A stretch of 64,000 nucleotides of DNA from a virus. This document shows, piece after piece, positions 1 through 64,000 of this stretch. The notes under the pieces were generated by a model that was given only the letters and a program-made list of their open reading frames with translations, was not told the origin of the DNA and did not search any database. The translations under genes were made by a program, and so were the position numbers. Location: positions 1-64,000 of IMG/VR virus record IMGVR_UViG_3300033153_009650; one strand, 5' to 3'. Positions within the stretch are counted from its first letter, which is position 1. Each line of letters opens with the position of its first letter.

Positions 1-2
1 AT

Positions 3-3000
3 ACTGCTGGGGCAGGTGCAGGAAACTGGGATACAATAGACGAAGTATGGGAATGTCCTTCTACTCAGACAGATTGGAGAATATATCTTAGGGCATCTAA
101 TGCTAATGACAACGTGTATTTCGATAACATCAGCCTGCGAGAAGAAACGGATACCTATTATCTTGTAAGTAATGAATGTAATGCTGGGACACAATACACG
201 TCTTTTCAAGTTATAGATCTTGATACAAAATATTATTTGACAATATATCGTGATGAATCTGTAGGAACTCATGGAACTTTTTATATGGATATCTATACAG
301 ATGAAGCAAGAACAACTCTTTTTGCCTCCAAGTCTTTAACTCTGCACACCTCAAAGAAAGATTTTCGTTATCTTTATGGATTGAATACCTGGAATGCTGG
401 AGCTGGGTCGCGAGATGTTACTGGTTATTCAGAATGCCTTAGAGCTATTAGAGAAGTTGAATCTTCCAACCCCGCCTGGGGTTGTTATGACATGCTTACG
501 AATGAAAGGTACGGAGAGAAGGTTGCTCCTTTAAATATTAATCAAACAAATTGGTTAGCTTGGGTGGCCTGGTGTGATGGATTAGTTTGGAGACATGAAA
601 ACTATTCTACCTTTAAAAGGGTTTTAGATTATGAAGATTATTTTGACTTTACCGAAACAGATAACGGAGATTATCTTAGTATACATCAAAATAAGATTAC
701 TATCACAGATTTACCTTCTAATGTAGACTCAAGGTTATTATATGATTTTATTGCAGTAGGAAGTTGCCCCTTTGTAAATGGAGAGCACAGATTAAAGGTT
801 AATATATCTCATGTAAGTGGTGATGGAGCTTTTGTTGGGCTTTGGAGTGCAGCAGATCATGAAGAAGATTGGGGAACAGCAGAAGGAGCCAGCCATAGTT
901 TTTATGGTGTATATATTGATAGATCCGCTGGCGATTTAAGAATGATATTACAAGAACAAGATGGAGCGGATACGTATACTGATATTGCTTTGGCAGATAT
1001 GCAATTGAATACAGATTATTATGTCAAAATTAGAAGACGCTATGGGGGAGCAAATCCTGATTATGGAAGTATTTATTTAGATATTTATTCAGATGAAGAA
1101 ATGCAAACCACAGCTTTAGGGTCAGCGGAAATTACTCTTCATACAAGTAAGAAGAGCGTTACTATAATGTATGCTCTTAGGTCAACTTCTACAGGTAATG
1201 GAGAAACTATAACAGGTACAGTTGAAAATCTTATATATAGTTATGTTACAGTTGCCAGCGATTCTATTTCTTGGGGTCATGTTAGAGAAATAGATGAAGA
1301 ATGTGTGTACAAAGATTATGGCATTGATCATTTTAATGAAGACTTTGAGCATCGGTTTACAATTAATATTGATTATGCATATAGTACAACTACTGTTATT
1401 TTATGGGCTTTAACGAATGAAGTGGGTTATTGGGATCAGATGATAGCAGCAAACAAAACTTTCATGGGTTTTTATCTCCGCTCTGGAGGTTCAGGAGAAT
1501 TATATCTTGGAATTCAGGAATATGTTAATGGTTCTAATGTTTGGGATAGCGCATCTGGTATAAATTATGATACCAATTATTATATCACAATCAAAAGAGA
1601 TGAGTCAGTAGGAACTTATGGCACTGTCTATTGTTATATCTATTCTGATGAAGCAAGAACAACTTTAGTAGATACATTGACAATCGCTTTGCAGGCCAAG
1701 ATCGATTATAGATATCTGTTTGGGTTTGCATCAGTAGGTGGTTCTGGTAGTGATAAGTATGATTCTACAACAGCGGTTTGTTCAGGTCTTACAACCTCCC
1801 GAAAACGGATTGTTTGTAATGGAATATTTGACAACCAAACTTCTGTTGCAGCGGCTTTAGAAAAGTTTGAGCAAATTGGAAGAGCCAGAGTTTTAAGAAC
1901 CGGTCAGAAGATAGATATTGTTGTTGAAAAACCAGTTGATACAATTGATGAATTATTTTCTTCTGGTAATGTTATAGAAGGAACTTCAGAGTTAGAATTT
2001 ATTGAGAGAGAAAGCAGACCGGATGCATTGAAAATTGAATTTAATGATGCATCTAAAAACTACGAAAGAAGTTCTGTAACTATTAAATGCACTAATTATG
2101 AATCATTGGATAGAGTTCCAAATGAAGAATCATTATTTTTATGGGGTTGTGATAATGAAGAGGAGGCCCGGAGATATGGTCTTCTTAGGATGCAAATGAA
2201 TGAAAAACTAAATAGATTGACTTCTCATGAATCGGATGTTGATGCTATTGGTTGTCAAGTTGGGGATGTAGTTAATAAACAACATGAAAGTAATGAATTG
2301 ATATTTGGTGGTAGACTTGGTGATCAAACAGATATGAATAACTTTTATGTGAAATTGGATCAAGATATAGAAATCGAAAGCGAGTCAAGCGGAGAACATG
2401 AAGATTATAAAATTTGGATTAGGTATTCAAATAATACTTTAGTAGAAAGATATATTCGTGGTCCTTGGGATTCTGAAACAGATAAATTCTATATCGGGGC
2501 TTTGGAAGATTTTGAAGATGATTACACTGAGCTTGATCCTGGTACCGACATTACTGTAAGTGGAAATGATATCACTTTTGCAGGTCTTCCTAATAATGTA
2601 GACGCTTATGTCTACAAGGATTTCACAGCTGCTTATTTTGACGGAGATTTTGAACACCAGTTGGATTCTACCAAATTAATCACCTGTGATGGCCTCAGTG
2701 TATATAGCTTCATCTGGGCCTTAACCAACGATGTTGATGACTGGAAAGGTCTGGTGGATGGCAACAAGGATTCATTAGGAATCGCCTTGAAAGGAACTGG
2801 CGGGTCAAGCGAAGGTGAAATAATTCTTTATGAAAATGATGGGGGAGTTGAATATACTGATTCATATTTAATTTCAACGGATACTTCTTATTATCTAACA
2901 GTTAAAAGGGATGAGAGTATTGGGACTCATGGTACATTATATTGCTATATCTATTCTGATGAGGCAAGGACCACATTATTAGATACCCTAACCCTTACTC

Positions 3001-3281
3001 TCCATACTTCTAAAAAGGATTATAGATATCTGTTTGGTTTAATGTCTTATAATTCTGGCAGTATCAGTGATATGACAGGAGAGGTCAAAAATATTAACAT
3101 CAATGGGCTTTCTGGTGATCAGGCAGAATTTGATATTTTTTCAATAGGACAACCTACGTACGAAGTTATGCAATATAGAATAATGAGTTTAGGAAGAACA
3201 GTTGATACAACTTTCAGAGTTGATGCATTGGAATATGATGAAGATATTTATTCTCACAGTGAATATGATGGCTATATTTAG
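3..3281 (+). CDS. gpJ-like tail tip / host-specificity protein, 5' truncated
   Basis: The frame is open from the window edge, so the N-terminus is missing; a GTG at 114 is the first internal start-like codon. Four lectin-like (LamG/concanavalin-type) modules are recognisable by a recurring RDESVGTHGT...YSDEARTT...LHTSKKDYRYLFG signature near nt 230-400, 1015-1190, 1576-1730 and 2889-3045. Between the third and fourth (about nt 1800-2480) is a stretch typical of the lambda gpJ / Phage-tail_3 core, including FSSGNVIEGT, ERESRPDALK and a late GDVV. This central tail-tip protein would contact the host, with the lectin modules probably binding surface glycans. Gene identity is inferred from motif order; the receptor is unknown. 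Confidence 0.75.
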   Translation, partial: TAGAGAGNWDTIDEVWECPSTQTDWRIYLRASNANDNVYFDNISLREETDTYYLVSNECNAGTQYTSFQVIDLDTKYYLTIYRDESVGTHGTFYMDIYTDEARTTLFASKSLTLHTSKKDFRYLYGLNTWNAGAGSRDVTGYSECLRAIREVESSNPAWGCYDMLTNERYGEKVAPLNINQTNWLAWVAWCDGLVWRHENYSTFKRVLDYEDYFDFTETDNGDYLSIHQNKITITDLPSNVDSRLLYDFIAVGSCPFVNGEHRLKVNISHVSGDGAFVGLWSAADHEEDWGTAEGASHSFYGVYIDRSAGDLRMILQEQDGADTYTDIALADMQLNTDYYVKIRRRYGGANPDYGSIYLDIYSDEEMQTTALGSAEITLHTSKKSVTIMYALRSTSTGNGETITGTVENLIYSYVTVASDSISWGHVREIDEECVYKDYGIDHFNEDFEHRFTINIDYAYSTTTVILWALTNEVGYWDQMIAANKTFMGFYLRSGGSGELYLGIQEYVNGSNVWDSASGINYDTNYYITIKRDESVGTYGTVYCYIYSDEARTTLVDTLTIALQAKIDYRYLFGFASVGGSGSDKYDSTTAVCSGLTTSRKRIVCNGIFDNQTSVAAALEKFEQIGRARVLRTGQKIDIVVEKPVDTIDELFSSGNVIEGTSELEFIERESRPDALKIEFNDASKNYERSSVTIKCTNYESLDRVPNEESLFLWGCDNEEEARRYGLLRMQMNEKLNRLTSHESDVDAIGCQVGDVVNKQHESNELIFGGRLGDQTDMNNFYVKLDQDIEIESESSGEHEDYKIWIRYSNNTLVERYIRGPWDSETDKFYIGALEDFEDDYTELDPGTDITVSGNDITFAGLPNNVDAYVYKDFTAAYFDGDFEHQLDSTKLITCDGLSVYSFIWALTNDVDDWKGLVDGNKDSLGIALKGTGGSSEGEIILYENDGGVEYTDSYLISTDTSYYLTVKRDESIGTHGTLYCYIYSDEARTTLLDTLTLTLHTSKKDYRYLFGLMSYNSGSISDMTGEVKNININGLSGDQAEFDIFSIGQPTYEVMQYRIMSLGRTVDTTFRVDALEYDEDIYSHSEYDGYI

Positions 3282-3289
3282 GAGGAAAT

Positions 3290-3637
3290 ATGGCGACTGA
3301 AACATTTCCAACATTAAGCAGAGAACCTGGTTATCCAGCAGAAGAGCAATATAATCAATTGAACTCTTTGACTTCAAAGTCAGAAGCGGGATATATCCAT
3401 GGTCGAAAACGCTATACAAGAAACAGAAAAATTTTCAAGAGAGTTTATCCCGGGTTGACTGCAGCAGATAAAGACCTTCTTGATACTTTCATTGCTCTTG
3501 TGGGAACTGCTATTGATTTTGATTGGACTAATGTTGTTGATAGTACTACATATGAAGTTCGTTTTGTCCAGATTCCTATACTAACTAAGATAGGACCAAA
3601 TACTTGGAAAACTTCATTTCAACTCTTAACTATATAG
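3290..3637 (+). CDS. small tail-associated protein (115 aa)
   Basis: Begins 9 nt after the tail-tip gene behind AGGAGG, so the two are co-translated. It is rich in aromatic and basic residues and ends in a beta-like segment (VRFVQIPILTKIGPNTW). The position directly after a gpJ-like gene and the size suggest a minor tail or tail-fibre accessory protein. I do not recognise a named family with confidence. Confidence 0.55.
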   Translation: MATETFPTLSREPGYPAEEQYNQLNSLTSKSEAGYIHGRKRYTRNRKIFKRVYPGLTAADKDLLDTFIALVGTAIDFDWTNVVDSTTYEVRFVQIPILTKIGPNTWKTSFQLLTI

Positions 3638-3646
3638 AGGGATATT

Positions 3647-4093
3647 GTGTTTAATCAAAAGAGAAAGAAGGAACATCAAGAATTTTTAAGAAGAGTTGAA
3701 AAGATTTCTCTTGAATTAAAGCAAGAGCAAACGCCTCGTAAAATTCTTATTGTTGATGATGATAATTCTCTTAATGATTTCCTAACCGCCGTGTTATCTA
3801 AAGAGGGTTATAGTATAAGTGTTTCAAATTCTTTGGCTGAATTTGAAACAGAGCTTTTATTAAGAGATTGTATTTATGACATGCTTCTCCTCGATATAGG
3901 GCTTTCAAATGGGGATGGATTGGATTGGATTGAAGAAGTGAGAAATGCGGGTTGTATAACTCCGGTTATTGTTATGACAGCTTATCCTTCCTATGAAAGA
4001 CAAAAAAGGGCATATGAATTGGGAGTGAAATCGTTTATTGAAAAGCCTATTAGAGTTGATCGGTTGCTATCAAGATTGAGAGAGGTATTATAA
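3647..4093 (+). CDS. stand-alone response-regulator receiver (REC) protein
   Basis: GTG start. After about 25 basic and helical residues the protein is a complete CheY-like receiver domain: KILIVDDD supplies the acidic pocket, LLLDIG the phospho-acceptor Asp, VIVMTAY the conserved Thr and SFIEKP the Lys. No output domain follows, so it resembles CheY or Spo0F rather than a transcription factor. It sits between tail and lysis genes and its stop abuts the next ATG. A phage receiver protein could tap host two-component signalling; that is inference. Domain identity is firm, role unknown. Confidence 0.8.
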   Translation: MFNQKRKKEHQEFLRRVEKISLELKQEQTPRKILIVDDDNSLNDFLTAVLSKEGYSISVSNSLAEFETELLLRDCIYDMLLLDIGLSNGDGLDWIEEVRNAGCITPVIVMTAYPSYERQKRAYELGVKSFIEKPIRVDRLLSRLREVL

Positions 4094-4264
4094 ATGGCAA
4101 AAGGATGGGCAGAACATTCTGAGTTTTTAATCGAAGGAGTGAAACGATTAACCTTAGATATTATTAGAATTGATGCCAAGACCGATAGAATCTTGTATTT
4201 AATTCTTGGAGGGTTAATCAGTGTTCTTGCTGGATTGGCGGTTTGGTTTCTTAGAACGGGATGA
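4094..4264 (+). CDS. 56-aa membrane peptide, XhlA/holin-like
   Basis: Starts on the base after the receiver gene's TAA. An amphipathic N-terminal half (IIRIDAKTDRI) is followed by one hydrophobic helix (YLILGGLISVLAGLAVWFL) and a short RTG tail. This layout matches the hemolysin XhlA group of phage lysis accessories, and the gene lies just before the endolysin. Family assignment is tentative; membrane location is well supported. Confidence 0.6.
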   Translation: MAKGWAEHSEFLIEGVKRLTLDIIRIDAKTDRILYLILGGLISVLAGLAVWFLRTG

Positions 4265-4271
4265 GGTTATA

Positions 4272-4721
4272 ATGGCAGATAATATTGTTTGGAAAAGAGT
4301 TCGACATTTTCAGAGCATAGAATTTAACGATCCAAATCATCCAGGTTCAGGAATTTGGATAAATGGAATTCTATTAATGAGACTTGATGTTCTTCGCCAT
4401 GATACAAATTGGCCTATCATTCCACATGCAGCAGTTGGAGGTTGTGTGGATATGGAAGGTACTCACGAGCATTCTACTAATAGTTATCATTTAAAAAGCA
4501 ATGGATGTAAAGCTTGTGATTTTCATTTCATTACTGATGCTTCTCCTCGTCGTCAATACTATGAAGTTTCACGAATGGGATTTGGGGGTTTAGGGGCTTA
4601 TTATGATTGGAATTGGAAAGGAAGGAAACTGCTTATTGGCTTCCATGTAGATGTAAGGCCATCTGATAAAACCCAAAGATGGAAACGGATAGATGGCCAG
4701 TATATATATTTACTTAATTAA
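4272..4721 (+). CDS. M15-type peptidase endolysin (149 aa)
   Basis: The start at 4272 follows GATGAGGTTATA. The motif SYHLKSNGCKACDFHF corresponds to the SxHxxGxAxD zinc-binding signature of M15 peptidases, and FHVDVRP near residue 130 supplies the third ligand. These enzymes cut peptide cross-bridges in peptidoglycan (L-Ala-D-Glu or D-Ala-D-Ala type). It sits with holin-like and lipoprotein genes, consistent with a lysis cassette. An upstream in-frame ATG at 4221 lies inside the preceding gene and has no ribosome binding site. Confidence 0.75.
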   Translation: MADNIVWKRVRHFQSIEFNDPNHPGSGIWINGILLMRLDVLRHDTNWPIIPHAAVGGCVDMEGTHEHSTNSYHLKSNGCKACDFHFITDASPRRQYYEVSRMGFGGLGAYYDWNWKGRKLLIGFHVDVRPSDKTQRWKRIDGQYIYLLN

Positions 4722-4742
4722 TTTTTAAACAGGAGAAAGAAA

Positions 4743-4871
4743 ATGGCAGGAGGTACAGGGCCACTAAGAAATAAGGTTGTAGAAAAACTACAAAAAGAAG
4801 TTAAGGAACTTAAAGAGAAGCTCGTTGAGCTTGAAAGGAGGTTAGATGAAGCCCTAAAGAAACCGGATTGA
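4743..4871 (+). CDS. 42-aa coiled-coil peptide
   Basis: Behind ACAGGAGAAAGAAA. After a short Gly-rich start the peptide is a regular heptad helix (KVVEKLQKEVKELKEKLVEL). It lies in the lysis cassette between endolysin and lipoprotein. No family recognised; a membrane-peptide partner or antiholin role would be speculation. Confidence 0.5.
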   Translation: MAGGTGPLRNKVVEKLQKEVKELKEKLVELERRLDEALKKPD

Positions 4872-4901
4872 AAAACCCTTTAACCACGAGGAGGAATTGT
4901 T

Positions 4902-5291
4902 ATGGAAAGATTTTTGAGAAGTGGAGGAAGTCCTTTTACGTTTTTGATCTTGATGGTCTTGCTGATATTTTTCTTTTCAGCCTGTGCCGGAATGACAGTA
5001 AAAAAGGATGCATCTCCAAGCGAGAAGTATTTGGCAGCCTTGACAGAGTTTAATAGTGTTGTCAAGGATTATAATTATCAATACAGATTGCAAACCCCAG
5101 CAGTACAGGCTGACTGGAAAAAAGAAATAGATCCTTGGATTAAAAAGTGTTCCATAGCTTTAGACGCCTGGTCAGTGGCTGTTTCAGAAAAGGCTTCTAC
5201 GCAAGATAAGATTGATGCCTTTGAAGAAGTTAAAACAATGTTAATGAAGGTTTTAATAGTAGAGGGAATCAAAATAAATAAGGGAAAGTAG
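4902..5291 (+). CDS. lipoprotein of the lysis cassette (129 aa)
   Basis: Preceded by ACGAGGAGGAATTGTT. The first 28 residues form a signal peptide with a lipobox (FFFSACAG), giving an acylated Cys at about residue 28. The mature part is helical and charged. Its place beside endolysin and holin-like genes suggests an outer-membrane spanin partner if the host is Gram-negative; superinfection exclusion is the alternative. Lipoprotein sorting is clear, function is not. Confidence 0.65.
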   Translation: MERFLRSGGSPFTFLILMVLLIFFFSACAGMTVKKDASPSEKYLAALTEFNSVVKDYNYQYRLQTPAVQADWKKEIDPWIKKCSIALDAWSVAVSEKASTQDKIDAFEEVKTMLMKVLIVEGIKINKGK

Positions 5292-5332
5292 TTATGTTTT
5301 AATTTGATCCTAATGAAAGGAGGTAGCAGACT

Positions 5333-5527
5333 ATGCCATTACCAGTAGTTATAGGAGCGGTCCTGGCCAATCCGAAAGCTATACTTTTGTTCAACCTTTT
5401 GCTTAGTAGAGCAATTAGGGCGATTTGGATAAAAGTCGCCAATATGTCCCCTGAAGAAATTGACCAGGAAATTATTAAACAAGAAGAAATAAAAGATGAA
5501 CTTATGGCTGAGATAGACAGCCATTAA
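5333..5527 (+). CDS. 64-aa small protein with hydrophobic N-terminus
   Basis: Start behind AAAGGAGGTAGCAGACT. Residues 5-25 are moderately hydrophobic and may insert in a membrane; the C-terminal half is acidic and helical (EEIDQEIIKQEEIKDEL). Part of the lysis gene run. No family recognised. Confidence 0.55.
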   Translation: MPLPVVIGAVLANPKAILLFNLLLSRAIRAIWIKVANMSPEEIDQEIIKQEEIKDELMAEIDSH

Positions 5528-5547
5528 TATCCGGAGGTGATATAAAA

Positions 5548-5739
5548 ATGAAATTTCTTAAATTTATTTGGAAACTTTTAAAGAGTAAAACTATAGATTT
5601 CAATGCTGGATATGCCGCTCTAATTGTTTTGCTTAGCGCCTTGGGCTTTGAAATAGATCCCAAAATTGTGGCAGCGGTTGCAGCATTAATGAATTGGATT
5701 CTTCGCGCTATAACAAAAACAGCTCTTATGGATAAGTAA
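5548..5739 (+). CDS. 63-aa holin-like membrane protein
   Basis: Ribosome binding site CCGGAGGTGATAT. Two hydrophobic segments (roughly residues 20-34 and 39-54) separated by a turn with FEIDP, with charged ends. Size, topology and position in the lysis cassette fit a small holin. Sequence similarity to a named holin family is not evident by eye. Confidence 0.55.
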   Translation: MKFLKFIWKLLKSKTIDFNAGYAALIVLLSALGFEIDPKIVAAVAALMNWILRAITKTALMDK

Positions 5740-5754
5740 AGGAGGTGATATCGA

Positions 5755-5886
5755 ATGCCGAGGAAAGATAAAACAGGTCCGCCCACAGGAGCAAAAGGGC
5801 CAAAAGATGGTAGAGGAAAAGGAAAAGGTCGCGCTCCTGGAAAGGGGAGAGGAGCTATGACAGGAGGTAAACAAGGAGTAAAGTAA
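5755..5886 (+). CDS. 43-aa Gly/Lys/Arg-rich protein
   Basis: Ribosome binding site AAAGGAGGTGATATCGA. Low-complexity basic sequence (GRGKGKGRAPGKGRG), reminiscent of short DUF5320-like proteins. Last gene of the plus-strand run before the terminator. Function unknown. Confidence 0.5.
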   Translation: MPRKDKTGPPTGAKGPKDGRGKGKGRAPGKGRGAMTGGKQGVK

Positions 5887-5906
5887 ATAGGAAGAAAGCA
5901 AAGTTT

Positions 5907-5942
5907 AAAGCCGGGATCTTAATTGGTCCCGGCTTTTTATTC
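5907..5942. terminator. bidirectional intrinsic terminator
   Basis: Stem GCCGGGA / TCCCGGC around a 10-nt loop, flanked by AAA on the left and TTTTTAT on the right. It lies between convergent gene runs and overlaps the stop of the first minus-strand gene, so it probably ends both transcripts. Confidence 0.8.
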
Positions 5943-6107
5943 AACTTCAAGAATAAATTCGTCAAGATTACAAACCTTTTCATCAAAGTAAATATCATAG
6001 ATTTTTCTGCCTATTAATTCTGCAACATTAATAATCCGTCCTGTGCGATAGGCATCCTCAGCATAATCATTATCCTTGCCCACATGAATTATGAATGTAT
6101 CTGACAT
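5937..6107 (-). CDS. 56-aa hypothetical protein
   Basis: Start chosen at the ATG behind AAGGAGAATAGA; an in-frame ATG at 6203 would add 32 residues but has no ribosome binding site and belongs to a duplicated leader (6108-6247). The protein is acidic with a central GRIINVAELIGRKIYDI segment. Last gene of the minus-strand block, ending in the shared terminator. No family recognised. Confidence 0.5.
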   Translation of the reverse strand: MSDTFIIHVGKDNDYAEDAYRTGRIINVAELIGRKIYDIYFDEKVCNLDEFILEVE

Positions 6108-6247
6108 TCTATTCTCCTTAAAATGGGGGTTAAAATCCTTCCGAAAACAAGCCTGAATCCAGTCGAGACATAGGTGATAATCAATTTTCTTACTCTTATC
6201 CATATACTGATATGGACTTTTAAAAGAAAACTGTTATTTTGGCGATT
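6108..6247 (-). repeat. leader duplication, copy A
   Basis: About 140 bp reading on the minus strand from CGCCAAAATAACAGTTT through ATGGATAAGAG to an AAGGAG site. It is closely similar to 22516-22655. Both copies contain a short frame starting MDKSKKIDY and ending with RKDFN or RRDFN. Probably a duplicated 5' control region or leader peptide. Confidence 0.6.
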
Positions 6248-6249
6248 TT

Positions 6250-6402
6250 TTAGCATTTCTTCCAATTCCAAGGCCATATTGAAATTTCGCCACAATTTGG
6301 ACAGGTCGCTCTGGCAAATCTGTAATGATGAGAGCCGTGATAGAAACCTGTAATAGCAAATATTCTAATAATTCTATTACAACCTTTTTGTGTACATATC
6401 AT
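6250..6402 (-). CDS. 50-aa zinc-ribbon-like microprotein
   Basis: ATG behind AAGAGGAAAATTT. Contains Cys at residues 3 and 8 and a CPNCGE knuckle near residue 35, so it may bind zinc. Small, basic, no known family. It precedes the leader copy A. Confidence 0.5.
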   Translation of the reverse strand: MICTQKGCNRIIRIFAITGFYHGSHHYRFARATCPNCGEISIWPWNWKKC

Positions 6403-6427
6403 AAATTTTCCTCTTACAATAAATCAA

Positions 6428-6727
6428 TTATTTATTTAATTGATACAACACAGATGAATGACTACGGTTAAACAAAGCAGCAATAGTTTTCAATGAAGAA
6501 GAAGTTTCATTACGACATCTTTTCATTGCTATCTTTCTTATTCTACATATTTCTTGTGCTCTACTATTTGATAATAAAATGTCAATGGAAATATTATGTC
6601 TGTCTGTTTCTTCTTTAATAATAGATTTTATGAGTTCAACTCCTGGTTGTTTAAATCTGTGGTATTCTGGATGCAAGATACAGGAGCAAATTTCATTTGG
6701 GTTAGGACAAGGATTACATCGTTTCAT
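6428..6727 (-). CDS. DnaA domain IV-like DNA-binding protein (99 aa)
   Basis: The ATG at 6727 overlaps the upstream stop (ATGA) with GAGAGG placed 10 nt before it; an ATG at 6736 is too close to that site. The C-terminal 65 residues resemble the DnaA C-terminal helix-turn-helix domain: SRAQEICRIRKIAMKRC followed by SLKTIAALFNRSHSSVLYQL, matching the RxxhStV DnaA-box signature. The AAA+ part is absent and the N-terminus carries Cys pairs (CNPCPNPNEICSC). It may bind DnaA boxes at an origin or control host or phage initiation. Confidence 0.7.
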   Translation of the reverse strand: MKRCNPCPNPNEICSCILHPEYHRFKQPGVELIKSIIKEETDRHNISIDILLSNSRAQEICRIRKIAMKRCRNETSSSLKTIAALFNRSHSSVLYQLNK

Positions 6728-6843
6728 TGCTGCCATTCCTCTCTAACATGAGGAAGTTCAAATACACCAAGTAATTTTGTTCTTTCTTTATTTCTATAAA
6801 GAGCGCATTCAAAATTTCCACGCCATTTACCATTTTCACTCAT
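6724..6843 (-). CDS. 39-aa hypothetical protein
   Basis: Overlaps both neighbours by a few bases (start inside the upstream stop, TGA shared with the next ATG), which supports translational coupling. Sequence is charged with a WRGNFECALYRNK segment. No family recognised. Confidence 0.45.
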   Translation of the reverse strand: MSENGKWRGNFECALYRNKERTKLLGVFELPHVREEWQQ

Positions 6844-7042
6844 TTTTTAACAAAACTTCTGTATCATAAAGAGTAAGATTAAAACTTGGGGCTAATTCTA
6901 AAGCCAGTAGAGTCTTATCAAAGGATTTACCAAGTCGGAGATAAGTCAATTGTATATCAGGGAAACAAAAAGGATAATGAGAAGCAAAAACCCTTAAAAT
7001 TTTATTTTCCATTTTATCTAATTGATTTGTTTCATAGAGCAT
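6836..7042 (-). CDS. 68-aa hypothetical protein
   Basis: ATG behind AGGAAGAAAAA and overlapping the end of the membrane gene upstream. Two helical segments are predicted by eye (FDKTLLALELAPS and the N-terminus). No family recognised. Confidence 0.45.
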   Translation of the reverse strand: MLYETNQLDKMENKILRVFASHYPFCFPDIQLTYLRLGKSFDKTLLALELAPSFNLTLYDTEVLLKNE

Positions 7043-7394
7043 TTTTTCTTCCTATAACAGGATTATATTTATAAATTCCTTTATCGTTTTTACTATATGG
7101 TATTAGCTTTTTATCTTTGGTTTTGGTTTCAAGAAAATAGTTTCCTGCTGTATCATAGTTTGTCATTTCTGCTATGAGTATTTCTTTTATCCCACCTTTC
7201 TGCCATTGAAAGTATTCAAGTTCATTTTCGATGTCGGAGGTTTTATCTAACAATTCTTCTATCATAGGTTGTAGATCAAAGAAAGATTCATTGAAAACTT
7301 TGTTGAGAAGAAAAGTAAGGATTAAGTAAGCAAGGATAATAGCTATTGCCATTGATAATACACCTATTAATATATCTCGGAAAAAGGCTTTCAT
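7032..7394 (-). CDS. 120-aa single-helix membrane protein
   Basis: N-terminal membrane segment at residues 8-32 (ILIGVLSMAIAIILAYLI), then a charged soluble domain containing ENELEYFQWQKGGIKEI. First of the four-gene overlapping set 7394-6428. Function unknown. Confidence 0.55.
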   Translation of the reverse strand: MKAFFRDILIGVLSMAIAIILAYLILTFLLNKVFNESFFDLQPMIEELLDKTSDIENELEYFQWQKGGIKEILIAEMTNYDTAGNYFLETKTKDKKLIPYSKNDKGIYKYNPVIGRKNAL

Positions 7395-7441
7395 CGGTTT
7401 ATTTCTCCCTCTCTTTTCCTTCTCATTGTATATCCTTTTTA

Positions 7442-7606
7442 TTATCCGAAGTTCTTCAAAAGTTTTTGTTCTTTTAAATCCTTTATAACAATTTCCTTTT
7501 CTCTAAGAGAAAAGGCTGCAAGTAAAATACATTCTTTACAGATGCCATCTCCATCTTCTGTTGGATAAATCCAAATATTTTTCTTTTTACAAAATAGACA
7601 TTTCAT
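7442..7606 (-). CDS. 54-aa zinc-ribbon protein
   Basis: Start chosen behind AAAGGGGTAGACAAA. CLFC near the N-terminus and CKEC about 20 residues later form a four-Cys zinc site; a basic helix follows. An upstream in-frame ATG at 7651 lacks a ribosome binding site. Likely nucleic-acid-binding microprotein; no specific role known. Confidence 0.5.
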   Translation of the reverse strand: MKCLFCKKKNIWIYPTEDGDGICKECILLAAFSLREKEIVIKDLKEQKLLKNFG

Positions 7607-7652
7607 TTTGTCTACCCCTTTCTGAATCCTATCAAAGCAATATGTCTGCATA

Positions 7653-7851
7653 TTATAAGCTGTCCTTCCTTAGTTTTATAATAACATGATAGTTTCCGCC
7701 ATTATTGTGGTATATATGGGCGCCACAGTTACGAGGTTCATAAATTAATAGCTTTCCATTTTCATTAAACTCTTGGATAGCTTCTCTTACTCGTTCTTCT
7801 TGTTCGCTTGGTAATAATCCTGTTTCTTTCTCTCCTTTATAAACTTTTCAT
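7653..7851 (-). pseudogene. small gene with apparent +1-base frameshift at an A run
   Basis: The ATG at 7851 overlaps the upstream TGA as ATGA behind AAAGGATAA, but its frame stops after four codons. One base over, a frame of 64 codons is open to a TAA at 7653 (…EQEERVREAIQEFNENGKL…). Removing one A from the AAAA run at codon 2 joins start and body into a 65-aa protein. This could be a real mutation or a sequence error. Confidence 0.5.
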
Positions 7852-7934
7852 TTATCCTTTATTAAACCTGTTATAAAAATGCCGAGACAGATAACTGTCA
7901 TAGCTGGTGTTGAATAATACCATAGATCTCCCAT
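7848..7934 (-). CDS. 28-aa membrane peptide
   Basis: ATG behind AAAGGAGGCGAAAAGG. Residues 9-24 form one hydrophobic helix (PAMTVICLGIFITGLI) ending KDK. TGA overlaps the next ATG. One of several tiny membrane peptides in this region. Confidence 0.5.
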   Translation of the reverse strand: MGDLWYYSTPAMTVICLGIFITGLIKDK

Positions 7935-7968
7935 CCTTTTCGCCTCCTTTCTTCTCTAATATAAAAAT

Positions 7969-8079
7969 TTAGAAAAAGAATAGCGAAAATACTGCTCCAA
8001 ATCCTATAGTAAACGCTATTATTAATTTAGTACTTTTTTCATTGCTTCCCATGTTCCTGTTCCTACAGGGGGTTGCCAT
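7969..8079 (-). CDS. 36-aa membrane peptide with FGAVFSLFFF C-terminus
   Basis: Strong AAAGGAGGTGGATAATT site before ATG. Basic N-terminus, then a hydrophobic helix ending GFGAVFSLFFF at the stop. A second copy of this C-terminus occurs at 11157-11270, so the two are paralogues. Confidence 0.55.
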   Translation of the reverse strand: MATPCRNRNMGSNEKSTKLIIAFTIGFGAVFSLFFF

Positions 8080-8098
8080 AATTATCCACCTCCTTTCA

Positions 8099-8124
8099 AA
8101 TGCCCTTGTCCTAAGACAGGTCAG
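8099..8124 (-). repeat. 26-bp intergenic direct repeat, copy 1
   Basis: Minus strand CTGACCTGTCTTAGGACAAG followed by GGCATT. A copy with one mismatch lies at 9869-9894. Here it follows the stop of the 81-aa gene; in copy 2 it contains the stop of the DnaJ-like zinc protein and precedes an ATG. Confidence 0.6.
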
Positions 8125-8126
8125 AA

Positions 8127-8372
8127 TTATCTAAACTTTTCGCAGTGTTGATTGGTTAAACATAAGAGCAACTGTTTATCACTTAATAGTGCAATTAATT
8201 TTTTAATATCTCGCAACCTAAAACCTGTTAACCATGTATCCTTTTCTTCTTCGTTTAAATCATCCATTGACATTAAGTATGCTTCCAATGGTGTCCCGCT
8301 TGCCCCTGAATGTATTTCGTGAAAACCTGATACAAAATTATCATATACAACGTTTTCAATTAACTTTCTCAT
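8127..8372 (-). CDS. 81-aa hypothetical protein
   Basis: ATG behind AAGGAGATGGCGATAAA and overlapping the TGA of a 20-codon frame. Acidic, helical (DDLNEEEKDTWLTGFRLRDI). No family recognised. Confidence 0.5.
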   Translation of the reverse strand: MRKLIENVVYDNFVSGFHEIHSGASGTPLEAYLMSMDDLNEEEKDTWLTGFRLRDIKKLIALLSDKQLLLCLTNQHCEKFR

Positions 8373-8431
8373 TTTATCGCCATCTCCTTTACCACTATCT
8401 CAAATTTAGTTCCAGAGGATATTGTTATCAT
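8369..8431 (-). CDS. 20-aa peptide, possible leader
   Basis: ATG behind AGTAGGAGGACTGATT; its TGA overlaps the next ATG. It carries the ribosome binding site of the downstream gene and may mainly serve translational coupling. The stretch 8432-8544 upstream holds only short frames without good starts. Confidence 0.35.
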   Translation of the reverse strand: MITISSGTKFEIVVKEMAIK

Positions 8432-8544
8432 AATCAGTCCTCCTACTTTTTCAACTTTTTTACTCCTTCAGTTTCATTTGAAGAATCTTCTTTTTTGTAT
8501 ATTGCCCCGTCTAACAGAAATAGAAAAGAGAATCAATAACATCT

Positions 8545-9153
8545 TCAATTTTGGTTAGTAACATAGGTTATTCCTTTCTTAATAGACGTTTCAAATACCT
8601 TGTCTGCTCCTTCAATAAGATCAGGGGAATGACTTACCATTATGAATTGTAAATTTAATTTCTCACTAAGTTCTTTTAACATAAGAGAAGCCTTAGGTTG
8701 TAAATCACGTGAAAGGAACCGAAATGGTTCGTCTAAAATCATTATGTTGCGGGTTTTAGGTTGGGATAATGACCAAAGAGCAACTCTTAAAGCAAAGGAA
8801 GCAATGTCAACAACACCTCCTCCTGTAGCTGATAAAGGATCAATTCTTTCTCCATCTTTAATGAAATAAATATCGGCTTCTGTTTTACCTCTTCTAATAA
8901 CAAATTCTAAGATCAATTCATAAGGATCATCAAATACAGCAGACAAAGCTAAGGTAACAAGCTCACTGATATGGTATTGCAGTTCTTCCTGTGTTTGTTT
9001 GGCTACTGTTTGAATAATAACCTGAGCTTTTTCAGAGTAAGAAATTTCTTCTTCTAAATGCTTAACTTCTTTCTCTGTTTTTTTAATTTGAGAATAGAGT
9101 TGTTCCTGATGACCTTTTTTTCTTTCGATAATAATTCTGAATTTTTTTAACAT
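8545..9153 (-). CDS. C-terminal half of a split SbcC/Rad50-like ATPase (202 aa)
   Basis: After about 60 residues of coiled coil, the protein has the C-terminal half of an SMC/Rad50 nucleotide-binding head: a variant signature loop (LSATGGGVVDIASFALRVAL), Walker B with D-loop (IMILDEPFRFLS) and a switch His (IMVSHSPD). There is no Walker A; that part is encoded separately at 14800-15882. The two would pair to form one ATPase head acting with the SbcD-like nuclease (13788-14717) on DNA ends. The coil here is far shorter than in the N-terminal partner. Confidence 0.75.
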   Translation of the reverse strand: MLKKFRIIIERKKGHQEQLYSQIKKTEKEVKHLEEEISYSEKAQVIIQTVAKQTQEELQYHISELVTLALSAVFDDPYELILEFVIRRGKTEADIYFIKDGERIDPLSATGGGVVDIASFALRVALWSLSQPKTRNIMILDEPFRFLSRDLQPKASLMLKELSEKLNLQFIMVSHSPDLIEGADKVFETSIKKGITYVTNQN

Positions 9154-9233
9154 TTTGATCCTTTCCCTTATATAATGTTATCTAAGCGAACAAGATTTAG
9201 AATGATATGAGTAGGATAATTACATTCGGAACA

Positions 9234-9425
9234 TCATATTAATTCCCCTTCCCCGGGCTCGGTTGGGCGGGCTCTTTTTCGCTGAATATTCATTTCTTTT
9301 TGCGCTGCTTCTTCTGGATATAAGCCTTCATTTTGATAATCTTTAATTCGGTCAAAATCAACCATATCTGGATTACCACCTGACATCCATACATCATATA
9401 AAACATCCCCCCTATAATCTTCCAT
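9234..9425 (-). CDS. 63-aa hypothetical protein
   Basis: ATG behind TAGGAGGATTT. Acidic N-terminal part, basic middle (NIQRKRARP) and Pro/Gly tail. Some resemblance to short phage proteins of unknown function; nothing specific. The gap 9154-9233 upstream of the split-ATPase gene shows no convincing gene. Confidence 0.45.
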   Translation of the reverse strand: MEDYRGDVLYDVWMSGGNPDMVDFDRIKDYQNEGLYPEEAAQKEMNIQRKRARPTEPGEGELI

Positions 9426-9433
9426 AAATCCTC

Positions 9434-9613
9434 CTATTCTTGTTCTAAATGATCAATGTCTAATTTCTCACTTTTAAAATATATTTGAATGCCCCACCGA
9501 CATTTACTGCAATAACGATATTCAGCAGAATGGTTACCTGATAAATGACATGGAATTTCAATCTTGGTTCCACATTGGCAGCAGTCAGTGTTAATAATTA
9601 TTTCGTTTGTCAA
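9434..9613 (-). CDS. 59-aa zinc-finger-like protein, TTG start
   Basis: TTG behind AAAGGAGGGAGTT. Cys pairs CCQC and CSKC with an extra Cys near residue 22 suggest one zinc site. It sits in the zinc-ribbon-rich small gene cluster. No family assigned. Confidence 0.5.
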   Translation of the reverse strand: MTNEIIINTDCCQCGTKIEIPCHLSGNHSAEYRYCSKCRWGIQIYFKSEKLDIDHLEQE

Positions 9614-9691
9614 AACTCCCTCCTTTCCTGATTTAGAGATTGAAACCTGACAGGTGGACTGCTACCACAGTGCAGCGAACACTCCATAGCC

Positions 9692-9868
9692 TCACGAAGT
9701 ATGGCTGTCAGATAAACTTAACTTTTTCATAATTTCTCCAACAAGTAAGTCTACTTCTGTACTAACAGCATACACAGCCCGAAGTTCATTCCTTAATTCA
9801 GGCTCTTTTTGTAGTCTTACTTTTGCTTCCTCTTGAATTGCATCAACTATATATTGGTAATTTGTCAT
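9692..9868 (-). CDS. 58-aa helical hypothetical protein
   Basis: ATG lies just after repeat copy 2 (9869-9894) and no good ribosome binding site is visible, though AAGGG is nearby. Sequence is mostly helical (QEEAKVRLQKEPELRNELR). No family recognised. Confidence 0.45.
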   Translation of the reverse strand: MTNYQYIVDAIQEEAKVRLQKEPELRNELRAVYAVSTEVDLLVGEIMKKLSLSDSHTS

Positions 9869-9894
9869 AATGCCCTTGTCCTAAGACGGGTCAG
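9869..9894 (-). repeat. 26-bp intergenic direct repeat, copy 2
   Basis: Near-identical to 8099-8124. On the minus strand it contains the stop of the gene at 9881-10060 and ends next to the ATG at 9868. Confidence 0.6.
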
Positions 9895-10060
9895 GGTTGT
9901 CGGTATCGACTTTAATTACCTGCCCACAGGTTGAGCAATATTTAGGTGCTTGCCCTGTACCTGCGCAAAGAGGACATTCATAGTATTGAGTTATATTTAC
10001 CCACTCACTTTGGTCATCACATTCTAATTTTCCTTTACCTTTACATTTTGGACATGTCAT
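9881..10060 (-). CDS. DnaJ-like zinc-finger protein (59 aa)
   Basis: Behind GGAAAGGAGGAAGTTTTG. Carries CPKCKGKGK and CPLCAGTGQ, the CxxCxGxG repeats of DnaJ central domains, then a CSTCG ribbon. The J domain is absent. Free CxxCxGxG proteins are common small phage products; a chaperone or RNA-binding role is possible. A TTG one codon upstream is an alternative start. Confidence 0.6.
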   Translation of the reverse strand: MTCPKCKGKGKLECDDQSEWVNITQYYECPLCAGTGQAPKYCSTCGQVIKVDTDNPDPS

Positions 10061-10173
10061 CAAAACTTCCTCCTTTCCATCTTACGTCTTGATGTTAGCG
10101 GCAGGGTCGGTGAGCCAGAAGGTTTTTTTCGTTTTTTACTCGGAACATCCGAGGTGGTTTTTAAGCCTCTCAT
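10060..10173 (-). CDS. possible 37-aa basic peptide
   Basis: ATG with only a weak upstream site; the frame runs through the ribosome binding site of the next gene and shares its first bases. Lys/Arg/Ser/Pro-rich (KKRKKPSGSPTLPLTSRRK). It could be a real leader peptide or chance. The flanking bases 10174-10227 show nothing else. Confidence 0.25.
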   Translation of the reverse strand: MRGLKTTSDVPSKKRKKPSGSPTLPLTSRRKMERRKF

Positions 10174-10227
10174 AAGCGAGATACTTCTACCTTTAGAACC
10201 ACTTCACTGGGCTTACTCACCATTGTG

Positions 10228-10470
10228 TTACTTTCCCTGTAACCATAAACCAATAGGTTTTGACCATTCAGTCGAGTCTCCTATGAGAATCCAAGATAAT
10301 AAAACAAAAAAGATTGCCCCTGCAACAGCCCATAGAAGTGGTATGGTATTTAAATGTTTTTTAGTAGTTACTACTCCCCCCATATAGCTTATAACTCCAC
10401 AAAATAGTAAACCAGCTACTTGTGTAATTAGCTGTCCAGGAGTATCAATTATCGAGAAAAAAGGTATCAT
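10228..10470 (-). CDS. 80-aa two-helix membrane protein
   Basis: ATG behind TTTGAGGAGAGCATT. Two hydrophobic segments, near residues 12-33 and 44-64 (IPLLWAVAGAIFFVLLSWIL). Unknown function; part of the small-membrane-protein cluster. Confidence 0.5.
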   Translation of the reverse strand: MIPFFSIIDTPGQLITQVAGLLFCGVISYMGGVVTTKKHLNTIPLLWAVAGAIFFVLLSWILIGDSTEWSKPIGLWLQGK

Positions 10471-10480
10471 AATGCTCTCC

Positions 10481-10760
10481 TCAAATTAGCAGCTTGAGGT
10501 GGCAAACTGAATCACAACCATGCCAATCCAAGGAAGTAAACTCACCAACCTCTCACCGCCTTTGTGCTGACAGCCAGGAATACCCCACGTTCCTGGTAAA
10601 GGCACCCGATCATTAGTCACCCGTCAATCCTTCCTGAATTGAGTTATCGCCACTGCCAGCACGCTAAAGTTATGAAAGTTCCAAGGTTGCATTGCCAACA
10701 AGACCCCTCTAAAGCCGACCACTCTACGGTTAGGTGTTAATGGCTTGGGCTGCGAGGGGG
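10481..10760 (-). other. GC-richer gap with two non-ATG reading frames
   Basis: The gap is near 50% GC against mid-30s around it. On the minus strand a TTG-initiated frame (about 10622-10765, ending ITQFRKD) is followed by a GTG-initiated frame at 10486-10620 (44 codons, containing PGTWGIPGCQHKGGERL). Neither has an ATG. The end of the gap (CTCAAGCTGCTAATTTGAGG) resembles the end of the gap at 18450-18694. It may be a structured leader, a decayed gene or two unusual small genes. Confidence 0.35.
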
Positions 10761-10952
10761 TTAACAATCTGCTCTTTTAGTGACAGTGCATCCCTCAGAT
10801 ACATGATGAACTTTTCCTGTTTCGATATCTATAAAAATCCAACTATCACCTGTAGCACAAGGAACATGTTCTACTCTCGCACTTGAAGTAAGCGTTACCT
10901 TTGCATTATTGAAATTCACAGAAACAGTATCTCCTTCTTGTATACGATCCAT
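10761..10952 (-). CDS. 63-aa hypothetical protein
   Basis: ATG behind GAAAGGAGAACATGG. Beta-rich pattern (DTVSVNFNNAKVTLTS … SWIFIDIETGKVHHVSEG), like a small OB/SH3-type barrel, with Cys at 32 and 55. No named family. Confidence 0.5.
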   Translation of the reverse strand: MDRIQEGDTVSVNFNNAKVTLTSSARVEHVPCATGDSWIFIDIETGKVHHVSEGCTVTKRADC

Positions 10953-11067
10953 CCATGTTCTCCTTTCATTCCCTCAACCGTCCCTGGTCATGCCTATATG
11001 CTCGATAACCAGATATTTAGGCCAGGCGCGGGGACAGAAGAGAGAAATCGAATAACGAGATTAATTC

Positions 11068-11136
11068 TTACAAAACATAAATAATTATAATTAATGCTCC
11101 AATTATTAGGCCGATATCTATATATTTATCGTACAT
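11068..11136 (-). CDS. 22-aa membrane peptide
   Basis: ATG behind AAAAAGAGAAAAA. One hydrophobic helix (IDIGLIIGALIIIIYVL) at the stop. Short, but its place among similar peptides supports it. The adjacent 10953-11067 is non-coding, with a GC-rich patch (10975-11035) able to form an imperfect hairpin. Confidence 0.35.
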   Translation of the reverse strand: MYDKYIDIGLIIGALIIIIYVL

Positions 11137-11156
11137 TTTTTCTCTTTTTAAGCATC

Positions 11157-11270
11157 TTAGAAGAAGAATAATGAGAATACGGCTCCAAATCCTACGGTAA
11201 ATGCTACGGTGAGTATAGCAGCTTTTTTTACCGCTTCTATTATTGCTATTTCAACTATTCTTGTTTCTAT
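11157..11270 (-). CDS. 37-aa membrane peptide, paralogue of 7969-8079, ATA start
   Basis: The frame ends AFTVGFGAVFSLFFF, nearly the same as the peptide at 7969-8079. An AAAGGAGG site lies 4 nt before an ATA codon and no ATG, GTG or TTG exists between the upstream in-frame stop and the conserved part. Either ATA is used as start or the original start has been lost. Confidence 0.45.
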   Translation of the reverse strand: METRIVEIAIIEAVKKAAILTVAFTVGFGAVFSLFFF

Positions 11271-11304
11271 CTCCCCTCCTTTCGTTTGTGGCTATGAAAG
11301 CATA

Positions 11305-11616
11305 TTATTGATTGTTTTTAATTTGAATCTGAATATTTGGTTTTCCTATTAAATAATAACCCCCTTGCATATCTGAAACATCTATTACTGGAATAATGAT
11401 CTGATCAATACTAACTTGTGAAGGGACTTTAATTGGTTCTGGAAAAGTTTTTTGCAATACTTCTTCCATTTTATCTTCAATTTCTTTTATGTATCGTTCT
11501 AATTCATTGAAGGTCATGTCTCTCATAATCATTTCTTCTTTCGTAATCTCTTTATCCGCTTTTGTTATTAATATTTCACTAAAAATTTCATACCATTCTT
11601 TTCCAAATGATTTCAT
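11305..11616 (-). CDS. 103-aa hypothetical protein
   Basis: ATG behind GGGGAAAAAGA and overlapping the upstream stop by four bases. N-terminal half is coiled-coil-like (MTFNELERYIKEIEDKMEEV); the C-terminal half has beta-like hydrophobic strings. No family recognised. Confidence 0.5.
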   Translation of the reverse strand: MKSFGKEWYEIFSEILITKADKEITKEEMIMRDMTFNELERYIKEIEDKMEEVLQKTFPEPIKVPSQVSIDQIIIPVIDVSDMQGGYYLIGKPNIQIQIKNNQ

Positions 11617-11894
11617 TCTTTTTCCCCAAATAATTTTTCGATTATTGATCTTAGATTTTCTGCTGCAATAAAACCTTTGTGTCTCCCTGGAACAAAATGA
11701 GGGAAATGATGGTGGGCAACAATCTTATCAATTTCATCTCCGTAGAAGATTGTATCATCAGGAACCATGGAAGAAAAGTGAAATTTAACAATAGGATCGG
11801 GGGAGAAAGTAGCCTGAAAACGAACTGTTGCTTCGGAGTAAGCATCGACAAACTCTCGAAGTTCTTTATTTGTGATAGGTTTTACTTTAATCAT
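11613..11894 (-). CDS. 93-aa hypothetical protein
   Basis: ATG behind AGTAGGAAAGAAAA. His-rich centre (VAHHHFPHFVPGRHKG) could bind metal, flanked by helices. No known family. Overlaps both neighbours slightly. Confidence 0.5.
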   Translation of the reverse strand: MIKVKPITNKELREFVDAYSEATVRFQATFSPDPIVKFHFSSMVPDDTIFYGDEIDKIVAHHHFPHFVPGRHKGFIAAENLRSIIEKLFGEKE

Positions 11895-11997
11895 TTTTCT
11901 TTCCTACTCTCAGTTTTGCCAATTCTTCAATATATCCATATAAATGTAATCTTTTGCTACCTGCACATATTTCCCCTTGATTCAATTCCAATTTCAT
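11887..11997 (-). CDS. 36-aa hypothetical peptide
   Basis: ATG at 11997 lies within the end of the upstream 55-aa gene, in another frame, and its stop lies inside the start of the next gene. It fills the gap with a plausible frame (CAGSKRLHLYGYIEELAKL). Ribosome binding site weak. Confidence 0.35.
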   Translation of the reverse strand: MKLELNQGEICAGSKRLHLYGYIEELAKLRVGKKND

Positions 11998-12124
11998 CCG
12001 CCATGTATTGAGGATTTCCTAAATAACAATCGTTAGGTTGAGCAACTTGAAGAATAGCTTGATTGGTATTTGGCATTTGTTTTAAAATATCTACAAAATG
12101 TTTTACTTGGAAAGTTATCCTCAT
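11957..12124 (-). CDS. 55-aa hypothetical protein
   Basis: ATG shares bases with the upstream TGA (ATGA). Sequence includes NQAILQVAQPNDCYLG. No family recognised; coupling with the upstream membrane protein is the main support. Confidence 0.45.
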   Translation of the reverse strand: MRITFQVKHFVDILKQMPNTNQAILQVAQPNDCYLGNPQYMADEIGIESRGNMCR

Positions 12125-12417
12125 TCTAATTTCCAAATTTCCTCAGTAGGTAAATCCGATTCTGCTTCTATTATAATCAGTGGATTTGAATTATCAGAAT
12201 TTAAAAGAACAAATAAATGAGTTTTACATATCCATTTATATCTTTTCTTTCCAATGTTTATACTCATTTGATATTTCATTCCCTGATTCCAGAATTCTGT
12301 GTCAATTTGTCGCCATTCAATCTCAGTAAAATAGGAATAACCCCATACAAGGAATATGATAAGAATTAACCCTAATATTATTCCCATCAATCTTACTTTA
12401 ATTTTAGAATGTAACAT
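12121..12417 (-). CDS. 98-aa membrane-anchored protein
   Basis: ATG behind GGGACAGGAGTT. Basic N-terminus then a strong membrane helix at residues 11-28 (GIILGLILIIFLVWGYS), followed by a soluble domain. Function unknown. Confidence 0.5.
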   Translation of the reverse strand: MLHSKIKVRLMGIILGLILIIFLVWGYSYFTEIEWRQIDTEFWNQGMKYQMSINIGKKRYKWICKTHLFVLLNSDNSNPLIIIEAESDLPTEEIWKLE

Positions 12418-12586
12418 AACTCCTGTCCCTTATAGCCAGCTGATCTTCTATTTCTTCACTGAGTTCCGGATGTTTATCTATCCAGTCTTGTTCTTGTAAC
12501 CATTCTAAATAATGACGAGGAACATCATCGATGCTTTCTCCTCGATATTTAGACCACTCTGGCATTATGAAATCTTGATCATTCAT
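12404..12586 (-). CDS. DUF3820/ExoX-C-like small protein (60 aa)
   Basis: The segment MPEWSKYRGESIDDVPRHYL followed by EWL matches the fold found as DUF3820 and at the C-terminus of exonuclease X (MPFGKYKG-x-DxPxxYLxWL). Such free copies occur in phages; DNA binding has been proposed for the domain. Overlaps the downstream start by 14 bases. Confidence 0.6.
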   Translation of the reverse strand: MNDQDFIMPEWSKYRGESIDDVPRHYLEWLQEQDWIDKHPELSEEIEDQLAIRDRSYVTF

Positions 12587-13100
12587 GTTTTAATTCTCCT
12601 GTTCCAATAAATTCAATTTTCAACTTTTCTTTACTCCAAGTTTGTTTGAAGACATCTCCAAAGACGGGAATACCTTTATAGGTTCCATGAATAGGTACTT
12701 TTGAATCTTCTAATCCAGAAGCTAATACGGCTTTTTCATAACTTTCAATATTACTGAAATATGCTTCTCCTCCCCATTGTTTTAAAGGAATGGAGCTGTC
12801 TATTTTGCCCTCATCTACCCATATATGGAGATCACATATTATATCAGCATATCTTCTTTTGATATGAAAAAGTATTTGATCCTCCTCTTCTGGCTTTGGA
12901 ACCTCTTCAAGAGCCATTAATGGATGATTCATTTTGGTAAGTTCAGTGCAAGCTTGAAAGAGGGCGTCTCGGATACTTAATAAAGTATCAAGATAAAAAG
13001 GTTGTATAAGAGTAATCAGGCCCTCTACTGGCATTCCTTCTTTTCTTGCTTCTCTCATGGTTTCTTTGTATTTAATAAGCATTTCTTCTTTTGTTTGCAT
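12579..13100 (-). CDS. 173-aa hypothetical protein
   Basis: Start chosen at the ATG behind TGGGGAGAATAATT, which overlaps the upstream stop; an in-frame GTG-like start 15 nt earlier is less likely. Mixed helical protein with no recognisable catalytic motif. Confidence 0.5.
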   Translation of the reverse strand: MQTKEEMLIKYKETMREARKEGMPVEGLITLIQPFYLDTLLSIRDALFQACTELTKMNHPLMALEEVPKPEEEDQILFHIKRRYADIICDLHIWVDEGKIDSSIPLKQWGGEAYFSNIESYEKAVLASGLEDSKVPIHGTYKGIPVFGDVFKQTWSKEKLKIEFIGTGELKHE

Positions 13101-13102
13101 AA

Positions 13103-13348
13103 TTATTCTCCCCACTCATAGTCTTGTTCTAATTTAACTATGCCTTTTTCTAATTCTTTTTCTTTCAATTCCAGTTCCTTGTCTATCTTGTCCAGTTTCT
13201 TCTCTGCTGAAGCCAAATCCTTGCATCCGAACTCTTCTTGGAGCCTTTTGCGAAGCCCCTTCAACTGGCCTTCGTACTCTGCGGACTTGGTTTTGGCCTG
13301 TTCGATTTCTTTCTTCATCCCCATTAGTTTCTCGTTTTGATTGGCCAT
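13103..13348 (-). CDS. 81-aa coiled-coil protein
   Basis: ATG behind AGGAAGGAGAATATT. Nearly entire length is heptad coiled coil (KKLDKIDKELELKEKELEK). It could be a structural partner for one of the nearby recombination proteins; that is speculation. It overlaps the 3' part of the gene at 13134-13547 in another frame, and this frame is the more protein-like one there. Confidence 0.55.
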   Translation of the reverse strand: MANQNEKLMGMKKEIEQAKTKSAEYEGQLKGLRKRLQEEFGCKDLASAEKKLDKIDKELELKEKELEKGIVKLEQDYEWGE

Positions 13349-13547
13349 AATATTCTCCTTCCTGTTCATTGATATCAAGGACACAAATCCTTATAATGTT
13401 GCCTCCCTCATCTTTTGCTATAAAATCACTCCGAGTATAGGTTCCATATTTCCCAAAGTGGGCTTCTCCTGCCGGTTCAACTATGCAACCAGGTACTTTT
13501 AAGTTGGCTATTATATCGACAAGCTCAGATTTTATTTTTTTTCGCAT
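13134..13547 (-). CDS. hypothetical protein with doubtful 3' end
   Basis: The first about 67 residues look real (PGCIVEPAGEAHFGKYGTYT, IRICVLDINEQEGEYYGQ). From there the frame runs for over 200 nt opposite the coiled-coil gene (13103-13348) in a different frame and becomes Arg/Gly/Asp/Glu low complexity. The original stop may have been lost by a small indel near 13340. No good ribosome binding site precedes the ATG. Confidence 0.4.
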   Translation of the reverse strand: MRKKIKSELVDIIANLKVPGCIVEPAGEAHFGKYGTYTRSDFIAKDEGGNIIRICVLDINEQEGEYYGQSKRETNGDEERNRTGQNQVRRVRRPVEGASQKAPRRVRMQGFGFSREETGQDRQGTGIERKRIRKRHS

Positions 13548-13568
13548 GATAGATTAAAGAATCCAGAA

Positions 13569-13631
13569 TTATTTCTCTGATAATAACAGACCCCTTACTG
13601 GGCATTCCTCTACTTCGAGATAATATTTCAT
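13569..13631 (-). CDS. 20-aa peptide
   Basis: ATG shares bases with the TGA of the helix-turn-helix gene and has GGAG 9 nt upstream. Too short for assignment; probably real only if coupled translation matters. Confidence 0.3.
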   Translation of the reverse strand: MKYYLEVEECPVRGLLLSEK

Positions 13632-13795
13632 TTCTTAATCTCCTTCTTTCTTTTTTTCCATTCCTTGATTATTTTGGCAACAGAGGGCTGTGAGATCAAA
13701 AGTTCATTAGCTATTTCATTTTGATCTAATCCCGCTTGGCAAAATTTGATTGCTTTCTTTTTAATTCGTTCAGAGATCTTTTTTCCTTTAGGCAT
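13628..13795 (-). CDS. 55-aa helix-turn-helix protein
   Basis: The ATG lies inside the last codons of the SbcD-like gene. The sequence ICQ-type helix followed by GLDQNEIANELLISQPSVAK and a basic tail is a classic helix-turn-helix of the resolvase/MarR-like type. Likely a small DNA-binding regulator of the recombination genes. Confidence 0.6.
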   Translation of the reverse strand: MPKGKKISERIKKKAIKFCQAGLDQNEIANELLISQPSVAKIIKEWKKRKKEIKK

Positions 13796-14717
13796 TGAGA
13801 GCACTCCATGCTTTTTCCTTTATTTCTTTTCTTGTTCTATTTTTTTCGAAGAATTCTTCCAGATTTTTCTCGAAAGATAAACCAGTTTCGTAATCTTGTT
13901 TTAGATGAGATACAAAAAAATCAATTCTTTTGTCCCTCTCTTTTTTGATTTCTAAATAATCAATATTCATAACATCTTTTTCAATAGGAAGGTATACAGC
14001 TTCAACTTCATTTGTGTTTGCATACCAAAGGTAAACTCGTGGTTTATGATTTATCTGATTTACTGACATCCTCATCATGCTGCCAGGATTTACAAGCAAT
14101 CTTCCTTGATATTCTTCTACAAAAGCTTGATGGTTATCTCCTGTCAGTATCAAATCATATTCAGGAAACTTTTTTAGAAGAGCGTTGGCTTTTGGCGCAT
14201 CTTGACCCGGCCATAAAGGTTTATCTTTGATTACCATTTGATGGGCAATGGCAACTAATTTATTATCTCCTTCTTTTTCATGATGAGAAATTGGACTTCC
14301 ATAAGGAAAGGCCATAACATTTGCATTCATTATTCCTGGAATATGAGTAGGCCTGTCTCGGATTAAATAGTAAATCGTTCCAGCCGCATCTAATACTCCG
14401 AGCCCCCCTTCTGACCATTTATCTAATCTATGATACGGAAGATCATGTTGTCCAGGGATGATGTATATTTCGCTTCCGCAAGCCATAATTATATTAGTTA
14501 GTAATGAATTAGGCCATTGGGGTTTATTACCAAAATCGCCTGCCACCACTATTGGAATTTTATATTTCTCTGCTAAGGCAATAATAAATTCTATCTTTAT
14601 ATTTTGTGCTACGAGATAATCATCTGTTCGGCAGATAGGAACATCTGTTCTCAAATGCCAATCGGCAGTTAAGATTGCCGATGGTTTCTTATTTATTTTT
14701 CTTCGTTTTCTTTCCAT
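13788..14717 (-). CDS. sbcD: SbcD/Mre11-like nuclease (309 aa)
   Basis: A calcineurin-type metallophosphoesterase: DWH (TADWHLR), GDFGN (AGDFGNK), GQHD in place of GNHD, IAHQM, and GDNH in place of GHxH. Order and spacing match Mre11/SbcD, which trims DNA ends with SbcC/Rad50. The Rad50-like partner is encoded as two separate genes on either side (14800-15882 and 8545-9153). The ATG is 17 nt after AAGGAG, inside the preceding short gene, so coupling is likely. Confidence 0.8.
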   Translation of the reverse strand: MERKRRKINKKPSAILTADWHLRTDVPICRTDDYLVAQNIKIEFIIALAEKYKIPIVVAGDFGNKPQWPNSLLTNIIMACGSEIYIIPGQHDLPYHRLDKWSEGGLGVLDAAGTIYYLIRDRPTHIPGIMNANVMAFPYGSPISHHEKEGDNKLVAIAHQMVIKDKPLWPGQDAPKANALLKKFPEYDLILTGDNHQAFVEEYQGRLLVNPGSMMRMSVNQINHKPRVYLWYANTNEVEAVYLPIEKDVMNIDYLEIKKERDKRIDFFVSHLKQDYETGLSFEKNLEEFFEKNRTRKEIKEKAWSALNA

Positions 14718-14803
14718 TTATTTTTTTCTGTTTCTCCTTCGAGACTTTTTTGCCTGTTTATTTTTCCTTCTGTTTTTTCCAAAGGATTTGTAAAGGGGCT
14801 CAT
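14693..14803 (-). CDS. 36-aa Lys/Glu-rich peptide
   Basis: ATG shares bases with the TGA of the Walker A half-gene (ATGA) behind GAGGGAAAAGAAA and the frame overlaps the SbcD-like start. Charged, no fold evident. It links translation of the two complex members. Confidence 0.4.
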   Translation of the reverse strand: MSPFTNPLEKTEGKINRQKSLEGETEKNKWKENEEK

Positions 14804-15882
14804 TTTCTTTTCCCTCTGATATTAGATTTTAATTCACTTCCACACAATGGACATACTGATGGCATTAATTTATGAAATTCTTCTTCTTGTTTTTTAAGTT
14901 TAATTTGAAGTTCTTTTTGCTCTGTTTCTATATCTTCAATTTCTTTGGAAATATCCTCAAGTTTAAAATATTGATTGCTTTCTGTCATTATCTCATTATC
15001 AAGAGTCAAAAGGAGGTTTAAATCGGGCTGTAAATCCGCCAGAATACGGGCGGAACATAAATGAGAATCAATTTTCTCCAGTTCTTTATATAAAAATATA
15101 AGGTTTTCTTTTGAAAGCCGTATTTTAGAGATTTCGGTCTCAATGATAAATTGTTTTTCCAAGAAATTTTCAGCGTCAAGAATAATTTCAGTCTGCTCTT
15201 TTTCTCTATTTATATTTGAAACCTCTTCAATCAAAATCTTTAAGGTATAAACTTCCTTTTGTCCTCTGTTTATTTCCTTTTCTAAATTTTCCAGAACAAT
15301 CAAATTTCCATCCGCCTGATTCACCCAATCATATTGTTGAATTTGTTCATTCAATTCTGATAAGTGAAAAGTTCCTTGTTTTAAATTTTGGGTTTCACCT
15401 CTGAGTTGTTTGGCGATATTTTTGAGAGCAATATCTATTTTATCCAGATTAACAATTTCGTTTAAATAGCGAGCAATTTCTCCTGGACTTTGGCTAAGAA
15501 GAAATATAGAATCATATTGAAATTGACAATTGATTGATTTTATATTAAGAAGCAATTGTATCTCATCCGGAACAGATTGACCCATTGCTTTAAATTCTTT
15601 TGGCTGTTTTCCTTGAGAAGATATAGTATATAAATTTTTTTTTCCTTTCTCTCTGCTAATTATTTCTTCTTCCATTTCAATATCAACAATGGTATCTCCT
15701 CCCCATGTAGATCGGAAAGCATCTCCGCTTGGCCTGTTGTTAAATACCCAGTTGAGACTTCGAAGAATAACAGACTTACCCGAGTCCGTTACGCCAATTA
15801 TTGCATTAACACCCGGATCAAATTCTAACTGAGTATTTTTGTGGGATTGGAAATTCAAGATTGATAATTTTTGAATGCTCAT
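14800..15882 (-). CDS. sbcC: N-terminal half of a split SbcC/Rad50-like ATPase (360 aa)
   Basis: Start chosen at ATG behind AAGGATTTTGA. Residues 1-150 are the N-terminal Rad50/SMC lobe: LSILNFQSHKNTQLEF then Walker A GVTDSGKS. About 200 residues of coiled coil follow, and the C-terminus is a CPLCGSEL zinc hook. No Walker B or signature motif follows, so the ATPase needs the separate C-terminal lobe at 8545-9153. The gene sits between PD-(D/E)XK nuclease and SbcD-like genes. Confidence 0.8.
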   Translation of the reverse strand: MSIQKLSILNFQSHKNTQLEFDPGVNAIIGVTDSGKSVILRSLNWVFNNRPSGDAFRSTWGGDTIVDIEMEEEIISREKGKKNLYTISSQGKQPKEFKAMGQSVPDEIQLLLNIKSINCQFQYDSIFLLSQSPGEIARYLNEIVNLDKIDIALKNIAKQLRGETQNLKQGTFHLSELNEQIQQYDWVNQADGNLIVLENLEKEINRGQKEVYTLKILIEEVSNINREKEQTEIILDAENFLEKQFIIETEISKIRLSKENLIFLYKELEKIDSHLCSARILADLQPDLNLLLTLDNEIMTESNQYFKLEDISKEIEDIETEQKELQIKLKKQEEEFHKLMPSVCPLCGSELKSNIRGKRK

Positions 15883-15883
15883 T

Positions 15884-16273
15884 TCAAAATCCTTTTCTTC
15901 CTTTTCTTCCTTTAATATGTCTGAGTAATTGAAAAAACACAAAAGCATCTAAAATGACCACAGGATCTTTATGAGAACGTTTGGCAACTATGAGCCAATC
16001 AGTCCCTGCCATTTGATTCTTTTGAGCTTGCTCGATCCAATTATGAATTGACCAAGATTCCTGTCGTTTACATTCAACAGACCAAGGAAACTGTTCTCTG
16101 GCGTCTGCTATTAATCTAATATCGGGACCAGATTGGCCCATCTCTCGTGAGGCAATCATTTCATCTTTACCCCAAGGAAAATGAATTAGATCAGAAATCA
16201 TCTTTGCCACCCATTGCTGAAGATCTCTTCCTTTGGCTTTCGCACTTGAAATTTTGATTCTTTTTTTAGTCAT
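15884..16273 (-). CDS. PD-(D/E)XK nuclease, resolvase-like (129 aa)
   Basis: Start behind AAAGGAGGTTTG. KAKGRDLQQWVA is followed by SGPDIRL and WSVECKRQ, the PD…ExK active site, then a Gln/Lys helix. The layout matches small phage PD-(D/E)XK nucleases related to archaeal Hjc or VRR-NUC enzymes. Probably a structure-selective nuclease in recombination; overlaps the SbcC-like start region by a base. Confidence 0.7.
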   Translation of the reverse strand: MTKKRIKISSAKAKGRDLQQWVAKMISDLIHFPWGKDEMIASREMGQSGPDIRLIADAREQFPWSVECKRQESWSIHNWIEQAQKNQMAGTDWLIVAKRSHKDPVVILDAFVFFQLLRHIKGRKGRKGF

Positions 16274-16290
16274 CAAACCTCCTTTTAATA

Positions 16291-16773
16291 TCAACTTCTC
16301 CTTCTCCAATCAGCAATCATGAGGGCGTCGTCTGCCCTGCCATCTTTTGCTCCTCCTTGAGGACCATAAAGTTCTGCCTTTGGAAATAATCTGGCTGCAG
16401 CAACACAACTCCCTTTTCCTTTGCCAAGCATTTTGTCATCTTTTGATACCAATCCTTTTTGCCATTTCTGAGGAGTCACCAGAATAAAAGGAATAGCAAG
16501 CATGGCAAGAGCCATTCTCCATATCCCAAAGTTGGTTCCAAATTTGAAACTTGAGCTTATTCCTTGGCCTGGCATTGAGTGGACTCGCTCTATTGCTGCT
16601 ACGATTTCATATTTCTTTTCAGGATATCTTTCACTGATTGCCCACATAAGTCCAGCTGTCATATTTTCATCCCCTGGCCAATCTTCCAATTCCAGTATTT
16701 TGCATTGGGCGGTAATCAAGGCTATTGCCCCGCTTTTCCCTGGATCTATTCCAATGTATAAAGGAATTTTCAT
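16291..16773 (-). CDS. ruvC: RuvC-like Holliday junction resolvase (160 aa)
   Basis: GIDPGKSGA gives the first catalytic Asp, AAIERVH the Glu, and DGRADDALMIADW the C-terminal acidic pair, in Ruv C order. It would cut four-way junctions before packaging. The ATG lies directly after the RecA-like gene's stop. Confidence 0.8.
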   Translation of the reverse strand: MKIPLYIGIDPGKSGAIALITAQCKILELEDWPGDENMTAGLMWAISERYPEKKYEIVAAIERVHSMPGQGISSSFKFGTNFGIWRMALAMLAIPFILVTPQKWQKGLVSKDDKMLGKGKGSCVAAARLFPKAELYGPQGGAKDGRADDALMIADWRRRS

Positions 16774-17862
16774 TTAGTCAAATCTCTTCTTTCTTTTAGG
16801 TTTTATTTCTTCCTCGATTTCAAACCAGTCTTGTTCTACAAGATCAACTAATTTATCATATAAAATATGATCTCCTTCAATTAATTCGAGCAATTCACTT
16901 TTTTTGATCTTGCCTTTATCCCATTTAATTTCTTTTTCTTCAGGGCCATATAAATAATCCAGCATGGTCCCAATATCATCTAAACCATAATCAAATAAAA
17001 TTGTAAATTCAGCCTCTCTATATGGAGTGGCGGTTTTGTTCCTTTCCCATTTAGCTCTTATTCTGATACCATAATCTTTTTTCTGAGTACGAAAAGTACG
17101 ATGAAGCTTTCCTTTCTCATATAACCAGGCAACCTGATGAGTATAGAAGTCGAGGGCCTTACCTCCCGTTCTATAAAGTTTTTTTCCGAATGTGATACCA
17201 ATTTTTTCTCTTACCTGTGAAACAAGAACCAGCGTCGCATCTTTCTTTTCCATAATACTACATAAATGATTGAAAAAGGCTGAACTGAAATATTTTGCCT
17301 TTTCTGTTCCATAGCTTCCTTCTTCTTTTGTATCTTTTTTGATAGCCGCTTGAATTCTATCCTTTGCTGTTTGGGGAATAGTAGCATCAATAGAGTCAAG
17401 AACATATAAAAGAAATTCTCCTGATTTGAGATTTTGAACTCTTCTCTGATAATCTCTTCCAAATTCTTCACAGGTTTCAGATTGAATCCATTCAACCTCA
17501 TCATAAAACTTCTGCCCGTACATTTTAGCAATAGGAAAATCCATTACTCCTTCGATGTTGTTATATACGATAATGACTTTTCTGACTGGTTTGAAATGTT
17601 GAGATTTGACCTTTTGAATATTGTAAAATGCATCAGCGCAAGCTTCCAATGCTAATAGTGTCTTTCCACTTGAGCCGTCTCCGACTATGTTATTGATTCT
17701 GCCTCGGGCCCAACCTCCTCTTCTGCCTTTTTGGGAAGCCGCAAGATTAAGAATAATAGAGCCAGATGAAATAAATTCAACAGGAGTTTTCTTTTCAACT
17801 GGCCTTTTGGCTGAATCTATTATTTGGTCAGTTAAAGGTTTTCTTCTTCGTCTGGGTTCCAT
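16774..17862 (-). CDS. recA: RecA/UvsX-like recombinase (362 aa)
   Basis: ATG behind AGAAGGAGATAAT. Walker A is GDGSSGKT, Walker B is FLLYVLDSID, and the L1-like loop and Gln (VLVSQVREKIG) follow the RecA pattern. It lacks the long RecA C-terminal domain and ends in a basic tail. It would drive strand exchange, working with the gp32-like SSB (19103-20317). Confidence 0.85.
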   Translation of the reverse strand: MEPRRRRKPLTDQIIDSAKRPVEKKTPVEFISSGSIILNLAASQKGRRGGWARGRINNIVGDGSSGKTLLALEACADAFYNIQKVKSQHFKPVRKVIIVYNNIEGVMDFPIAKMYGQKFYDEVEWIQSETCEEFGRDYQRRVQNLKSGEFLLYVLDSIDATIPQTAKDRIQAAIKKDTKEEGSYGTEKAKYFSSAFFNHLCSIMEKKDATLVLVSQVREKIGITFGKKLYRTGGKALDFYTHQVAWLYEKGKLHRTFRTQKKDYGIRIRAKWERNKTATPYREAEFTILFDYGLDDIGTMLDYLYGPEEKEIKWDKGKIKKSELLELIEGDHILYDKLVDLVEQDWFEIEEEIKPKRKKRFD

Positions 17863-17874
17863 ATTATCTCCTTC

Positions 17875-18081
17875 TTAATATTCTTTATAATTCCAGATAT
17901 CATCGTTTTTATCATTACAAATAAAAACAAGATTTTTATCTATATGGTCTTGAAGGAACGTTTTCAATGCTATCATTATCTCTTTGTTTCCCGAATAGAG
18001 AGTTGTCATTTTTCCCCAACCTTGACCAATCCAAACTTTACTTTTTGTTTCATGACAGATAAGAGAATAAGTTTGGCTCAT
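17875..18081 (-). CDS. 68-aa hypothetical protein
   Basis: Start chosen behind AAAAGGAGATGCGAA. Beta/alpha mix (SKVWIGQGWGKMTTLYSG, then IALKTFLQDHIDKN). Resembles short phage proteins without known role. Confidence 0.5.
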   Translation of the reverse strand: MSQTYSLICHETKSKVWIGQGWGKMTTLYSGNKEIMIALKTFLQDHIDKNLVFICNDKNDDIWNYKEY

Positions 18082-18098
18082 TTCGCATCTCCTTTTCT

Positions 18099-18449
18099 TC
18101 AAAACTTCATACACTCTGGATATGGTTCTTTTGGATTACGTTCAGCATTCATAGTCTTGAATATCAAAGCATCTCGCATTGTAGTGAATCTTTCGCATAC
18201 TGGACCATCTGGCGACATAGTTAGAAAAATACAGCATTCTTTTCCTTTTCCTGCTCCGCATCTATTCATGTCTGGAATAGGAGGCTCTTCCGTTACTTCT
18301 TCCAATATTGCTCTGTCTGTCCCCAATCCAGTATTTGTTCTATCATACACAATCAAATCTTCTTCATTACTGCAACATCCAAAACTGTCTTGGATTACAT
18401 GTCCAAATTTCCCGGTTTCTATATTTCTCACTTTAGTTCTTATTTTCAT
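18099..18449 (-). CDS. 116-aa Cys-containing hypothetical protein
   Basis: Start chosen behind GAGAGGAGAAAAAGAAG. Six Cys including DSFGCCSNEED, GKGKECCIF and a final PECMKF suggest metal or disulfide bonding. An in-frame ATG at 18491 lacks a ribosome binding site. No family recognised. Confidence 0.5.
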   Translation of the reverse strand: MKIRTKVRNIETGKFGHVIQDSFGCCSNEEDLIVYDRTNTGLGTDRAILEEVTEEPPIPDMNRCGAGKGKECCIFLTMSPDGPVCERFTTMRDALIFKTMNAERNPKEPYPECMKF

Positions 18450-18694
18450 CTTCTTTTTCTCCTCTCGGTTCAAAACAAATTCCGCGTACATTTTTTCTGC
18501 TTCTTGATTGGGTTAAATTATATACTCATTAGTCAAATGTTCTTCCTTCTAAATTAGCGGTTTGGGGCCGACGAGTAAAAGGTGATAACCCGTATCAGAC
18601 ACTATAATGTTGCTCTTGCCTTCAGGACCAATTTACTCACCAGTGCTGGCAGATAGGTAAGATGGTAGGTTGCCCACCCGGAGAATCAACCATT
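18450..18694 (-). other. GC-richer leader-like gap
   Basis: No convincing gene. On the minus strand the gap ends in CCCCAAACCGCTAATTTAG and AAGGAAG, resembling the end of the gap at 10481-10760. A TTG-started frame of eight codons follows that site. It may be an untranslated regulatory leader for the 116-aa gene. Confidence 0.3.
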
Positions 18695-18886
18695 TTACTT
18701 ACCCTTGCCAGCAAACCCATCAATTCTGAACCAATTCTTTCTCTCGGATATAGGCGGATACAAGTCGCATAACATCCGGTCTGGCAATGGGTTTTTTCCG
18801 AATACTTCTTCCATGGTATCATGGCATCCTTTGAAATTAATGTTCTTTTTCATAATACCTTTTCCTTCTACTTTTTTTCCTGGCAT
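18695..18886 (-). CDS. 63-aa hypothetical protein
   Basis: ATG behind AAAGGAGAGATAAT. Basic N-terminus and one CDLYPPISERKNWF segment. No known family. Confidence 0.45.
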   Translation of the reverse strand: MPGKKVEGKGIMKKNINFKGCHDTMEEVFGKNPLPDRMLCDLYPPISERKNWFRIDGFAGKGK

Positions 18887-18911
18887 ATTATCTCTCCTTT
18901 TGTTAAAAGAT

Positions 18912-19103
18912 TTAAAATCCTTTCTTTAACAGCCTATCTAACTTGATCTGTTCAACCACCCATCGTCCGCCAAACTTTCGCCCGATGCCTCTTTTCCTAC
19001 ACCAATCTCGAATTGTTTGGCCGGAGATAGGGCCATACCCTAATGATTGGATATAGGATATGGCCGTGTTTATCGTTAGAAGTTTTTCTGGTTGATCGTT
19101 CAT
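18912..19103 (-). CDS. excisionase-type helix-turn-helix protein (63 aa)
   Basis: LTINTAISYIQSLG then SGQTIRDWCRKRGIGRKFGG then WVVEQIKLDRLL is the MerR/excisionase (HTH_17) winged-helix pattern. Its ATG shares a base with the SSB stop. No integrase is present in the window, so it is more likely a small transcription regulator than a true Xis. Confidence 0.65.
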   Translation of the reverse strand: MNDQPEKLLTINTAISYIQSLGYGPISGQTIRDWCRKRGIGRKFGGRWVVEQIKLDRLLKKGF

Positions 19104-20317
19104 TATTTACGTCTCTGTCTCCGACGAGAGGTCGGTTTTTCTTCTGTTTTCTTTTCCTCTTTCTTTGTAGTCCTTCGACGTCGAGGAGTAGGCTCTGGTT
19201 TTTCTTCCTGTTTTTCTTCTGTCTCCTGTCCTGTTGTTTGAGCTTCTGCATCATGTCCTTCCTGGGCATCAGCACAGGCATTGAATATTTCTTCAGGGCA
19301 GTCTTGACACGCCTCTCTTTCATTGCAATCTATACCAAAGATTCCTCCATCAGGGCAGCTTCCTGCTGGAGTTTCTTCTGGAGTCTCTTCTGGAATTTCT
19401 TCTGGAGTTTCTTCTGGAGTTTCTTCTGGAGTCTCTTCTTTCTTTGGTTTCCGCTCAGTTTTTCTACTACGAGATCTCCTGGCTGGTGGTTTTTCTTCAT
19501 CTGGAGGATTATCATCTTTTTCTGATTGAGTTTCCTCTTCTTCATCCAGTCCAAGGAATACTCTATTCACTTCATCATAAGTTGGAATAATAAGCAATTT
19601 ATCCAAAGACAAAGTTTCATCCAGAATACTTTCCTCATAGGCATCACGATCCTTGAATTCAATTGACTGAGCCTCGATAAATTTGCTCTCACCAAGGCTC
19701 TTTTCTTTGCCTTTGAATTCGATAGACTTTCCTCGTTCCAAATCACTGAAGGTAATATATTCTTCTCCGTCAAGAGCATCTTCGAGAAAGTTCTTCTCAA
19801 ACAAATGATAGCTTGCATCTGCCCAAAGTTGAAGGTCTTTATCTGGCTCACTATAATCATAAATATTATAATAACAACGCCATGATGGAGTTAATGCCCG
19901 AATGACATCCTCACTTTGTTCGGATTTAGGTTTATCATATTCTACTCTCAATTCCTCGCATATTGGACATTTCTTCCCAAATGCCAATCGTCGACAGAGA
20001 AATTGCCTATTGTCCACTCCTATTCGACTGTGAACAGGAACTTCTAATTTATAATCCTCAAGCCCTGGCTCTAATCCTGTTGGACGGCCGCTTTTAGTCC
20101 GAAGATCAGGATACCAATCTTGAGTGATTTCAAAAGGGAGAATGTCAATAAAATTTTTCTCCTGTCCGGATTTGGGTTTAAAAAGGTTTAAGGATTCAAT
20201 CCCTGAAATATCAAGGACCGTAGAACCTCCGAGACCTGTCTTGTTTCTTTCATTTCCCGATTGTTGAGTTCGGCGCCTTAACGCCTCTCTTCGTTCCTTT
20301 GCTGATTTTCTTGCCAT
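19103..20317 (-). CDS. gp32-like single-stranded DNA-binding protein (404 aa)
   Basis: ATG behind ACAGGAGGAACAAAAGC. The central domain has the T4 gp32-like zinc pattern: a His (VPVHSRIG) followed by QFLCRRLAFGKKCPIC. The C-terminus is very acidic, with a run of EETPEE repeats (nt 19372-19435) and a basic tail with a second Cys cluster (CPDGG … CNEREACQDC). It coats ssDNA in replication and recombination. Identification rests on the zinc motif and the gene neighbourhood. Confidence 0.7.
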   Translation of the reverse strand: MARKSAKERREALRRRTQQSGNERNKTGLGGSTVLDISGIESLNLFKPKSGQEKNFIDILPFEITQDWYPDLRTKSGRPTGLEPGLEDYKLEVPVHSRIGVDNRQFLCRRLAFGKKCPICEELRVEYDKPKSEQSEDVIRALTPSWRCYYNIYDYSEPDKDLQLWADASYHLFEKNFLEDALDGEEYITFSDLERGKSIEFKGKEKSLGESKFIEAQSIEFKDRDAYEESILDETLSLDKLLIIPTYDEVNRVFLGLDEEEETQSEKDDNPPDEEKPPARRSRSRKTERKPKKEETPEETPEETPEEIPEETPEETPAGSCPDGGIFGIDCNEREACQDCPEEIFNACADAQEGHDAEAQTTGQETEEKQEEKPEPTPRRRRTTKKEEKKTEEKPTSRRRQRRK

Positions 20318-20435
20318 GCTTTTGTTCCTCCTGTCTTTTAGTGGTTAATATCGCCTTTGTAATTATCTTTGTCAAAAGATAAACTCCGATAATTAACAAG
20401 GGAATTCCTCCGAATATAATTAAAAACTCTTTCAT
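20250..20435 (-). CDS. membrane peptide overlapping the SSB start (61 aa)
   Basis: GGAGAAG lies 14 nt before the ATG. Residues 3-28 form one hydrophobic helix (EFLIIFGGIPLLIIGVYLL); the basic C-terminal half is read across the SSB ribosome binding site and first 68 nt. The helix part is convincing, the tail may be incidental. Confidence 0.4.
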   Translation of the reverse strand: MKEFLIIFGGIPLLIIGVYLLTKIITKAILTTKRQEEQKHGKKISKGTKRGVKAPNSTIGK

Positions 20436-20950
20436 TGTTTTCTCGTTCTTCTCCTTCGATTAATTCCTTCTCTCTGTTTTTCTGAAGCCTTATCCCTTGC
20501 CCTATCCACCATTCGTTTTCCTGACGGAAGATCCCGAGGCTCCTTTGGCCCTGCGAAATAACTTGCCATATAGAGCGTGACAAGATTTTCCAAAGCTTTC
20601 TTTCTGTGATCAAAAGATCTGACTGCCGCTTGAAGCAGATTAACTTCAAGATTTGCATCTGTAAGAAGATCTTGAACCTCTGTGAATCGAGCCTCCATAA
20701 GAATTGCTCCAGCAACCACAGTTTCTGTTATCTTTGAAATTCCATAGTCATCAGGTTTTTTTCTGATATCCCGATCTACCTGCGCCCTTGTTACATCAAG
20801 TTTTTCTTTGATCTTATCTCGCGACTTTTGTGCTTGAGCTAATGCCTCAGAATATTTCATATAGAGATTGGGATGTAATAACCATTCATCATCAAGTGCA
20901 TGAGGATCAATTGCCAGATCGTTTTCATAGTTAAAATTTTCTTTATCCAT
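20432..20950 (-). CDS. 172-aa hypothetical protein upstream of SSB
   Basis: ATG behind AGAAAGGAGGTGAATAAA and a copy of the conserved promoter. Largely helical, with DALDDEW near the start and a basic C-terminus (NRRRRTRKQ). Proteins of this type often precede gp32-like SSB genes in phages, suggesting a recombination role; no motif proves it. Confidence 0.5.
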   Translation of the reverse strand: MDKENFNYENDLAIDPHALDDEWLLHPNLYMKYSEALAQAQKSRDKIKEKLDVTRAQVDRDIRKKPDDYGISKITETVVAGAILMEARFTEVQDLLTDANLEVNLLQAAVRSFDHRKKALENLVTLYMASYFAGPKEPRDLPSGKRMVDRARDKASEKQREGINRRRRTRKQ

Positions 20951-20967
20951 TTTTATTCACCTCCTTT

Positions 20968-21010
20968 CTAAGTATTATATATTATTTTTAAGCTTTTTTA
21001 ATATTTTATT
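20968..21010 (-). promoter_or_regulatory. conserved AT-rich promoter, copy 1
   Basis: Minus strand TTAAAA then about 16 nt to TATAAT, followed by ACTTAGAAAGGAGG. Near-identical elements occur at 21181, 36655, 42696 and 46405. Confidence 0.65.
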
Positions 21011-21174
21011 TTTTTGCGCTCATAATCCATGGTTTTCTCAAAAAGCCTGGCTCGCTCTCTTTCCTTGGTTTTCTCAACATTAATGGCTCGCTCGTTTATT
21101 GTGGTTTTCTCAGAACAGATGGCTCGCTCTTCATTAGTGGTTTTCTCAACATTAATGGCTCGCTCTTTTTTCAC
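20998..21174 (-). CDS. 58-aa protein of 12-residue repeats, GTG start
   Basis: GTG after AAAAGTAG opens a 58-codon frame whose core is four 12-residue units of the form ERAxxxEKTxxx. The repeat length (36 bp) is a multiple of three and the other two frames contain stops. The result is a charged helical peptide. The same DNA could instead act as an iteron array (see repeat entry). The stop lies in the promoter of the next gene. Confidence 0.45.
   Translation of the reverse strand: MKKERAINVEKTTNEERAICSEKTTINERAINVEKTKERERARLFEKTMDYERKKIKY
21030..21165. repeat. four tandem 36-bp repeats
   Basis: Units begin at 21030, 21066, 21102 and 21138, an exact 36-bp period. Each has TGGTTTTCTCA, seven variable bases, TGGCTCGCTC and a variable tail. 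They are flanked on both sides by the conserved AT-rich promoter element. Confidence 0.85.
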
Positions 21175-21180
21175 CTACTT

Positions 21181-21226
21181 TTATAGTATTATATAATATT
21201 TTCAGGCTTTTTTAATATTTTATTTT
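21181..21226 (-). promoter_or_regulatory. conserved AT-rich promoter, copy 2
   Basis: Minus strand AATATTAAAAAAGC then TATAAT and ACTATAAAAGTAGG. It would transcribe through the 36-bp repeats. Confidence 0.6.
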
Positions 21227-21245
21227 TTGTCCTTCCGACTTCTTT

Positions 21246-21311
21246 TCAATTCAAGGAATTTAATAACCCCCACATTTCCTTTAGTTTTTCTCCTGTACTT
21301 TTTATTTCCAT
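21246..21311 (-). CDS. 21-aa peptide
   Basis: ATG behind AGGAAAGGATAAAAA, directly after the clamp-loader gene. Short helical sequence; could be a real micro-gene. Confidence 0.3.
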   Translation of the reverse strand: MEIKSTGEKLKEMWGLLNSLN

Positions 21312-21324
21312 TTTTTATCCTTTC

Positions 21325-22248
21325 CTAAAAAGGAACATTTCGTTTTTCGTCATCAAGACATTCCCAACACGCCAAAGTTAATAAAGCTTTTCCTCCATAA
21401 AAGAAATTTTCTTTGAAACAATCGATTACCAATGCTCCTAATCCATTACCATTTAGCAGTACAGAATTCATATAGCCTAAAACCGCCTGCCTAACTTTTT
21501 CTGGCTCTATTTTAATTCCTTTCAAAATTTCTGCAATCACAGGCCAATCATTTCCTTTAATCAATGCCCTGCATAAATCAATAACCTGCTTATCCCCAAT
21601 GGCGGCTATTTTAACAACTTCTTCCTGTTCATCTGGAGGAAGATCTATGATCTGATCCAAAATAATCAATGCGCTTCGAGGACATCCATCAACAGATTCA
21701 ATTATTAAATCTTTGGCTGACTTATCAATTTCTAAATCTTCCTCTTTCAAGACCCAGTCAAGCAATTCATCAATCTGATCTTCAGTTAGTTTATCAACAT
21801 CAAAAACGGAACATCTATTTCTAATTGTCTTTAAAAGTTTTCCAGGATCGGTTGTACAAAGAATAAAATAAACATGATCAGGAGTATCCTCCAAGGGTTT
21901 GAGCAAGGCAGTCTGAAAATCTTTGGTTCCCATATGGACTTCGTCCATGAGAATTACTCTCACCGGTCCTGCTATTGGCATATAAGAAATTGTTTGAATG
22001 ATTTCTCGGGCGGTATCGATACCTCTGCTATTAGCGGCATTGATCTCAATAAAATCTTGATCATCGCATTTTAATTCTTCCTTCATTATTCTTGCTAAGG
22101 TTGTTTTTCCACATCCGCTTGGGCCTTGAAAGAGAAATGTATGAGGGCAATCTTCTCTTCCTAATACTGATCTCAATTTTTTTACAGTTTCTTCGTTTCC
22201 AATTATTTCTCCGAAATTTCTGGGCCGATAATCTATATGTAATGGCAT
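21325..22248 (-). CDS. dnaX: DnaX-like clamp loader ATPase (307 aa)
   Basis: ATG behind AAGGAGAAAATAA. Opens with the DnaX/RFC signature YRPRNFGEIIGNE, Walker A GPSGCGKT, Walker B VILMDEVH, sensor 1 (FILCTTDP) and an SRC-like RNRCSVF. It loads the sliding clamp; only one loader subunit is seen, so a homo-oligomer or host subunits may complete the ring. The C-terminal collar region is short. Confidence 0.85.
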   Translation of the reverse strand: MPLHIDYRPRNFGEIIGNEETVKKLRSVLGREDCPHTFLFQGPSGCGKTTLARIMKEELKCDDQDFIEINAANSRGIDTAREIIQTISYMPIAGPVRVILMDEVHMGTKDFQTALLKPLEDTPDHVYFILCTTDPGKLLKTIRNRCSVFDVDKLTEDQIDELLDWVLKEEDLEIDKSAKDLIIESVDGCPRSALIILDQIIDLPPDEQEEVVKIAAIGDKQVIDLCRALIKGNDWPVIAEILKGIKIEPEKVRQAVLGYMNSVLLNGNGLGALVIDCFKENFFYGGKALLTLACWECLDDEKRNVPF

Positions 22249-22266
22249 TTATTTTCTCCTTTCATA

Positions 22267-22512
22267 TCATAAAGATTTCTTAAATTTAGTACAGAGCGGT
22301 CGTCCTTTCTTAAATATCCATTCTTTAGGGTAATTAGGCTCATCGACATCAAAAACCGTTGTGTTTGCAATTATTTCACACAGAGGTTCATCAGGATAAT
22401 TGTCATGTATACATTGATCACAAAAGTACGCCATGAATATTTCGCCCTCTGTTCCATTGCTTGGTCTGTACGGTGAACCATCTTTCCGTTTCCAAGTTGC
22501 ATCTCTTCTCAT
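22267..22512 (-). CDS. 81-aa Cys-rich protein
   Basis: ATG behind TTAAGGAGGGTTTTACA. CDQCIHD, PLCEI and RPLCTKF give a four-Cys arrangement seen in many small phage proteins. The leader upstream is copy B of the duplicated sequence. Function unknown. Confidence 0.5.
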   Translation of the reverse strand: MRRDATWKRKDGSPYRPSNGTEGEIFMAYFCDQCIHDNYPDEPLCEIIANTTVFDVDEPNYPKEWIFKKGRPLCTKFKKSL

Positions 22513-22515
22513 TGT

Positions 22516-22655
22516 AAAACCCTCCTTAAAATTAGGTTAAAATCTCTTCTAAAATAACCCGAAACCCTTATGAAATACAGCCTATAATCAATCTTCTTGC
22601 TCTTATCCATATCAGTATATAGGTTTTTAAAAAGAAACTGTTATTTTGGCGATTT
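22516..22655 (-). repeat. leader duplication, copy B
   Basis: Similar to 6108-6247 along its length and extends over the last codons of the polymerase gene. It contains a frame opening MDKSKKIDY that ends in a TGA sharing bases with the ATG of the Cys-rich protein. Confidence 0.6.
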
Positions 22656-25600
22656 CAATATCTCTAATGTCCTAATGAAATTTTCAATTCCTTCTTCAAA
22701 TTTTGGTTTATTCCCAGGGTTATGTTTGACTGATGCGGGATGTAAACACCAACAAATCCATAAACCCATTTTTTCATTCCATTCAGTTCTTCCACACATA
22801 TCTGTTATACCCGAATCTTTATCTGTAAAAGCTTTGATGCAGGTATTGCCAAAAGCAAGTATCAATCTGCATTTTATTTTTCTTAATTCCTCTTGTAACC
22901 AATCTGAACAATATTCAATATGCTTCTTGGTAGGAGTTTTGATTTTTCTTCCTGGATAACATTTAACACAATTTGTCACATGAAAGAAAGATCTCTTGTA
23001 TCCATATTTTGCAATTTCCTTCCATAACAATTCTCCAGCGGGAGCTTTTTCATAAAAACCTCTTCCTTCTTTATTTTCTTGAGGCCCAGGACCTTCTCCT
23101 ATTATAGCGGCATTATAAATTCCTTGTGATGGAAGAACGGGAGCAAGAGCCTGAAAGTGAAGTTCGCATCCTGTACATTTTAATAATTCCATGTTTCTGA
23201 ATCTTTTGCGTTTAATAATATTGCGGAAAGAGACTTGATGTTCATCCTTGAACTTCAAGGACAAATAATATTGCAAATCCTCATCAGGAAAACTATATCC
23301 TAAAGTAGAATGTAATTTTGGATAAAGGTCTTTTTTATCTCCTGATAAATTAAATGAAAATAATTCTTGTGCTTCTTTTGGATATCCTTCTTTAGTATAC
23401 GCCCCAATTTGTTTGAGTATTTTATCCAGAGAACTACCCGGTTTCGCCACGGGATTTACTTCTTCCTGATCGAAAAAGCCCCTTTGTCTTCGTTGAATAG
23501 TTTTCTTTTCTGTACATTGAATAGCCGCTTTATCTCCAATACCTTTCACCTCAATAAAAGGAACATATAAATTGCCATTTTTCGCTATCCATTTATGAGA
23601 GTCAGATATTCCTATTTTAGGAGGAATTATATCTCTGCCTAAATTACGGGCTTCATTCATTAAATCTTCTTTGCTTCCTTCAGTCCCAAAAGATAGATAG
23701 GCACAAATAAATTCTGTAGAATAATGTACCTTGCAGTATCCGGTCCAATATCCAAGCAAAGCATATTCAATAGAATGGGCTTTATTAAATCCATAACTTG
23801 CCCATTTTTGAAGTCCATCCCAAAATTCTTCTGCCTCTGCTTCATCCATTGTTCTTTGTTTTAAACAGCCTTTTAAAAACATTTCCCAATATTTTTTAAA
23901 TTCTTTCGGATCTCTTTTCTTACCAATTACTTTACGGATTTTATCTGCTATGGTATATGATAAACCCGCTACTTCAGATATGACTTTCATTACCTGTTCT
24001 TGATAGACAAGAATTCCATAAGTGTCTTTTGTAATTTCCTCATAAATATGATGTTTATGTTTCCACAATATTCCTTTTGGAAGTTTCTTTTTTCTTTGGA
24101 TATATTCCCCTGTCATTCCAGAGTTGAAAGGTCCAGGGCGAACAAGGGCGATAATAGTAGCAATATCTTCAAATTTTTGGATCTTAATTTCTTTGGCAAG
24201 ATCGGTTGTTGGTTTCGCAGATAACTGAAACATTCCAAAAGTATTTCCTTTATTAATTTCGGAAAAGACTTTTTTATCGTCAAGAGAAATATCCTCAAAA
24301 ATAATATCTTTATTTTGTGAAATTTTAATCAGTCTTTTACATTCATTCAAAACAGTTAAAGTATTGAGGCCTAAAATGTCTAATTTCATTAATCCTACAT
24401 ATTCAGAATCTTCCATATTCCAATTGCACATAATTCGATCATTACGAATACAGAGATTACATCTGTCTCCTTGTCTTAAATCATCAGCAGAAATAATCAC
24501 AGCGGCGGCATGTTGACCAGAATTTCGGATTTGCCCTTCCAATTTGATTGCCAATTTTGTTACTTCAGGATACCTTTTTTTGAATTTTCTTCCTTCATCT
24601 GTTTCTTTGGAGGCTATATCAACAAAACTATCCTCTTGCTGTTTTTCTGTGATATTTATTGCTTTAGCAAATTCATCAACCTCTTTATAAGGGACATCAA
24701 ATACTCGGGCAACGTCTCTTATCACTCCTCTGGCTTTCATTTTGGAGAAGGTAGATATGCCAGATACATTATATTTACCATATAAATCTTCAAGATGTTG
24801 GATAACTTCTTCCCTTCGGATATCCTCAAAGTCAAGATCAATATCAGGATAGTCGATTCTATCTTCTGCAATAAATCTTTCAAAAAGAAGATCATATTCA
24901 ATAGGATCGACTTTTGTTATACCAGTTAAATAAGCAACAAGAGATCCTCCGACTGAACCTCTGCCAGGCCCAACCATAATTTTTTGTTTTTTACACCATG
25001 TAATAAGCTCTAAAACAATTAAAAAATATCTTGCAAACCTCTTTCGGTTAATCAGTTCTAATTCCATTTCCATTCTTGGTCTGTATTCATCTCTTTGAAG
25101 TTCATTGATTCCTAAATTATCCAATCCTTCGTGAGCCAAACGCTTTAATTCTTTACCATGTTCTTTTGGTCCCCAATCTGGTTGTATCGGAGGCAAGGAA
25201 ATATCTTGCTTTGAAATTCTAAATTCACAACATTGTTTGGCTACTTTTATGGTATTCCTCATAGCAATTAAATATTCTGAACGAGAGAAATGATTTTGTT
25301 TTCTAAAAGCTTCTGCCATTTCGTCTGCTGTCCGAAGATGCAATCCTTTGAAGTTAAATTTAAAACGATTTTCATCATCCCATTTTGCCTTGGTTTGTAT
25401 AGCAAGAAGAACTTCCTGGACTTTCCATTCATCCTCATTTATATAATGGCAGTCATTTGTAGCTATAAAGGGAATGTTTTTATATTCTTCAAGAAGACGA
25501 TAAGCTTTTATGGTATCGTGAATTTCTTTTTGAACTTCGATATTGTGAGGCATTATTTCAAAATATAAATCATCACAATATTGATGTAATTTGTAAAGAA

Positions 25601-26066
25601 ATTCCGTTGCTCCTTCTAAATGAAGAAATGAACCTGCACAAGCTGTCATAATTACAAAATCCGATAGTTCGCATCCTAATAAATAATTATAATCGATTCT
25701 TGGAATAGTTCTCCCATACACACTTCTTGCTCCAGTTAGATTGGCATAGGTGAGGAGCCGGCAGAGACTTTCAAATCCATTTTGATTTTTAACAAGGAGC
25801 GTTATATGTCCTCTTTTTTCTTTTTGAGGTTTAATAGCTGCATTGGGAACGATATAAGCTTCACAGCCCAGTATTGGTTTAATACCTTGTTTATTACATT
25901 CCCTTTGGAAGTTGAGAAGGCCGTCGATGTTACCATGATCTGTGCAAGCTAAAAATTTGAATCCTAATTCCTTGGCTTTTTTAACATAATTTTTTACTGT
26001 ACCAAATCCATCTAACTGAGAATATTCAGTATGTACATGAAGGTGAGCAAACGTTTTGTTTAGCAT
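22641..26066 (-). CDS. dnaE: DNA polymerase III alpha subunit fused to uracil-DNA glycosylase (1141 aa)
   Basis: ATG behind ACGAGGATTATAT. The PHP domain (HLHVHTEYSQLDG, TDHGNIDG) is followed by a C-family palm with GPGRGSVGGS and YPDIDLDF, then helix-hairpin-helix (EVKGIGDKAA). From about residue 960 the protein becomes a family-4-like uracil-DNA glycosylase: CTGC, GEGPGPQENKEGRGF, CVKCYPG, a later Cys (EYCSDW) and LHPASVKH. The four Cys fit the [4Fe-4S] cluster of that family. The usual C-terminal OB/tau-binding region is missing. The fusion would couple replication to uracil removal or sensing. Confidence 0.85.
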   Translation of the reverse strand: MLNKTFAHLHVHTEYSQLDGFGTVKNYVKKAKELGFKFLACTDHGNIDGLLNFQRECNKQGIKPILGCEAYIVPNAAIKPQKEKRGHITLLVKNQNGFESLCRLLTYANLTGARSVYGRTIPRIDYNYLLGCELSDFVIMTACAGSFLHLEGATEFLYKLHQYCDDLYFEIMPHNIEVQKEIHDTIKAYRLLEEYKNIPFIATNDCHYINEDEWKVQEVLLAIQTKAKWDDENRFKFNFKGLHLRTADEMAEAFRKQNHFSRSEYLIAMRNTIKVAKQCCEFRISKQDISLPPIQPDWGPKEHGKELKRLAHEGLDNLGINELQRDEYRPRMEMELELINRKRFARYFLIVLELITWCKKQKIMVGPGRGSVGGSLVAYLTGITKVDPIEYDLLFERFIAEDRIDYPDIDLDFEDIRREEVIQHLEDLYGKYNVSGISTFSKMKARGVIRDVARVFDVPYKEVDEFAKAINITEKQQEDSFVDIASKETDEGRKFKKRYPEVTKLAIKLEGQIRNSGQHAAAVIISADDLRQGDRCNLCIRNDRIMCNWNMEDSEYVGLMKLDILGLNTLTVLNECKRLIKISQNKDIIFEDISLDDKKVFSEINKGNTFGMFQLSAKPTTDLAKEIKIQKFEDIATIIALVRPGPFNSGMTGEYIQRKKKLPKGILWKHKHHIYEEITKDTYGILVYQEQVMKVISEVAGLSYTIADKIRKVIGKKRDPKEFKKYWEMFLKGCLKQRTMDEAEAEEFWDGLQKWASYGFNKAHSIEYALLGYWTGYCKVHYSTEFICAYLSFGTEGSKEDLMNEARNLGRDIIPPKIGISDSHKWIAKNGNLYVPFIEVKGIGDKAAIQCTEKKTIQRRQRGFFDQEEVNPVAKPGSSLDKILKQIGAYTKEGYPKEAQELFSFNLSGDKKDLYPKLHSTLGYSFPDEDLQYYLSLKFKDEHQVSFRNIIKRKRFRNMELLKCTGCELHFQALAPVLPSQGIYNAAIIGEGPGPQENKEGRGFYEKAPAGELLWKEIAKYGYKRSFFHVTNCVKCYPGRKIKTPTKKHIEYCSDWLQEELRKIKCRLILAFGNTCIKAFTDKDSGITDMCGRTEWNEKMGLWICWCLHPASVKHNPGNKPKFEEGIENFIRTLEILKSPK

Positions 26067-26103
26067 ATATAATCCTCGTTTCTTTATTTCCTGAATTAAC
26101 TTT

Positions 26104-26457
26104 TTATTTTTGTCTTCCTAAATTATAATATGGCTGTGTTAGAAAAATTTTCTTTCCAATAGATTTAGCATATCTTTTTTCTTTTTCAATGCCCCTTGAT
26201 TGAGGCCAATATGGCAAATTAGCAATTACCATCTCATCACACCAATCGATCCATAATCTATTGAGCTTTTCCCAATAATTAGAGCTGATTGGTAAGGATC
26301 CATATATTGCTATTGGATGAGAATGTGCAATAGGGCAAAATACAGCATTTCCTTCGTTTATCAATTTTGCGGCTATTTTGCAGACCTCTTTAAATCTCTG
26401 TTCCCGTATGTTTGGATTTCTATGCGAATATGGACTTGCCAAATATATTTTTTTCAT
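26104..26457 (-). CDS. DUF1937 protein, nucleoside deoxyribosyltransferase-like (117 aa)
   Basis: YLASPYSHRNPNIREQRF, VFCPIAHSHPIA and LWIDWCDEMVI match DUF1937, a Rossmann-like group related to nucleoside 2-deoxyribosyltransferases. The ATG shares a base with the upstream stop. It may act on nucleotide pools; substrate unknown. Confidence 0.75.
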   Translation of the reverse strand: MKKIYLASPYSHRNPNIREQRFKEVCKIAAKLINEGNAVFCPIAHSHPIAIYGSLPISSNYWEKLNRLWIDWCDEMVIANLPYWPQSRGIEKEKRYAKSIGKKIFLTQPYYNLGRQK

Positions 26458-28760
26458 TATTTTGCCTGCGCGATATTAAATCCCCTATTTCTTTTTCCAA
26501 CTGATTTCAAATTTCTTATTGCCACGTCATAATATCCTTTCTTGAGCTCGCATCCCTTGAATTTCCGTTCAAGTTTTAAAGCAACATATCCCGTTGAACC
26601 AATTCCTGCGAACGGGTCATATATAATATCCCCTGGATTGCTCCATAATTTGATCGCCCTTTCGATTACCCCAAGTTGCAAAGGGGCCAAATGTTTTTCG
26701 TCTTTGTTATTCTTTGCATCTCGATAATTTCTCAAAACATCTGTTTGTCTTATACCACCAGGATATTGAGGAGTTTGTCTATACCAAACAGGAGCAGCCC
26801 ACTCAATCCACTCTTCTTGAGTAATCCATCCTTGTTCTTTATTTTTTCCTGCTTTTATAGGATTAATATTTTCTCCAGGCTTTCTGAATTGTAATAAGTA
26901 ATCCGCTAAGGCACAATGCAAATGAGAAGCGTCAGATCTCAATGTTTTAAAAAGCAAGCCCCTATCTTTAGTCCTGATAGCTGTTACTTGAGGATTCTTA
27001 TCGATGCAAACTTCTCCATAATAAATCCAACCTTCTTTTTCCATCATTTGTATCACTTTACCTCGGAAATCCTTAATACCAATATACCCATCTCTACTTT
27101 GAAAAGCAACTCCTTGGCATAGATGGATACAACAATGACGACCAGGCATAGTAATTCTCAAGAGATGATCTTTATTAATGACAAATCGGAATTGCTCAAT
27201 TAACTCCTCAATAGATTTTGTATTACCAATATCATGTTGGCTATTGGTATATACATACATTCCAGGAAACGGAGGACTGAAAACAGATAGCCCAATCGAA
27301 TCCGTCTTAATATTTTTCATTGTCAACACACTATCTCCCAATTGTAATTCCCACCCTTCCCTTTTCTTGATTTTTTCCATGTAAATCATTTCCTCTCTTT
27401 TTGTTCCAAGCTGTCCTGACAGATTCATATTTAAGATTAACTCATTAAACATTTTTGTAGAATCTTTTTCCTTTCGTTTGATATTCTTTACCACTCCCCC
27501 TTCAATTTCCGTAGTAATAACATAAACATTTACAGGATGCTTTTGACCAAATCGCCAGCATCTCCTCATCGCTTGATAAAACTTTTCATAAGAATCGCTT
27601 AATCCGACAAATGCCATATTGTGACAAGATTGAAAATTCATTCCAAATCCAGCAATAGAAGGCTTTGTCACAAGACATTTGATTTTTCCATCCTGAAAAT
27701 CAAGTAGCGACTGTTCCTTATGTTGTGATGAATCAGATCCTTTAACTTCTACCGAGTTATTAATCTGCTTGGAAAGTAAATTTGACTCTTTATTAAGATC
27801 GCACCAAATTAACCATGTTTCATTTGATTTGTTTATTATTTCAGAACATAGTTCGATTCTACTTTCAATACTATTTTGTCTTGCAATTTGTCTGTCCCTC
27901 AAACCTCTTGCCTCAGTCGCAAATAATTCTCCTGGTTTGATATCTCTGTTTGTTGCAGGAATTGTTTTTTGAATTATCCTTAATTCCGGCAAGATAAATC
28001 CATCGTTGTCATAGCCTAAATCAGAAGGAGAACGCAGGGCTACAGACCACGATGCAAGCCACTTCCAAAATGCTTGTTTTGCATGGCCTTTGAGAACCCA
28101 TTTTTGGACCATATCCTGAGCCCGATTGGTAAAGAATAACGATTTAATCTCTTTCTCTGTCATTATCCCAAGGAACTCGGCATGATTGATTATTTCAAGC
28201 AGATCATTTGGCGCTGGGGTAGCCGTACAAGCGAATCGAAAAGGAACTTGAGAACCAAACTCTGTAATTGCCTTTCTGAATTTGCCATCAAATCCCTTCA
28301 AAATTGAACTCTCGTCCAATACAATCCCTCCGAGATTATCAGAATTGAAATTCTTCAACATTTCATAGTTAGTAATATTGATTCCCTTTTTAATATTAGC
28401 TTGCCTACGACAAATATTCACAGGGACATGGAATTTTATTCCTTCTCTTTGTGTCTGCTTTGACACGGCAAGAGGAGCGAATATCAAGACTGGAAGTTTG
28501 GTTTTTTTCACAACATGGTTTGCCCAATCCAACTGGATAGGGGTCTTGCCCAATCCACAATCCGCAAAACAGGCAGAGCGGCCTCTCATCAATGCCCATT
28601 TTGTGATATCTTTTTGAAAGTTAAACAACATCGGATTCAACTTATTGGAAGAAAGTCGAAATCCCGAGTTGATATCCTCTATAGTTTTCTGTTCGAGAAA
28701 TTTTTGGTATTTAAGATCTTCCATTTTTTGATTTTTTGATTGGTTAGTAAAATTCTCCAA
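26457..28760 (-). CDS. SNF2-type helicase fused to DNA methyltransferase (767 aa)
   Basis: Residues 1-440 are a superfamily 2 helicase: Walker A DCGLGKT, LDESS, TATPAP, and motif VI QAMRRCWRFGQ. Residues about 480-760 are an N4/N6-type DNA methyltransferase: motif IV SPPF in SVFSPPFPG and motif I DPFAGIGSTG, in permuted (beta-class) order. Helicase and methylase together would modify phage DNA processively. The first codon is a TTG at 28760; ATG at 28724 is an alternative, and neither has a clear ribosome binding site. Confidence 0.8.
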   Translation of the reverse strand: MENFTNQSKNQKMEDLKYQKFLEQKTIEDINSGFRLSSNKLNPMLFNFQKDITKWALMRGRSACFADCGLGKTPIQLDWANHVVKKTKLPVLIFAPLAVSKQTQREGIKFHVPVNICRRQANIKKGINITNYEMLKNFNSDNLGGIVLDESSILKGFDGKFRKAITEFGSQVPFRFACTATPAPNDLLEIINHAEFLGIMTEKEIKSLFFTNRAQDMVQKWVLKGHAKQAFWKWLASWSVALRSPSDLGYDNDGFILPELRIIQKTIPATNRDIKPGELFATEARGLRDRQIARQNSIESRIELCSEIINKSNETWLIWCDLNKESNLLSKQINNSVEVKGSDSSQHKEQSLLDFQDGKIKCLVTKPSIAGFGMNFQSCHNMAFVGLSDSYEKFYQAMRRCWRFGQKHPVNVYVITTEIEGGVVKNIKRKEKDSTKMFNELILNMNLSGQLGTKREEMIYMEKIKKREGWELQLGDSVLTMKNIKTDSIGLSVFSPPFPGMYVYTNSQHDIGNTKSIEELIEQFRFVINKDHLLRITMPGRHCCIHLCQGVAFQSRDGYIGIKDFRGKVIQMMEKEGWIYYGEVCIDKNPQVTAIRTKDRGLLFKTLRSDASHLHCALADYLLQFRKPGENINPIKAGKNKEQGWITQEEWIEWAAPVWYRQTPQYPGGIRQTDVLRNYRDAKNNKDEKHLAPLQLGVIERAIKLWSNPGDIIYDPFAGIGSTGYVALKLERKFKGCELKKGYYDVAIRNLKSVGKRNRGFNIAQAK

Positions 28761-28846
28761 AACGATTCGAGGTTATGTCTGACTTTGGGAAGTCTTTTGT
28801 AAGAGACGGTTTCTCTCATAATGGTATCTGCAAAATAAATTTTCAT
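28679..28846 (-). CDS. MKI-family micro-ORF (55 aa)
   Basis: ATG overlaps the clamp gene's TGA. Begins MKIYFADTIMRE and continues VRHNLESFWRIL, sharing the MKI(Y/I)xA…L(E/L/I)S(F/Y) pattern with frames at 29838-29980 and 29977-30129. Its end overlaps the helicase start in another frame. Function unknown. Confidence 0.45.
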   Translation of the reverse strand: MKIYFADTIMRETVSYKRLPKVRHNLESFWRILLTNQKIKKWKILNTKNFSNRKL

Positions 28847-29841
28847 TTAGAAGCCAAAGAAATAACATGTTGAAAATTATCGCCTTCAAAAAGAAGAGAC
28901 ATTTCTCCAATGGTAACTTCTTTGAGTCTATTCAAAATTTCTCTAAGAAATACCGGATGTATGAAAAGTTTAATTTCTTCTCCTGTGTATCTAATACGAT
29001 GTTCTTCTTCAATAAAACCAAGAGGACCTTGCCCTTTACATATTAAAGTTGATTTTTTAAGAGTCAAGGAAATGATCAAATCCTGTTCAAATTCTGTTTT
29101 GGCCAGAATTTCTGCCCTATCAATAGATTCGGCAAGACTGACAGGGAATTTTACTTTCTCTCCTTCCACTTTCAAAAAAGATTCTATATCAGGATATTCA
29201 ACATCCATGATTCGAGTACTGAAGATTGTTTTTTCTTCATTAATAAAATGAAGCCATTCCTTTTGTAGAGAATATTTTATTGGAGAATAGTTGATAAGAT
29301 GAGTGGCTGCATTCCCCGGGAGAAAAAATTCTTTTTTAATGGACTGATTCATAATTCTTTTTGTAATCCGAAATTTATCAGTAGATAAAATTTTGTTTTT
29401 AATAATTCTAAGATTAGTAAGTTCCGGTCTGGTCATATCTTTACTCACGGAAAACAAACAGAACTTAACTGCATTGGAAAAATCATCTGATAAAGGAAGC
29501 CATGTTTGAATATCATCGAAGAAAAGAGGAAGCTTGTGTTCTTGTGTAATATTGATATGGGCTTTGCTTCTCTTTCCTTTAATAATAAATTTATCTTCTT
29601 CCATTTGAATGTCTAATTCTTCGTCAGGTAATTTACTGATTAAAGCAAAAAATTCATTGGCTTTGACTGCCCCTTGTAATCCTGTCTTCATCATTTGTAG
29701 AATAGAAATTTGATCATTGTAAGTTTGGATTGTCGTTTCATTGAAAACAAAATGAGTCGTGAATTCAATGATTTCTTTATTTGCCAATCCAGGTTTAACT
29801 TTAACCAAAGCTTCTACTAACTCTTGTCTATTAATTTTCAT
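28843..29841 (-). CDS. dnaN: DNA polymerase III sliding clamp (332 aa)
   Basis: MKINRQELVEALVKVKPGLA and FVFNETTIQTYNDQISI match the N-terminus of beta clamps; three repeated clamp domains fit the length. Works with the phage Pol III alpha and the DnaX-like loader. Good Shine-Dalgarno (AAAAAGGAGACATT). A second, shorter clamp-like gene lies at 37998. Confidence 0.75.
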   Translation of the reverse strand: MKINRQELVEALVKVKPGLANKEIIEFTTHFVFNETTIQTYNDQISILQMMKTGLQGAVKANEFFALISKLPDEELDIQMEEDKFIIKGKRSKAHINITQEHKLPLFFDDIQTWLPLSDDFSNAVKFCLFSVSKDMTRPELTNLRIIKNKILSTDKFRITKRIMNQSIKKEFFLPGNAATHLINYSPIKYSLQKEWLHFINEEKTIFSTRIMDVEYPDIESFLKVEGEKVKFPVSLAESIDRAEILAKTEFEQDLIISLTLKKSTLICKGQGPLGFIEEEHRIRYTGEEIKLFIHPVFLREILNRLKEVTIGEMSLLFEGDNFQHVISLASK

Positions 29842-29980
29842 AATGTCTCCTTTTTAATTTTTTTAATCCACATTATTAATGATTCTTTCTGAAAAGCCAG
29901 TTCCTCAATAACATAGTAAAATGAAATAAGCCGTTTATGAATATAATATATAATTCTGTTCCCGCAAAGTATATTTTCAT
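29838..29980 (-). pseudogene. MKI-family micro-ORF with frameshift
   Basis: ATG at 29980 overlaps the upstream TGA and encodes MKIYFAGTELYII. About 13 codons on, the next frame continues with HKRLISFYYVIEELAFQKE and ends in a TGA sharing bases with the clamp ATG, as expected for a coupled gene. A one-base change in the TA-rich run near 29940-29950 would restore one frame. Confidence 0.45.
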
Positions 29981-30129
29981 TTTTTAGTCATGTATTTCTT
30001 AATTTCCTGATTAATATTTTCCCTTTTACTTAGGAAATAATATGAAAGTAATCTGTTATAAGCTTTAAGTTTATTTAATGCTTCCTCTTGGCTTTTTTCT
30101 TCCAACCAGGTAGCAAGAATAATTTTCAT
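29977..30129 (-). CDS. MKI-family micro-ORF (50 aa)
   Basis: ATG overlaps the TGA of the DpdA-like gene. MKIILATWLEEKSQEE … NRLLSYYFLSKRE has the shared pattern of the small family found beside modification genes. No known function. Confidence 0.45.
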   Translation of the reverse strand: MKIILATWLEEKSQEEALNKLKAYNRLLSYYFLSKRENINQEIKKYMTKK

Positions 30130-31073
30130 ATCTCAAAACCTCCTGATGGTCTTTTTTTGAAGGGCCAAGGCCATTCTGGCATTGATTTTTCCAAGTCCAA
30201 AAAATAAATAATATTTAATTCATCTCTTTGTTTATAATCATTACTAAGTCCTGGTTCAATCACTGTTTCAACTATTTTGTCCTTTGACCAGCCAAAAGTG
30301 ACTCTTCCATCCTTGAGCCCATGAATTCCTCTTTGGGCATCAGCATCTTGTTTACCAAACCATCTTTCTCCATCCTTGAGTTTATAATTATTATCTACCT
30401 TTTTCAAATCTGACTTTCCTAATTTATATCCTTTTTCCTCGAAGTATTGAAAAATGATGTCCTGCTGTTTAGGAGAAAAAGTATTAAAATGTTTATTTAC
30501 TTCTTTTTGGGAAGGAGACTTACTTGATATAGCTACCTTCCAGGAATCCTCATCATAAATCCATTCTCCTTGTTTATATTTTGGAATGTAAATTGATCCT
30601 GTTCGACTTGTCATTACCCAGGACGTACTGTCTACACTGTACCAGGGATATCTAAGCATAAGTTTGAGAGAAGTTAAACCAAAGCCATGTATTTTATGAG
30701 TAGGTAAATAAGAATTGCTTTCAGGACATATTATAGAAAAGATGTAATCGTAAAATCTTGCCCTGACTGGAGTAGCTACTAAAGCGGCTCCTCCTAAACC
30801 AAAATATTCATATTCCAAAACTTTTCGTAAATATTTTTCATCTTCTTTAAAGTGATAAACTGGTAAGGGAGAGAGTCCTTGTCTTTCCATCTCTTTTTGA
30901 TTTTCCCAAGTTTTTTCGGGACTGTTTAAATCATCAAGATTAACATACACTTCTAAATATTGTTTATGCTCATAAATAAAATCTATATACTTTTGCAAAG
31001 AAATTTTTGCTCCTTTACTCCATGCACTGTAAGCCCCAGAGTCAAGAAATAAGTTTATTTTTTCCTTTCTCAT
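30126..31073 (-). CDS. dpdA: DpdA-like 7-deazaguanine DNA transglycosylase (315 aa)
   Basis: ATG behind GAGGAGACCATT. Related to tRNA-guanine transglycosylases: LDSGAYSAW gives the first active-site Asp, FGLGGAAL and KIHGFGLTS correspond to the base-binding GG and LG motifs, and WYSVDSTSW gives the nucleophile Asp. DpdA enzymes swap guanine in DNA for a 7-deazaguanine. A full preQ0 pathway (FolE, QueD, QueE, QueC) lies in the same minus-strand run, which argues for DNA rather than tRNA as target. The exact base cannot be read from sequence. Confidence 0.8.
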   Translation of the reverse strand: MRKEKINLFLDSGAYSAWSKGAKISLQKYIDFIYEHKQYLEVYVNLDDLNSPEKTWENQKEMERQGLSPLPVYHFKEDEKYLRKVLEYEYFGLGGAALVATPVRARFYDYIFSIICPESNSYLPTHKIHGFGLTSLKLMLRYPWYSVDSTSWVMTSRTGSIYIPKYKQGEWIYDEDSWKVAISSKSPSQKEVNKHFNTFSPKQQDIIFQYFEEKGYKLGKSDLKKVDNNYKLKDGERWFGKQDADAQRGIHGLKDGRVTFGWSKDKIVETVIEPGLSNDYKQRDELNIIYFLDLEKSMPEWPWPFKKRPSGGFEI

Positions 31074-31087
31074 AATGGTCTCCTCAA

Positions 31088-31765
31088 CTATATTTTTTCA
31101 AGAATGACATATATCCAATTTTGGGGTGCTTTGAAATATCTGATAATTTTAAAACCAAAGTCCTTTGTTAAAATTTCAAAGGCTTTTCTTGTTAACATAC
31201 AAGTATGCTCAAGATGATAAAACATTGGTATATGGGCATCAAATGAATCCCCATCGTTTGTGCTTATAAAGAATCTACCACCAAGTGTCAACATCTTATA
31301 AATAAGTCCAAAGGTTTCTCTAATGTCATTTATGTGCTCAACAACATCTACTAAGAAGACATTGAGATAAAAAAGATTCCTTCTATAACTCTCAATTGAA
31401 CCTATGTATTTACTAATATTACAATCTGAATATTCCATTCTCAATAAATCTTTTATTTCCGAGTAAAAGACCCTATATTTGGAATCTACTTTTCTTCTAA
31501 CTAAGTAAGTAAAATCACCGTCCGCTGCTCCAAACTCTATTGAGTCCCCATTAAGAATATAATCCTCGAACCAAGCATATCTGGCTCTTTGATGTAATTT
31601 TAATCCCTCATCCCCTTTATACCAATAGTCAGATTCATGATAAAACTCTATATTTACATTAGTAGATCGAAAGGTACAACCACAGTTAGTACATTTCAAA
31701 ATACCTTGTGGATAGATTAAATTTTTACATGATCCAGAACCACATATCTTACATCTTATATTCAT
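31088..31765 (-). CDS. SAM methyltransferase with N-terminal zinc ribbon (225 aa)
   Basis: CKICGSGSC and CTNCGC form a zinc ribbon, then IEFGAADGDF supplies the SAM-binding Gly-rich loop and VDVVEHI the acidic post-motif. Class I methyltransferase of the Methyltransf_23 sort. Its place between the HAD protein and DpdA suggests it alters the modified base or its precursor; target unproved. Confidence 0.7.
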   Translation of the reverse strand: MNIRCKICGSGSCKNLIYPQGILKCTNCGCTFRSTNVNIEFYHESDYWYKGDEGLKLHQRARYAWFEDYILNGDSIEFGAADGDFTYLVRRKVDSKYRVFYSEIKDLLRMEYSDCNISKYIGSIESYRRNLFYLNVFLVDVVEHINDIRETFGLIYKMLTLGGRFFISTNDGDSFDAHIPMFYHLEHTCMLTRKAFEILTKDFGFKIIRYFKAPQNWIYVILEKI

Positions 31766-32397
31766 ATCTTCTCCAGGCTTTTACAATAAGATAAGGTTTT
31801 TTCACAATTACAAATTAAATCATTATCCACAAAACCACTTAGTTTTATTTTTCCATCAAATTCAGGTAAATTACAACAATATTTTTCATGTATTCTAATC
31901 AAGGTTATATAAGTTAGTAATGGAATATTACAAAGGCACTTTCCACATTTAGGACAAGGCATTATTCCACATTTAGGACAATCCATTACAGAAATATCAA
32001 TTTGAAAACCACAGAAGAAACAAGGATGTTTTTCGTCCGGAGAAATAAATCCATGTTTAAATCTCCAACATGAGTTATGAAAGTTGTAACTTAAATATTT
32101 TTCAAGATCTTCAGGAATTGTTGGAATGGCTTTATCATCAATCATTACATTACATACTGGTTTTCTTCCATACATTATATTAGTGTATTTTACATTGTAT
32201 TTTACTAACCATTCCTCAGTCATTTGTTTATCTTCAACATATCGGGCAGTAAAGAGAGTAATCATGTGTCCTAAGTCCACAAGTCGATTAATCTTACCTA
32301 TTGCCTTAAAGTTAGGGGTCCTGTAAGGATAATAATCTTTTCCCCATCCTTCTGACTCTAAAGTTAATACTCCATCAATGTCAACTAAGATAAGCAT
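31762..32397 (-). CDS. HAD phosphatase with Cys-rich C-terminal domain (211 aa)
   Basis: VDIDGVL (nucleophile), FTARY and MIDDKA are HAD motifs I, II and III/IV. The C-terminal 100 residues contain CFFCG, CPKCG, CPKCGKCLC and a CC pair, a double zinc ribbon. Probably hydrolyses a phosphate on a small molecule or nucleotide; the unusual zinc part may bind nucleic acid. Overlaps both neighbours. Confidence 0.65.
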   Translation of the reverse strand: MLILVDIDGVLTLESEGWGKDYYPYRTPNFKAIGKINRLVDLGHMITLFTARYVEDKQMTEEWLVKYNVKYTNIMYGRKPVCNVMIDDKAIPTIPEDLEKYLSYNFHNSCWRFKHGFISPDEKHPCFFCGFQIDISVMDCPKCGIMPCPKCGKCLCNIPLLTYITLIRIHEKYCCNLPEFDGKIKLSGFVDNDLICNCEKTLSYCKSLEKI

Positions 32398-32977
32398 CTA
32401 TTTCCCACCATTTTTCACCTCTTGGATTTTCCATCCAAATATAAACATGATTATTTTTAATTTTATTAACACGTCTATAGTCCACTGAATTTAACTTTTT
32501 ATTAGAACATCCCCATTTGTGATTTGCGAGATTATTGATATCTTTATAATCGTTATTTTTTTTTGGTTTTGGAAATCCTACAATAATTACTTTACCATAT
32601 AATTTCAATTTATCTAAACATTTGAGAGCATCTTTCTCTCTCAAATGTTCAAAAATTTGCTGACCTAAAATAATATCAAACTTCTGGTTAAAACAACGCT
32701 TCCTTAGAATATAATCTACAACATCTATTTTATAAATCTCATTATAAATCTCATTATTTAGTTGGTCAAATCTTTTGAAGCTTCCAAGATCAATACCAAC
32801 CAACTGTATGTTCCAACCATAGACCATTCTCATTAGACTACCATATAATCCTTTGCCACATCCAATATCTAAAAAAGAAAAAGCTTTATAATTTAAACCG
32901 ATCATATAGTCTATTAATCCAAATAATTCACTCACTTGTTTTATATTACTAACGCCGTGTCCAAAAGGTCTTCCCAT
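32381..32977 (-). CDS. SAM-dependent methyltransferase (198 aa)
   Basis: FLDIGCGKGLYG is a clear SAM-binding motif I, LVGIDLG motif II and ILGQQIFEHL the post-II acidic segment. Lacks known DNA-methylase DPPY. Second methyltransferase of the modification cluster. Confidence 0.7.
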   Translation of the reverse strand: MGRPFGHGVSNIKQVSELFGLIDYMIGLNYKAFSFLDIGCGKGLYGSLMRMVYGWNIQLVGIDLGSFKRFDQLNNEIYNEIYKIDVVDYILRKRCFNQKFDIILGQQIFEHLREKDALKCLDKLKLYGKVIIVGFPKPKKNNDYKDINNLANHKWGCSNKKLNSVDYRRVNKIKNNHVYIWMENPRGEKWWEIDAYLS

Positions 32978-32989
32978 GTGTTCTCCTTT

Positions 32990-33643
32990 TTAAGTGAGAT
33001 AGGCATCCACTTCTCTTATAATTGCTACATTCCTCTCTGGTAAGTATTGTCCTTTTTTAGCCGCTTGATAATAATTTAACATTAGTATTCGATCTACAAA
33101 TTCAATATCAACTCCATGACTTCGGAGGACAGTCCATTTTCTAAAACAAGAAGGACAAGCTCCACAATAATTACTTACTTCAGTTGATGAGTAACAAGAA
33201 ATGGTATCGAGTAATAATTCCGGCTTACCAACATTCTTTATAAACCACTTGACAACTTCCGCTTTCGACATTAGCCAGAACGGACTGAATACTAAAATAC
33301 CTGGGTTCATAATAGATAGTAGCCGACTAAATTCTTTAAAGATAAATTCATTTTTGTCTGATACGACATCATCTTTAACTCCAGCAATACAAATCTCTTG
33401 ATCATACTTCACTGCAAGCATTGCTAAATACAAGTTTCTAAAAGGGATGTACGCTTTTGAACCGACCTGTCTACTGTTAAGATTAAGTGTATTGTCGATA
33501 ATTGTATCAGGTATCAGTTTTTTAATTACCCGTAACTCTCTATGAGTATAGGGAGTTCCTAAATCGAAATAAACAGTTTGAGGTTTATTTAAATAATGAT
33601 AAGCAACAAAGGAGTCTATACCACCAGAAAACAGTAAAATCAT
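32990..33643 (-). CDS. queC: QueC, 7-cyano-7-deazaguanine synthase (217 aa)
   Basis: The PP-loop LFSGGIDSF activates the substrate carboxylate, and SCYSSTEVSNYCGACPSC has the QueC zinc Cys set. It converts CDG to preQ0 using ATP and ammonia. Slightly short for QueC but both motifs are complete. Good ribosome binding site (AAGGAGATAAA). Confidence 0.85.
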   Translation of the reverse strand: MILLFSGGIDSFVAYHYLNKPQTVYFDLGTPYTHRELRVIKKLIPDTIIDNTLNLNSRQVGSKAYIPFRNLYLAMLAVKYDQEICIAGVKDDVVSDKNEFIFKEFSRLLSIMNPGILVFSPFWLMSKAEVVKWFIKNVGKPELLLDTISCYSSTEVSNYCGACPSCFRKWTVLRSHGVDIEFVDRILMLNYYQAAKKGQYLPERNVAIIREVDAYLT

Positions 33644-33652
33644 TTTATCTCC

Positions 33653-33994
33653 TTATTTTTGTTTTTCATTACAAAATTTTTTGTATCCAACTACAGAAAA
33701 AATATTAATTCTATCTTGCATATGTTCTTTAGAATTTTTTCCTACTCGTTCCTCGGAATGCCAGTAATCACCGAAAACTTCTATAATAAGTTTTCTTCCA
33801 TTTACATTTACAAAGTCTGGACATTTGCCTCGAATGATAAGACTTCCATCTCCGGCATATTTCCACTCGTTTGGAAAGTTTTCTTTATATTGGGCTATGG
33901 AAATATTATGTTTGAATAATAGATGTTTGTTAGAAATTACTTTGTATTTTTTCTTACATAATTGACAAATTACATAATCTTTATTTTCTATCAC
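33653..33994 (-). CDS. zinc-finger plus Vsr/DUF559-like endonuclease, probably truncated (113 aa)
   Basis: N-terminal CQLCKKKYKVISNKHLLFKH is a MucR/Ros-like zinc motif often found on phage endonucleases. Then CPDFVN … KLIIEVFGDYWH is the PD-(D/E)XK core of very-short-patch/DUF559 nucleases. The protein stops soon after DRINIFSVVGYKKF, where relatives continue with another helix-strand. Likely a mobile or repair endonuclease, perhaps inactive at the end. Confidence 0.6.
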   Translation of the reverse strand: MIENKDYVICQLCKKKYKVISNKHLLFKHNISIAQYKENFPNEWKYAGDGSLIIRGKCPDFVNVNGRKLIIEVFGDYWHSEERVGKNSKEHMQDRINIFSVVGYKKFCNEKQK

Positions 33995-34997
33995 TTGAAT
34001 AATCTCCTATATGTACATAACTATCGAATGGTAGTTTCCCAGCCTTGATATAATGGGCATCAATATGTGTCCCCCATAAACAGCCAGGACAATTTTCCTT
34101 TACAATAGGTTTCCATATGTCTTGAAATTCTTGCCAGCGATTGTACAACTCAGTTACACAAATTTTTTTACCCGATCCAAGATCAGGTTGAAAGTCATCG
34201 CAAGGGTAAACAAAGCCATCACAATCTACAGTAACCCATGAAGGAAATTCCTTATAATTAGCACAATTCCATGAGTAGTCTGTTAGTAGATTAGGATTGT
34301 CCCTTAATAAGTCAATGAACAGCCTACTTGTATGACATAATTCTCCCTGTTCCTTTAATTCGTATAACTCATTTAAGAAGGAGATAAACTGAACTATGTC
34401 TTCATTACGGAAAAGTAGTTCTTGCATTTCTGGATAATTTTTGCATTTGCTTCCAGGCTGTCCCCTATCCTGATGTATAAGGTCAAAAAAACTCCAGATT
34501 TTTTTCTGACTCATTTTTTTCACTGAATCAATAAATAGTTTATAGTTATTTCTTGTCAATGTTGTAATAGCCGCAACATCCCGAACTCGCCCTAACTGGA
34601 GAAATTGAGTTAAGGCGGGAACGGCGAGATCGTTTTTGAGAGAACTTGATTTGTCTATTCCTTCAATATCAAAACTCATTGATAAAGATTTTGCCCCAGA
34701 CAAATAAAGTTGTTCTACCTTGTTCCAAAAATTAGGTACCATTCCTGAAGTTATAACAGTTGTATGAATTCCTAAAGATTCGGTATATCCTACAACTTCT
34801 GGTAATTTTTCAAAATCGTATAAAGGCTCAGCCCCATAGAATGCAATGAATCCACATCCTATTTTTTTCAAATTATCAATTCCTTTTAACCAACTTTCAC
34901 AAGATAGGGAATTACTTTTTCCAGTAACCATCCCACAATAACTACATCTAAGAGGACAGATTCTGGTCCATAAAATTTCAGCTTTTACTATTTCCAT
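33981..34997 (-). CDS. radical SAM protein with SPASM-like C-terminus
   Basis: ATG at 34997 shares its A with the FolE stop; a GTG 12 nt upstream is possible. CPLRCSYCGM is the CxxxCxxC that binds a [4Fe-4S] cluster, and GAEPLYDFE the GGE-like motif. C-terminal Cys (CANYK, VDCDGFVYPCDD, CPGCLWG) suggest extra clusters. Radical SAM enzymes of this type modify peptides or small molecules. Lying between FolE and QueC it may tailor a 7-deazaguanine, but its substrate is unknown. Confidence 0.7.
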   Translation of the reverse strand: MEIVKAEILWTRICPLRCSYCGMVTGKSNSLSCESWLKGIDNLKKIGCGFIAFYGAEPLYDFEKLPEVVGYTESLGIHTTVITSGMVPNFWNKVEQLYLSGAKSLSMSFDIEGIDKSSSLKNDLAVPALTQFLQLGRVRDVAAITTLTRNNYKLFIDSVKKMSQKKIWSFFDLIHQDRGQPGSKCKNYPEMQELLFRNEDIVQFISFLNELYELKEQGELCHTSRLFIDLLRDNPNLLTDYSWNCANYKEFPSWVTVDCDGFVYPCDDFQPDLGSGKKICVTELYNRWQEFQDIWKPIVKENCPGCLWGTHIDAHYIKAGKLPFDSYVHIGDYSSDRK

Positions 34998-35560
34998 TAT
35001 CTGGTCCACAATGACATTAATTCACTTCTGGCAGCGAAACCTTTGTTAGAATCCTCCAAAAATATTCCTTTCAAAGAGCTGTATCCCATAATAGAATTTT
35101 GTTTTTCAACTCCTCTACAAGCAATACAAAGGTGTTTTGCCTCGGTTAGACACGCTGCTCCAAGAGGATTTAAATATTTCATTAAAGTATTAGTAACTTG
35201 TTCACCAATTCTTTCCTGTATTTGAAGTCGATGAGAAAAAATATCTAAAAGACGGGCCATCTTAGATACTCCAATAACAGGTCCATTAGGAATGTAAGCA
35301 ATAAAAGCATTACCATAAAATGGAAGTATATGATGTTCGCACATACTATAAAATTCGATATCCTTCAAATAAATAAGTCCTCCGAATTGTTCCTCTTCAT
35401 CTTCAAAGGTCTTGATTACATCTTCTGGACTTTCACTATATCCTGAGAATAAATGTTTAAATGATTCAATAACTCTCTCAGGGGTTTCAATCAGTCCTTC
35501 TCTACTTGGATCGTCTCCTGTTAACTTTAGGAGTTCGGTTACTATTTGTTTTTCTTTCAT
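34997..35560 (-). CDS. folE: FolE, GTP cyclohydrolase I (187 aa)
   Basis: DPSREGLIETPERV, MCEHHILPF (zinc and catalytic His) and HLCIACRGVEK are diagnostic. It makes 7,8-dihydroneopterin triphosphate, the first step to preQ0. Good ribosome binding site (AAGGAGCCTTT). Confidence 0.92.
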   Translation of the reverse strand: MKEKQIVTELLKLTGDDPSREGLIETPERVIESFKHLFSGYSESPEDVIKTFEDEEEQFGGLIYLKDIEFYSMCEHHILPFYGNAFIAYIPNGPVIGVSKMARLLDIFSHRLQIQERIGEQVTNTLMKYLNPLGAACLTEAKHLCIACRGVEKQNSIMGYSSLKGIFLEDSNKGFAARSELMSLWTR

Positions 35561-35573
35561 AAAGGCTCCTTAA

Positions 35574-35632
35574 AACAAAAAGGTTCTGGTGGGAATATTC
35601 TCAAGTTCTTCTCTGAAGATTTTTCCCACCAG
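35574..35632 (-). terminator. hairpin terminator upstream of folE
   Basis: CTGGTGGGAA (35586-35595) pairs with TTCCCACCAG (35623-35632); on the minus strand the stem is followed by AACCTTTTTGTTTT. It probably ends or attenuates transcription from the 163-aa gene. Confidence 0.6.
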
Positions 35633-35663
35633 TCCTTATATCTTTAAATTTTTCCTTTCCTCT

Positions 35664-36155
35664 TTATGAGACCACTTTGAAAACGCCCTTGTTCTCTTTG
35701 ACTTCAAGTCCTTTATCCTTTTTGAGATGTTGGAGATGACCTTTAACCCTGCCTTCTTTTACTCCTAATTTCTCAGCGGCTTTCTCAATGGTAGTTCCTT
35801 TGAAAAAGAGTTCATCCAATGCGGCTGACTGAGAGCCAAGCTTATGGCCATATCTGCTTTTCTCTTTGACAGATTTTGCTTTCTTTTCTTTCGGAGGTTT
35901 TGATTCCGATGGTTTTGATTCTGGAGGTTTTGGCATTTCAAATCCCAGGACCTTTAAAGTAGCAATTGATTCTTTTGTCAACTTGTCACCAGGCTCCAGC
36001 ATTTTTGTGACCTTTTTGATCTCATTTATCAATTTATCTTTCGTGGTTTTCTGCGCTGTTGGTAAGGCTGGTTCAAGATCCATAAGGTTGTTCAGGTCCT
36101 TTGCCAATTCAATCAATTCCTTTACTGTGGGTTCATTATTTTTCTTTTTCGCCAT
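35664..36155 (-). CDS. basic protein with C-terminal helix-turn-helix (163 aa)
   Basis: Helical N-terminus, a Pro/Lys/Ser linker (PPESKPSESKPPKEKK) and a C-terminal winged-helix-like part (FFKGTTIEKAAEKLGVKEGR, then VKGHLQHL). Strong ribosome binding site (AAGGAGAAAAGAAA). Likely DNA-binding, maybe a regulator or nucleoid-type protein. Confidence 0.55.
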   Translation of the reverse strand: MAKKKNNEPTVKELIELAKDLNNLMDLEPALPTAQKTTKDKLINEIKKVTKMLEPGDKLTKESIATLKVLGFEMPKPPESKPSESKPPKEKKAKSVKEKSRYGHKLGSQSAALDELFFKGTTIEKAAEKLGVKEGRVKGHLQHLKKDKGLEVKENKGVFKVVS

Positions 36156-36201
36156 TTTCTTTTCTCCTTTCCTTTTTTTTGATTAAATGGTTAATGACTG
36201 T

Positions 36202-36639
36202 CTATCTCTCTTTCCTTATAAGATTCCCTCCTTTAAGAATACTATGGATTTCAGGATTCCCAGACAGGTTGTCTCCAAAACGGTTAGTAAATCCAAATCC
36301 ATGTAATGTCCCTAAACCTTCATTTATCAAGCACGATTCATATATCTTTCGTAGAAGATCTGGTTGATTTTTTGGAAAATATTTTTTTACAGAATTTACT
36401 TGTTTAAGGAATTTTGTTGTTTTTGTTTTTGCTGATCCTTTTACAGATTTGATTATTGGATGATAAAAATTAACAAGCATATCCATTATACTCAAGTATA
36501 AACTTTTCAAGGAAGGATAGGGCCAGTAGTTAAGATTTGGCATACTTAACAAAATATCCGACATTATCTCGTTAGGATTGGCGTCATAAGGATAAGATCT
36601 TTTCTTGCCATTGATAATTATTAAAATAGATTCTTTCAC
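36202..36639 (-). CDS. 145-aa hypothetical protein, GTG start
   Basis: GTG behind AGGAGGTGAAAGA, downstream of a conserved promoter. Basic helical protein with FGFTNRFGDNLSGNPEI near the end. No family recognised. Confidence 0.5.
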   Translation of the reverse strand: MKESILIIINGKKRSYPYDANPNEIMSDILLSMPNLNYWPYPSLKSLYLSIMDMLVNFYHPIIKSVKGSAKTKTTKFLKQVNSVKKYFPKNQPDLLRKIYESCLINEGLGTLHGFGFTNRFGDNLSGNPEIHSILKGGNLIRKER

Positions 36640-36654
36640 TCTTTCACCTCCTTT

Positions 36655-36699
36655 CTAAGTATTATATATTATTTTCAGATGTTTTTAATATTTTTTTTG
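36655..36699 (-). promoter_or_regulatory. conserved AT-rich promoter, copy 3
   Basis: AATATTAAAAACATC spacer, TATAAT and ACTTAGAAAGGAGGTG on the minus strand, just after the queE stop. Confidence 0.65.
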
Positions 36700-36701
36700 T
36701 T

Positions 36702-37355
36702 TTAAATCCCTCTTTTTTCAGAATCCCAAATGATTTTATGTAGTTGCACATTCACAGTCACGTCCCAAAACTTATCCTTTTTAATCATTGAGATTAAATC
36801 TGCCGGACTAAACTTTCCAAATACTGTGCTCAATGCCACATTAGCTTGACTCCCCAAATCTCTTAATCTGGAAACTGTTTCCTTTGCCAGATAGTATTCT
36901 TCTGGGCTTTGAAGAACCAACTTAATCCAATCACAAGAAGTCAAACGAGTAAAGTTTTTTGTAATCATCTTTTCCCAACACCATAACTTGTAATCAACAA
37001 TCCAACCAAAATTTTCGTCATATAAATCTTGGGGAAGCTCAATACTTCCATTTGTTTCTACTGTGACTTTATGCCCTTTATACAGAAGCTCTTTAATTAA
37101 AGGAATTAATTCTCTCACCTGCAATAAGGGCTCTCCTCCAGTAATCGTAATTTTTTTACAACCAATAGTCTTAACAAGATTAAAAATAGCGGCTTGTTCA
37201 TATATTTCCCCAGCATTTGCTTTCTGAGCATACTTGGTATCACAGTAAGGACATTTTAAATTGCATCCGGCAAAACGAATAAATGTTGACATTGTTCCTT
37301 GATGAAAAGTGCTAACTTCTCCGTCGATACTGGTAAAGATTTCGTTTATAATCAT
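36702..37355 (-). CDS. queE: QueE, 7-carboxy-7-deazaguanine synthase (217 aa)
   Basis: ATG chosen behind TTGGAAAGGAGAAAGAAA. GCNLKCPYCDTKYA is the radical SAM CxxxCxxC, TITGGEPLLQ the SAM-binding loop, and TFHQGTMSTFIRFAG the QueE-specific N-terminus. Converts CPH4 to CDG in preQ0 synthesis. Confidence 0.88.
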   Translation of the reverse strand: MIINEIFTSIDGEVSTFHQGTMSTFIRFAGCNLKCPYCDTKYAQKANAGEIYEQAAIFNLVKTIGCKKITITGGEPLLQVRELIPLIKELLYKGHKVTVETNGSIELPQDLYDENFGWIVDYKLWCWEKMITKNFTRLTSCDWIKLVLQSPEEYYLAKETVSRLRDLGSQANVALSTVFGKFSPADLISMIKKDKFWDVTVNVQLHKIIWDSEKRGI

Positions 37356-37430
37356 TTTCTTTCTCCTTTCCAAAATAACGTTTCATTATAAGTTTCCATG
37401 TTATTTTTCTGAATGGAATTGATCCTACAG

Positions 37431-37484
37431 CTATATCATAATATGAGCAGTATGCTTATCTCCGGCAGCTAAGTAAATTTTCAT
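37431..37484 (-). CDS. possible MKI-family micro-ORF (17 aa, perhaps frameshifted)
   Basis: ATG shares its A with the queD stop (TAATG). It reads MKIYLAAGDKHTAHIMI then stops; an adjacent frame stays open with GSIPFRKITWKLIMKR through the queE ribosome binding site. It has the MKIYxA opening of the other micro-ORFs. Confidence 0.3.
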   Translation of the reverse strand: MKIYLAAGDKHTAHIMI

Positions 37485-37891
37485 TAAGCCGTCACCTCTG
37501 CGTATGATGTTGGGGTTTCATAGAGACGAACAAAAGATATCTTTCCCTCTATCCTCATCTCCTCCCACCTATTCTGTAAACGACTCAGTATCCAAATAAC
37601 CATATTCTCCGCTGTTGGCATTTCCCAAGGGAAGTTAATCCCAAGTTGCCCGGGTTCTGATTTTAAATCATTGAGCAAAACATGATCAACATGATCAAGA
37701 ATCTCCTGTTTTACTATGATTTTTAAATGGGTAAAATCAATCACCATTCCCGAGTCATAGTCTATCTTTCCTTTAACTCCGACTAAAAGTCGGTATCCAT
37801 GGCCGTGAAGACTTTTACATTTTCCCTTATATCCCGGCAGACGATGAGCCGCATCAAAAGTAAATTCCTTAATCACTGTTACCTGATTCAT
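37484..37891 (-). CDS. queD: QueD, 6-carboxytetrahydropterin synthase (135 aa)
   Basis: Start chosen behind GAAAGGAGAGGAAAA. FDAAHRL and CKSLHGHGY give the zinc His set and the catalytic Cys, DHVDHVLLND and PTAENMV follow as in QueD. The presence of that Cys favours QueD over pyruvoyl-tetrahydropterin synthase. The frame continues 38 codons upstream to an ATG at 38005; that helical extension is probably a separate remnant. Confidence 0.87.
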   Translation of the reverse strand: MNQVTVIKEFTFDAAHRLPGYKGKCKSLHGHGYRLLVGVKGKIDYDSGMVIDFTHLKIIVKQEILDHVDHVLLNDLKSEPGQLGINFPWEMPTAENMVIWILSRLQNRWEEMRIEGKISFVRLYETPTSYAEVTA

Positions 37892-37997
37892 TTTTCCTCT
37901 CCTTTCGTTTATAGTTTTTAGCCATTTATATAATTCATCTCCGATAGCTTCTCTTAAGTTTTTTTCTTGATGTTTTGCTATATTTTTTATTCTTGAT

Positions 37998-38582
37998 CTA
38001 TACATCTCTCACTCTCTGGATTATGGCAATTTTGCCTTCTTCAAACTGAAATCCATTGCAGATTTCCTTAAGAATTATAGGAGTCTGTTTGTTTCTGCTA
38101 AATCCAATATTAACCCATCGACCGTTAAATGAAGTCAAGGCATTAATAATATATTTTGGATTAATCTTTATTTCAATCTTTTGTTTGATAGATTTATCTG
38201 TATCAATTTTTCCTTCCATTTTTCCTATGTCAAGATTTAAAACTTTTATTTTAAGACTACGTCCAAAAATAAGACTCATAGCGATATATCTTTTGTCTGT
38301 CAATATTTTGGCATATCTTGCCAGATGTAATAATTCAATTCGATTAATTCTTATTATATGATCAAAATCTTTCTGTAATATATTGCTAATATCTGGATAT
38401 TTCAGATTTTCACTGATGGGAGATAAAATTATAATATTCTCTTTCTTTTCTAAACTATATAACCCTTCCTCTCTCTGTTGACCAAAATAACCTATATGAA
38501 GACTATATCCATCACTGGCAAACAAATTTCCTTGTTTCACATATAAATAACCAAGAGATTTAAATATTACAGTTTCTTTCAT
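37998..38582 (-). CDS. second sliding-clamp-like protein (194 aa, N-terminus likely longer)
   Basis: LYVKQGNLFASDGYSLHIG resembles the beta-clamp SDG strand, and INPKYIINALTSFNG with QTPIILK the clamp C-terminal NPKYL…P motif. It has fewer domains than the clamp at 28843. The frame is open upstream of the ATG at 38582 with clamp-like sequence (RIDRKRNRSDFDTVTF) back to an A9 run at 38654-38662 next to an ATG that overlaps the helicase stop; one extra A would join them. Confidence 0.6.
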   Translation of the reverse strand: MKETVIFKSLGYLYVKQGNLFASDGYSLHIGYFGQQREEGLYSLEKKENIIILSPISENLKYPDISNILQKDFDHIIRINRIELLHLARYAKILTDKRYIAMSLIFGRSLKIKVLNLDIGKMEGKIDTDKSIKQKIEIKINPKYIINALTSFNGRWVNIGFSRNKQTPIILKEICNGFQFEEGKIAIIQRVRDV

Positions 38583-38661
38583 AACCTTGGCACAAAATGT
38601 AACTGTATCAAAGTCAGATCTATTCCTTTTCCTGTCAATTCTAATTTGTTTTATTTTTTTT

Positions 38662-40125
38662 TCATATTAAGCAACTATCCAAGTAAGGTTTTCCAATTTT
38701 GAGTTGTTGAAGAACTATGCACTGTTGAGAAACGCTGAAATCATCATCTCTTATTTTCATTGGAGAGATTCTCATAATCCCCAACTCTTTTTCTTCTGGA
38801 GTTTGATTTAAAGAAAAAGCAATATCTACTTCTGCCTTTTTTCTAATATCCTCAGCAAAGTCTCCCGATCTTACAACTTTTGAATCGTCTCTTCCTGTAT
38901 TACTCTGACTACCAGTTACAATTAAACAGTGCTTTTCCATAGCAAGAGCTTTATGCATTAATACCGTTTCGTATATCCTGTGACGGTATTCATTGGTCTT
39001 TGAATTCTCAGGAGCAAACTTGTCTGCATAATCAGTCACGATTATATCAGGAACCCATCCTTCATAGTATTCCCAATTATCAAGCATTCCTCTAAGTTTT
39101 GAAATATTCAGAGAGTTAGGAGGAGGGGTTATTAACTTAAATCTGTTGCCTCTTAAAAAAGTTTTCTTCAAAGCCTGCCCTTTATCAATTCCATCTTTAG
39201 CCGTTAGTTCTTCTTTTCTTTTCACAATATGATAAACAGCTGGTTTAAATTCTTCTGTTCCTCTACACTTGGTACAATATTTTCCTAAATCTGTTTTTCT
39301 ACATTTTTTATTTTGTCTTAATTCACAATCAAATACAGGAATTGAAATTTTGCCCGCCCATCTGGATTTAGGGAGTCCTGTCAAATTATGCTGAATTCTT
39401 CTTGTCATTTGTTTTTCCGACATTTCCAAACTAATGAACAAAACATTAAACCCTATGAACAATCCTCTCAATGCAATTTCTTGAAGCCACCATGTTTTTC
39501 CTCTTCCCATTGGACCAACGACCATTATTAACATATCCCTTTCAAAAGATCCAAACATCTTACCTAAATCGCCAGGCAGAGCAAACATCCTATCTCCTAC
39601 ATCTTTATCAAATGCTTTCTTAATTACCTTTGGGTCTGTGATAGGATCTATTCCGATTGTTTCCGATCTGGCTATTCTACTAAAATTGGCAATGAGAGTT
39701 TCTGCTTCTTCCACATTATCATTAACAAGATCGCTTGACAATTGCTGTCTTAGAATTTCTAAGGATGACTTTCTGAAATGAATTTCTGACTTATCGAGGA
39801 TATAATCTATATTGAATGTCTGACTACTTTCATATTCTCCTGAGATGCTGGCAAGGAAATCTCTTATCAAGGCAATCTGATCAGGATCATTTTCTCTTTT
39901 TTCATAGGTTAAAAATAGATCCTGAATTTGTTTCCCTGGGGCTTGCTTATATTGACCATAATATTTTTTGCACCATTCTGCAATAGTTTTGGCATAAGGC
40001 AAAAGAAGAAAATCAGGACGATAGATATCCAACACTTGCGTCAAAAAGTTAGTACTGATTATCATTCCTGTTATGATTTGCCGTTCTATACGACTATCGA
40101 TTATGGGTTTACGTCTGGTGATCAT
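38662..40125 (-). CDS. dnaB: DnaB-like replicative helicase (487 aa)
   Basis: The N-terminal helical domain is followed by a RecA-type helicase core: Walker A GPMGRGKTW, LFISLEMS, Walker B IIVTDYADKF and VTGSQSN. An insertion of Cys residues (FDCELRQ, CRKTDLGKYCTKC) forms an extra zinc site not typical of DnaB. A 16-residue piece (VDIAFSLNQTPEEK) is also present in the small gene at 57209. Unwinds DNA at the fork. Confidence 0.82.
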   Translation of the reverse strand: MITRRKPIIDSRIERQIITGMIISTNFLTQVLDIYRPDFLLLPYAKTIAEWCKKYYGQYKQAPGKQIQDLFLTYEKRENDPDQIALIRDFLASISGEYESSQTFNIDYILDKSEIHFRKSSLEILRQQLSSDLVNDNVEEAETLIANFSRIARSETIGIDPITDPKVIKKAFDKDVGDRMFALPGDLGKMFGSFERDMLIMVVGPMGRGKTWWLQEIALRGLFIGFNVLFISLEMSEKQMTRRIQHNLTGLPKSRWAGKISIPVFDCELRQNKKCRKTDLGKYCTKCRGTEEFKPAVYHIVKRKEELTAKDGIDKGQALKKTFLRGNRFKLITPPPNSLNISKLRGMLDNWEYYEGWVPDIIVTDYADKFAPENSKTNEYRHRIYETVLMHKALAMEKHCLIVTGSQSNTGRDDSKVVRSGDFAEDIRKKAEVDIAFSLNQTPEEKELGIMRISPMKIRDDDFSVSQQCIVLQQLKIGKPYLDSCLI

Positions 40126-40982
40126 GAATAGTAAAATTCCTCCTTAGGAGTTTTTCGGATTGTCCCTGTAGGTTCTTTTTTCTTTCTTAATACTTTTGGT
40201 TTATGTTTTTCAGGTTGGGATTGTAAATATGCAGACATGATGTTTTCAAATTTGGTTAAACCATTTTTAGATTTATGACGAAGAACAACAAGACTCCTTA
40301 AATTTGCTTTCCAAAAATTATTATTCAGAACCCATTTTATTACAGGAGTAATTTCTTTTTGGAAGTTGAATCCATCAATACGAACCAACTTGTCTAAAGT
40401 ATCAACAGAATTAGAAATGACAGAACCTTTTGGAGAGGATTTGTTTGTATCCCAAATACTATGCATATCCTTACCTCCTGTTATGGAGGCTCTTTCCTTT
40501 AGAAACCAGTTGGAAAGATTTTTGTAAAGTCTGTGATTTTTGATTTTGGGGTAAATATTTTTCTTATTACTATATATCTTATTACTATATATCTTATTAC
40601 TATACCCTTGGTTTTCTATTTCTGGATTATCTATTTCATGGAAATCTAAAACAAGCTTTTCAAGTTTATCTTCATTTATTATCGTCGGAGTTGAAAAACA
40701 AATATGGACCCAATTAGTTATTCTCTTTTTTTCATCCCTCATAGAAGTTCTGTATAAATAATGATTTTTAATTAATTCGTTAATGGAAGATCTTATGGCG
40801 GTTTCTCCGTCTGTAGAAGTAGATGTTAGACTACTAATCCATAATTTCCAATTGTCAGGTCGGGTCATTATGTAGGCATGAAGACCTTTTGCTTTAAAAG
40901 ATAAATTCTTGTCCAATAAGGAAGTTAGATTAATAGTTTTGTGGTATTCGTCTTGCTTGCCTGCTTTGACGATTATTAACAT
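40122..40982 (-). CDS. replication initiator / winged-helix protein (286 aa)
   Basis: Start chosen at ATG behind AAAAAGGC; a TTG at 41039 would extend it into the structured leader. LDKNLSFKAKGLHAYIMTRP then TDGETAIRSSINELIKNHYL is the helix_36-type winged helix of phage replisome organisers. A YSNKIYSNKIYSNK repeat (nt 40562-40605, 15-bp units) sits in the middle. Stop overlaps the helicase start. Confidence 0.6.
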   Translation of the reverse strand: MLIIVKAGKQDEYHKTINLTSLLDKNLSFKAKGLHAYIMTRPDNWKLWISSLTSTSTDGETAIRSSINELIKNHYLYRTSMRDEKKRITNWVHICFSTPTIINEDKLEKLVLDFHEIDNPEIENQGYSNKIYSNKIYSNKKNIYPKIKNHRLYKNLSNWFLKERASITGGKDMHSIWDTNKSSPKGSVISNSVDTLDKLVRIDGFNFQKEITPVIKWVLNNNFWKANLRSLVVLRHKSKNGLTKFENIMSAYLQSQPEKHKPKVLRKKKEPTGTIRKTPKEEFYYS

Positions 40983-41029
40983 GCCTTTTTGAGGATCGTT
41001 TCTTTTATATTCCAAAGACAACCTCCCAG

Positions 41030-41200
41030 GTGTTGGCAACAGTCGTATGTTGCGAAGGTTAATAAGAAAAGAGGGTATGTCGGGGACACACCACTATCCC
41101 CGACACAAAACCTTGTTGGCCTCAAGGCACCCTGCACCGGACCGACTGGAAAAAATATCCAATCTGAGGGTATAATATAATAGTAAATTAAAGAAATCAA
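41030..41200 (-). promoter_or_regulatory. structured leader and promoter of the initiator gene
   Basis: Minus strand TTGATT, 17 nt, TATTAT (41170-41200) is a plausible promoter. The following 130 nt are GC-rich and contain TGTCGGGGA / TCCCCGACA (about 41075-41105) as a perfect 9-bp stem and other short stems. It looks like a regulatory 5' leader; no known riboswitch class is recognised. Confidence 0.5.
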
Positions 41201-41234
41201 GTATTTTTTTATTTTTTTTATTTTCCTAAATATT

Positions 41235-42140
41235 TCAATTAGATAACAGTTCTGATTTCAATTGTCGCGCGTCTTTTTGCGACATGTTTGCAGGGTCGTC
41301 TTCTGTGGATATAATTTCTACATCTTTTCCAAATCCATTTAAAATGATAGCTAATTTATCTGCTTGCGCTTGTGCTTGTGGATCATCATCAAAGAAAACG
41401 AAATAAGATTCAAATTGATTTAGAAGCATTCTGACTTGGCTCTTAGTAAATTCAATTCCAAAGGTTCCGACCGCTCCAGGACCAAATCTCCAAACATCGG
41501 TAATCCCTTCGACTATGATCACTGATTTATTTTTGGTTTTATCAATTCCATAGAGTGTATGTTTGTGGTGAAGAATTTCATTTTCCATTTCACAGGCTTT
41601 ATACTTTGCTTCTTGTCTATCTGTAATATCTCTACCTTGATAGCTAACGAATTGATTTTGAAAATAAATAGGGGCTATAATTCTAAATCTATAATCTCCA
41701 AGATGACTTGTTCCTTTAAGATTCCATTCATGGATAAGGTCGTCAGGATCAAAATTTCTGGATAATAGGTATTTTCTGTGAAAATCACTAAGAGACTGGC
41801 AATTTGGAGGAAAAGTCATGCCTTTATATTGGGGAGAGGGTAAACGTCGAGTCTCACCTATGTCTCGACTGGATTCAGGCTTGTTTTTATATTTTTTAAG
41901 GTAGGTTTTGGCTGCGGGAAAAGAACATCCTAATAATTCCATGATAATATCGGGAAGAGATCTCCATCCGCAGCGCCAACAATTATAATATTCCTTTTCG
42001 ATATTAAAACCTCCGTGCCAACCTTCATGTCCTGAACAGAATGGACATTTGATTTGTATCCATTTTGTCCTGGCGTGTTTGCCTCGGTCAGTATTTGGGA
42101 TTCCAAAATCGTCAAGGAATTGTTTAATGTTGAATATCAT
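41235..42140 (-). CDS. dnaG: DnaG-type primase (301 aa)
   Basis: CPFCSGHEGWHGGF … CWRCGWR is the zinc ribbon; VIIVEGITDVWRFG and FVFFDDDPQAQ give the TOPRIM Glu and DxD. It lacks the helicase-binding tail of full DnaG and synthesises primers. ATG shares its first base with the stop of the upstream zinc microprotein. Confidence 0.82.
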   Translation of the reverse strand: MIFNIKQFLDDFGIPNTDRGKHARTKWIQIKCPFCSGHEGWHGGFNIEKEYYNCWRCGWRSLPDIIMELLGCSFPAAKTYLKKYKNKPESSRDIGETRRLPSPQYKGMTFPPNCQSLSDFHRKYLLSRNFDPDDLIHEWNLKGTSHLGDYRFRIIAPIYFQNQFVSYQGRDITDRQEAKYKACEMENEILHHKHTLYGIDKTKNKSVIIVEGITDVWRFGPGAVGTFGIEFTKSQVRMLLNQFESYFVFFDDDPQAQAQADKLAIILNGFGKDVEIISTEDDPANMSQKDARQLKSELLSN

Positions 42141-42301
42141 TAACGGTCCTTTGTCTGTTGAATTTTTTGATTATCGACAAGTATGCTTAAACATATAGGA
42201 CATATGGACCAAAACGTGGTTGCTGGATCATAAGGATCTCCGTCTCTATCTGTTAGAGCTTCGCAATCATCGATATTTCTATCACATTCAGGACAATACA
42301 T
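42140..42301 (-). CDS. 53-aa zinc-ribbon protein
   Basis: ATG behind GGAGATAATA. CPECDRN and CPICLS, 30 residues apart, form a four-Cys site. Conserved-looking middle (DRDGDPYDPATTFW). Immediately before the primase, role unknown. Confidence 0.55.
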   Translation of the reverse strand: MYCPECDRNIDDCEALTDRDGDPYDPATTFWSICPICLSILVDNQKIQQTKDR

Positions 42302-42331
42302 TATTATCTCCTTATTTTAGGTTATTGGTCG

Positions 42332-42511
42332 TTACATAAGCTCCTCAATATAATCAGGTTCCAGACCAAACCAATCCTCGCATATATCATAAGGTATTTC
42401 TCCTGCTTCTAATCTTTCAGCAAGATCTGTTTTGGCTTCATCAATTAAATCTTCTGCTTCTTCCTCTGTCATGCGATCCCTTTTCATAAGAATGTCTTTA
42501 ATTTTTTCCAT
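42332..42511 (-). CDS. 59-aa acidic phage protein
   Basis: ATG behind GAAGGAACGTA. The pattern MTEEEAEDLIDEAKTDLAER then EAGEIPYDICEDWFGLEPDY is a recurrent small phage family of unknown function. Overlaps the upstream gene by 14 bases. Confidence 0.6.
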   Translation of the reverse strand: MEKIKDILMKRDRMTEEEAEDLIDEAKTDLAERLEAGEIPYDICEDWFGLEPDYIEELM

Positions 42512-42683
42512 TACGTTCCTTCTCTATTTCTCTTAAAAGTCCATCTCGTTGTCGACAACGAATGCATCCTTCTTCTTTTCTTTCTCCTCTGGCAATACAC
42601 ATTGTTAATAACATCCAATTAGCTTGTTTATAACACCAAAAGAAATTTTTCTTTGCTGGTTTCCTTCGAATATATTCTGTCAT
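42498..42683 (-). CDS. 61-aa basic hypothetical protein
   Basis: ATG behind AGAAAGGAGAACTAA, under promoter copy 4. Basic with two Cys pairs (CYKQ, CIRCRQRDG). No family recognised. Confidence 0.5.
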   Translation of the reverse strand: MTEYIRRKPAKKNFFWCYKQANWMLLTMCIARGERKEEGCIRCRQRDGLLREIEKERNGKN

Positions 42684-42695
42684 TTAGTTCTCCTT

Positions 42696-42742
42696 TCTAA
42701 GTATTATATATTATTTTTAGACTTTTTTAATATTTTATTTTT
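42696..42742 (-). promoter_or_regulatory. conserved AT-rich promoter, copy 4
   Basis: AATATTAAAAAAGTC, TATAAT and ACTTAGAAAGGAG on the minus strand; overlaps the end of the SNF2 gene. Confidence 0.65.
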
Positions 42743-44781
42743 GTCATTATCTTGTTAAGCAGTTCTGTTAATAATGAGCTTTCTTCAACTTTCTTTCCAT
42801 CAAGAACCTGGGATAAAATTTTTCTTTTATTATCGATCAATTCTATGATTTCTTCTTCAAGGGTATCATAGGCAATTAAATAATAAGAGCTGACAGAATC
42901 CGCTTCTTGTCCTATTCTGTGAATTCTGTCCTCTGCTTGATCGTGTTCTCCGGGAGTCCAGCCTAATTCTATGAAGCAGGTTGAACTGGCGGCAGTGAGT
43001 GTTATTGCAACTCCAGCAGCTTTTATATTGCCAATGAAGAGTCTAATTTTATCATTAGATTGAAATTCATTGACAGCTTTCTTTTTAGCTGCTTCAGAAT
43101 CTCTGCCATCTAATCTGACCGCTTGAGGCCCATAAGCTTCTGTCAAGATATCAACCGTTTGTTGATGAGTACAGAAGATAACCAATTTTTGCTCCGAGTC
43201 CAGAAAATTATCAATCCAATCAATAATGGCCTTCATTTTGCCCTCAATTATTATTTGTTTTAATGTTTCAATTTTAGTGAGGGCTTGGGCTTTGTCTGCT
43301 TTAATCGCTTTTTCTTTTCCATAATGTATTCTAATCCAATCAATGAAGTCTCTTTCTGCCTCTATGTATTTTTCCTTATTATTAATTTCTAAGGGAATAA
43401 CAGTTCGAATTTTAGCTGGCAATTCTTTGAGGACGTCTTTTTTCAAACGTCTGATCATTATGGATTTGGTGACTTTTTCATGAAGTTCTTCTGTGTTGGA
43501 AGAGCCGGTAAAATCCCAACCAAAGCCGTTATTTTTTGCTCCACAGTATCGGTGGGCATATCGCCAATAGGAAGTAAATCGTTCTGGAGCAATCATGTTT
43601 AAGCAGTTAAAAAATTCAATTGGCCTGTTAATGATTGGAGTTCCTGATAATCCTATAATATATTTTGATCTTTTAGCCAATTTTCTAATTGCTTTAGTTC
43701 TTTGGGCTTTACTGTTTTTTGTATAATGGACTTCATCTAAAATCAAAGTCTTTCCTTTATATCCCTCTTGTTTTAGAATAGATTCCCATCCTTGGGATCT
43801 TTCTATAACTTTGCCATCCTTATTTTTTCTCACTCTGTCTGCAATGATGTCATAATTAATGATTGAGATTCCTTTTTGCAAGGTAAGAGAATCAAAGACT
43901 TTTGACCTTCCAGAAAGAACTTGAACAGGAATATCAGGTATACATATTTTATGCTCTTTTTGCCAAACAAATTTGGCGGTTGCAGGAGTTATGATTAAGG
44001 CAGGTAAAGATGTTTCTTCATTAAGTTGAAGCCAAGCTAAGGCTTGAGAGGTTTTGCCTAATCCCATTTCGTCTCCAATTAAAGCCCTTCCGTTTCTGCT
44101 CTGTACAAATTCAACCCCTTCCATTTGGAAAGGATAAAGTTTTCTTTTTAATCCAGGAATATTAAGAATGGTTTTAGTTTTTTTGTATTGCATTTTGTTA
44201 TGCCATTCTTTTAGTTTAGGGGCAATTTCAAAACCCCATTCTATCAATTTTTCAAGACTGTCAACAGTACAAGGGCAAGTCCAAGGTTTGTCATCTAAAT
44301 CAGGATTCCATTTTCTTCCTTCTAAAGTTTTGACCTGATCTAATGTTTCTCTGAATTGAGGATCTCCTCTTGGAAATTGAAATTTGATTAGAATTTTCTT
44401 TCTTCCATCTAATTGACCCGCCCATTTAAGTGATTCAATATTTTCTTCTTTTTTCTTTTCTATTTTTTTGATAGGCATTGGTTTGACTTCTAAAAAGGAA
44501 AGTTGTCTGTGATATTTCATAATGGTTCTTCTGACAAATGAAATTTGTTTAGATGTCAGATATCCTCTGGTTTCATAAAATTCTGCAATATCACTGAGTA
44601 CTCCGGCATCTAAGGCGTTGAATCCTACACTGTTTTGCCAGTTAGTTCTTTTCATTAATTGTTCATCAGCTTCTTGTTTTCCATAAAGAGCCAGAAGCGC
44701 CCCTATTACATACTCATCTTTTTCTTGGATGAGCATTATGATGTCCGGTCGCTCGTTTTGAGCTTTGTCGGATGTTGCCAT
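42727..44781 (-). CDS. SNF2/SMARCAL1-like helicase (684 aa)
   Basis: Residues 125-205 resemble a HARP-type segment (KFQFPRGDPQFRETLDQVK). The motor has DEMGLGKT (Walker A), LILDEVHY (DExH), SGTPI, then LFIGNIKAAGVAITLTAAS and QAEDRIHRIGQ (motif VI). SMARCAL1-like enzymes reanneal or remodel forks, so this could protect replication. Phages often carry such helicases in the replication block. Confidence 0.78.
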   Translation of the reverse strand: MATSDKAQNERPDIIMLIQEKDEYVIGALLALYGKQEADEQLMKRTNWQNSVGFNALDAGVLSDIAEFYETRGYLTSKQISFVRRTIMKYHRQLSFLEVKPMPIKKIEKKKEENIESLKWAGQLDGRKKILIKFQFPRGDPQFRETLDQVKTLEGRKWNPDLDDKPWTCPCTVDSLEKLIEWGFEIAPKLKEWHNKMQYKKTKTILNIPGLKRKLYPFQMEGVEFVQSRNGRALIGDEMGLGKTSQALAWLQLNEETSLPALIITPATAKFVWQKEHKICIPDIPVQVLSGRSKVFDSLTLQKGISIINYDIIADRVRKNKDGKVIERSQGWESILKQEGYKGKTLILDEVHYTKNSKAQRTKAIRKLAKRSKYIIGLSGTPIINRPIEFFNCLNMIAPERFTSYWRYAHRYCGAKNNGFGWDFTGSSNTEELHEKVTKSIMIRRLKKDVLKELPAKIRTVIPLEINNKEKYIEAERDFIDWIRIHYGKEKAIKADKAQALTKIETLKQIIIEGKMKAIIDWIDNFLDSEQKLVIFCTHQQTVDILTEAYGPQAVRLDGRDSEAAKKKAVNEFQSNDKIRLFIGNIKAAGVAITLTAASSTCFIELGWTPGEHDQAEDRIHRIGQEADSVSSYYLIAYDTLEEEIIELIDNKRKILSQVLDGKKVEESSLLTELLNKIMTKIKY

Positions 44782-44797
44782 TTTCTTTTGTCTCCTT

Positions 44798-45034
44798 TCA
44801 GTATATTGGTATATTGTTTAAATCAATTTTGATGATATATTCAGACCATAATCTTTGCCAGTCTCCCCAAGAATTTTTGATTTCTTTTCTTAGTTTAATG
44901 GAAGTAAACTTGAACCTTTTCGTTTTGTTGTCATTATAGAAGAGATTGGGATAGCTTTTTGATTGTTTAAATCCTTTTTCGGTTAGTAATTCTTTGATTA
45001 TTGCAATTTTTACTATTCTTTGTTTTGGTGTCAT
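44798..45034 (-). CDS. 78-aa hypothetical protein
   Basis: ATG behind AAAAAGGAGAATAAA. Basic and aromatic (NLFYNDNKTKRFKFTSIKLR), possibly nucleic-acid binding. No family recognised. Confidence 0.5.
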   Translation of the reverse strand: MTPKQRIVKIAIIKELLTEKGFKQSKSYPNLFYNDNKTKRFKFTSIKLRKEIKNSWGDWQRLWSEYIIKIDLNNIPIY

Positions 45035-45213
45035 TTTATTCTCCTTTTTATTAAATGGTTGTTATTAGAAGATTAAATCATTTATTACCTGCTCCAAATG
45101 AGTCGCCTATGAAGCTTCATCGTTTCTGATCCATCAAGTGGTCTAACGGCTTTTCATAGGTCTTACTTTAAAAATCTTCTTCTTGGGGCAGGGATAAAAA
45201 AGTTAATCCTTTT
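45035..45213 (-). other. non-coding gap
   Basis: No frame over 12 codons with a start. Contains a CCTATGAAGCTTCATCG palindrome core (ATGAAGCTTCAT). No tRNA fold visible. It might encode a small RNA or leader; nothing more can be said. Confidence 0.3.
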
Positions 45214-45375
45214 TTACCAGTACAAAGGTTTTTGTTTATAGAAGCGGCAGTCTTTACCATTTCTTCTTACACTTACGGTTTCTCTTAATCCAAAAAGACG
45301 TAGTATATATATTTTCTTTGTCCTGGCAACAATTTCCTTTACTTCAAATAAGGTATTTTTAATCGTTATATACAT
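45214..45375 (-). CDS. 53-aa basic protein
   Basis: ATG behind GGAGATAAACTAA. Lys/Arg-rich with hydrophobic strand (KKIYILRLFGLRETVSVRR). No family known. Confidence 0.5.
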   Translation of the reverse strand: MYITIKNTLFEVKEIVARTKKIYILRLFGLRETVSVRRNGKDCRFYKQKPLYW

Positions 45376-45380
45376 TTAGT

Positions 45381-45728
45381 TTATCTCCTTAGCATCTTTA
45401 AAATTCTCCGAAACTGCGGCACGGTATGAAATTCTGTTGGTCTAAATTCTTCCCGCATCCAGAACCTTATATACCCACGCCTTAAAGAAATCCATTGCTT
45501 TTCACCATTGATTAGGGTATATGCCTGGGCATGGTGTAATGATCTCCCTATACTTGGTCCAATAGCCACCATAGCCATATGCCCTGAATATAATTGGTAT
45601 ATCTCCGCGCAGATCAGAGCTTTTTCCCCACAGATGAACTTGATTTTTGTTATGTCCGGCCCGTATTTATTTTGATGTGTGGCGCAACCGATCAAAAGCA
45701 AGGGTATAATCAACCATAGCTTTTTCAT
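45381..45728 (-). CDS. lipoprotein, possible transglutaminase-like peptidase (115 aa)
   Basis: Behind GGAAAGGAGTTAGC. Signal peptide and lipobox (LLLIGCATH). The mature part has CGEKALICAEIY and later HHAQAYTLINGEKQW, which may form a Cys-His pair as in transglutaminase-like proteases, but this is tentative. Pairs with the next lipoprotein. Confidence 0.5.
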   Translation of the reverse strand: MKKLWLIIPLLLIGCATHQNKYGPDITKIKFICGEKALICAEIYQLYSGHMAMVAIGPSIGRSLHHAQAYTLINGEKQWISLRRGYIRFWMREEFRPTEFHTVPQFRRILKMLRR

Positions 45729-45746
45729 GCTAACTCCTTTCCCCGA

Positions 45747-46097
45747 TTAATTGTTATCAGGATTGCCAATGTCACGATCAACATATGTCAATAAATGCTG
45801 TAGCTCATGGCCCAGTAAACACTCAGACCACGGCCGGATTTTACTATTTTTTCTAACTGCTAAAATCCAGATTGACTGGGTGTTCGGGTCATAAAATCCG
45901 TCAATATTCTGTTCGCCCGTAATCGCTTGTTGCCATTTATATGTGTGGTTTTTTAGGAACATACTCCGGTCCGAGCAGAAATGTATTGTATGTGCTGGTA
46001 CAGTCACCACCCGGTAAAATGATTCGGGTTTTGATGTTACGCATGATATTGCTAATAAAATCATTGCTAAGATTAGCCCGGATAATTTTCTATTCAT
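45747..46097 (-). CDS. lipoprotein with HExxH-like motif (116 aa)
   Basis: Lipobox ILLAISCVTS in the first 20 residues. The motif CLLGHELQHLL is a zincin-type HExxH, with an Asp-rich tail (DRDIGNPDNN). A small membrane-anchored metalloprotease is possible; the third zinc ligand is not evident. Confidence 0.5.
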   Translation of the reverse strand: MNRKLSGLILAMILLAISCVTSKPESFYRVVTVPAHTIHFCSDRSMFLKNHTYKWQQAITGEQNIDGFYDPNTQSIWILAVRKNSKIRPWSECLLGHELQHLLTYVDRDIGNPDNN

Positions 46098-46106
46098 AGC
46101 CGCCTC

Positions 46107-46190
46107 CTAATGAATTGCCATCCAGCACCAGTAGTAACCAAATGCCACTCCAAAAAGCCAGATAAAAAAGTATTTTAGATATTTATTCAT
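46107..46190 (-). CDS. 27-aa membrane peptide
   Basis: ATG behind GGAGGTGTGATTAA. One aromatic-rich hydrophobic helix (YFFIWLFGVAFGYYWCWM). Followed directly by the ribosome binding site of the lipoprotein gene. Confidence 0.45.
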   Translation of the reverse strand: MNKYLKYFFIWLFGVAFGYYWCWMAIH

Positions 46191-46194
46191 TTAA

Positions 46195-46392
46195 TCACAC
46201 CTCCTCGATTTTAAAATTATCTACTTGTCCATTAAATCTATCCGTTACTGCTCGTAGGATTTGGCCGGAATCCTTTACTATTCTCATCATGAATAATCTT
46301 TTTGCTTGAGCAGATGAAAATGCACGACAGTAATAGATCAAGGGTTGTCCACTAAAATTAAAGGTTCCCCGATAATGTTTTTTTTGTTTCAT
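46195..46392 (-). CDS. 65-aa hypothetical protein
   Basis: ATG behind AAAGGAGGAAATA. Beta/alpha mix with a central SSAQAKRLFMMRI helix. No family recognised. Confidence 0.5.
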   Translation of the reverse strand: MKQKKHYRGTFNFSGQPLIYYCRAFSSAQAKRLFMMRIVKDSGQILRAVTDRFNGQVDNFKIEEV

Positions 46393-46404
46393 TATTTCCT
46401 CCTT

Positions 46405-46440
46405 TCTTTGTATTATATAATATTTTTTAACATTTTCAAA
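46405..46440 (-). promoter_or_regulatory. conserved AT-rich promoter, copy 5 (diverged)
   Basis: TATTATATAATAC core then AAAGAAAGGAGG on the minus strand. The -35 side is less well conserved. Confidence 0.5.
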
Positions 46441-46442
46441 AT

Positions 46443-46471
46443 AAAAGGCAATATCCTCAAGATTGCCTTTT
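46443..46471 (-). terminator. intrinsic terminator
   Basis: AAAGGCAAT / ATTGCCTTT stem with a 9-nt loop, followed by TTTATTTTG on the minus strand. Ends the operon above, just before promoter copy 5. Confidence 0.7.
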
Positions 46472-46489
46472 CGATCAAAATGTTAAGTG

Positions 46490-46624
46490 CTACATTTCAT
46501 CCTCATCAAATAATGGCATTTCTAACATCTTATAGCAGACTCTTTTGTGGCCAGGAACTTGCGGTTCATTTGTCATATAGTGGCAAAACCATTGACCGTC
46601 TGGAAGGTTAATGAGAGAAATTAT
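46490..46624 (-). CDS. 44-aa protein, apparent ATA start
   Basis: The frame contains NLPDGQWFCHYMTNEPQVPG and ends DEDEM. No ATG, GTG or TTG lies in its first part, but an ATA overlaps the preceding TAA as ATAA, mimicking the ATGA overlaps seen elsewhere. An internal ATG at codon 17 would delete the best part. Either ATA starts it or the start is lost. Confidence 0.4.
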   Translation of the reverse strand: MISLINLPDGQWFCHYMTNEPQVPGHKRVCYKMLEMPLFDEDEM

Positions 46625-46878
46625 CTCAGTATTAGACGGTTGTATTTCCTTGCCCTTTTCAAAGCTCTTTCGATATTTATGTTAAGAGGCATAACTTTTT
46701 CTCCTTTCGTAAAAATGTTAAAAACTGTATTGACCAGATCGTCGTCAATATCTACATCAATCATTAACTCAACGTTTAATTCCATCATGTATGCTCGAAT
46801 TTCATCTTTTCCTGGTTTTTGTCCTTCAAAATGGATTACAATCATTTCCCATGCATCACCTGTTTTTTCATTCATCAT
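46621..46878 (-). CDS. 85-aa hypothetical protein
   Basis: ATG behind AGGAGGAGATAAAA. Acidic middle (DVDIDDDLVNTV) and basic C-terminus. No family recognised. Confidence 0.5.
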   Translation of the reverse strand: MMNEKTGDAWEMIVIHFEGQKPGKDEIRAYMMELNVELMIDVDIDDDLVNTVFNIFTKGEKVMPLNINIERALKRARKYNRLILR

Positions 46879-46880
46879 TT

Positions 46881-47372
46881 TTATCTCCTCCTTTTGTATT
46901 GAATTCCTTGCGCCATCTGAATTTGTTCTTTTAGGTTTGCTCTGGCTTCTTCAATTTCTTTTGCCTGTTCTGAGGTTGAAATTATTTTATTCTCTTTTCC
47001 TCCATCTAATTCCCTCAAGCCTAATCGGATTTCGTTGAATGCATTTTTTATGGCAGGAACAACCCACCCCTGATGTCGTAAATATTTGAATATAGCGTGG
47101 CGAGTTATGCCTCTTCCTGTTTCTAATGCAATTTCTATTAATTCAGTTGGAGTATTGAAAATTAGTTCAGTTACTTCTTTTGCCTCTTCAGATAGAATAC
47201 TGAGAAGTTCTCTGAAGAGAAATTCTCTTTCTGGAGTTTCTGAGATTTCAATATTTTCTGATGCAATTAATTCATTTTCCCATTGTTCGTAATTCAACCA
47301 GGGAAGTTGTTCGAAAAGTAGAGCCTTTCTGGCAGGATTGAGTTTTCTTTCATCTGGATTCCAATGTTGCAT
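46881..47372 (-). CDS. sigma-like helix-turn-helix protein (163 aa)
   Basis: ATG behind GAGGAGGAATAAAA. LSEEAKEVTELIFNTPTEL then TRHAIFKYLRHQGWVVPAI is a pattern seen in small phage proteins with a helix-turn-helix. A coiled tail follows. May bind DNA or RNA polymerase; not proved. Confidence 0.5.
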   Translation of the reverse strand: MQHWNPDERKLNPARKALLFEQLPWLNYEQWENELIASENIEISETPEREFLFRELLSILSEEAKEVTELIFNTPTELIEIALETGRGITRHAIFKYLRHQGWVVPAIKNAFNEIRLGLRELDGGKENKIISTSEQAKEIEEARANLKEQIQMAQGIQYKRRR

Positions 47373-47374
47373 TT

Positions 47375-47587
47375 TTATTCCTCCTCCTCAAGTTTTAAAC
47401 AGTCCAGTGGCTTGGGCACTCTTCCTTTCTTATCATAGTATAAAGGACCAAAACCAAAGTTGCATACGGGAAGAGCCTCTTTATTGCTGAAATGTGTGCA
47501 TATACTGTCACCATTCCAGCAGTATTCGCCTTCAGGAACATTAATTGGCATAAGTACCGTCTTATATCTTTTTTCATATTGTATCAT
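47375..47587 (-). CDS. 70-aa Cys-containing phage protein
   Basis: ATG behind TAGGAGAAAAAAA. EGEYCWNGDSICTHF, VCNFGF and LDCLKLEEEE give a Cys pattern common in small phage proteins of unknown function. Confidence 0.55.
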   Translation of the reverse strand: MIQYEKRYKTVLMPINVPEGEYCWNGDSICTHFSNKEALPVCNFGFGPLYYDKKGRVPKPLDCLKLEEEE

Positions 47588-47614
47588 TTTTTTTCTCCTA
47601 TTTATATGTTGTCT

Positions 47615-48130
47615 TCATATTTTTTCAATATCATTTCTATATCTGCAAAATTCGTTGTAGTATGGCCGTAATACTCTCAGCGCTTTCTGCGCTTTTTTAG
47701 ATACATTTTTTGTGTCTAATCGGCCTATATGAGCTATTAATTGCCAAACAAATCGAGTATTGACTTTCATTCCAAAACTACCACACCACAAGGGCAAACA
47801 GCTAAAATCAAGGTCGGCTCCCCGAAGGTCAGCTCCCTGAAGGTGAGCTCCCTGAAGTTGGGCTCCCCGAAGGTCAGCTCCCTGAAGGTGAGCTCTCCAA
47901 AGGTCGGATCCCCGAAGGTCAGCTCTCCGAAGGTCGGCTTCCTGAAGGTCGGTTCCCTGAAGTTGGGTTCTCCAAAGGTCGGATCCCCGAAGGTCAGCTC
48001 TCCGAAGGTCGGCTTCCTGAAGGTCGGCTCTCCGAAGGTCGGCGTCCTGAAGTTGGGCTCCCTGAAGGTCGGCTTCAAAAGTTGTTTCAATTTCCAACAT
48101 AACCTGTCCAAAACGATTTTTAATTTTCAT
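47615..48130 (-). CDS. pentapeptide-repeat protein (171 aa)
   Basis: Residues 18-105 are tandem A(D/N)LxG-type pentapeptides (ADLRGSDLWRAHLQGADLRG), which fold as a right-handed beta helix. Such proteins can mimic DNA and inhibit gyrase or other DNA enzymes. The DNA (47815-48070) is a chain of near-identical 15-bp units, so copy number is likely variable. C-terminus is a separate basic domain. ATG behind GGAAGAGAGAG. Confidence 0.75.
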   Translation of the reverse strand: MKIKNRFGQVMLEIETTFEADLQGAQLQDADLRRADLQEADLRRADLRGSDLWRTQLQGTDLQEADLRRADLRGSDLWRAHLQGADLRGAQLQGAHLQGADLRGADLDFSCLPLWCGSFGMKVNTRFVWQLIAHIGRLDTKNVSKKAQKALRVLRPYYNEFCRYRNDIEKI

Positions 48131-48156
48131 CTCTCTCTTCCTCCCGTTTATAGTAT

Positions 48157-48441
48157 TTAACCTCTGTTAATCCGCCGTCTCAGTGTATCCACAGCTTCCT
48201 CGGCAACAGCATGTTTTCCTTTCGCAGAGAGCGTGTAAAACTCGCCCAGCGAGTCAGCATAGGCTGCCAAATTGTGCCGATTGTCGATGATAATTGTCAC
48301 GTCCATAATGCCCTGTGCATGCATTGTTGGCCCTGAGTAACGCAGTAAATTGTCAATTTGTTTACCGGTCAGATTCGCTGTTTTGACTATATTAGTGACC
48401 CATTTGTTTTGTTTTTCCGAACCATTAAATTTAATTTCCAT
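48157..48441 (-). CDS. 94-aa hypothetical protein
   Basis: ATG behind ACAGGAGATAGGAAA. First gene of a GC-richer block (48150-49500). Contains a YADSLGEFYTLSAKGKHAVA segment. No family recognised. Confidence 0.5.
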   Translation of the reverse strand: MEIKFNGSEKQNKWVTNIVKTANLTGKQIDNLLRYSGPTMHAQGIMDVTIIIDNRHNLAAYADSLGEFYTLSAKGKHAVAEEAVDTLRRRINRG

Positions 48442-48470
48442 TTTCCTATCTCCTGTGTTTGGGGTTAGTG

Positions 48471-48971
48471 TTAGTCATCCCAAAAATGACCAAAAAAGCC
48501 ATTTCCGTTGATTTCCCAGTGGGGGTTCCCCCATGCATCCTGCATAAGAGTCACGTCCCCGTTGACCAGATCGGCAACCTGATCGGCGGCGCGGTCGAGA
48601 GCGCCGTAAATGGAGCTACTATTTTTCGTCCAAGTGCGCTCCATTGGTTTTGGTTCGGCATCCAAGCGGACACAAAGCCATCTGATCTCAAAATCATCTG
48701 GGAGTGTAGTTGCTCCCTCTGGGAGTCGTCCACCAACTAATTGACCGACATACAATATGTCAGTGTCAGTCAACGTGATGGACTGCCTGTTTTGGGCAAT
48801 CTCAATGCCTAATAGATCGGAAAACACCCGTGCAGTATCGGCATGACCGACAATCGACACAGGTTTCGACAGTCTTTTGGCGATGGATGGCAGGTTGACA
48901 GGTTTCACCCTGATTGTCCCGCCGTCCGGTGTCATTGACAGTGCAAAAGCGTTTGAAATATAGATTGTCAT
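48471..48971 (-). CDS. DUF1874 / AcrIII-1-like ring nuclease (166 aa)
   Basis: Start chosen at the ATG 8 nt after AAAGGAGA; an ATG two codons upstream is too close. TIYISNAFALSM, VSIVGHADTARVFSDLLGIE, QNRQSITL and QLVGGRLPEG match the DUF1874 family of STIV B116 and the viral anti-CRISPR AcrIII-1. The His of VGHADTA corresponds to the catalytic His that cleaves cyclic tetra-adenylate, silencing type III CRISPR signalling. A 75-residue extension follows the usual domain. Confidence 0.82.
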   Translation of the reverse strand: MTIYISNAFALSMTPDGGTIRVKPVNLPSIAKRLSKPVSIVGHADTARVFSDLLGIEIAQNRQSITLTDTDILYVGQLVGGRLPEGATTLPDDFEIRWLCVRLDAEPKPMERTWTKNSSSIYGALDRAADQVADLVNGDVTLMQDAWGNPHWEINGNGFFGHFWDD

Positions 48972-49010
48972 TTTCATTCTCCTTTCGCGCCCTATCTCTC
49001 AGGCGCATGG

Positions 49011-49184
49011 TTAATAATCGTCCTCTCGTCCGTAGCAGGTTTTGCAGATCGAATCAAACACATTCCCTACTGCACCACAATTAGGGCAGACCCACCTATT
49101 ACCAGGGCAGTCTGTCCACCTACATTCTCCGATGTTCGGGTCAATTTTTCGGCCGCAGTCGGAACAAATCAATTCCTCTGTCAT
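49011..49184 (-). CDS. 57-aa double zinc-ribbon protein
   Basis: ATG behind AGAAGGAGGAGAAAAAA, inside the end of the acetyltransferase-like gene. CSDCGRK, CPNCGA and CKTCYG plus C-x-D-C give two zinc sites. Function unknown. Confidence 0.55.
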   Translation of the reverse strand: MTEELICSDCGRKIDPNIGECRWTDCPGNRWVCPNCGAVGNVFDSICKTCYGREDDY

Positions 49185-49503
49185 TTTTTTCTCCTCCTTC
49201 TCTTAGGTCAAGAGTCATGGTACCATGGCCCTGGTCAATAAATCCCACACGACTATACACTCGTCTGCGTGTAGGCCCCCTGCCGTCCTCGCATGTGGGC
49301 TCGCACCAGAGGAAAGTCACCTTCCGCGAGGCGCACCACGTGAGGATACACTCCCACACGTGGCGGAGCTCGTTGAGATTACCGCGCCCGCGCCCTGACA
49401 CAGCAGCAGAGCCACTGGTCATAGGTTTAGACAGCTCCACCTCACCCGTGGCATCAACATATGCCTCGATGTGGGTGGTCCGCAATCTTAACACTTTTTT
49501 CAC
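49141..49503 (-). CDS. GNAT-like acetyltransferase (120 aa), GTG start
   Basis: GTG behind AAAGGAGAAGAGAAA. The C-terminal RRRVYSRVGFIDQGHGTMTL resembles the GNAT signature (R-x-x-Y-x-x-x-GF). The acetyl-CoA loop is not clear. Markedly GC-rich compared with flanking genes. Substrate unknown; modification of a host protein or tRNA is possible. Confidence 0.5.
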   Translation of the reverse strand: MKKVLRLRTTHIEAYVDATGEVELSKPMTSGSAAVSGRGRGNLNELRHVWECILTWCASRKVTFLWCEPTCEDGRGPTRRRVYSRVGFIDQGHGTMTLDLREGGEKNDRGIDLFRLRPKN

Positions 49504-49587
49504 TTTCTCTTCTCCTTTTGTTTGGGGTTATCGTTTAACCTCTCAGTATACCCGCTAGTCTCGATTGATTCCCTTATTATCAATGGA

Positions 49588-49812
49588 TTAAAACCTTTTT
49601 ACTATTCTTTGAAAAGATCTCTCTTTGCCATCCTCGCATAAAAGAATATAAGCAGGATTTCTATACGGCCCATTTACTGTTACATAACAACGAACAAGAA
49701 TTCCTGTTAATCCATTTGAACTACTGCCTTCTCGACAGCCAATGTATTCTTCTCCAATGATATGTTTTCTTGGAGTCATTGAAGCGTGATTGCTTTTCAT
49801 TGTGAATCTCAT
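49588..49812 (-). CDS. 74-aa hypothetical protein
   Basis: ATG behind CAAGGAGAGAGAAA. Beta-rich with Cys at 26, 42 and 59 (EEYIGCREG, VRCYVTV, LLCEDGKER). No family recognised. Confidence 0.5.
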   Translation of the reverse strand: MRFTMKSNHASMTPRKHIIGEEYIGCREGSSSNGLTGILVRCYVTVNGPYRNPAYILLCEDGKERSFQRIVKRF

Positions 49813-49903
49813 TTTCTCTCTCCTTGTATTAAAGGGTTAATTAAAGAGGCCAATTGCCAAAAGGAAAATGTTCTAATCTTTGTAGTTAATAAATTAAAAT
49901 TTC

Positions 49904-50191
49904 TTATAACTTTTCCGCTGGAACCTCTGCCAATTTAGCAATTCGAGTGATCAAATTAAGGTTCTGTTCTTCAGGATTTTCTCCGTCTTTTCTTATCCAA
50001 TGGAGAATTTGTATCATGCCATATAAAATTTCTTTTCTCTGTCTTTGTTCTTTATTTCTTCTTTCTATCTCTCCATTGGCATTTATTACTCGACCTAACA
50101 TCCTTTCAATTTCTTTTTCTGTTCTCATTTTCTCCTCCTTTTGTTCTGATTTTGTTTCTACTTCTTTTTCCCATTCCTTTATTGTTGTCAT
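49904..50191 (-). CDS. 95-aa coiled-coil protein
   Basis: ATG with AAGAATGAGAA upstream. Charged helix (KEWEKEVETKSEQKEEKM) then a mixed C-terminus. First promoter-proximal gene of the minus-strand block. No family recognised. Confidence 0.5.
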   Translation of the reverse strand: MTTIKEWEKEVETKSEQKEEKMRTEKEIERMLGRVINANGEIERRNKEQRQRKEILYGMIQILHWIRKDGENPEEQNLNLITRIAKLAEVPAEKL

Positions 50192-50915
50192 TTCTCATTC
50201 TTCTTGTATTAAAGGGTTAATAATTTTGGTTCCTATTAAAAACCACAACCAATCAGGTATCCAAATAAATTAGTTGTGGTTTCTATAAAAATCAAAATCA
50301 TCAATTCTCGATGAAAAATTAGTTGGCTATCTAATTTTTTTTTAGCTGTCTTGAACTATTCCCTGAGGGAATTTTCTAAAGGCTCGGCTGTTCTGGTCTC
50401 TTCTATCATGACAGAGACAATGGCATTTAACATGACCATTTCAGCTATGAGTTATACATGACCAAGTTCCTCTTGATCGGAGTCCAATTCGTTTATGGTC
50501 AATTGGGAACCCGTGGCGATGAGGTAGAAAAATAGATGATTAAATTTTTAGAGTGGTATGTTGGAAGGTTTGTGGAAGGTTTGTTATTTTGCAATTTTGT
50601 TTTTCATTGAGTAAAGGGAGTCTGCAAATCTTCCTCAGTTTCAAATTTATTTTCCTTTATGGAAATTTCCGTCTAAACTGTAAAACGGGCAATTTTTTAT
50701 CTGGGGTTGCAACCCATTTTTGAAAAAATCCAGCCATCAAAATTTAGGAAAAAATATTGAGAGATTTTTTTTCTTAATTTCCGAGTTTCGAATTTTTTAT
50801 CTTGAATTCCGGCAGCCGGTTCATCCTTTCGGTCAAGATCCCTTTCGGGCTTTTTTCATTTCCTTGGTTAAGACGGAAATCCTGGATTTGTTTTGATCAC
50901 CTCCTTTTGTATAAT

Positions 50916-50942
50916 TTATAATGCTCATGCTGAACATTATAA
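50916..50942. promoter_or_regulatory. inverted repeat, likely operator
   Basis: TTATAATG (50916-50923) and CATTATAA (50935-50942) with an 11-nt spacer, next to a minus-strand TATAAATTATAC and AAAGGAGGTGATC. Good candidate for a dimeric repressor site on the early promoter. Confidence 0.5.
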
Positions 50943-50988
50943 TCCATCAAAACAAAGAAATCAAGTTTTTCAAGAAAAAAAAGACTAA

Positions 50989-51098
50989 TGATATCAATAG
51001 GTTATATAGGGTCAAATCCTGATTATTTAATGATATCAATGGGTTAGTCATGATTTGCATTTTTCTTAAAAAAAATATGCCCTGATATCAATGGGTTA
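50989..51098. promoter_or_regulatory. three direct repeats TGATATCAAT(A/G)GGTTA
   Basis: Copies at 50989-51004, 51031-51046 and 51083-51098; only one base differs. Spacing is 42 and 52 bp, close to whole helical turns. They stand about 100 bp before the first head-side gene, suggesting activator or repressor binding, or an origin. Confidence 0.65.
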
Positions 51099-51197
51099 AC
51101 ATTTTTCTTGGAATTTTTTACACTGAAATCCATTTTTTTCTTTATTTTTCCCTATTTTTCCTTTACTATTATATAAATAAAAATTGAGGATTTATAA

Positions 51198-52046
51198 ATG
51201 GCAAAAGGATGGAGTAAGCAATATTCTTGTTGTATGAATTGTGCGAAAGATAAGATCCCTCATAAAGCAGATGGATTATGTCGAGAATGCTATGCTAAAA
51301 GAAAGAAGGGAAAAGAAATTTCAGAAGAGACTTGGAAATATTATACTTTTTGTTCAAATTGTAAAACCACTAAAACCCCACATAAGGCAAAAGGATTATG
51401 TAGAAGATGCTATGATGATTGGTTTGAGAGAATAAATAGGCCTAAAAGATGGCATTGTGTTGAATGTGGTTTGACCACAAATCCTCGTGGATCACATGGA
51501 TTATGTATAAACTGTTATAGTATATGGAGAGGAAAACAACCTGCTCTTTATGACACCTATGCTCATCAAATTAATTGTTGTGAAGAGACAAGGAGAGATC
51601 CTGACAACTCTAAATATCTCCAAGTCAGATGTACGGAAAGTGATTGCAGAAAATGGTTTACTCCTATCATCCGTGAAGCCGCAAGTAGATTAGCTGCTAT
51701 AAATTCAGTAGGAGGAGGCAATAATTTTTATTGTTCAGAAGAATGCAAACATAATTGTTCACTATATGGTAGAAGTAAATATCGTAAAGGAGAAGGTCCG
51801 GATAATTCAAGACCCGATCAAGCTGAATGGGTAAAGCTGGTTTTAGAAAGAGATGATTATACTTGTCAAAGATGTGGAGCTACTGAAAATTTAGAAGCTC
51901 ATCATTTGGAAGGTATATATCAAAATCCTTTAATGTCGGCCGATGTTGATACGGGTATTACTTTATGTGATGTATGTCATAAATCAGTGCATGCAGAAAT
52001 GGGATGCCGATATGTAGATTTAACAAGACGAAGCTTGTGTGTGTAG
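51198..52046 (+). CDS. HNH endonuclease with three N-terminal zinc repeats (282 aa)
   Basis: Start behind TTGAGGATTTATAA. Three copies of a C-x2-C … GLCRxCY unit fill residues 11-115 (CMNCAKDKIPHKADGLCREC, CSNCKTTKTPHKAKGLCRRC, CVECGLTTNPRGSHGLCINC). A middle FYCSEECK follows, then the HNH core ERDDYTCQRCG … EAHHLEGI … TLCDVCHKSVH. HNH enzymes beside terminase genes take part in packaging cleavage; a homing role is the alternative. Confidence 0.75.
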   Translation: MAKGWSKQYSCCMNCAKDKIPHKADGLCRECYAKRKKGKEISEETWKYYTFCSNCKTTKTPHKAKGLCRRCYDDWFERINRPKRWHCVECGLTTNPRGSHGLCINCYSIWRGKQPALYDTYAHQINCCEETRRDPDNSKYLQVRCTESDCRKWFTPIIREAASRLAAINSVGGGNNFYCSEECKHNCSLYGRSKYRKGEGPDNSRPDQAEWVKLVLERDDYTCQRCGATENLEAHHLEGIYQNPLMSADVDTGITLCDVCHKSVHAEMGCRYVDLTRRSLCV

Positions 52047-52058
52047 AGAGAATATAAA

Positions 52059-52823
52059 ATGGAATATAGAAGAAGAAAAAATGGTAATGGGAAAAATAAT
52101 AAAAGGAATTCAAGTACAGGTCTTCAAGTAGGTACAATGGCTACCCCTGGAAGGACTGTCCGCAATGGGGGCCTTACTGAAATGCAAGAATTATTTTGTC
52201 GCGAGTTTATTGTTGATATGAATATTTCCCAAGCAGGAGTAAGAGCTGGTTATTCTGAAAAGGTAAAAGGAGTTGCTGGATGGCAAGTTTTCCAATTAAA
52301 AAAGGTTAGGCGGCGTATTAATGAATTGATGAAAGATCGATTAGATAAACTTAATAAACGGTTTAAAGATTTAGATCTGACCGCTGAAAGGCTTCTTTTA
52401 GAATTAGCATCCATTTCCTTTTTTAATGTACAGGATCTTTATGAGGATGATGGAACATTGAAGCCTATTAGCGAATGGACAGAAAGACAAGCGGCTGCAA
52501 TAGCAAGTATTAAAACAACAGAATTATTTGATGGTCAGGGAGAAGATAGGCGTCAAATAGGAGTATTAAAAGAAATAAAAACCCATCCTAAAGTAGAAGC
52601 CATTAAACTTGGAATGAAATATTTTGGATTGCTTCATGAATATCTTCATGTTAAAGAGGAGAAAATCAAAACTCACAGAATAGAAATTGATGTAAAATCA
52701 GAGCAGATCAGATCTTTAAATTTAGGGAGGGAAGAACTTGAACAGTTTGCCTCTTTCCTTAGTCAGCTCAACCCAGGGACAACAATACCTGGAATTGGAA
52801 GCAGTGAACAAGATTCTGGCTGA
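52059..52823 (+). CDS. terS: terminase small subunit (254 aa)
   Basis: GGLTEMQELFCREFIVDMN, SQAGVRAGYSEK and ELASISFFNVQDLYEDDG are typical of Terminase_2 small subunits. The N-terminal helix-turn-helix recognises packaging DNA. Its last 86 bases overlap the large subunit. Confidence 0.8.
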   Translation: MEYRRRKNGNGKNNKRNSSTGLQVGTMATPGRTVRNGGLTEMQELFCREFIVDMNISQAGVRAGYSEKVKGVAGWQVFQLKKVRRRINELMKDRLDKLNKRFKDLDLTAERLLLELASISFFNVQDLYEDDGTLKPISEWTERQAAAIASIKTTELFDGQGEDRRQIGVLKEIKTHPKVEAIKLGMKYFGLLHEYLHVKEEKIKTHRIEIDVKSEQIRSLNLGREELEQFASFLSQLNPGTTIPGIGSSEQDSG

Positions 52824-54198
52824 GGATTATTTAAATCATTTTATAAAACAAGCCTGGCATATAGTGGAGCCAAAGAACGACCTTATATGGGGTTGGCATT
52901 TGGATGCTATTTGTGAGCATTTAATGGCTGTCACTAATCATCAAATACAAAACCTTATAATCAATATTCCTCCAAGACATACCAAATCAATATCAGCCTC
53001 AGTAATGTGGCCAGCATGGGAATGGACAAAACGTCCTGAAACCAGATGGCTTTATTCTTCATACGCTGAAGCTCTGTCAATACGGGATTCCAGAAAATGT
53101 AGAAATGTAATCCAATCAAATTGGTATCAACAAAGATGGGGGGATAAGTTTGAAATAGTAACAGATCAGAATCAGAAAGTAAGATTTGATAATGATAAAA
53201 CAGGATATAGAATAGCAACATCGGTAGGAGGGGTAGGAACAGGGGAGGGAGGGAGTCGTATTGTAAGTGATGATCCCCATAATATTAAGGAAGCCGAATC
53301 GGAGGCTGTGAGAGGAGGAACGATTTTATGGTGGGACGAATCAATGAGTACAAGGCTTGATAATCCCAAAACAGGATCAAAAGTAATTATAATGCAAAGA
53401 ACCCATGAAGCTGATTTGTCGGGTCATGTATTAGAGAAGGAAATAGGATATGTTCATCTTTGTTTGCCTGCCAGGTATGAATTGGAAAGGAAGAAATTAT
53501 TTACTAAAACCCCTTTGTCGTTCAAAGATCCTCGGACAAAAGAGGGAGAGCCTTTATGTCCAGAGCGGTATGGAGAAAAGGAATTAGAGAAACTTGAAAA
53601 GGAATTAGGAACGTATGCAACGGCGGGTCAACTCCAACAAAGACCTCATCCTCGGGGCGGCGGTTTATTTGAAGTCGCTAACTTTGTTTTGGTTCATGCT
53701 CTTCCCCCGGCTATTAGTTCTGTCCGGTATTGGGATAAGGCGGGAACAGAAGGTGGAGGAGCAAGAACAGCAGGTGTTCTTTTTCTTAAATTTGCCGATG
53801 GAACATTTGGAGTATCTGATGTAGTGAAAGGGCAATGGGCGGCTCCTAAAAGAGAAAGGGTGATTAAACAGACGGCTGAGTTAGATGGCCCTAATGTTGT
53901 CATTTGGGTTGAGCAAGAACCGGGATCGGGGGGGAAAGAATCGGCGGAGAGTACTGTTCTTAATTTAGCGGGTTTTAAAATACATACAGAAAGGGCGACA
54001 GGAGCAAAAGAAGTAAGGGCGGAACCTTATGCTGTTCAAGTAGAAGCTGGTAATGTGAAAGTGTTGATTGCTGACTGGACAAAGGATTTTATTAATGAAC
54101 ATGAGAAAGCCCCTACAGGCAAATTTAAAGATCAGTGGGATGCGGCAGCTGGAGCTTTTAATAAATTGGTTAGAACTAAAAAGGCGGGAACGTGGTAA
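52738..54198 (+). CDS. terL: terminase large subunit (486 aa)
   Basis: IINIPPRHTKSISASVMWP gives the Walker A region, RIVSDDPHN the Walker B, and the nuclease domain follows (VRYWDKAGTEGG, VWVEQEPG-like). TTG behind GGGAGGGAAGAAC is taken as start; a GTG near 52804 would remove the overlap with terS. It powers DNA packaging and cuts the concatemer. Confidence 0.88.
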   Translation: MNSLPLSLVSSTQGQQYLELEAVNKILAEDYLNHFIKQAWHIVEPKNDLIWGWHLDAICEHLMAVTNHQIQNLIINIPPRHTKSISASVMWPAWEWTKRPETRWLYSSYAEALSIRDSRKCRNVIQSNWYQQRWGDKFEIVTDQNQKVRFDNDKTGYRIATSVGGVGTGEGGSRIVSDDPHNIKEAESEAVRGGTILWWDESMSTRLDNPKTGSKVIIMQRTHEADLSGHVLEKEIGYVHLCLPARYELERKKLFTKTPLSFKDPRTKEGEPLCPERYGEKELEKLEKELGTYATAGQLQQRPHPRGGGLFEVANFVLVHALPPAISSVRYWDKAGTEGGGARTAGVLFLKFADGTFGVSDVVKGQWAAPKRERVIKQTAELDGPNVVIWVEQEPGSGGKESAESTVLNLAGFKIHTERATGAKEVRAEPYAVQVEAGNVKVLIADWTKDFINEHEKAPTGKFKDQWDAAAGAFNKLVRTKKAGTW

Positions 54199-54199
54199 C

Positions 54200-54418
54200 A
54201 TGAATAAATATCCAAAATTAAAGAAGTCTTGCTTAATTCAGTTACACCATCAGTTTAGAGATGGTAGCACAAAAATATGCGCTCAAAGAGAGATAGAGGA
54301 TTATAACCAGATGGGAGTATTTCTTGATGAAACAAAAGCGAGTCATCCATTACCTGCGAACGCTCAATGGTTGGCTTGTACTATAGAATCGAAACATTTT
54401 GTAATGGTTCCCACTTAG
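54200..54418 (+). CDS. 72-aa hypothetical protein
   Basis: ATG at 54200, one base after the terminase stop; the longer frame from 54068 lies inside terL. Ends LPANAQWLACTIESKHFVMV. No family recognised; position between terminase and portal. Confidence 0.5.
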   Translation: MNKYPKLKKSCLIQLHHQFRDGSTKICAQREIEDYNQMGVFLDETKASHPLPANAQWLACTIESKHFVMVPT

Positions 54419-54427
54419 GAGGGGCTT

Positions 54428-55801
54428 ATGGTCGCCAAAATTACAAGTATAAAAGAAGGAACAGATGATGGAGGATGGAGCTTCAGGTCATTGGCTTCCG
54501 CTCTTGTAGAAAGAGCAAAGTATGCATCCCAGTTGGGAATGTCTTTTGGTTCAAATCGAGATCTTTATGAAGCTCTTGGCTATGTCAAATCTCCAACATT
54601 TGATCATTATAATGCAAGATATCAGAGACAGGATATTGCAAAACGTATTGTAGAAGCTTATCCTGATGCTTGTTGGAAAAAGAAACCTGTCATATCAGAA
54701 AAGACGGATGAGGAAACGCCTTTCGATAAAGAATGGATTACCCTTGTCAAGGATTTTAAGGTATGGCATTATCTTTTAAGGGCAGACAGAATCAGTGGTA
54801 TAGGGGAGTATGGAGTTTTGTTGATGGGGTTTAAAGACGGAAAGAAATTGATAGAACCGGTTGATACAGCAACAGAGCTTCTTTATTTAATTCCTTATAC
54901 ACAGGAGAATGCTATTATTAAAACTTGGGTAGGAGATAAGCAAGATATAAGATATGGTTTGCCGGAGACCTATGTTATTAAAATGAAACAGTCGGGAAGT
55001 ACTGCTGGGACAAAGGATATTCCTGTTCATAATAGTAGGGTTATTCATATTGCAGAAGGGTTGACTAATGATGATGTTCATGGAACACCAAGACTAAAAT
55101 CTGTTTTAAATAGATTGCAAGATTTGGAGTTGATAGCAGGGGGTTCGGCTGAAATGTTTTGGAGGGGGGCATTTCCCGGATACGGATTAAAAGCGGATTC
55201 AGATGCTACTTTTGGGCCACAGGAGAAAGCTGATCTTGAAGATGAGATTCAAAACTATATGCATAATCTTCAACGATACATAAGATTGCAGGGTATTACT
55301 ATCGAATCATTAACACAACAAGTAGCTGATCCAAGTAAGCATTTTCAGATTTTGATTAGTTTGATTGCAGGCGGGAAAGCCATACCCCAAAGAATCTTAT
55401 TGGGTTCGGAAAGAGGAAATCTTGCAAGCACCCAGGATGAAACTGCTTGGAATAGTAGGGTTGCAGAAAGGAGGGAAGATTTCTGTGAGCCTATGATACT
55501 AAGGCCCTTCGTTGATAAAATGATTGAGGTTAAAGTTCTTACAGCTCCAAAGGAAGAATATACTGTGGAGTGGCCAGATGTTTCAGCTCCAACAGAAAAG
55601 GACAGGGCTGAAGTAATTAAATTGAAGATGGATGCATTAGAGAAGTATATTACTTCTGGGGCGGATGCATATATGCCATTTGAAATGTTCTTAAGAAAGT
55701 TTATGGATTTTACTGCTGAAGATATAGAACAGGTTGAGGAGTCGTTTGAAGGTCAAGAGGAAGAAATCGATGAAGAGGAATTGGAAGAGGAAGAAGAGTA
55801 A
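54428..55801 (+). CDS. portal protein, DUF1073 type (457 aa)
   Basis: Behind TTAGGAGGGGCTT. LYEALGYVKSPTFDHYNARY, RIVEAYPDACWKKKP and IPQRILLGSERGNLAS are characteristic of DUF1073 portals. It forms the dodecameric DNA gate. Very acidic C-terminus (EEEIDEEELEEEEE). Confidence 0.85.
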   Translation: MVAKITSIKEGTDDGGWSFRSLASALVERAKYASQLGMSFGSNRDLYEALGYVKSPTFDHYNARYQRQDIAKRIVEAYPDACWKKKPVISEKTDEETPFDKEWITLVKDFKVWHYLLRADRISGIGEYGVLLMGFKDGKKLIEPVDTATELLYLIPYTQENAIIKTWVGDKQDIRYGLPETYVIKMKQSGSTAGTKDIPVHNSRVIHIAEGLTNDDVHGTPRLKSVLNRLQDLELIAGGSAEMFWRGAFPGYGLKADSDATFGPQEKADLEDEIQNYMHNLQRYIRLQGITIESLTQQVADPSKHFQILISLIAGGKAIPQRILLGSERGNLASTQDETAWNSRVAERREDFCEPMILRPFVDKMIEVKVLTAPKEEYTVEWPDVSAPTEKDRAEVIKLKMDALEKYITSGADAYMPFEMFLRKFMDFTAEDIEQVEESFEGQEEEIDEEELEEEEE

Positions 55802-55804
55802 TAA

Positions 55805-55987
55805 ATGGAAATGTGTAAAAGTTTAATTTACAATTTTTTGCATCCAAAGCCAAGGCTGATTTGTATTTGTAATAATTTCAGATGGACGGGTGAAGAAGAT
55901 AAGGAAAATGATAAGAAACTAACTTTAGGCGAACTTCTTAATTGTGTTGGGGCTTCTCTCCATGCCCGTTGTTCTGATATAGTTTGA
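55805..55987 (+). CDS. 60-aa hypothetical protein
   Basis: ATG three bases after the portal stop, with GGAAGAGG 12 nt upstream. Five Cys residues; ends GELLNCVGASLHARCSDIV. No family recognised. Confidence 0.4.
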   Translation: MEMCKSLIYNFLHPKPRLICICNNFRWTGEEDKENDKKLTLGELLNCVGASLHARCSDIV

Positions 55988-56050
55988 AGAAAGAAATTGG
56001 GAGTTTTCAATGACAGATTTATTTTTTGCAGTTGAGGAGGTAAAGGACTA

Positions 56051-56662
56051 ATGAATATTGAAATAAGAGCTGGAGATCTATTCTGTACTCGTTGTCCTGC
56101 CTCGTTAGGTAGAGCAATCAATACTGTTCAAGCAATAGTGTCAAGGGATGGTAAGAGTTATTATTCCCATGCAGGTATTCTTATTGATCATAAGGGAACT
56201 ACCTTTGAAGCTATTGGCTGGAGGATTAAAAGACAAAACCTGTTTGAAGCTTATGCGGGTCAGGAAGTTTTAATTGCTCGATGGCAAGGTATGACGCAGA
56301 TAATATTTGATCGGGTCTTTGAAACATTGCGAAAGGATGAAGGCAAGATATATCCGGGCTGGAGGCTACCTTTAAATATTGTTCCCTTTATTGGTAAGTA
56401 TACATCCTTTGGCAAACGATTCTTGGTATGCAGCGAGGAGGTTGGTAAATTTCTTTATCTGGTATTTCAAGATTATGGTTTTGTTAGCAGAGGTGGTTAT
56501 TGCTGGCCTCGCCATAAATGGTATACCGGAACCAGCCCGGATACTTTGGCCGATGAATGGCATCGGTGGAAGCAATTTCGGATTGTATTTGAAGATAGGT
56601 TGCCAACTATTATAAGAGGTATAGGGGGAAATATTTTAAAGCGTTGTGTGGATGAAAAATGA
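56051..56662 (+). CDS. YiiX-like permuted papain peptidase (203 aa)
   Basis: Behind GAGGAGGTAAAGGACTA. RAGDLFCTR and SHAGILIDHKG give the catalytic His near the N-terminus, and LVCSEEVGKFL the Cys near residue 135, in the permuted NlpC/P60 (YiiX/EbsB) order. It may trim peptidoglycan or a capsid component. The same family acts on lipids or amides in bacteria, so substrate is open. Confidence 0.7.
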   Translation: MNIEIRAGDLFCTRCPASLGRAINTVQAIVSRDGKSYYSHAGILIDHKGTTFEAIGWRIKRQNLFEAYAGQEVLIARWQGMTQIIFDRVFETLRKDEGKIYPGWRLPLNIVPFIGKYTSFGKRFLVCSEEVGKFLYLVFQDYGFVSRGGYCWPRHKWYTGTSPDTLADEWHRWKQFRIVFEDRLPTIIRGIGGNILKRCVDEK

Positions 56663-56799
56663 ATCTTGACGAAATTAGTTATGATGAAAGGTCAGATGTA
56701 ACCAAGGCAAGGTGGGAGATTATGGAAAATATGCAAGAGGCCAATCCTCACTTCTGGTTTGGATGGGATGGCATTATAGTAATTGTCTGTTGGGTTTGA
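56659..56799 (+). CDS. 46-aa hypothetical protein
   Basis: ATG overlaps the upstream TGA. Ends in an aromatic/hydrophobic stretch (FWFGWDGIIVIVCWV). No family recognised. Confidence 0.45.
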   Translation: MNLDEISYDERSDVTKARWEIMENMQEANPHFWFGWDGIIVIVCWV

Positions 56800-56813
56800 A
56801 GGGAAAATAAGTA

Positions 56814-56963
56814 ATGTCTGAAGAAGTAACTTCTGATATTTTAAAGGATGTTCTTGCAATGAAGAAACAGATAATGGAGAGGGGCGATTATGATATACCT
56901 CAATATGTTATCCAACACATAATTGATCAGGGAGCAGCAGGATTATATGATGAGGAGGAATAA
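56814..56963 (+). CDS. 49-aa acidic protein
   Basis: ATG behind GAAGGGAAAATAAGTA. Helical and acidic (DILKDVLAMKKQIMERG). Its DEEE end supplies the GAGGAGGAA site for the following gene. Confidence 0.45.
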   Translation: MSEEVTSDILKDVLAMKKQIMERGDYDIPQYVIQHIIDQGAAGLYDEEE

Positions 56964-56966
56964 CCA

Positions 56967-57182
56967 ATGGCAAAATTAAATGCTGTTTTTGGTGTTGATC
57001 TGTTTCTAACTGATACAAGGGTAAGAACTTGTATAAATGCAGATTGTAGATTTCATACTACTAATGAATTTACATATGCAACCGAGTCAGGAGATTCCAA
57101 AGAGAAAAATGGTTGTACCCTGAAACGAATTGAAATTGGTGGAGATGGAAAGTGTGATAAATTCGAATCAATAGAGGCATAA
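56967..57182 (+). CDS. 71-aa Cys-containing protein
   Basis: ATG behind GAGGAGGAATAACC. Four Cys (VRTCINADCRF, NGCTLKRI, GKCDKF) resemble small phage metal-binding proteins. No named family. Confidence 0.5.
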   Translation: MAKLNAVFGVDLFLTDTRVRTCINADCRFHTTNEFTYATESGDSKEKNGCTLKRIEIGGDGKCDKFESIEA

Positions 57183-57208
57183 CCAAAATTCGATAGGAGA
57201 GATAATCA

Positions 57209-57424
57209 ATGCCAATCGACAAATTTGATGCGGCAAGAACAACATTTGGTAAGGAAAAGGTAGACAACTTCTTGGCAGCGTTTGGCCTTGGGCCAAAGTA
57301 TGTACCTAAAGAACCTAAGAAGTATAAGAGTAATGTTTACTATGAGGTTGATATTTCTTTCTCTTTAAATCAAACACCTGAAGAAAAAAGAAGCTCCGAT
57401 TGCAAAACCATTATAGAGGAGTAA
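57209..57424 (+). CDS. 71-aa protein carrying a helicase-derived segment
   Basis: ATG behind AGGAGAGATAATCA. Up to about residue 44 it is an independent sequence (GKEKVDNFLAAFGLGPKY). Then VDISFSLNQTPEEK appears, matching VDIAFSLNQTPEEK in the DnaB-like helicase (38785-38832), with the DNA also similar. It then ends in a different tail. Likely the result of an internal recombination. Confidence 0.55.
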   Translation: MPIDKFDAARTTFGKEKVDNFLAAFGLGPKYVPKEPKKYKSNVYYEVDISFSLNQTPEEKRSSDCKTIIEE

Positions 57425-57428
57425 TCTA

Positions 57429-57860
57429 ATGAAGAAAAATTTTTGCACAGATAAAGGTATTAATGTAAAGGTTAACCAAGATTTGGAAATACCAAAAACA
57501 TTGGATAATGCAAATGATTATCGAAAGTTTGTTAAATCTCTTGCGGGCGAGGTCGTGCCTATTCCTGGTAAAAGTATTTTTTCTTTTGAGGCATTAGGAA
57601 TAAAGGCAGGTCCTTTCCCTCAGAGTGTGATCATTTATAATGTAAAAACAGGAGAAGAGCTTCCTGGCGTTTATTCTGTTGATATTAACCTTTGCCTTGA
57701 TGATATAGCAACAGCCAAAGTTGAGATGCATGTTTCTAAAGTTAAGATGGAAGGTGTTTGTCTGGAACAAGTGAGATTTTTTGAAATTTTAACAGGTAAG
57801 AAATATAAGTTGGTAGAGGTAAGTAATGGCAGAAAAACCAGAAAAGATATCTCGATATGA
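57429..57860 (+). CDS. 143-aa hypothetical protein
   Basis: Four bases after the previous stop, with GAGGAG 8 nt upstream. Beta-rich (SVIIYNVKTGEELPGVYSVD), looks like a small structural domain. Could be a head accessory; not recognised. Confidence 0.5.
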   Translation: MKKNFCTDKGINVKVNQDLEIPKTLDNANDYRKFVKSLAGEVVPIPGKSIFSFEALGIKAGPFPQSVIIYNVKTGEELPGVYSVDINLCLDDIATAKVEMHVSKVKMEGVCLEQVRFFEILTGKKYKLVEVSNGRKTRKDISI

Positions 57861-57981
57861 ATGGTCGATATATTATAAACGCTTCCTGAAGAAAATTACT
57901 AAGAGAAGAAGGAGAAGAATTGGGAAGTTTTTATTAGATGAAACTCCAATTAAAAACGAATATTGTGGATGGAGTGTTTAA
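57826..57981 (+). CDS. 51-aa highly basic protein
   Basis: ATG behind GGTAGAGGTAAGTA, overlapping the previous gene by 35 bases. Rich in Lys/Arg (KKITKRRRRRIGK). Its TAA shares a base with the sigma-like ATG. Confidence 0.45.
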   Translation: MAEKPEKISRYEWSIYYKRFLKKITKRRRRRIGKFLLDETPIKNEYCGWSV

Positions 57982-58469
57982 TGGAAGTTGATCAAGCAAT
58001 ATCGATTGCACGAAGTTTGAGTAATAGGTTTTATCATACTCATAATATGATTCCTCATCTGGAGCAGGAGGATTATACACAAGATTGTCTTGTAGCTTGG
58101 TTAAGATATAAGAATATGAATTTTGCTTGTATAGATACTTTCCGAGATCATGCTCCCCTGAGTAGAAAGTATGCAAGAGAGGGAAAGCCTGTTCCTATTC
58201 ATATTAATAGAGAAATTTTAGATTATGATAGTTACTCAGAAGTGGAAGGAAATCTTGATTTATATTTTATTCAGAGGGCAATGAGAAAGCTACCTGATAG
58301 GATATATCAGGTATTGGATATGTATTATTTCCAACATATGTCTTTGTTGGAAATAGGTTTATTAATGGGATTTACTGAAAGTCGAGCATTGCAAATCAAG
58401 GCTGAAGGAATTAAAATATTGAAAAGGAAACTTAATGGGAATGGTTGCAAGACAACAATTAGTCACTGA
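57981..58469 (+). CDS. sigma-70-like factor (162 aa)
   Basis: The ATG in TAATG is chosen. EQEDYTQDCLVAWLRY resembles sigma region 2, and RAMRKLPDRIYQVLDMYYFQ then SLLEIGLLMGFTESRALQIK is region 4 with helix-turn-helix. A phage-encoded sigma-like factor may direct late transcription. The N-terminal core-binding part is short, so an anti-sigma or regulator role is possible. Confidence 0.65.
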   Translation: MEVDQAISIARSLSNRFYHTHNMIPHLEQEDYTQDCLVAWLRYKNMNFACIDTFRDHAPLSRKYAREGKPVPIHINREILDYDSYSEVEGNLDLYFIQRAMRKLPDRIYQVLDMYYFQHMSLLEIGLLMGFTESRALQIKAEGIKILKRKLNGNGCKTTISH

Positions 58470-59478
58470 TGTAATAATGAACGAGGTCATTCAGCCAAGA
58501 GTGACTATCAATACTGTCTTGAATATAGATCCTTCGAGAACATTAACTCTGAGGAAGGCGTTTGAGAAGGACGCTATTCGTCGGTTTAAGTTTATCCAAA
58601 GAGTTATAAAAAGAGCCATTGTAGATCTGGATTGTTTTGGATTAAGTAAAGAGAATCCTATTCTTATTCTTGCCAAAACGGCAGAAGGTATTAGGACATG
58701 GCAAGTGTCAAGAATGCAACGACAAGCAATTATGACTGTTGATGAGGCAATGAAGTCGATGGCAGCCAGGCAATTTGCCTTTCGAACTTCCGCTGGTAAA
58801 GTAGAAGGATTTATGTCCTGGTTAAATGAGATGGAAGAAAGAAGCGTTCTTCAAGTCGTTCGTAGACCAGGGCTAAGACAAGGAACAGGCGCTTGGTCGG
58901 ATATGTATATTCAATCAGCATATCAGAAAGGGATATTGAGAGGACGTCATGAGTTGAGAAACGCCGGGTTAAAAGATATTCCTCGATATAGTTCTCAGGA
59001 AGCAGTGAGTGCGATGTTTAATAAGCCATTTCATGCTGAGAGAGTGGGTTTGTTGATGACCAGAACCTTTAATGAACTTAAAGGTATTACTCAAGCAATG
59101 GATATGGATATAAGCCGAACTTTAGCTCAAGGTATGGCGGAAGGAAGAAATCCTCGAGCTATTGCTTATGATCTTGCTGGTAAGAAAGGAATAGTAAAAA
59201 AGATTGGGATTAACCGAGCAAGAACATTAGCCAGAACAGAAATAATCAGAGCTCATCATTCTGCTAATGTCCAGGAGTATAGAGATGCACAAATAGAAGG
59301 AGTTCGGGTTAAAGCGGAGTGGAGCACAGCGGGTGTTGGTGTATGCCCTATATGCACATCAATGGAGGGTGAGATATTTACTATTGATCGAATTGAAACG
59401 ATGATTCCCGCACATCCAAATTGCAGATGCGTAGCGTTACCTGTGGTCAAGTTGCCAAAAGGTAGAGTATATAAATAA
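58435..59478 (+). CDS. minor head protein, SPP1 gp7 / Mu gpF-like (347 aa)
   Basis: NRARTLARTEIIRAHHSANV, then CPICTSMEGEIFTIDR and IPAHPNCRCVALPV are the diagnostic C-terminal motif of phage head morphogenesis proteins. They are packaged with the capsid near the portal. Overlaps the sigma-like gene by 35 bases; ATG at 58435 has AAGG nearby. Confidence 0.85.
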   Translation: MGMVARQQLVTDVIMNEVIQPRVTINTVLNIDPSRTLTLRKAFEKDAIRRFKFIQRVIKRAIVDLDCFGLSKENPILILAKTAEGIRTWQVSRMQRQAIMTVDEAMKSMAARQFAFRTSAGKVEGFMSWLNEMEERSVLQVVRRPGLRQGTGAWSDMYIQSAYQKGILRGRHELRNAGLKDIPRYSSQEAVSAMFNKPFHAERVGLLMTRTFNELKGITQAMDMDISRTLAQGMAEGRNPRAIAYDLAGKKGIVKKIGINRARTLARTEIIRAHHSANVQEYRDAQIEGVRVKAEWSTAGVGVCPICTSMEGEIFTIDRIETMIPAHPNCRCVALPVVKLPKGRVYK

Positions 59479-59488
59479 AAGGATAAAT

Positions 59489-59620
59489 ATGAATCTCCCT
59501 TGGGTGCGATGTAAAAGATGTAAAAGAAAACTCTTTCGAGGAGAAGTAGTTAAAATTGAAATCAAATGTTCCAAGTGTGGTTGTGTTCAGATAATTCGAG
59601 GAGGAAAAGAAAACACTTGA
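59489..59620 (+). CDS. Com-like zinc finger (43 aa)
   Basis: ATG behind AAAAGGATAAAT. VRCKRCKRKLFRGEV and IKCSKCGCVQII match Mu Com, a small zinc-finger translational activator, which also often lies in head operons. Role in this phage unproved. Confidence 0.7.
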   Translation: MNLPWVRCKRCKRKLFRGEVVKIEIKCSKCGCVQIIRGGKENT

Positions 59621-59692
59621 TTTATTGAAAAAACTTTATTAATATACAGAAAATTAGAGAGTGGTTCAACCGCCTTAAGACCCAGAGGCTTA

Positions 59693-59741
59693 CAAAGCCC
59701 AGTTTCCTGAGATATTATTTCTTAGGAGTTTGGGCTTTTTT
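59693..59741 (+). terminator. intrinsic terminator or attenuator
   Basis: AAAGCCCA (59695-) pairs with TGGGCTTTT, with an inner TCCTGAGA / TTCTTAGGA pair, then a T run. It stands between the Com-like gene and the protease gene, so may reduce readthrough. Confidence 0.7.
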
Positions 59742-59800
59742 ATTGGGGGAATAAAATGCTTACAGAAAATACAGTTAAGAAAATTGGAAGTCAATGGTGA

Positions 59801-61507
59801 GTGGTTCATGGGCACCCGAAGAAACCCGGGAGCAAGACTGATAAACCAAAAGGAACTATCATTAAATGTTTTCCAACAAAGAAGGAGGCGGATGCAATGC
59901 ACAAAGCTATAATGGCAAATACTAAATTACAAATTCTTGAATCATTTACTATTAACATGCCCTTACGAAAAGAGATGTTTGAAGATCGGGAACATCTGGT
60001 AGCTCCTGTTATCGCTATTGTTGAGGGTGTTCATAATGGTCTGTATTATCCAGAAGAAGAGATAGGAAAGTTTGCAGAAGCCTGGAATGGAATTCCCCTT
60101 CTTGTTGGTCATCCAAAAGATGTTGATGGGCATTCTGTTTCTGCCAATACACCTGAAATTATAGAAGAGAATGCCGTTGGTAGATTTTTCAATGTCTATA
60201 TGGAAGAAGGAAAGTTAAAGGGCGAAATCTGGCTTGATGTTAAAAAGACGAAGGAAGTCAATCCAGCTGTATTAGATATTATTAATGGAGACGGACAACT
60301 TGAAGTGTCAACTGGTTTATGGACTGAAGATGAAAACACAAGTGGTGAATGGAAGGGTGAAAAGTATGAGGCGATTATGAGGGGCCATCGCCCAGATCAT
60401 TTAGCTCTCCTTCCTGGAGGAGAAGGGGCTTGTAATTGGGAAGATGGTTGTGGCGTTCGCGTAAATACTAAGGAAGGAGGTGAAGAAGTGGATGATAAAG
60501 AATTATTCGAGAAGTTAGAGGCTGAGGGCAAGAAGTCTGGTGAAGCTCCAAATAAGTTTAAATTAATGTTCATCAAACTTGCTAACAAATTGGGTTATAA
60601 AACTTCAGAGGTTTCACATAACGAAATCTATGGCCGGTTATCAGATATGATTGGTAGTAGTAATATGGAGGTAGGATCAAAAGGGCCTTATCGTTATGTG
60701 AATAGTGTTTTCGATAATTATTTTATTTACGAAGAACACATGGAAGGGGAGGCTTCTAAATTGTTCAGGCAGGATTATAGAATCAATGCGGATGACGAGA
60801 TTAAGTTCGTTGATGAGCCTGTACAAGTGAAGAAGGAAATTAAGTATGTTAAACTTTCAACAGAGAAAGGAGGAACAAAGACTATGGAGAAAAATGAAAA
60901 CTGCTGCAAGGAATTAATTGATTCTTTGATAGCAAACGATGCGGTTCAATTTGTGGAAGATGATCGCAAGTGGTTGGAAACTCTTGAGGAAGATCAACTG
61001 AAGAAATTTGAGCCGGTGGTTGATGAGGACGCTGTGGCCAAAGCCAAGAGAGATCAAGATCTTGCGATTCAGGCAGCCAAGGAAGAGGGTATTGCAGAAG
61101 GGAAGGCTTTGAAGGATAATGAACCTAATCCTAATGCAAATCCGGACTCTAAACCGGGCGGAGAATCTACTCCTGATCCACAGACTGCCGAGGAGTTCAT
61201 TGAGAATGCTCCTGAAGGCATTCGAGAAACCTTGCAGCGTTCCTATAAACGGGACCAGGAATTGAAAGCCAATTTGGTTAAAAGCTTGCTCGCCATTAAG
61301 AGAAATACCTTCACAGAGGAACAGCTCAATAGCAAGACAATGGATGAATTGGAGAGTTTGGCAAAGTTAGCCGATGTTCCGGCTGATTATTCAGGTAAGG
61401 GTGGAGCCCCTGTGGAGAATGAAGTAAAGGACAATGAGAGACATGAAGATGGCACCGGTGTTCCGGATATGCCTACCTTGCAATTGGGTAATTCGGCAAA
61501 TGTTTAA
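59801..61507 (+). CDS. DUF2213-like prohead protease with scaffold region (568 aa)
   Basis: The 5' end is odd: an ATG at 59756 behind GGGGGAATAAA opens MLTENTVKKIGSQW, then TGA (59798-59800), then GTG and the rest in frame, so the domain is split by a stop. The body contains AEAWNGIPLLVGHPKD and DGQLEVSTGLWTED as in DUF2213 proteases. The C-terminal half is acidic, scaffold-like. GTG at 60488 (GGAGGTGAAGAA) and ATG at 60884 (AAAGGAGGAACAAAGACT) are internal starts for a scaffold. Confidence 0.7.
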   Translation: MVHGHPKKPGSKTDKPKGTIIKCFPTKKEADAMHKAIMANTKLQILESFTINMPLRKEMFEDREHLVAPVIAIVEGVHNGLYYPEEEIGKFAEAWNGIPLLVGHPKDVDGHSVSANTPEIIEENAVGRFFNVYMEEGKLKGEIWLDVKKTKEVNPAVLDIINGDGQLEVSTGLWTEDENTSGEWKGEKYEAIMRGHRPDHLALLPGGEGACNWEDGCGVRVNTKEGGEEVDDKELFEKLEAEGKKSGEAPNKFKLMFIKLANKLGYKTSEVSHNEIYGRLSDMIGSSNMEVGSKGPYRYVNSVFDNYFIYEEHMEGEASKLFRQDYRINADDEIKFVDEPVQVKKEIKYVKLSTEKGGTKTMEKNENCCKELIDSLIANDAVQFVEDDRKWLETLEEDQLKKFEPVVDEDAVAKAKRDQDLAIQAAKEEGIAEGKALKDNEPNPNANPDSKPGGESTPDPQTAEEFIENAPEGIRETLQRSYKRDQELKANLVKSLLAIKRNTFTEEQLNSKTMDELESLAKLADVPADYSGKGGAPVENEVKDNERHEDGTGVPDMPTLQLGNSANV

Positions 61508-61525
61508 TAATGTTTGGTTGGTAAC

Positions 61526-61570
61526 TTTTTAACACAATAAAATTTAAATGAAGGAGGTAACTTAGTTATG
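61526..61570 (+). repeat. 45-bp leader repeat before the decoration gene
   Basis: Identical to 62031-62075 over 45 bp, from TTTTTAACAC to the ATG, containing AAGGAGGTAACTTAGTT. Probably a strong translation leader. Confidence 0.8.
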
Positions 61571-62020
61571 GCAAGTAAAACGATTTTGTTAAAAGGAGAT
61601 CCTCTGCGGAAGGAATATGAATGCGGAGGGACAATTACTCCAGGCCATCTTTGCAAACTGAATACCGACGGAGATGCGGTGGTTCATTCGGATGCGGGAA
61701 AAACAGCTTCTAAATTGTTTGCGATTGAGAACGCTCTTCAAGGAGACGAAATTGGAGATGATTATTCTGATGGCGATCGCGGTCAGTTTGTTGCTGCACG
61801 GCAAGGAGACGAGATTTATGCCTGGCTGGCAGATGGAGAAACAGCGGTTATTGAAAGCTATCTGGAGTCAGCGGGAGATGGAACTCTCCAAGTATATGCA
61901 GCCAGTTCTGCTGGAGCTGTTGAATATCCAAATAGCATCGTAGGTAAAGCTCTTGAAGCTTTGGATCTTTCAGCCTCGGCAATATCTGCTGCTGCCAGGA
62001 TTAAAATCGAGGTCATGTAA
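61568..62020 (+). CDS. head decoration-like protein (150 aa)
   Basis: Behind AAGGAGGTAACTTAGTT. GGTITPGHLCKLNTDGDAV and ADGETAVIESYLESAGDGTL resemble DUF2190/decoration proteins that stud HK97-type capsids. Directly precedes the major capsid gene with the same leader. Confidence 0.7.
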   Translation: MASKTILLKGDPLRKEYECGGTITPGHLCKLNTDGDAVVHSDAGKTASKLFAIENALQGDEIGDDYSDGDRGQFVAARQGDEIYAWLADGETAVIESYLESAGDGTLQVYAASSAGAVEYPNSIVGKALEALDLSASAISAAARIKIEVM

Positions 62021-62030
62021 ACAAGTTCAT

Positions 62031-62075
62031 TTTTTAACACAATAAAATTTAAATGAAGGAGGTAACTTAGTTATG
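62031..62075 (+). repeat. 45-bp leader repeat before the capsid gene
   Basis: Second, identical copy of the leader at 61526-61570. Confidence 0.8.
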
Positions 62076-63044
62076 GATCTTATTTATAAAGGAAAGGCTG
62101 TTGGTGATGTGGCAATGAAATTGCTACAGTCAAATTTCAACATCAACGCTTTAAGAACAAATGATGTCTTGCTCTATGACGAATGGAAGGTTATTGATAA
62201 GGCGGTTTTAAAAGCGGCAACGCAAAGACTGCTTGGTATTGGCGATCTTCAGAGTCGTGGACTGACATATGACATTCCAAATGGTCTGGCAAAGACGGTT
62301 TTGGCGTGGCAGGATTCGTCTGATCTTGAAGATGCATCCATGAGTATGGATGGTATTACCAGAGGTCAAAGAGATCGGCCGGAATTTGATATCAACTATA
62401 TTCCTCTGCCAATTATCCATTATGATTTTTCTTACTCAGTTAGGGAAATTCAACAGAGCAGAGATGGTAGTATGCCTTTGGATACCACCACGTCAGAGTT
62501 GGCGGCAAGAAAGGTAATTGAGAAAGCCGAAACAATTTTATTCCAAGGCTCAAGTTCCTACAAGTTTGGCGGAGGAACCATTTATGGTTATCAGGATGCT
62601 CCCCAAAGGAATACCGGTAGCTTGACTGCTAATTGGGATGACAGTGCAGCTTCCGGAGCAACCATTCTGGCTGACGTTCTTGCCATGAAGCAGGCTTCCA
62701 TAGATGCGTATCATTTCGGACCCTGGGTACTTTATATTCCCACAAATTTTGAGTCGGCAATTGATGATGATTTCAAAGCCAATTCCGATAAGTCCATTCG
62801 GACAAGGTTACTTGAAATTGCAGGGTTGTCCGATATCAAAGTTGCAGACTTCTTGAGTTCCGATAATGTGGTTCTGGTGCAAATGACTACTGATGTTGTC
62901 AGGCTTGTTAATGGTCTGGCTATTACCACAGTACAATGGGATTCTGAAGGTGGGATGCAAGCCAATTTTAAGGTTATGATGATCATGGTTCCTCAGATCC
63001 GTAATGACCAGAATAACAGGTCCGGTATTGTACACTATACCTAA
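62073..63044 (+). CDS. major capsid protein (323 aa)
   Basis: Behind AAGGAGGTAACTTAGTT. DQRLLGIGDLQSRGLTYDIP-like start and FDINYIPLPIIHYDFSYSVR with AARKVIEKAETILFQG place it in the encapsulin/HK97-fold capsid group. The identical strong leader to the decoration gene suits a highly made protein. Confidence 0.82.
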   Translation: MDLIYKGKAVGDVAMKLLQSNFNINALRTNDVLLYDEWKVIDKAVLKAATQRLLGIGDLQSRGLTYDIPNGLAKTVLAWQDSSDLEDASMSMDGITRGQRDRPEFDINYIPLPIIHYDFSYSVREIQQSRDGSMPLDTTTSELAARKVIEKAETILFQGSSSYKFGGGTIYGYQDAPQRNTGSLTANWDDSAASGATILADVLAMKQASIDAYHFGPWVLYIPTNFESAIDDDFKANSDKSIRTRLLEIAGLSDIKVADFLSSDNVVLVQMTTDVVRLVNGLAITTVQWDSEGGMQANFKVMMIMVPQIRNDQNNRSGIVHYT

Positions 63045-63083
63045 ACAACGAAAACCCTTTAACCATAAGGGAGGTTTTATCTT

Positions 63084-63704
63084 ATGGCTTTATATAGATT
63101 AAAAAGAGGATGCGGACCTCATCGTAAAAAGGTTGAGGGCGTGATGAAGAAGCTCGTTCCTGGAGACGAAGTTGAATTGACTTCTCAAGAGGTTGTTGCG
63201 TTTAAAGATAAGTTCGAGCTTGTAGGCCCGCCGCCCCCAGATCCTGAAGATCAGATTCCTTTGGTTGGATTAACTCTTCAGCATCAAGGGGGAGGGAAGT
63301 ACAATGTTTTTAATGAGGCAACAAAAGAGTTTATCAATGATGAACTTCTGACAAAGAAAGAGGCGGAATCTCTTATCTCTGATGTTGCTAAAGCAGAGGA
63401 AGGAATTGAACCGGGGAAAGATTCTGTGCTTGGCAAATTGCTTTTTAACCTTCGTAATAAAGAAGAGAAAGAAGATACTCCTAATCTTGACGAAGAGAAT
63501 ATGCCGGTAGATAAAGAAAATCAAGAACAAAAGAAAGACGAGGAGACGGTAGAAGATGGCCCGGAACCAAAAAATGATAAGGAAACAAAGAAGGATGAAT
63601 CCACCAAAGTGGAAAGTCCCAAAGATTTGGCCGGGAAGAACCGTGTTCCTCGTAGGCGGAGGTCCGTCTCTAAAAAAGGTAAATCTAAGTCTAATAAAAA
63701 ATGA
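63084..63704 (+). CDS. 206-aa head-region protein, charged C-terminus
   Basis: Behind AAGGGAGGTTTTATCTT. N-terminal 120 residues include PGDEVELTSQEVVAFKD and a YNVFNEATKEF strand; the rest is Lys/Glu-rich and low complexity. Its last 110 bases also encode the start of the next gene in another frame. Likely a head-tail accessory; no family. Confidence 0.5.
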   Translation: MALYRLKRGCGPHRKKVEGVMKKLVPGDEVELTSQEVVAFKDKFELVGPPPPDPEDQIPLVGLTLQHQGGGKYNVFNEATKEFINDELLTKKEAESLISDVAKAEEGIEPGKDSVLGKLLFNLRNKEEKEDTPNLDEENMPVDKENQEQKKDEETVEDGPEPKNDKETKKDESTKVESPKDLAGKNRVPRRRRSVSKKGKSKSNKK

Positions 63705-64000
63705 AAGAGTGATAGGTATTAATAACGCCTATCAATTAGGATCTTGGGTAGATGTGTGTTGGTTTACCGATTCAAGATGGTTCGATTGGCATAAAGAGAA
63801 ACTTCTTAATTTTGCTGGTTTGAAAGTCCACTGTGTCAATCGTCTAAAATATGTTGGTTGGCTTAAACGTTTGCTTAGAGGGAAACCAATGGGAATAGAA
63901 AAGAATCCCGGAGTAGTTTCCTGGAATAAATGTAGTGGATCAAGTGCAATAAATCTTGCATATCATTTTGGGGCTAAGAGAGTTGTATTGATCGGGTATG
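63595..64000 (+). CDS. DUF115-like protein, truncated by the window end
   Basis: ATG after GAAACAAAGAAGG, inside the previous gene in the next frame. RTVFLVGGGPSL, then VIGINNAYQLGSWVDVCWF and SAINLAYHFGAKRVVLIGY match the DUF115/MptE-like fold seen in phages, usually thought to act on nucleotides or sugars. 135 codons are visible. The overlap with the 206-aa gene is 110 bases. Confidence 0.7.
   Translation, partial: MNPPKWKVPKIWPGRTVFLVGGGPSLKKVNLSLIKNERVIGINNAYQLGSWVDVCWFTDSRWFDWHKEKLLNFAGLKVHCVNRLKYVGWLKRLLRGKPMGIEKNPGVVSWNKCSGSSAINLAYHFGAKRVVLIGY

Follow-up and report, generated by a model that had tools for sequence, protein, structure and literature searches.

As a rule, viral ring nucleases consist of one minimal domain of ~100 residues. 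AcrIII-1 outnumbered every other ring nuclease in a survey of phage genomes (PMC12409355). Ring nucleases of the DUF1874 family are said to employ a conserved histidine as general acid, and the AcrIII-1 of Thermoanaerobacterium phage THSA-485A (Tsac_2833, I3VYU1) abolishes immunity mediated by cyclic tetra-adenylate (cA4) in experiments (PMC7371418). SIRV1 AcrIII-1 (gp29) is inactivated by H47A (PMC7213978). A cellular DUF1874 fusion is also already known: in Csx1-Crn2 of Marinitoga piezophila, the DUF1874 ring nuclease domain lies inside a multidomain protein (PMC7293037).

We analysed a gene in a 64,000-nucleotide stretch of viral DNA, hereafter the window, which is part of an 89,129-base virus record (IMGVR_UViG_3300033153_009650). 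Its product is probably a viral ring nuclease of the AcrIII-1 type, with a small acidic domain fused to its C-terminus. Like THSA-485A AcrIII-1, which was the top viral structure library match to the predicted model (target TM 0.91, rmsd 1.2 A), it has a phage-encoded DUF1874 core with the same site residues and the same predicted fold, but the THSA-485A protein is 102 aa long, lacks the extension and has Ser where the window protein has Ala10. SIRV1 gp29 (PDB 2x4i, 6scf) shares the DUF1874 core and the catalytic His47, which aligns with His43 of the window protein, but it is a sequence-distant protein of 114 aa from an archaeal virus, without such an extension. Csx1-Crn2 is cellular and joins a Csx1 ribonuclease to a C-terminal DUF1874 domain, whereas in the window protein this domain is N-terminal and is followed by a small domain. 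In a short, partial literature search, no description of the C-terminal domain was found.

A predicted viral ring nuclease of the DUF1874 family

The ORF spans 48471-48977 on the minus strand and encodes 168 aa when counted from the first ATG. Translation likely starts at the second ATG, at 48971, because the ribosome-binding site AGGAG (48979..48983, minus strand) is 7 nt ahead of it but only 1 nt ahead of the first ATG, and because a related contig, L207 (IMGVR_UViG_3300033148_002604; 94% identical there), conserves the AGGAG and the second ATG but lacks the first. The coding sequence would then be 48471..48971 on the minus strand, with 166 aa and a stop codon. Residue numbers below refer to the 166-aa protein, and those of the 168-aa form (P0001) are higher by 2.

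A Pfam profile search detected PF08960 (STIV B116-like, DUF1874) at 38.7 bits, with a cut-off of 26, as the sole Pfam domain in the 168 aa, and the core also matched PHROG 5063 (E=3.8e-15); NCBIfam gave no match to the protein. The closest named phage homologue was THSA-485A AcrIII-1, with 42.5% identity to the core, and the solved relatives found by sequence match were AFV3-109, SIRV1 protein 114 and, weakly, STIV B116. The two profile matches, the ends of the homologues and the AlphaFold model together placed the core at residues 1-104 (48660..48971, minus strand). The core model had a pLDDT of 93-97, exceeding 93 in nearly all blocks, and it adopted the DUF1874 fold expected of AcrIII-1 and Crn2. 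Viral origin separates AcrIII-1 from cellular Crn2, and the gene lies in a virus record with a terminase gene at 52738. The preliminary description had assigned the protein to the DUF1874/AcrIII-1 ring nuclease family, and this assignment is well supported by the profile matches, the invariant residues described below and the fold match to the experimentally tested THSA-485A protein.

Two other ring nuclease types were considered and rejected. PADLOC reported a Csx16 match of 32.6 bits, which was limited to residues 26-91 of the 168-aa form; the DUF1874 matches in Pfam and PHROG begin at residues 3-5 and score higher. A Csx16 cross-match is expected, given the similarity between Csx16 models and a viral Crn2 homologue (PMC12409355). 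A Csx1-Crn2 fusion was dismissed because no Csx1 CARF/HEPN was present, PF08960 being the only domain in the 168 aa and the extension having neither a Pfam nor a PHROG match.

Active-site residues and the replacement of a conserved serine

Alignment of 89 sequences showed that Gly42-His43, Arg62, Gln77, Gly80, Arg82 and Gly86 are invariant, and residue 85 is Glu in 85 of them. The catalytic His43 (codon 48843..48845, minus strand) lies in the motif GHADTA and pairs with His47 of SIRV1 gp29 in a sequence alignment to the solved relatives. The site residues Arg62, Gln77, Arg82 and Glu85 are also present and align with Arg66, Gln81, Arg85 and Glu88 of SIRV1 gp29. The core had been described beforehand as intact, with its catalytic His in VGHADTA, and the loss of key residues on alignment had been named as a finding that would speak against a ring nuclease. 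The histidine and the four residues above were all retained, but the conserved Ser of the site was replaced by Ala10 (codon 48942..48944, minus strand). All 86 other sequences covering this column have Ser, which makes Ala unique among the 87.

A serine of the ring nuclease site was changed to Tyr in Csx1-Crn2, and cA4 binding and cleavage were strongly reduced (PMC7293037); we infer that this serine is the one at position 10. Ala10 may reduce activity; the core is probably active, though not certainly at the full rate. A cA4 sponge or slow nuclease, in which loss of the Ser weakens cleavage and the protein mainly holds cA4, perhaps with help from the extension, would fit the uniqueness of Ala10 and the effect of the bulky change in Csx1-Crn2. 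We regard it as improbable: the catalytic His and the other site residues are retained, and a protein that only binds would not need the His; Tyr is far bulkier than Ala; and AFV3-109 likewise has no Ser at the aligned place. Since all sampled relatives retain this Ser, its absence here is a natural test of how much of the site is required.

By analogy with tested members of the family, the protein very probably functions as a ring nuclease. Its DUF1874 core would dimerise, and the dimer would bind the cA4 made by Cas10 of type III CRISPR. Family membership further predicts that His43 would act as the general acid in the cleavage of cA4 to linear di-adenylate. Loss of cA4 would then switch off the host effectors and relieve type III CRISPR immunity. 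It is reasonable to expect from the presence of the gene, as the preliminary description did, that the hosts have type III CRISPR.

A rare C-terminal extension with one known relative

The preliminary description had counted 75 residues after the core. The core continues past RLPEGATTLP through its last beta-strand, EIRWLCVRL, where the homologues stop, near residue 104. Because this strand belongs to the core and the homologues end there, the extension is shorter, ~62 residues (105-166; 48474..48659, minus strand).

Long tails are rare in this family. Among 111 distinct C-termini taken from the fetched loci, with the window's own omitted, the median tail was 2 residues and five tails had at least 30. 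The long tails were mostly unrelated to the extension: that of L035 (2956-3591, 88 residues) is coiled-coil-like, that of L075 (2995-3411, 36 residues) contains a hydrophobic segment, that of L106 (2884-3405) has 53 residues, and the 127-residue tail of L084 is of low complexity and may be a frameshift. Gain of a tail may thus be recurrent among DUF1874 homologues. Ten DUF1874 matches from two sampled phyla had open frames of 108-126 aa, which leave no room for an extension of this kind. The tblastn matches of L047, L086, L089 and L090 past residue 106 were discarded, as they cross stop codons into unrelated sequence.

The preliminary description had proposed a search for the extension in other DUF1874 proteins, and this search yielded one case, L009 (IMGVR_UViG_3300028294_000263). 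In blastp, the L009 protein aligned with residues 5-151 of the 168-aa form at 39% identity, reaching well into the extension, where about one third of the residues are identical. When the extension alone was compared with the L009 tail, the score was 54, and the best among 20,000 shuffles was 46. The L009 extension stops early in its own frame and continues in the neighbouring frame to FWDE, which corresponds to FWDD in the window. Of 20,000 shuffles, 62 matched the window as well as this shifted-frame end did, and the match supports a homologous extension at full length. The frame change is probably a frameshift, either real or derived from sequencing. Overall, the two proteins are 39-41% identical and both have a DUF1874 core with the homologous extension, but L009 keeps the Ser. 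A TerS-like ORF is found near the L009 gene in the opposite orientation, and likewise in the window, a placement that amounts to loose synteny.

No further relatives of the extension were found in viral contigs, searched with the extension alone or with a two-row alignment, or in phages. Among 398 genomes of one phylum there were also none, apart from two weak fragments (E 0.002-0.008). A weak match of L070 to the extension (E=0.09) looks like chance.

Several observations show that the extension goes beyond chance: long tails are rare, the intergenic linker at the end of the ORF is found again in a related contig, the coding score of the extension's reading frame is the highest among the six frames, and L009 carries a homologue. 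Its rarity, the homology to L009 and the predicted ability to fold alone support the view that it is a real added module.

Predicted fold, charge and possible role of the extension

AlphaFold modelling of the extension alone, with two sequences, gave a long helix followed by three strands (pLDDT 87.0, pTM 0.72), and the same order was seen in the full-length model. Since the five extension models ranged in pLDDT from 63 to 87, an independent fold is suggestive only. The extension sequence had no match in Pfam, PHROG or PDB, and its fold had no match in PDB or BFVD with E below 0.8. A resemblance to the helix-strand order of dsRNA-binding domains was dropped, as the fold matches were at chance level only and the domain is acidic.

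The extension has a pI of 4.45 and a net charge of -6, and the core has a pI of 5.7. The acidity of the extension argues against nucleic acid binding. Some database records label homologues 'DNA binding protein', in line with a core that is not a ring nuclease but serves some other purpose, for example by binding DNA. This is very improbable, given the conserved site residues, the close relationship to the tested THSA-485A ring nuclease and the acidity of both parts of the protein.

We think it somewhat probable that the extension is functional, and any specific role is less so. The preliminary description raised a second activity and an oligomer contact, and either is possible. No recognisable catalytic motif was seen in the extension, so an accessory contact, our best guess, is favoured over a second enzyme. 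The 62-residue acidic domain might make this contact with a partner from the host or the phage, or inside the oligomer. A bolder reading sees in the extension a functional module new to viral ring nucleases. It might, for instance, dock the enzyme on a type III complex or effector, or complete an altered cA4 site that has lost its conserved Ser, and the protein would then do more than cleave free cA4; we consider this unlikely.

Alternatively, the protein may be a working AcrIII-1 ring nuclease whose tail is a neutral, dispensable appendage that arose through a fusion or a lost stop codon. Most homologues are tail-free, some others have unrelated tails, the L009 tail is interrupted in frame as assembled, leaving the lone relative not intact, and no known domain is matched, all of which agree with such a tail. 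However, the tail is common to two proteins whose cores are ~40% identical, and a neutral tail would hardly persist at about one third identity; its predicted fold is also confident. A dispensable tail is therefore possible but rather unlikely. Should the extension instead be a functional domain, its presence in two diverged phage proteins would mean that phages add modules to the anti-CRISPR AcrIII-1. Comparison of the core with the full-length protein, in cA4 cleavage, oligomeric state and partners, provides a small testable target.

Possible exchange of the gene as a cassette

The GC content at ~47.9-49.7 kb is 0.41-0.56, compared with 0.36 overall, and the core and the extension both lie within this stretch. 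In L207, the two upstream genes are present with 94% DNA identity, which breaks off at the start of the ring nuclease ORF; this upstream junction (48966..49020, minus strand) is common to both sequences, and a different gene lies beyond it in L207. On the other side, the linker past the stop codon, AACCCCAAACACAGGAGATAGGAAAATG, is found again in L207 after another gene, as is the longer form that includes the start of the next gene, TAACCCCAAACACAGGAGATAGGAAAATG (48439..48467, minus strand). Variants of AACCCCAAACACAGGAGATAGGAAAATG occur at other places in L207 and, in the window, upstream of the gene starting at 49503. The DNA at 48.4-49.6 kb had no match in phages or plasmids.

In L207, other genes adjoin both the upstream junction and the downstream linker, so the ring nuclease gene can be read as a swappable cassette. 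The arrangement suggests gene swapping at conserved ribosome-binding-site linkers, with the core and the extension moving as one unit. The whole ORF would thus be exchanged as a cassette at these linkers, in a part of the phage genome that is GC-rich and accessory.

More broadly, a repeated intergenic linker, AACCCCAAAC..AGGAG..AAAATG, is present between different genes in these two related phages (window 48435-49530; L207 3058-4538), and it is likely a point of accessory-gene exchange. The genes past the upstream junction in L207 (2880-3398 and 4533-5006) are two similar copies, one of which has a run of N between its parts. A pentapeptide-repeat protein is encoded at 47615-48130 (minus strand), with one gene between it and the ring nuclease gene, and its coding DNA contains 15-base direct repeats.

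Other genes in the window

A 7-deazaguanine gene set occupies 30126-38005 on the minus strand. It comprises a queuine tRNA-ribosyltransferase-like protein (30126-31073, PHROG 887), QueC (32990), GTP cyclohydrolase I (34997), QueE (36702) and QueD (37484), all on the minus strand, and it hints that the phage DNA is modified, which would be a second counter-defence. Another ORF, of 767 aa (26457-28760, minus strand), combines a helicase C-terminal domain with an N6/N4 DNA methylase domain.
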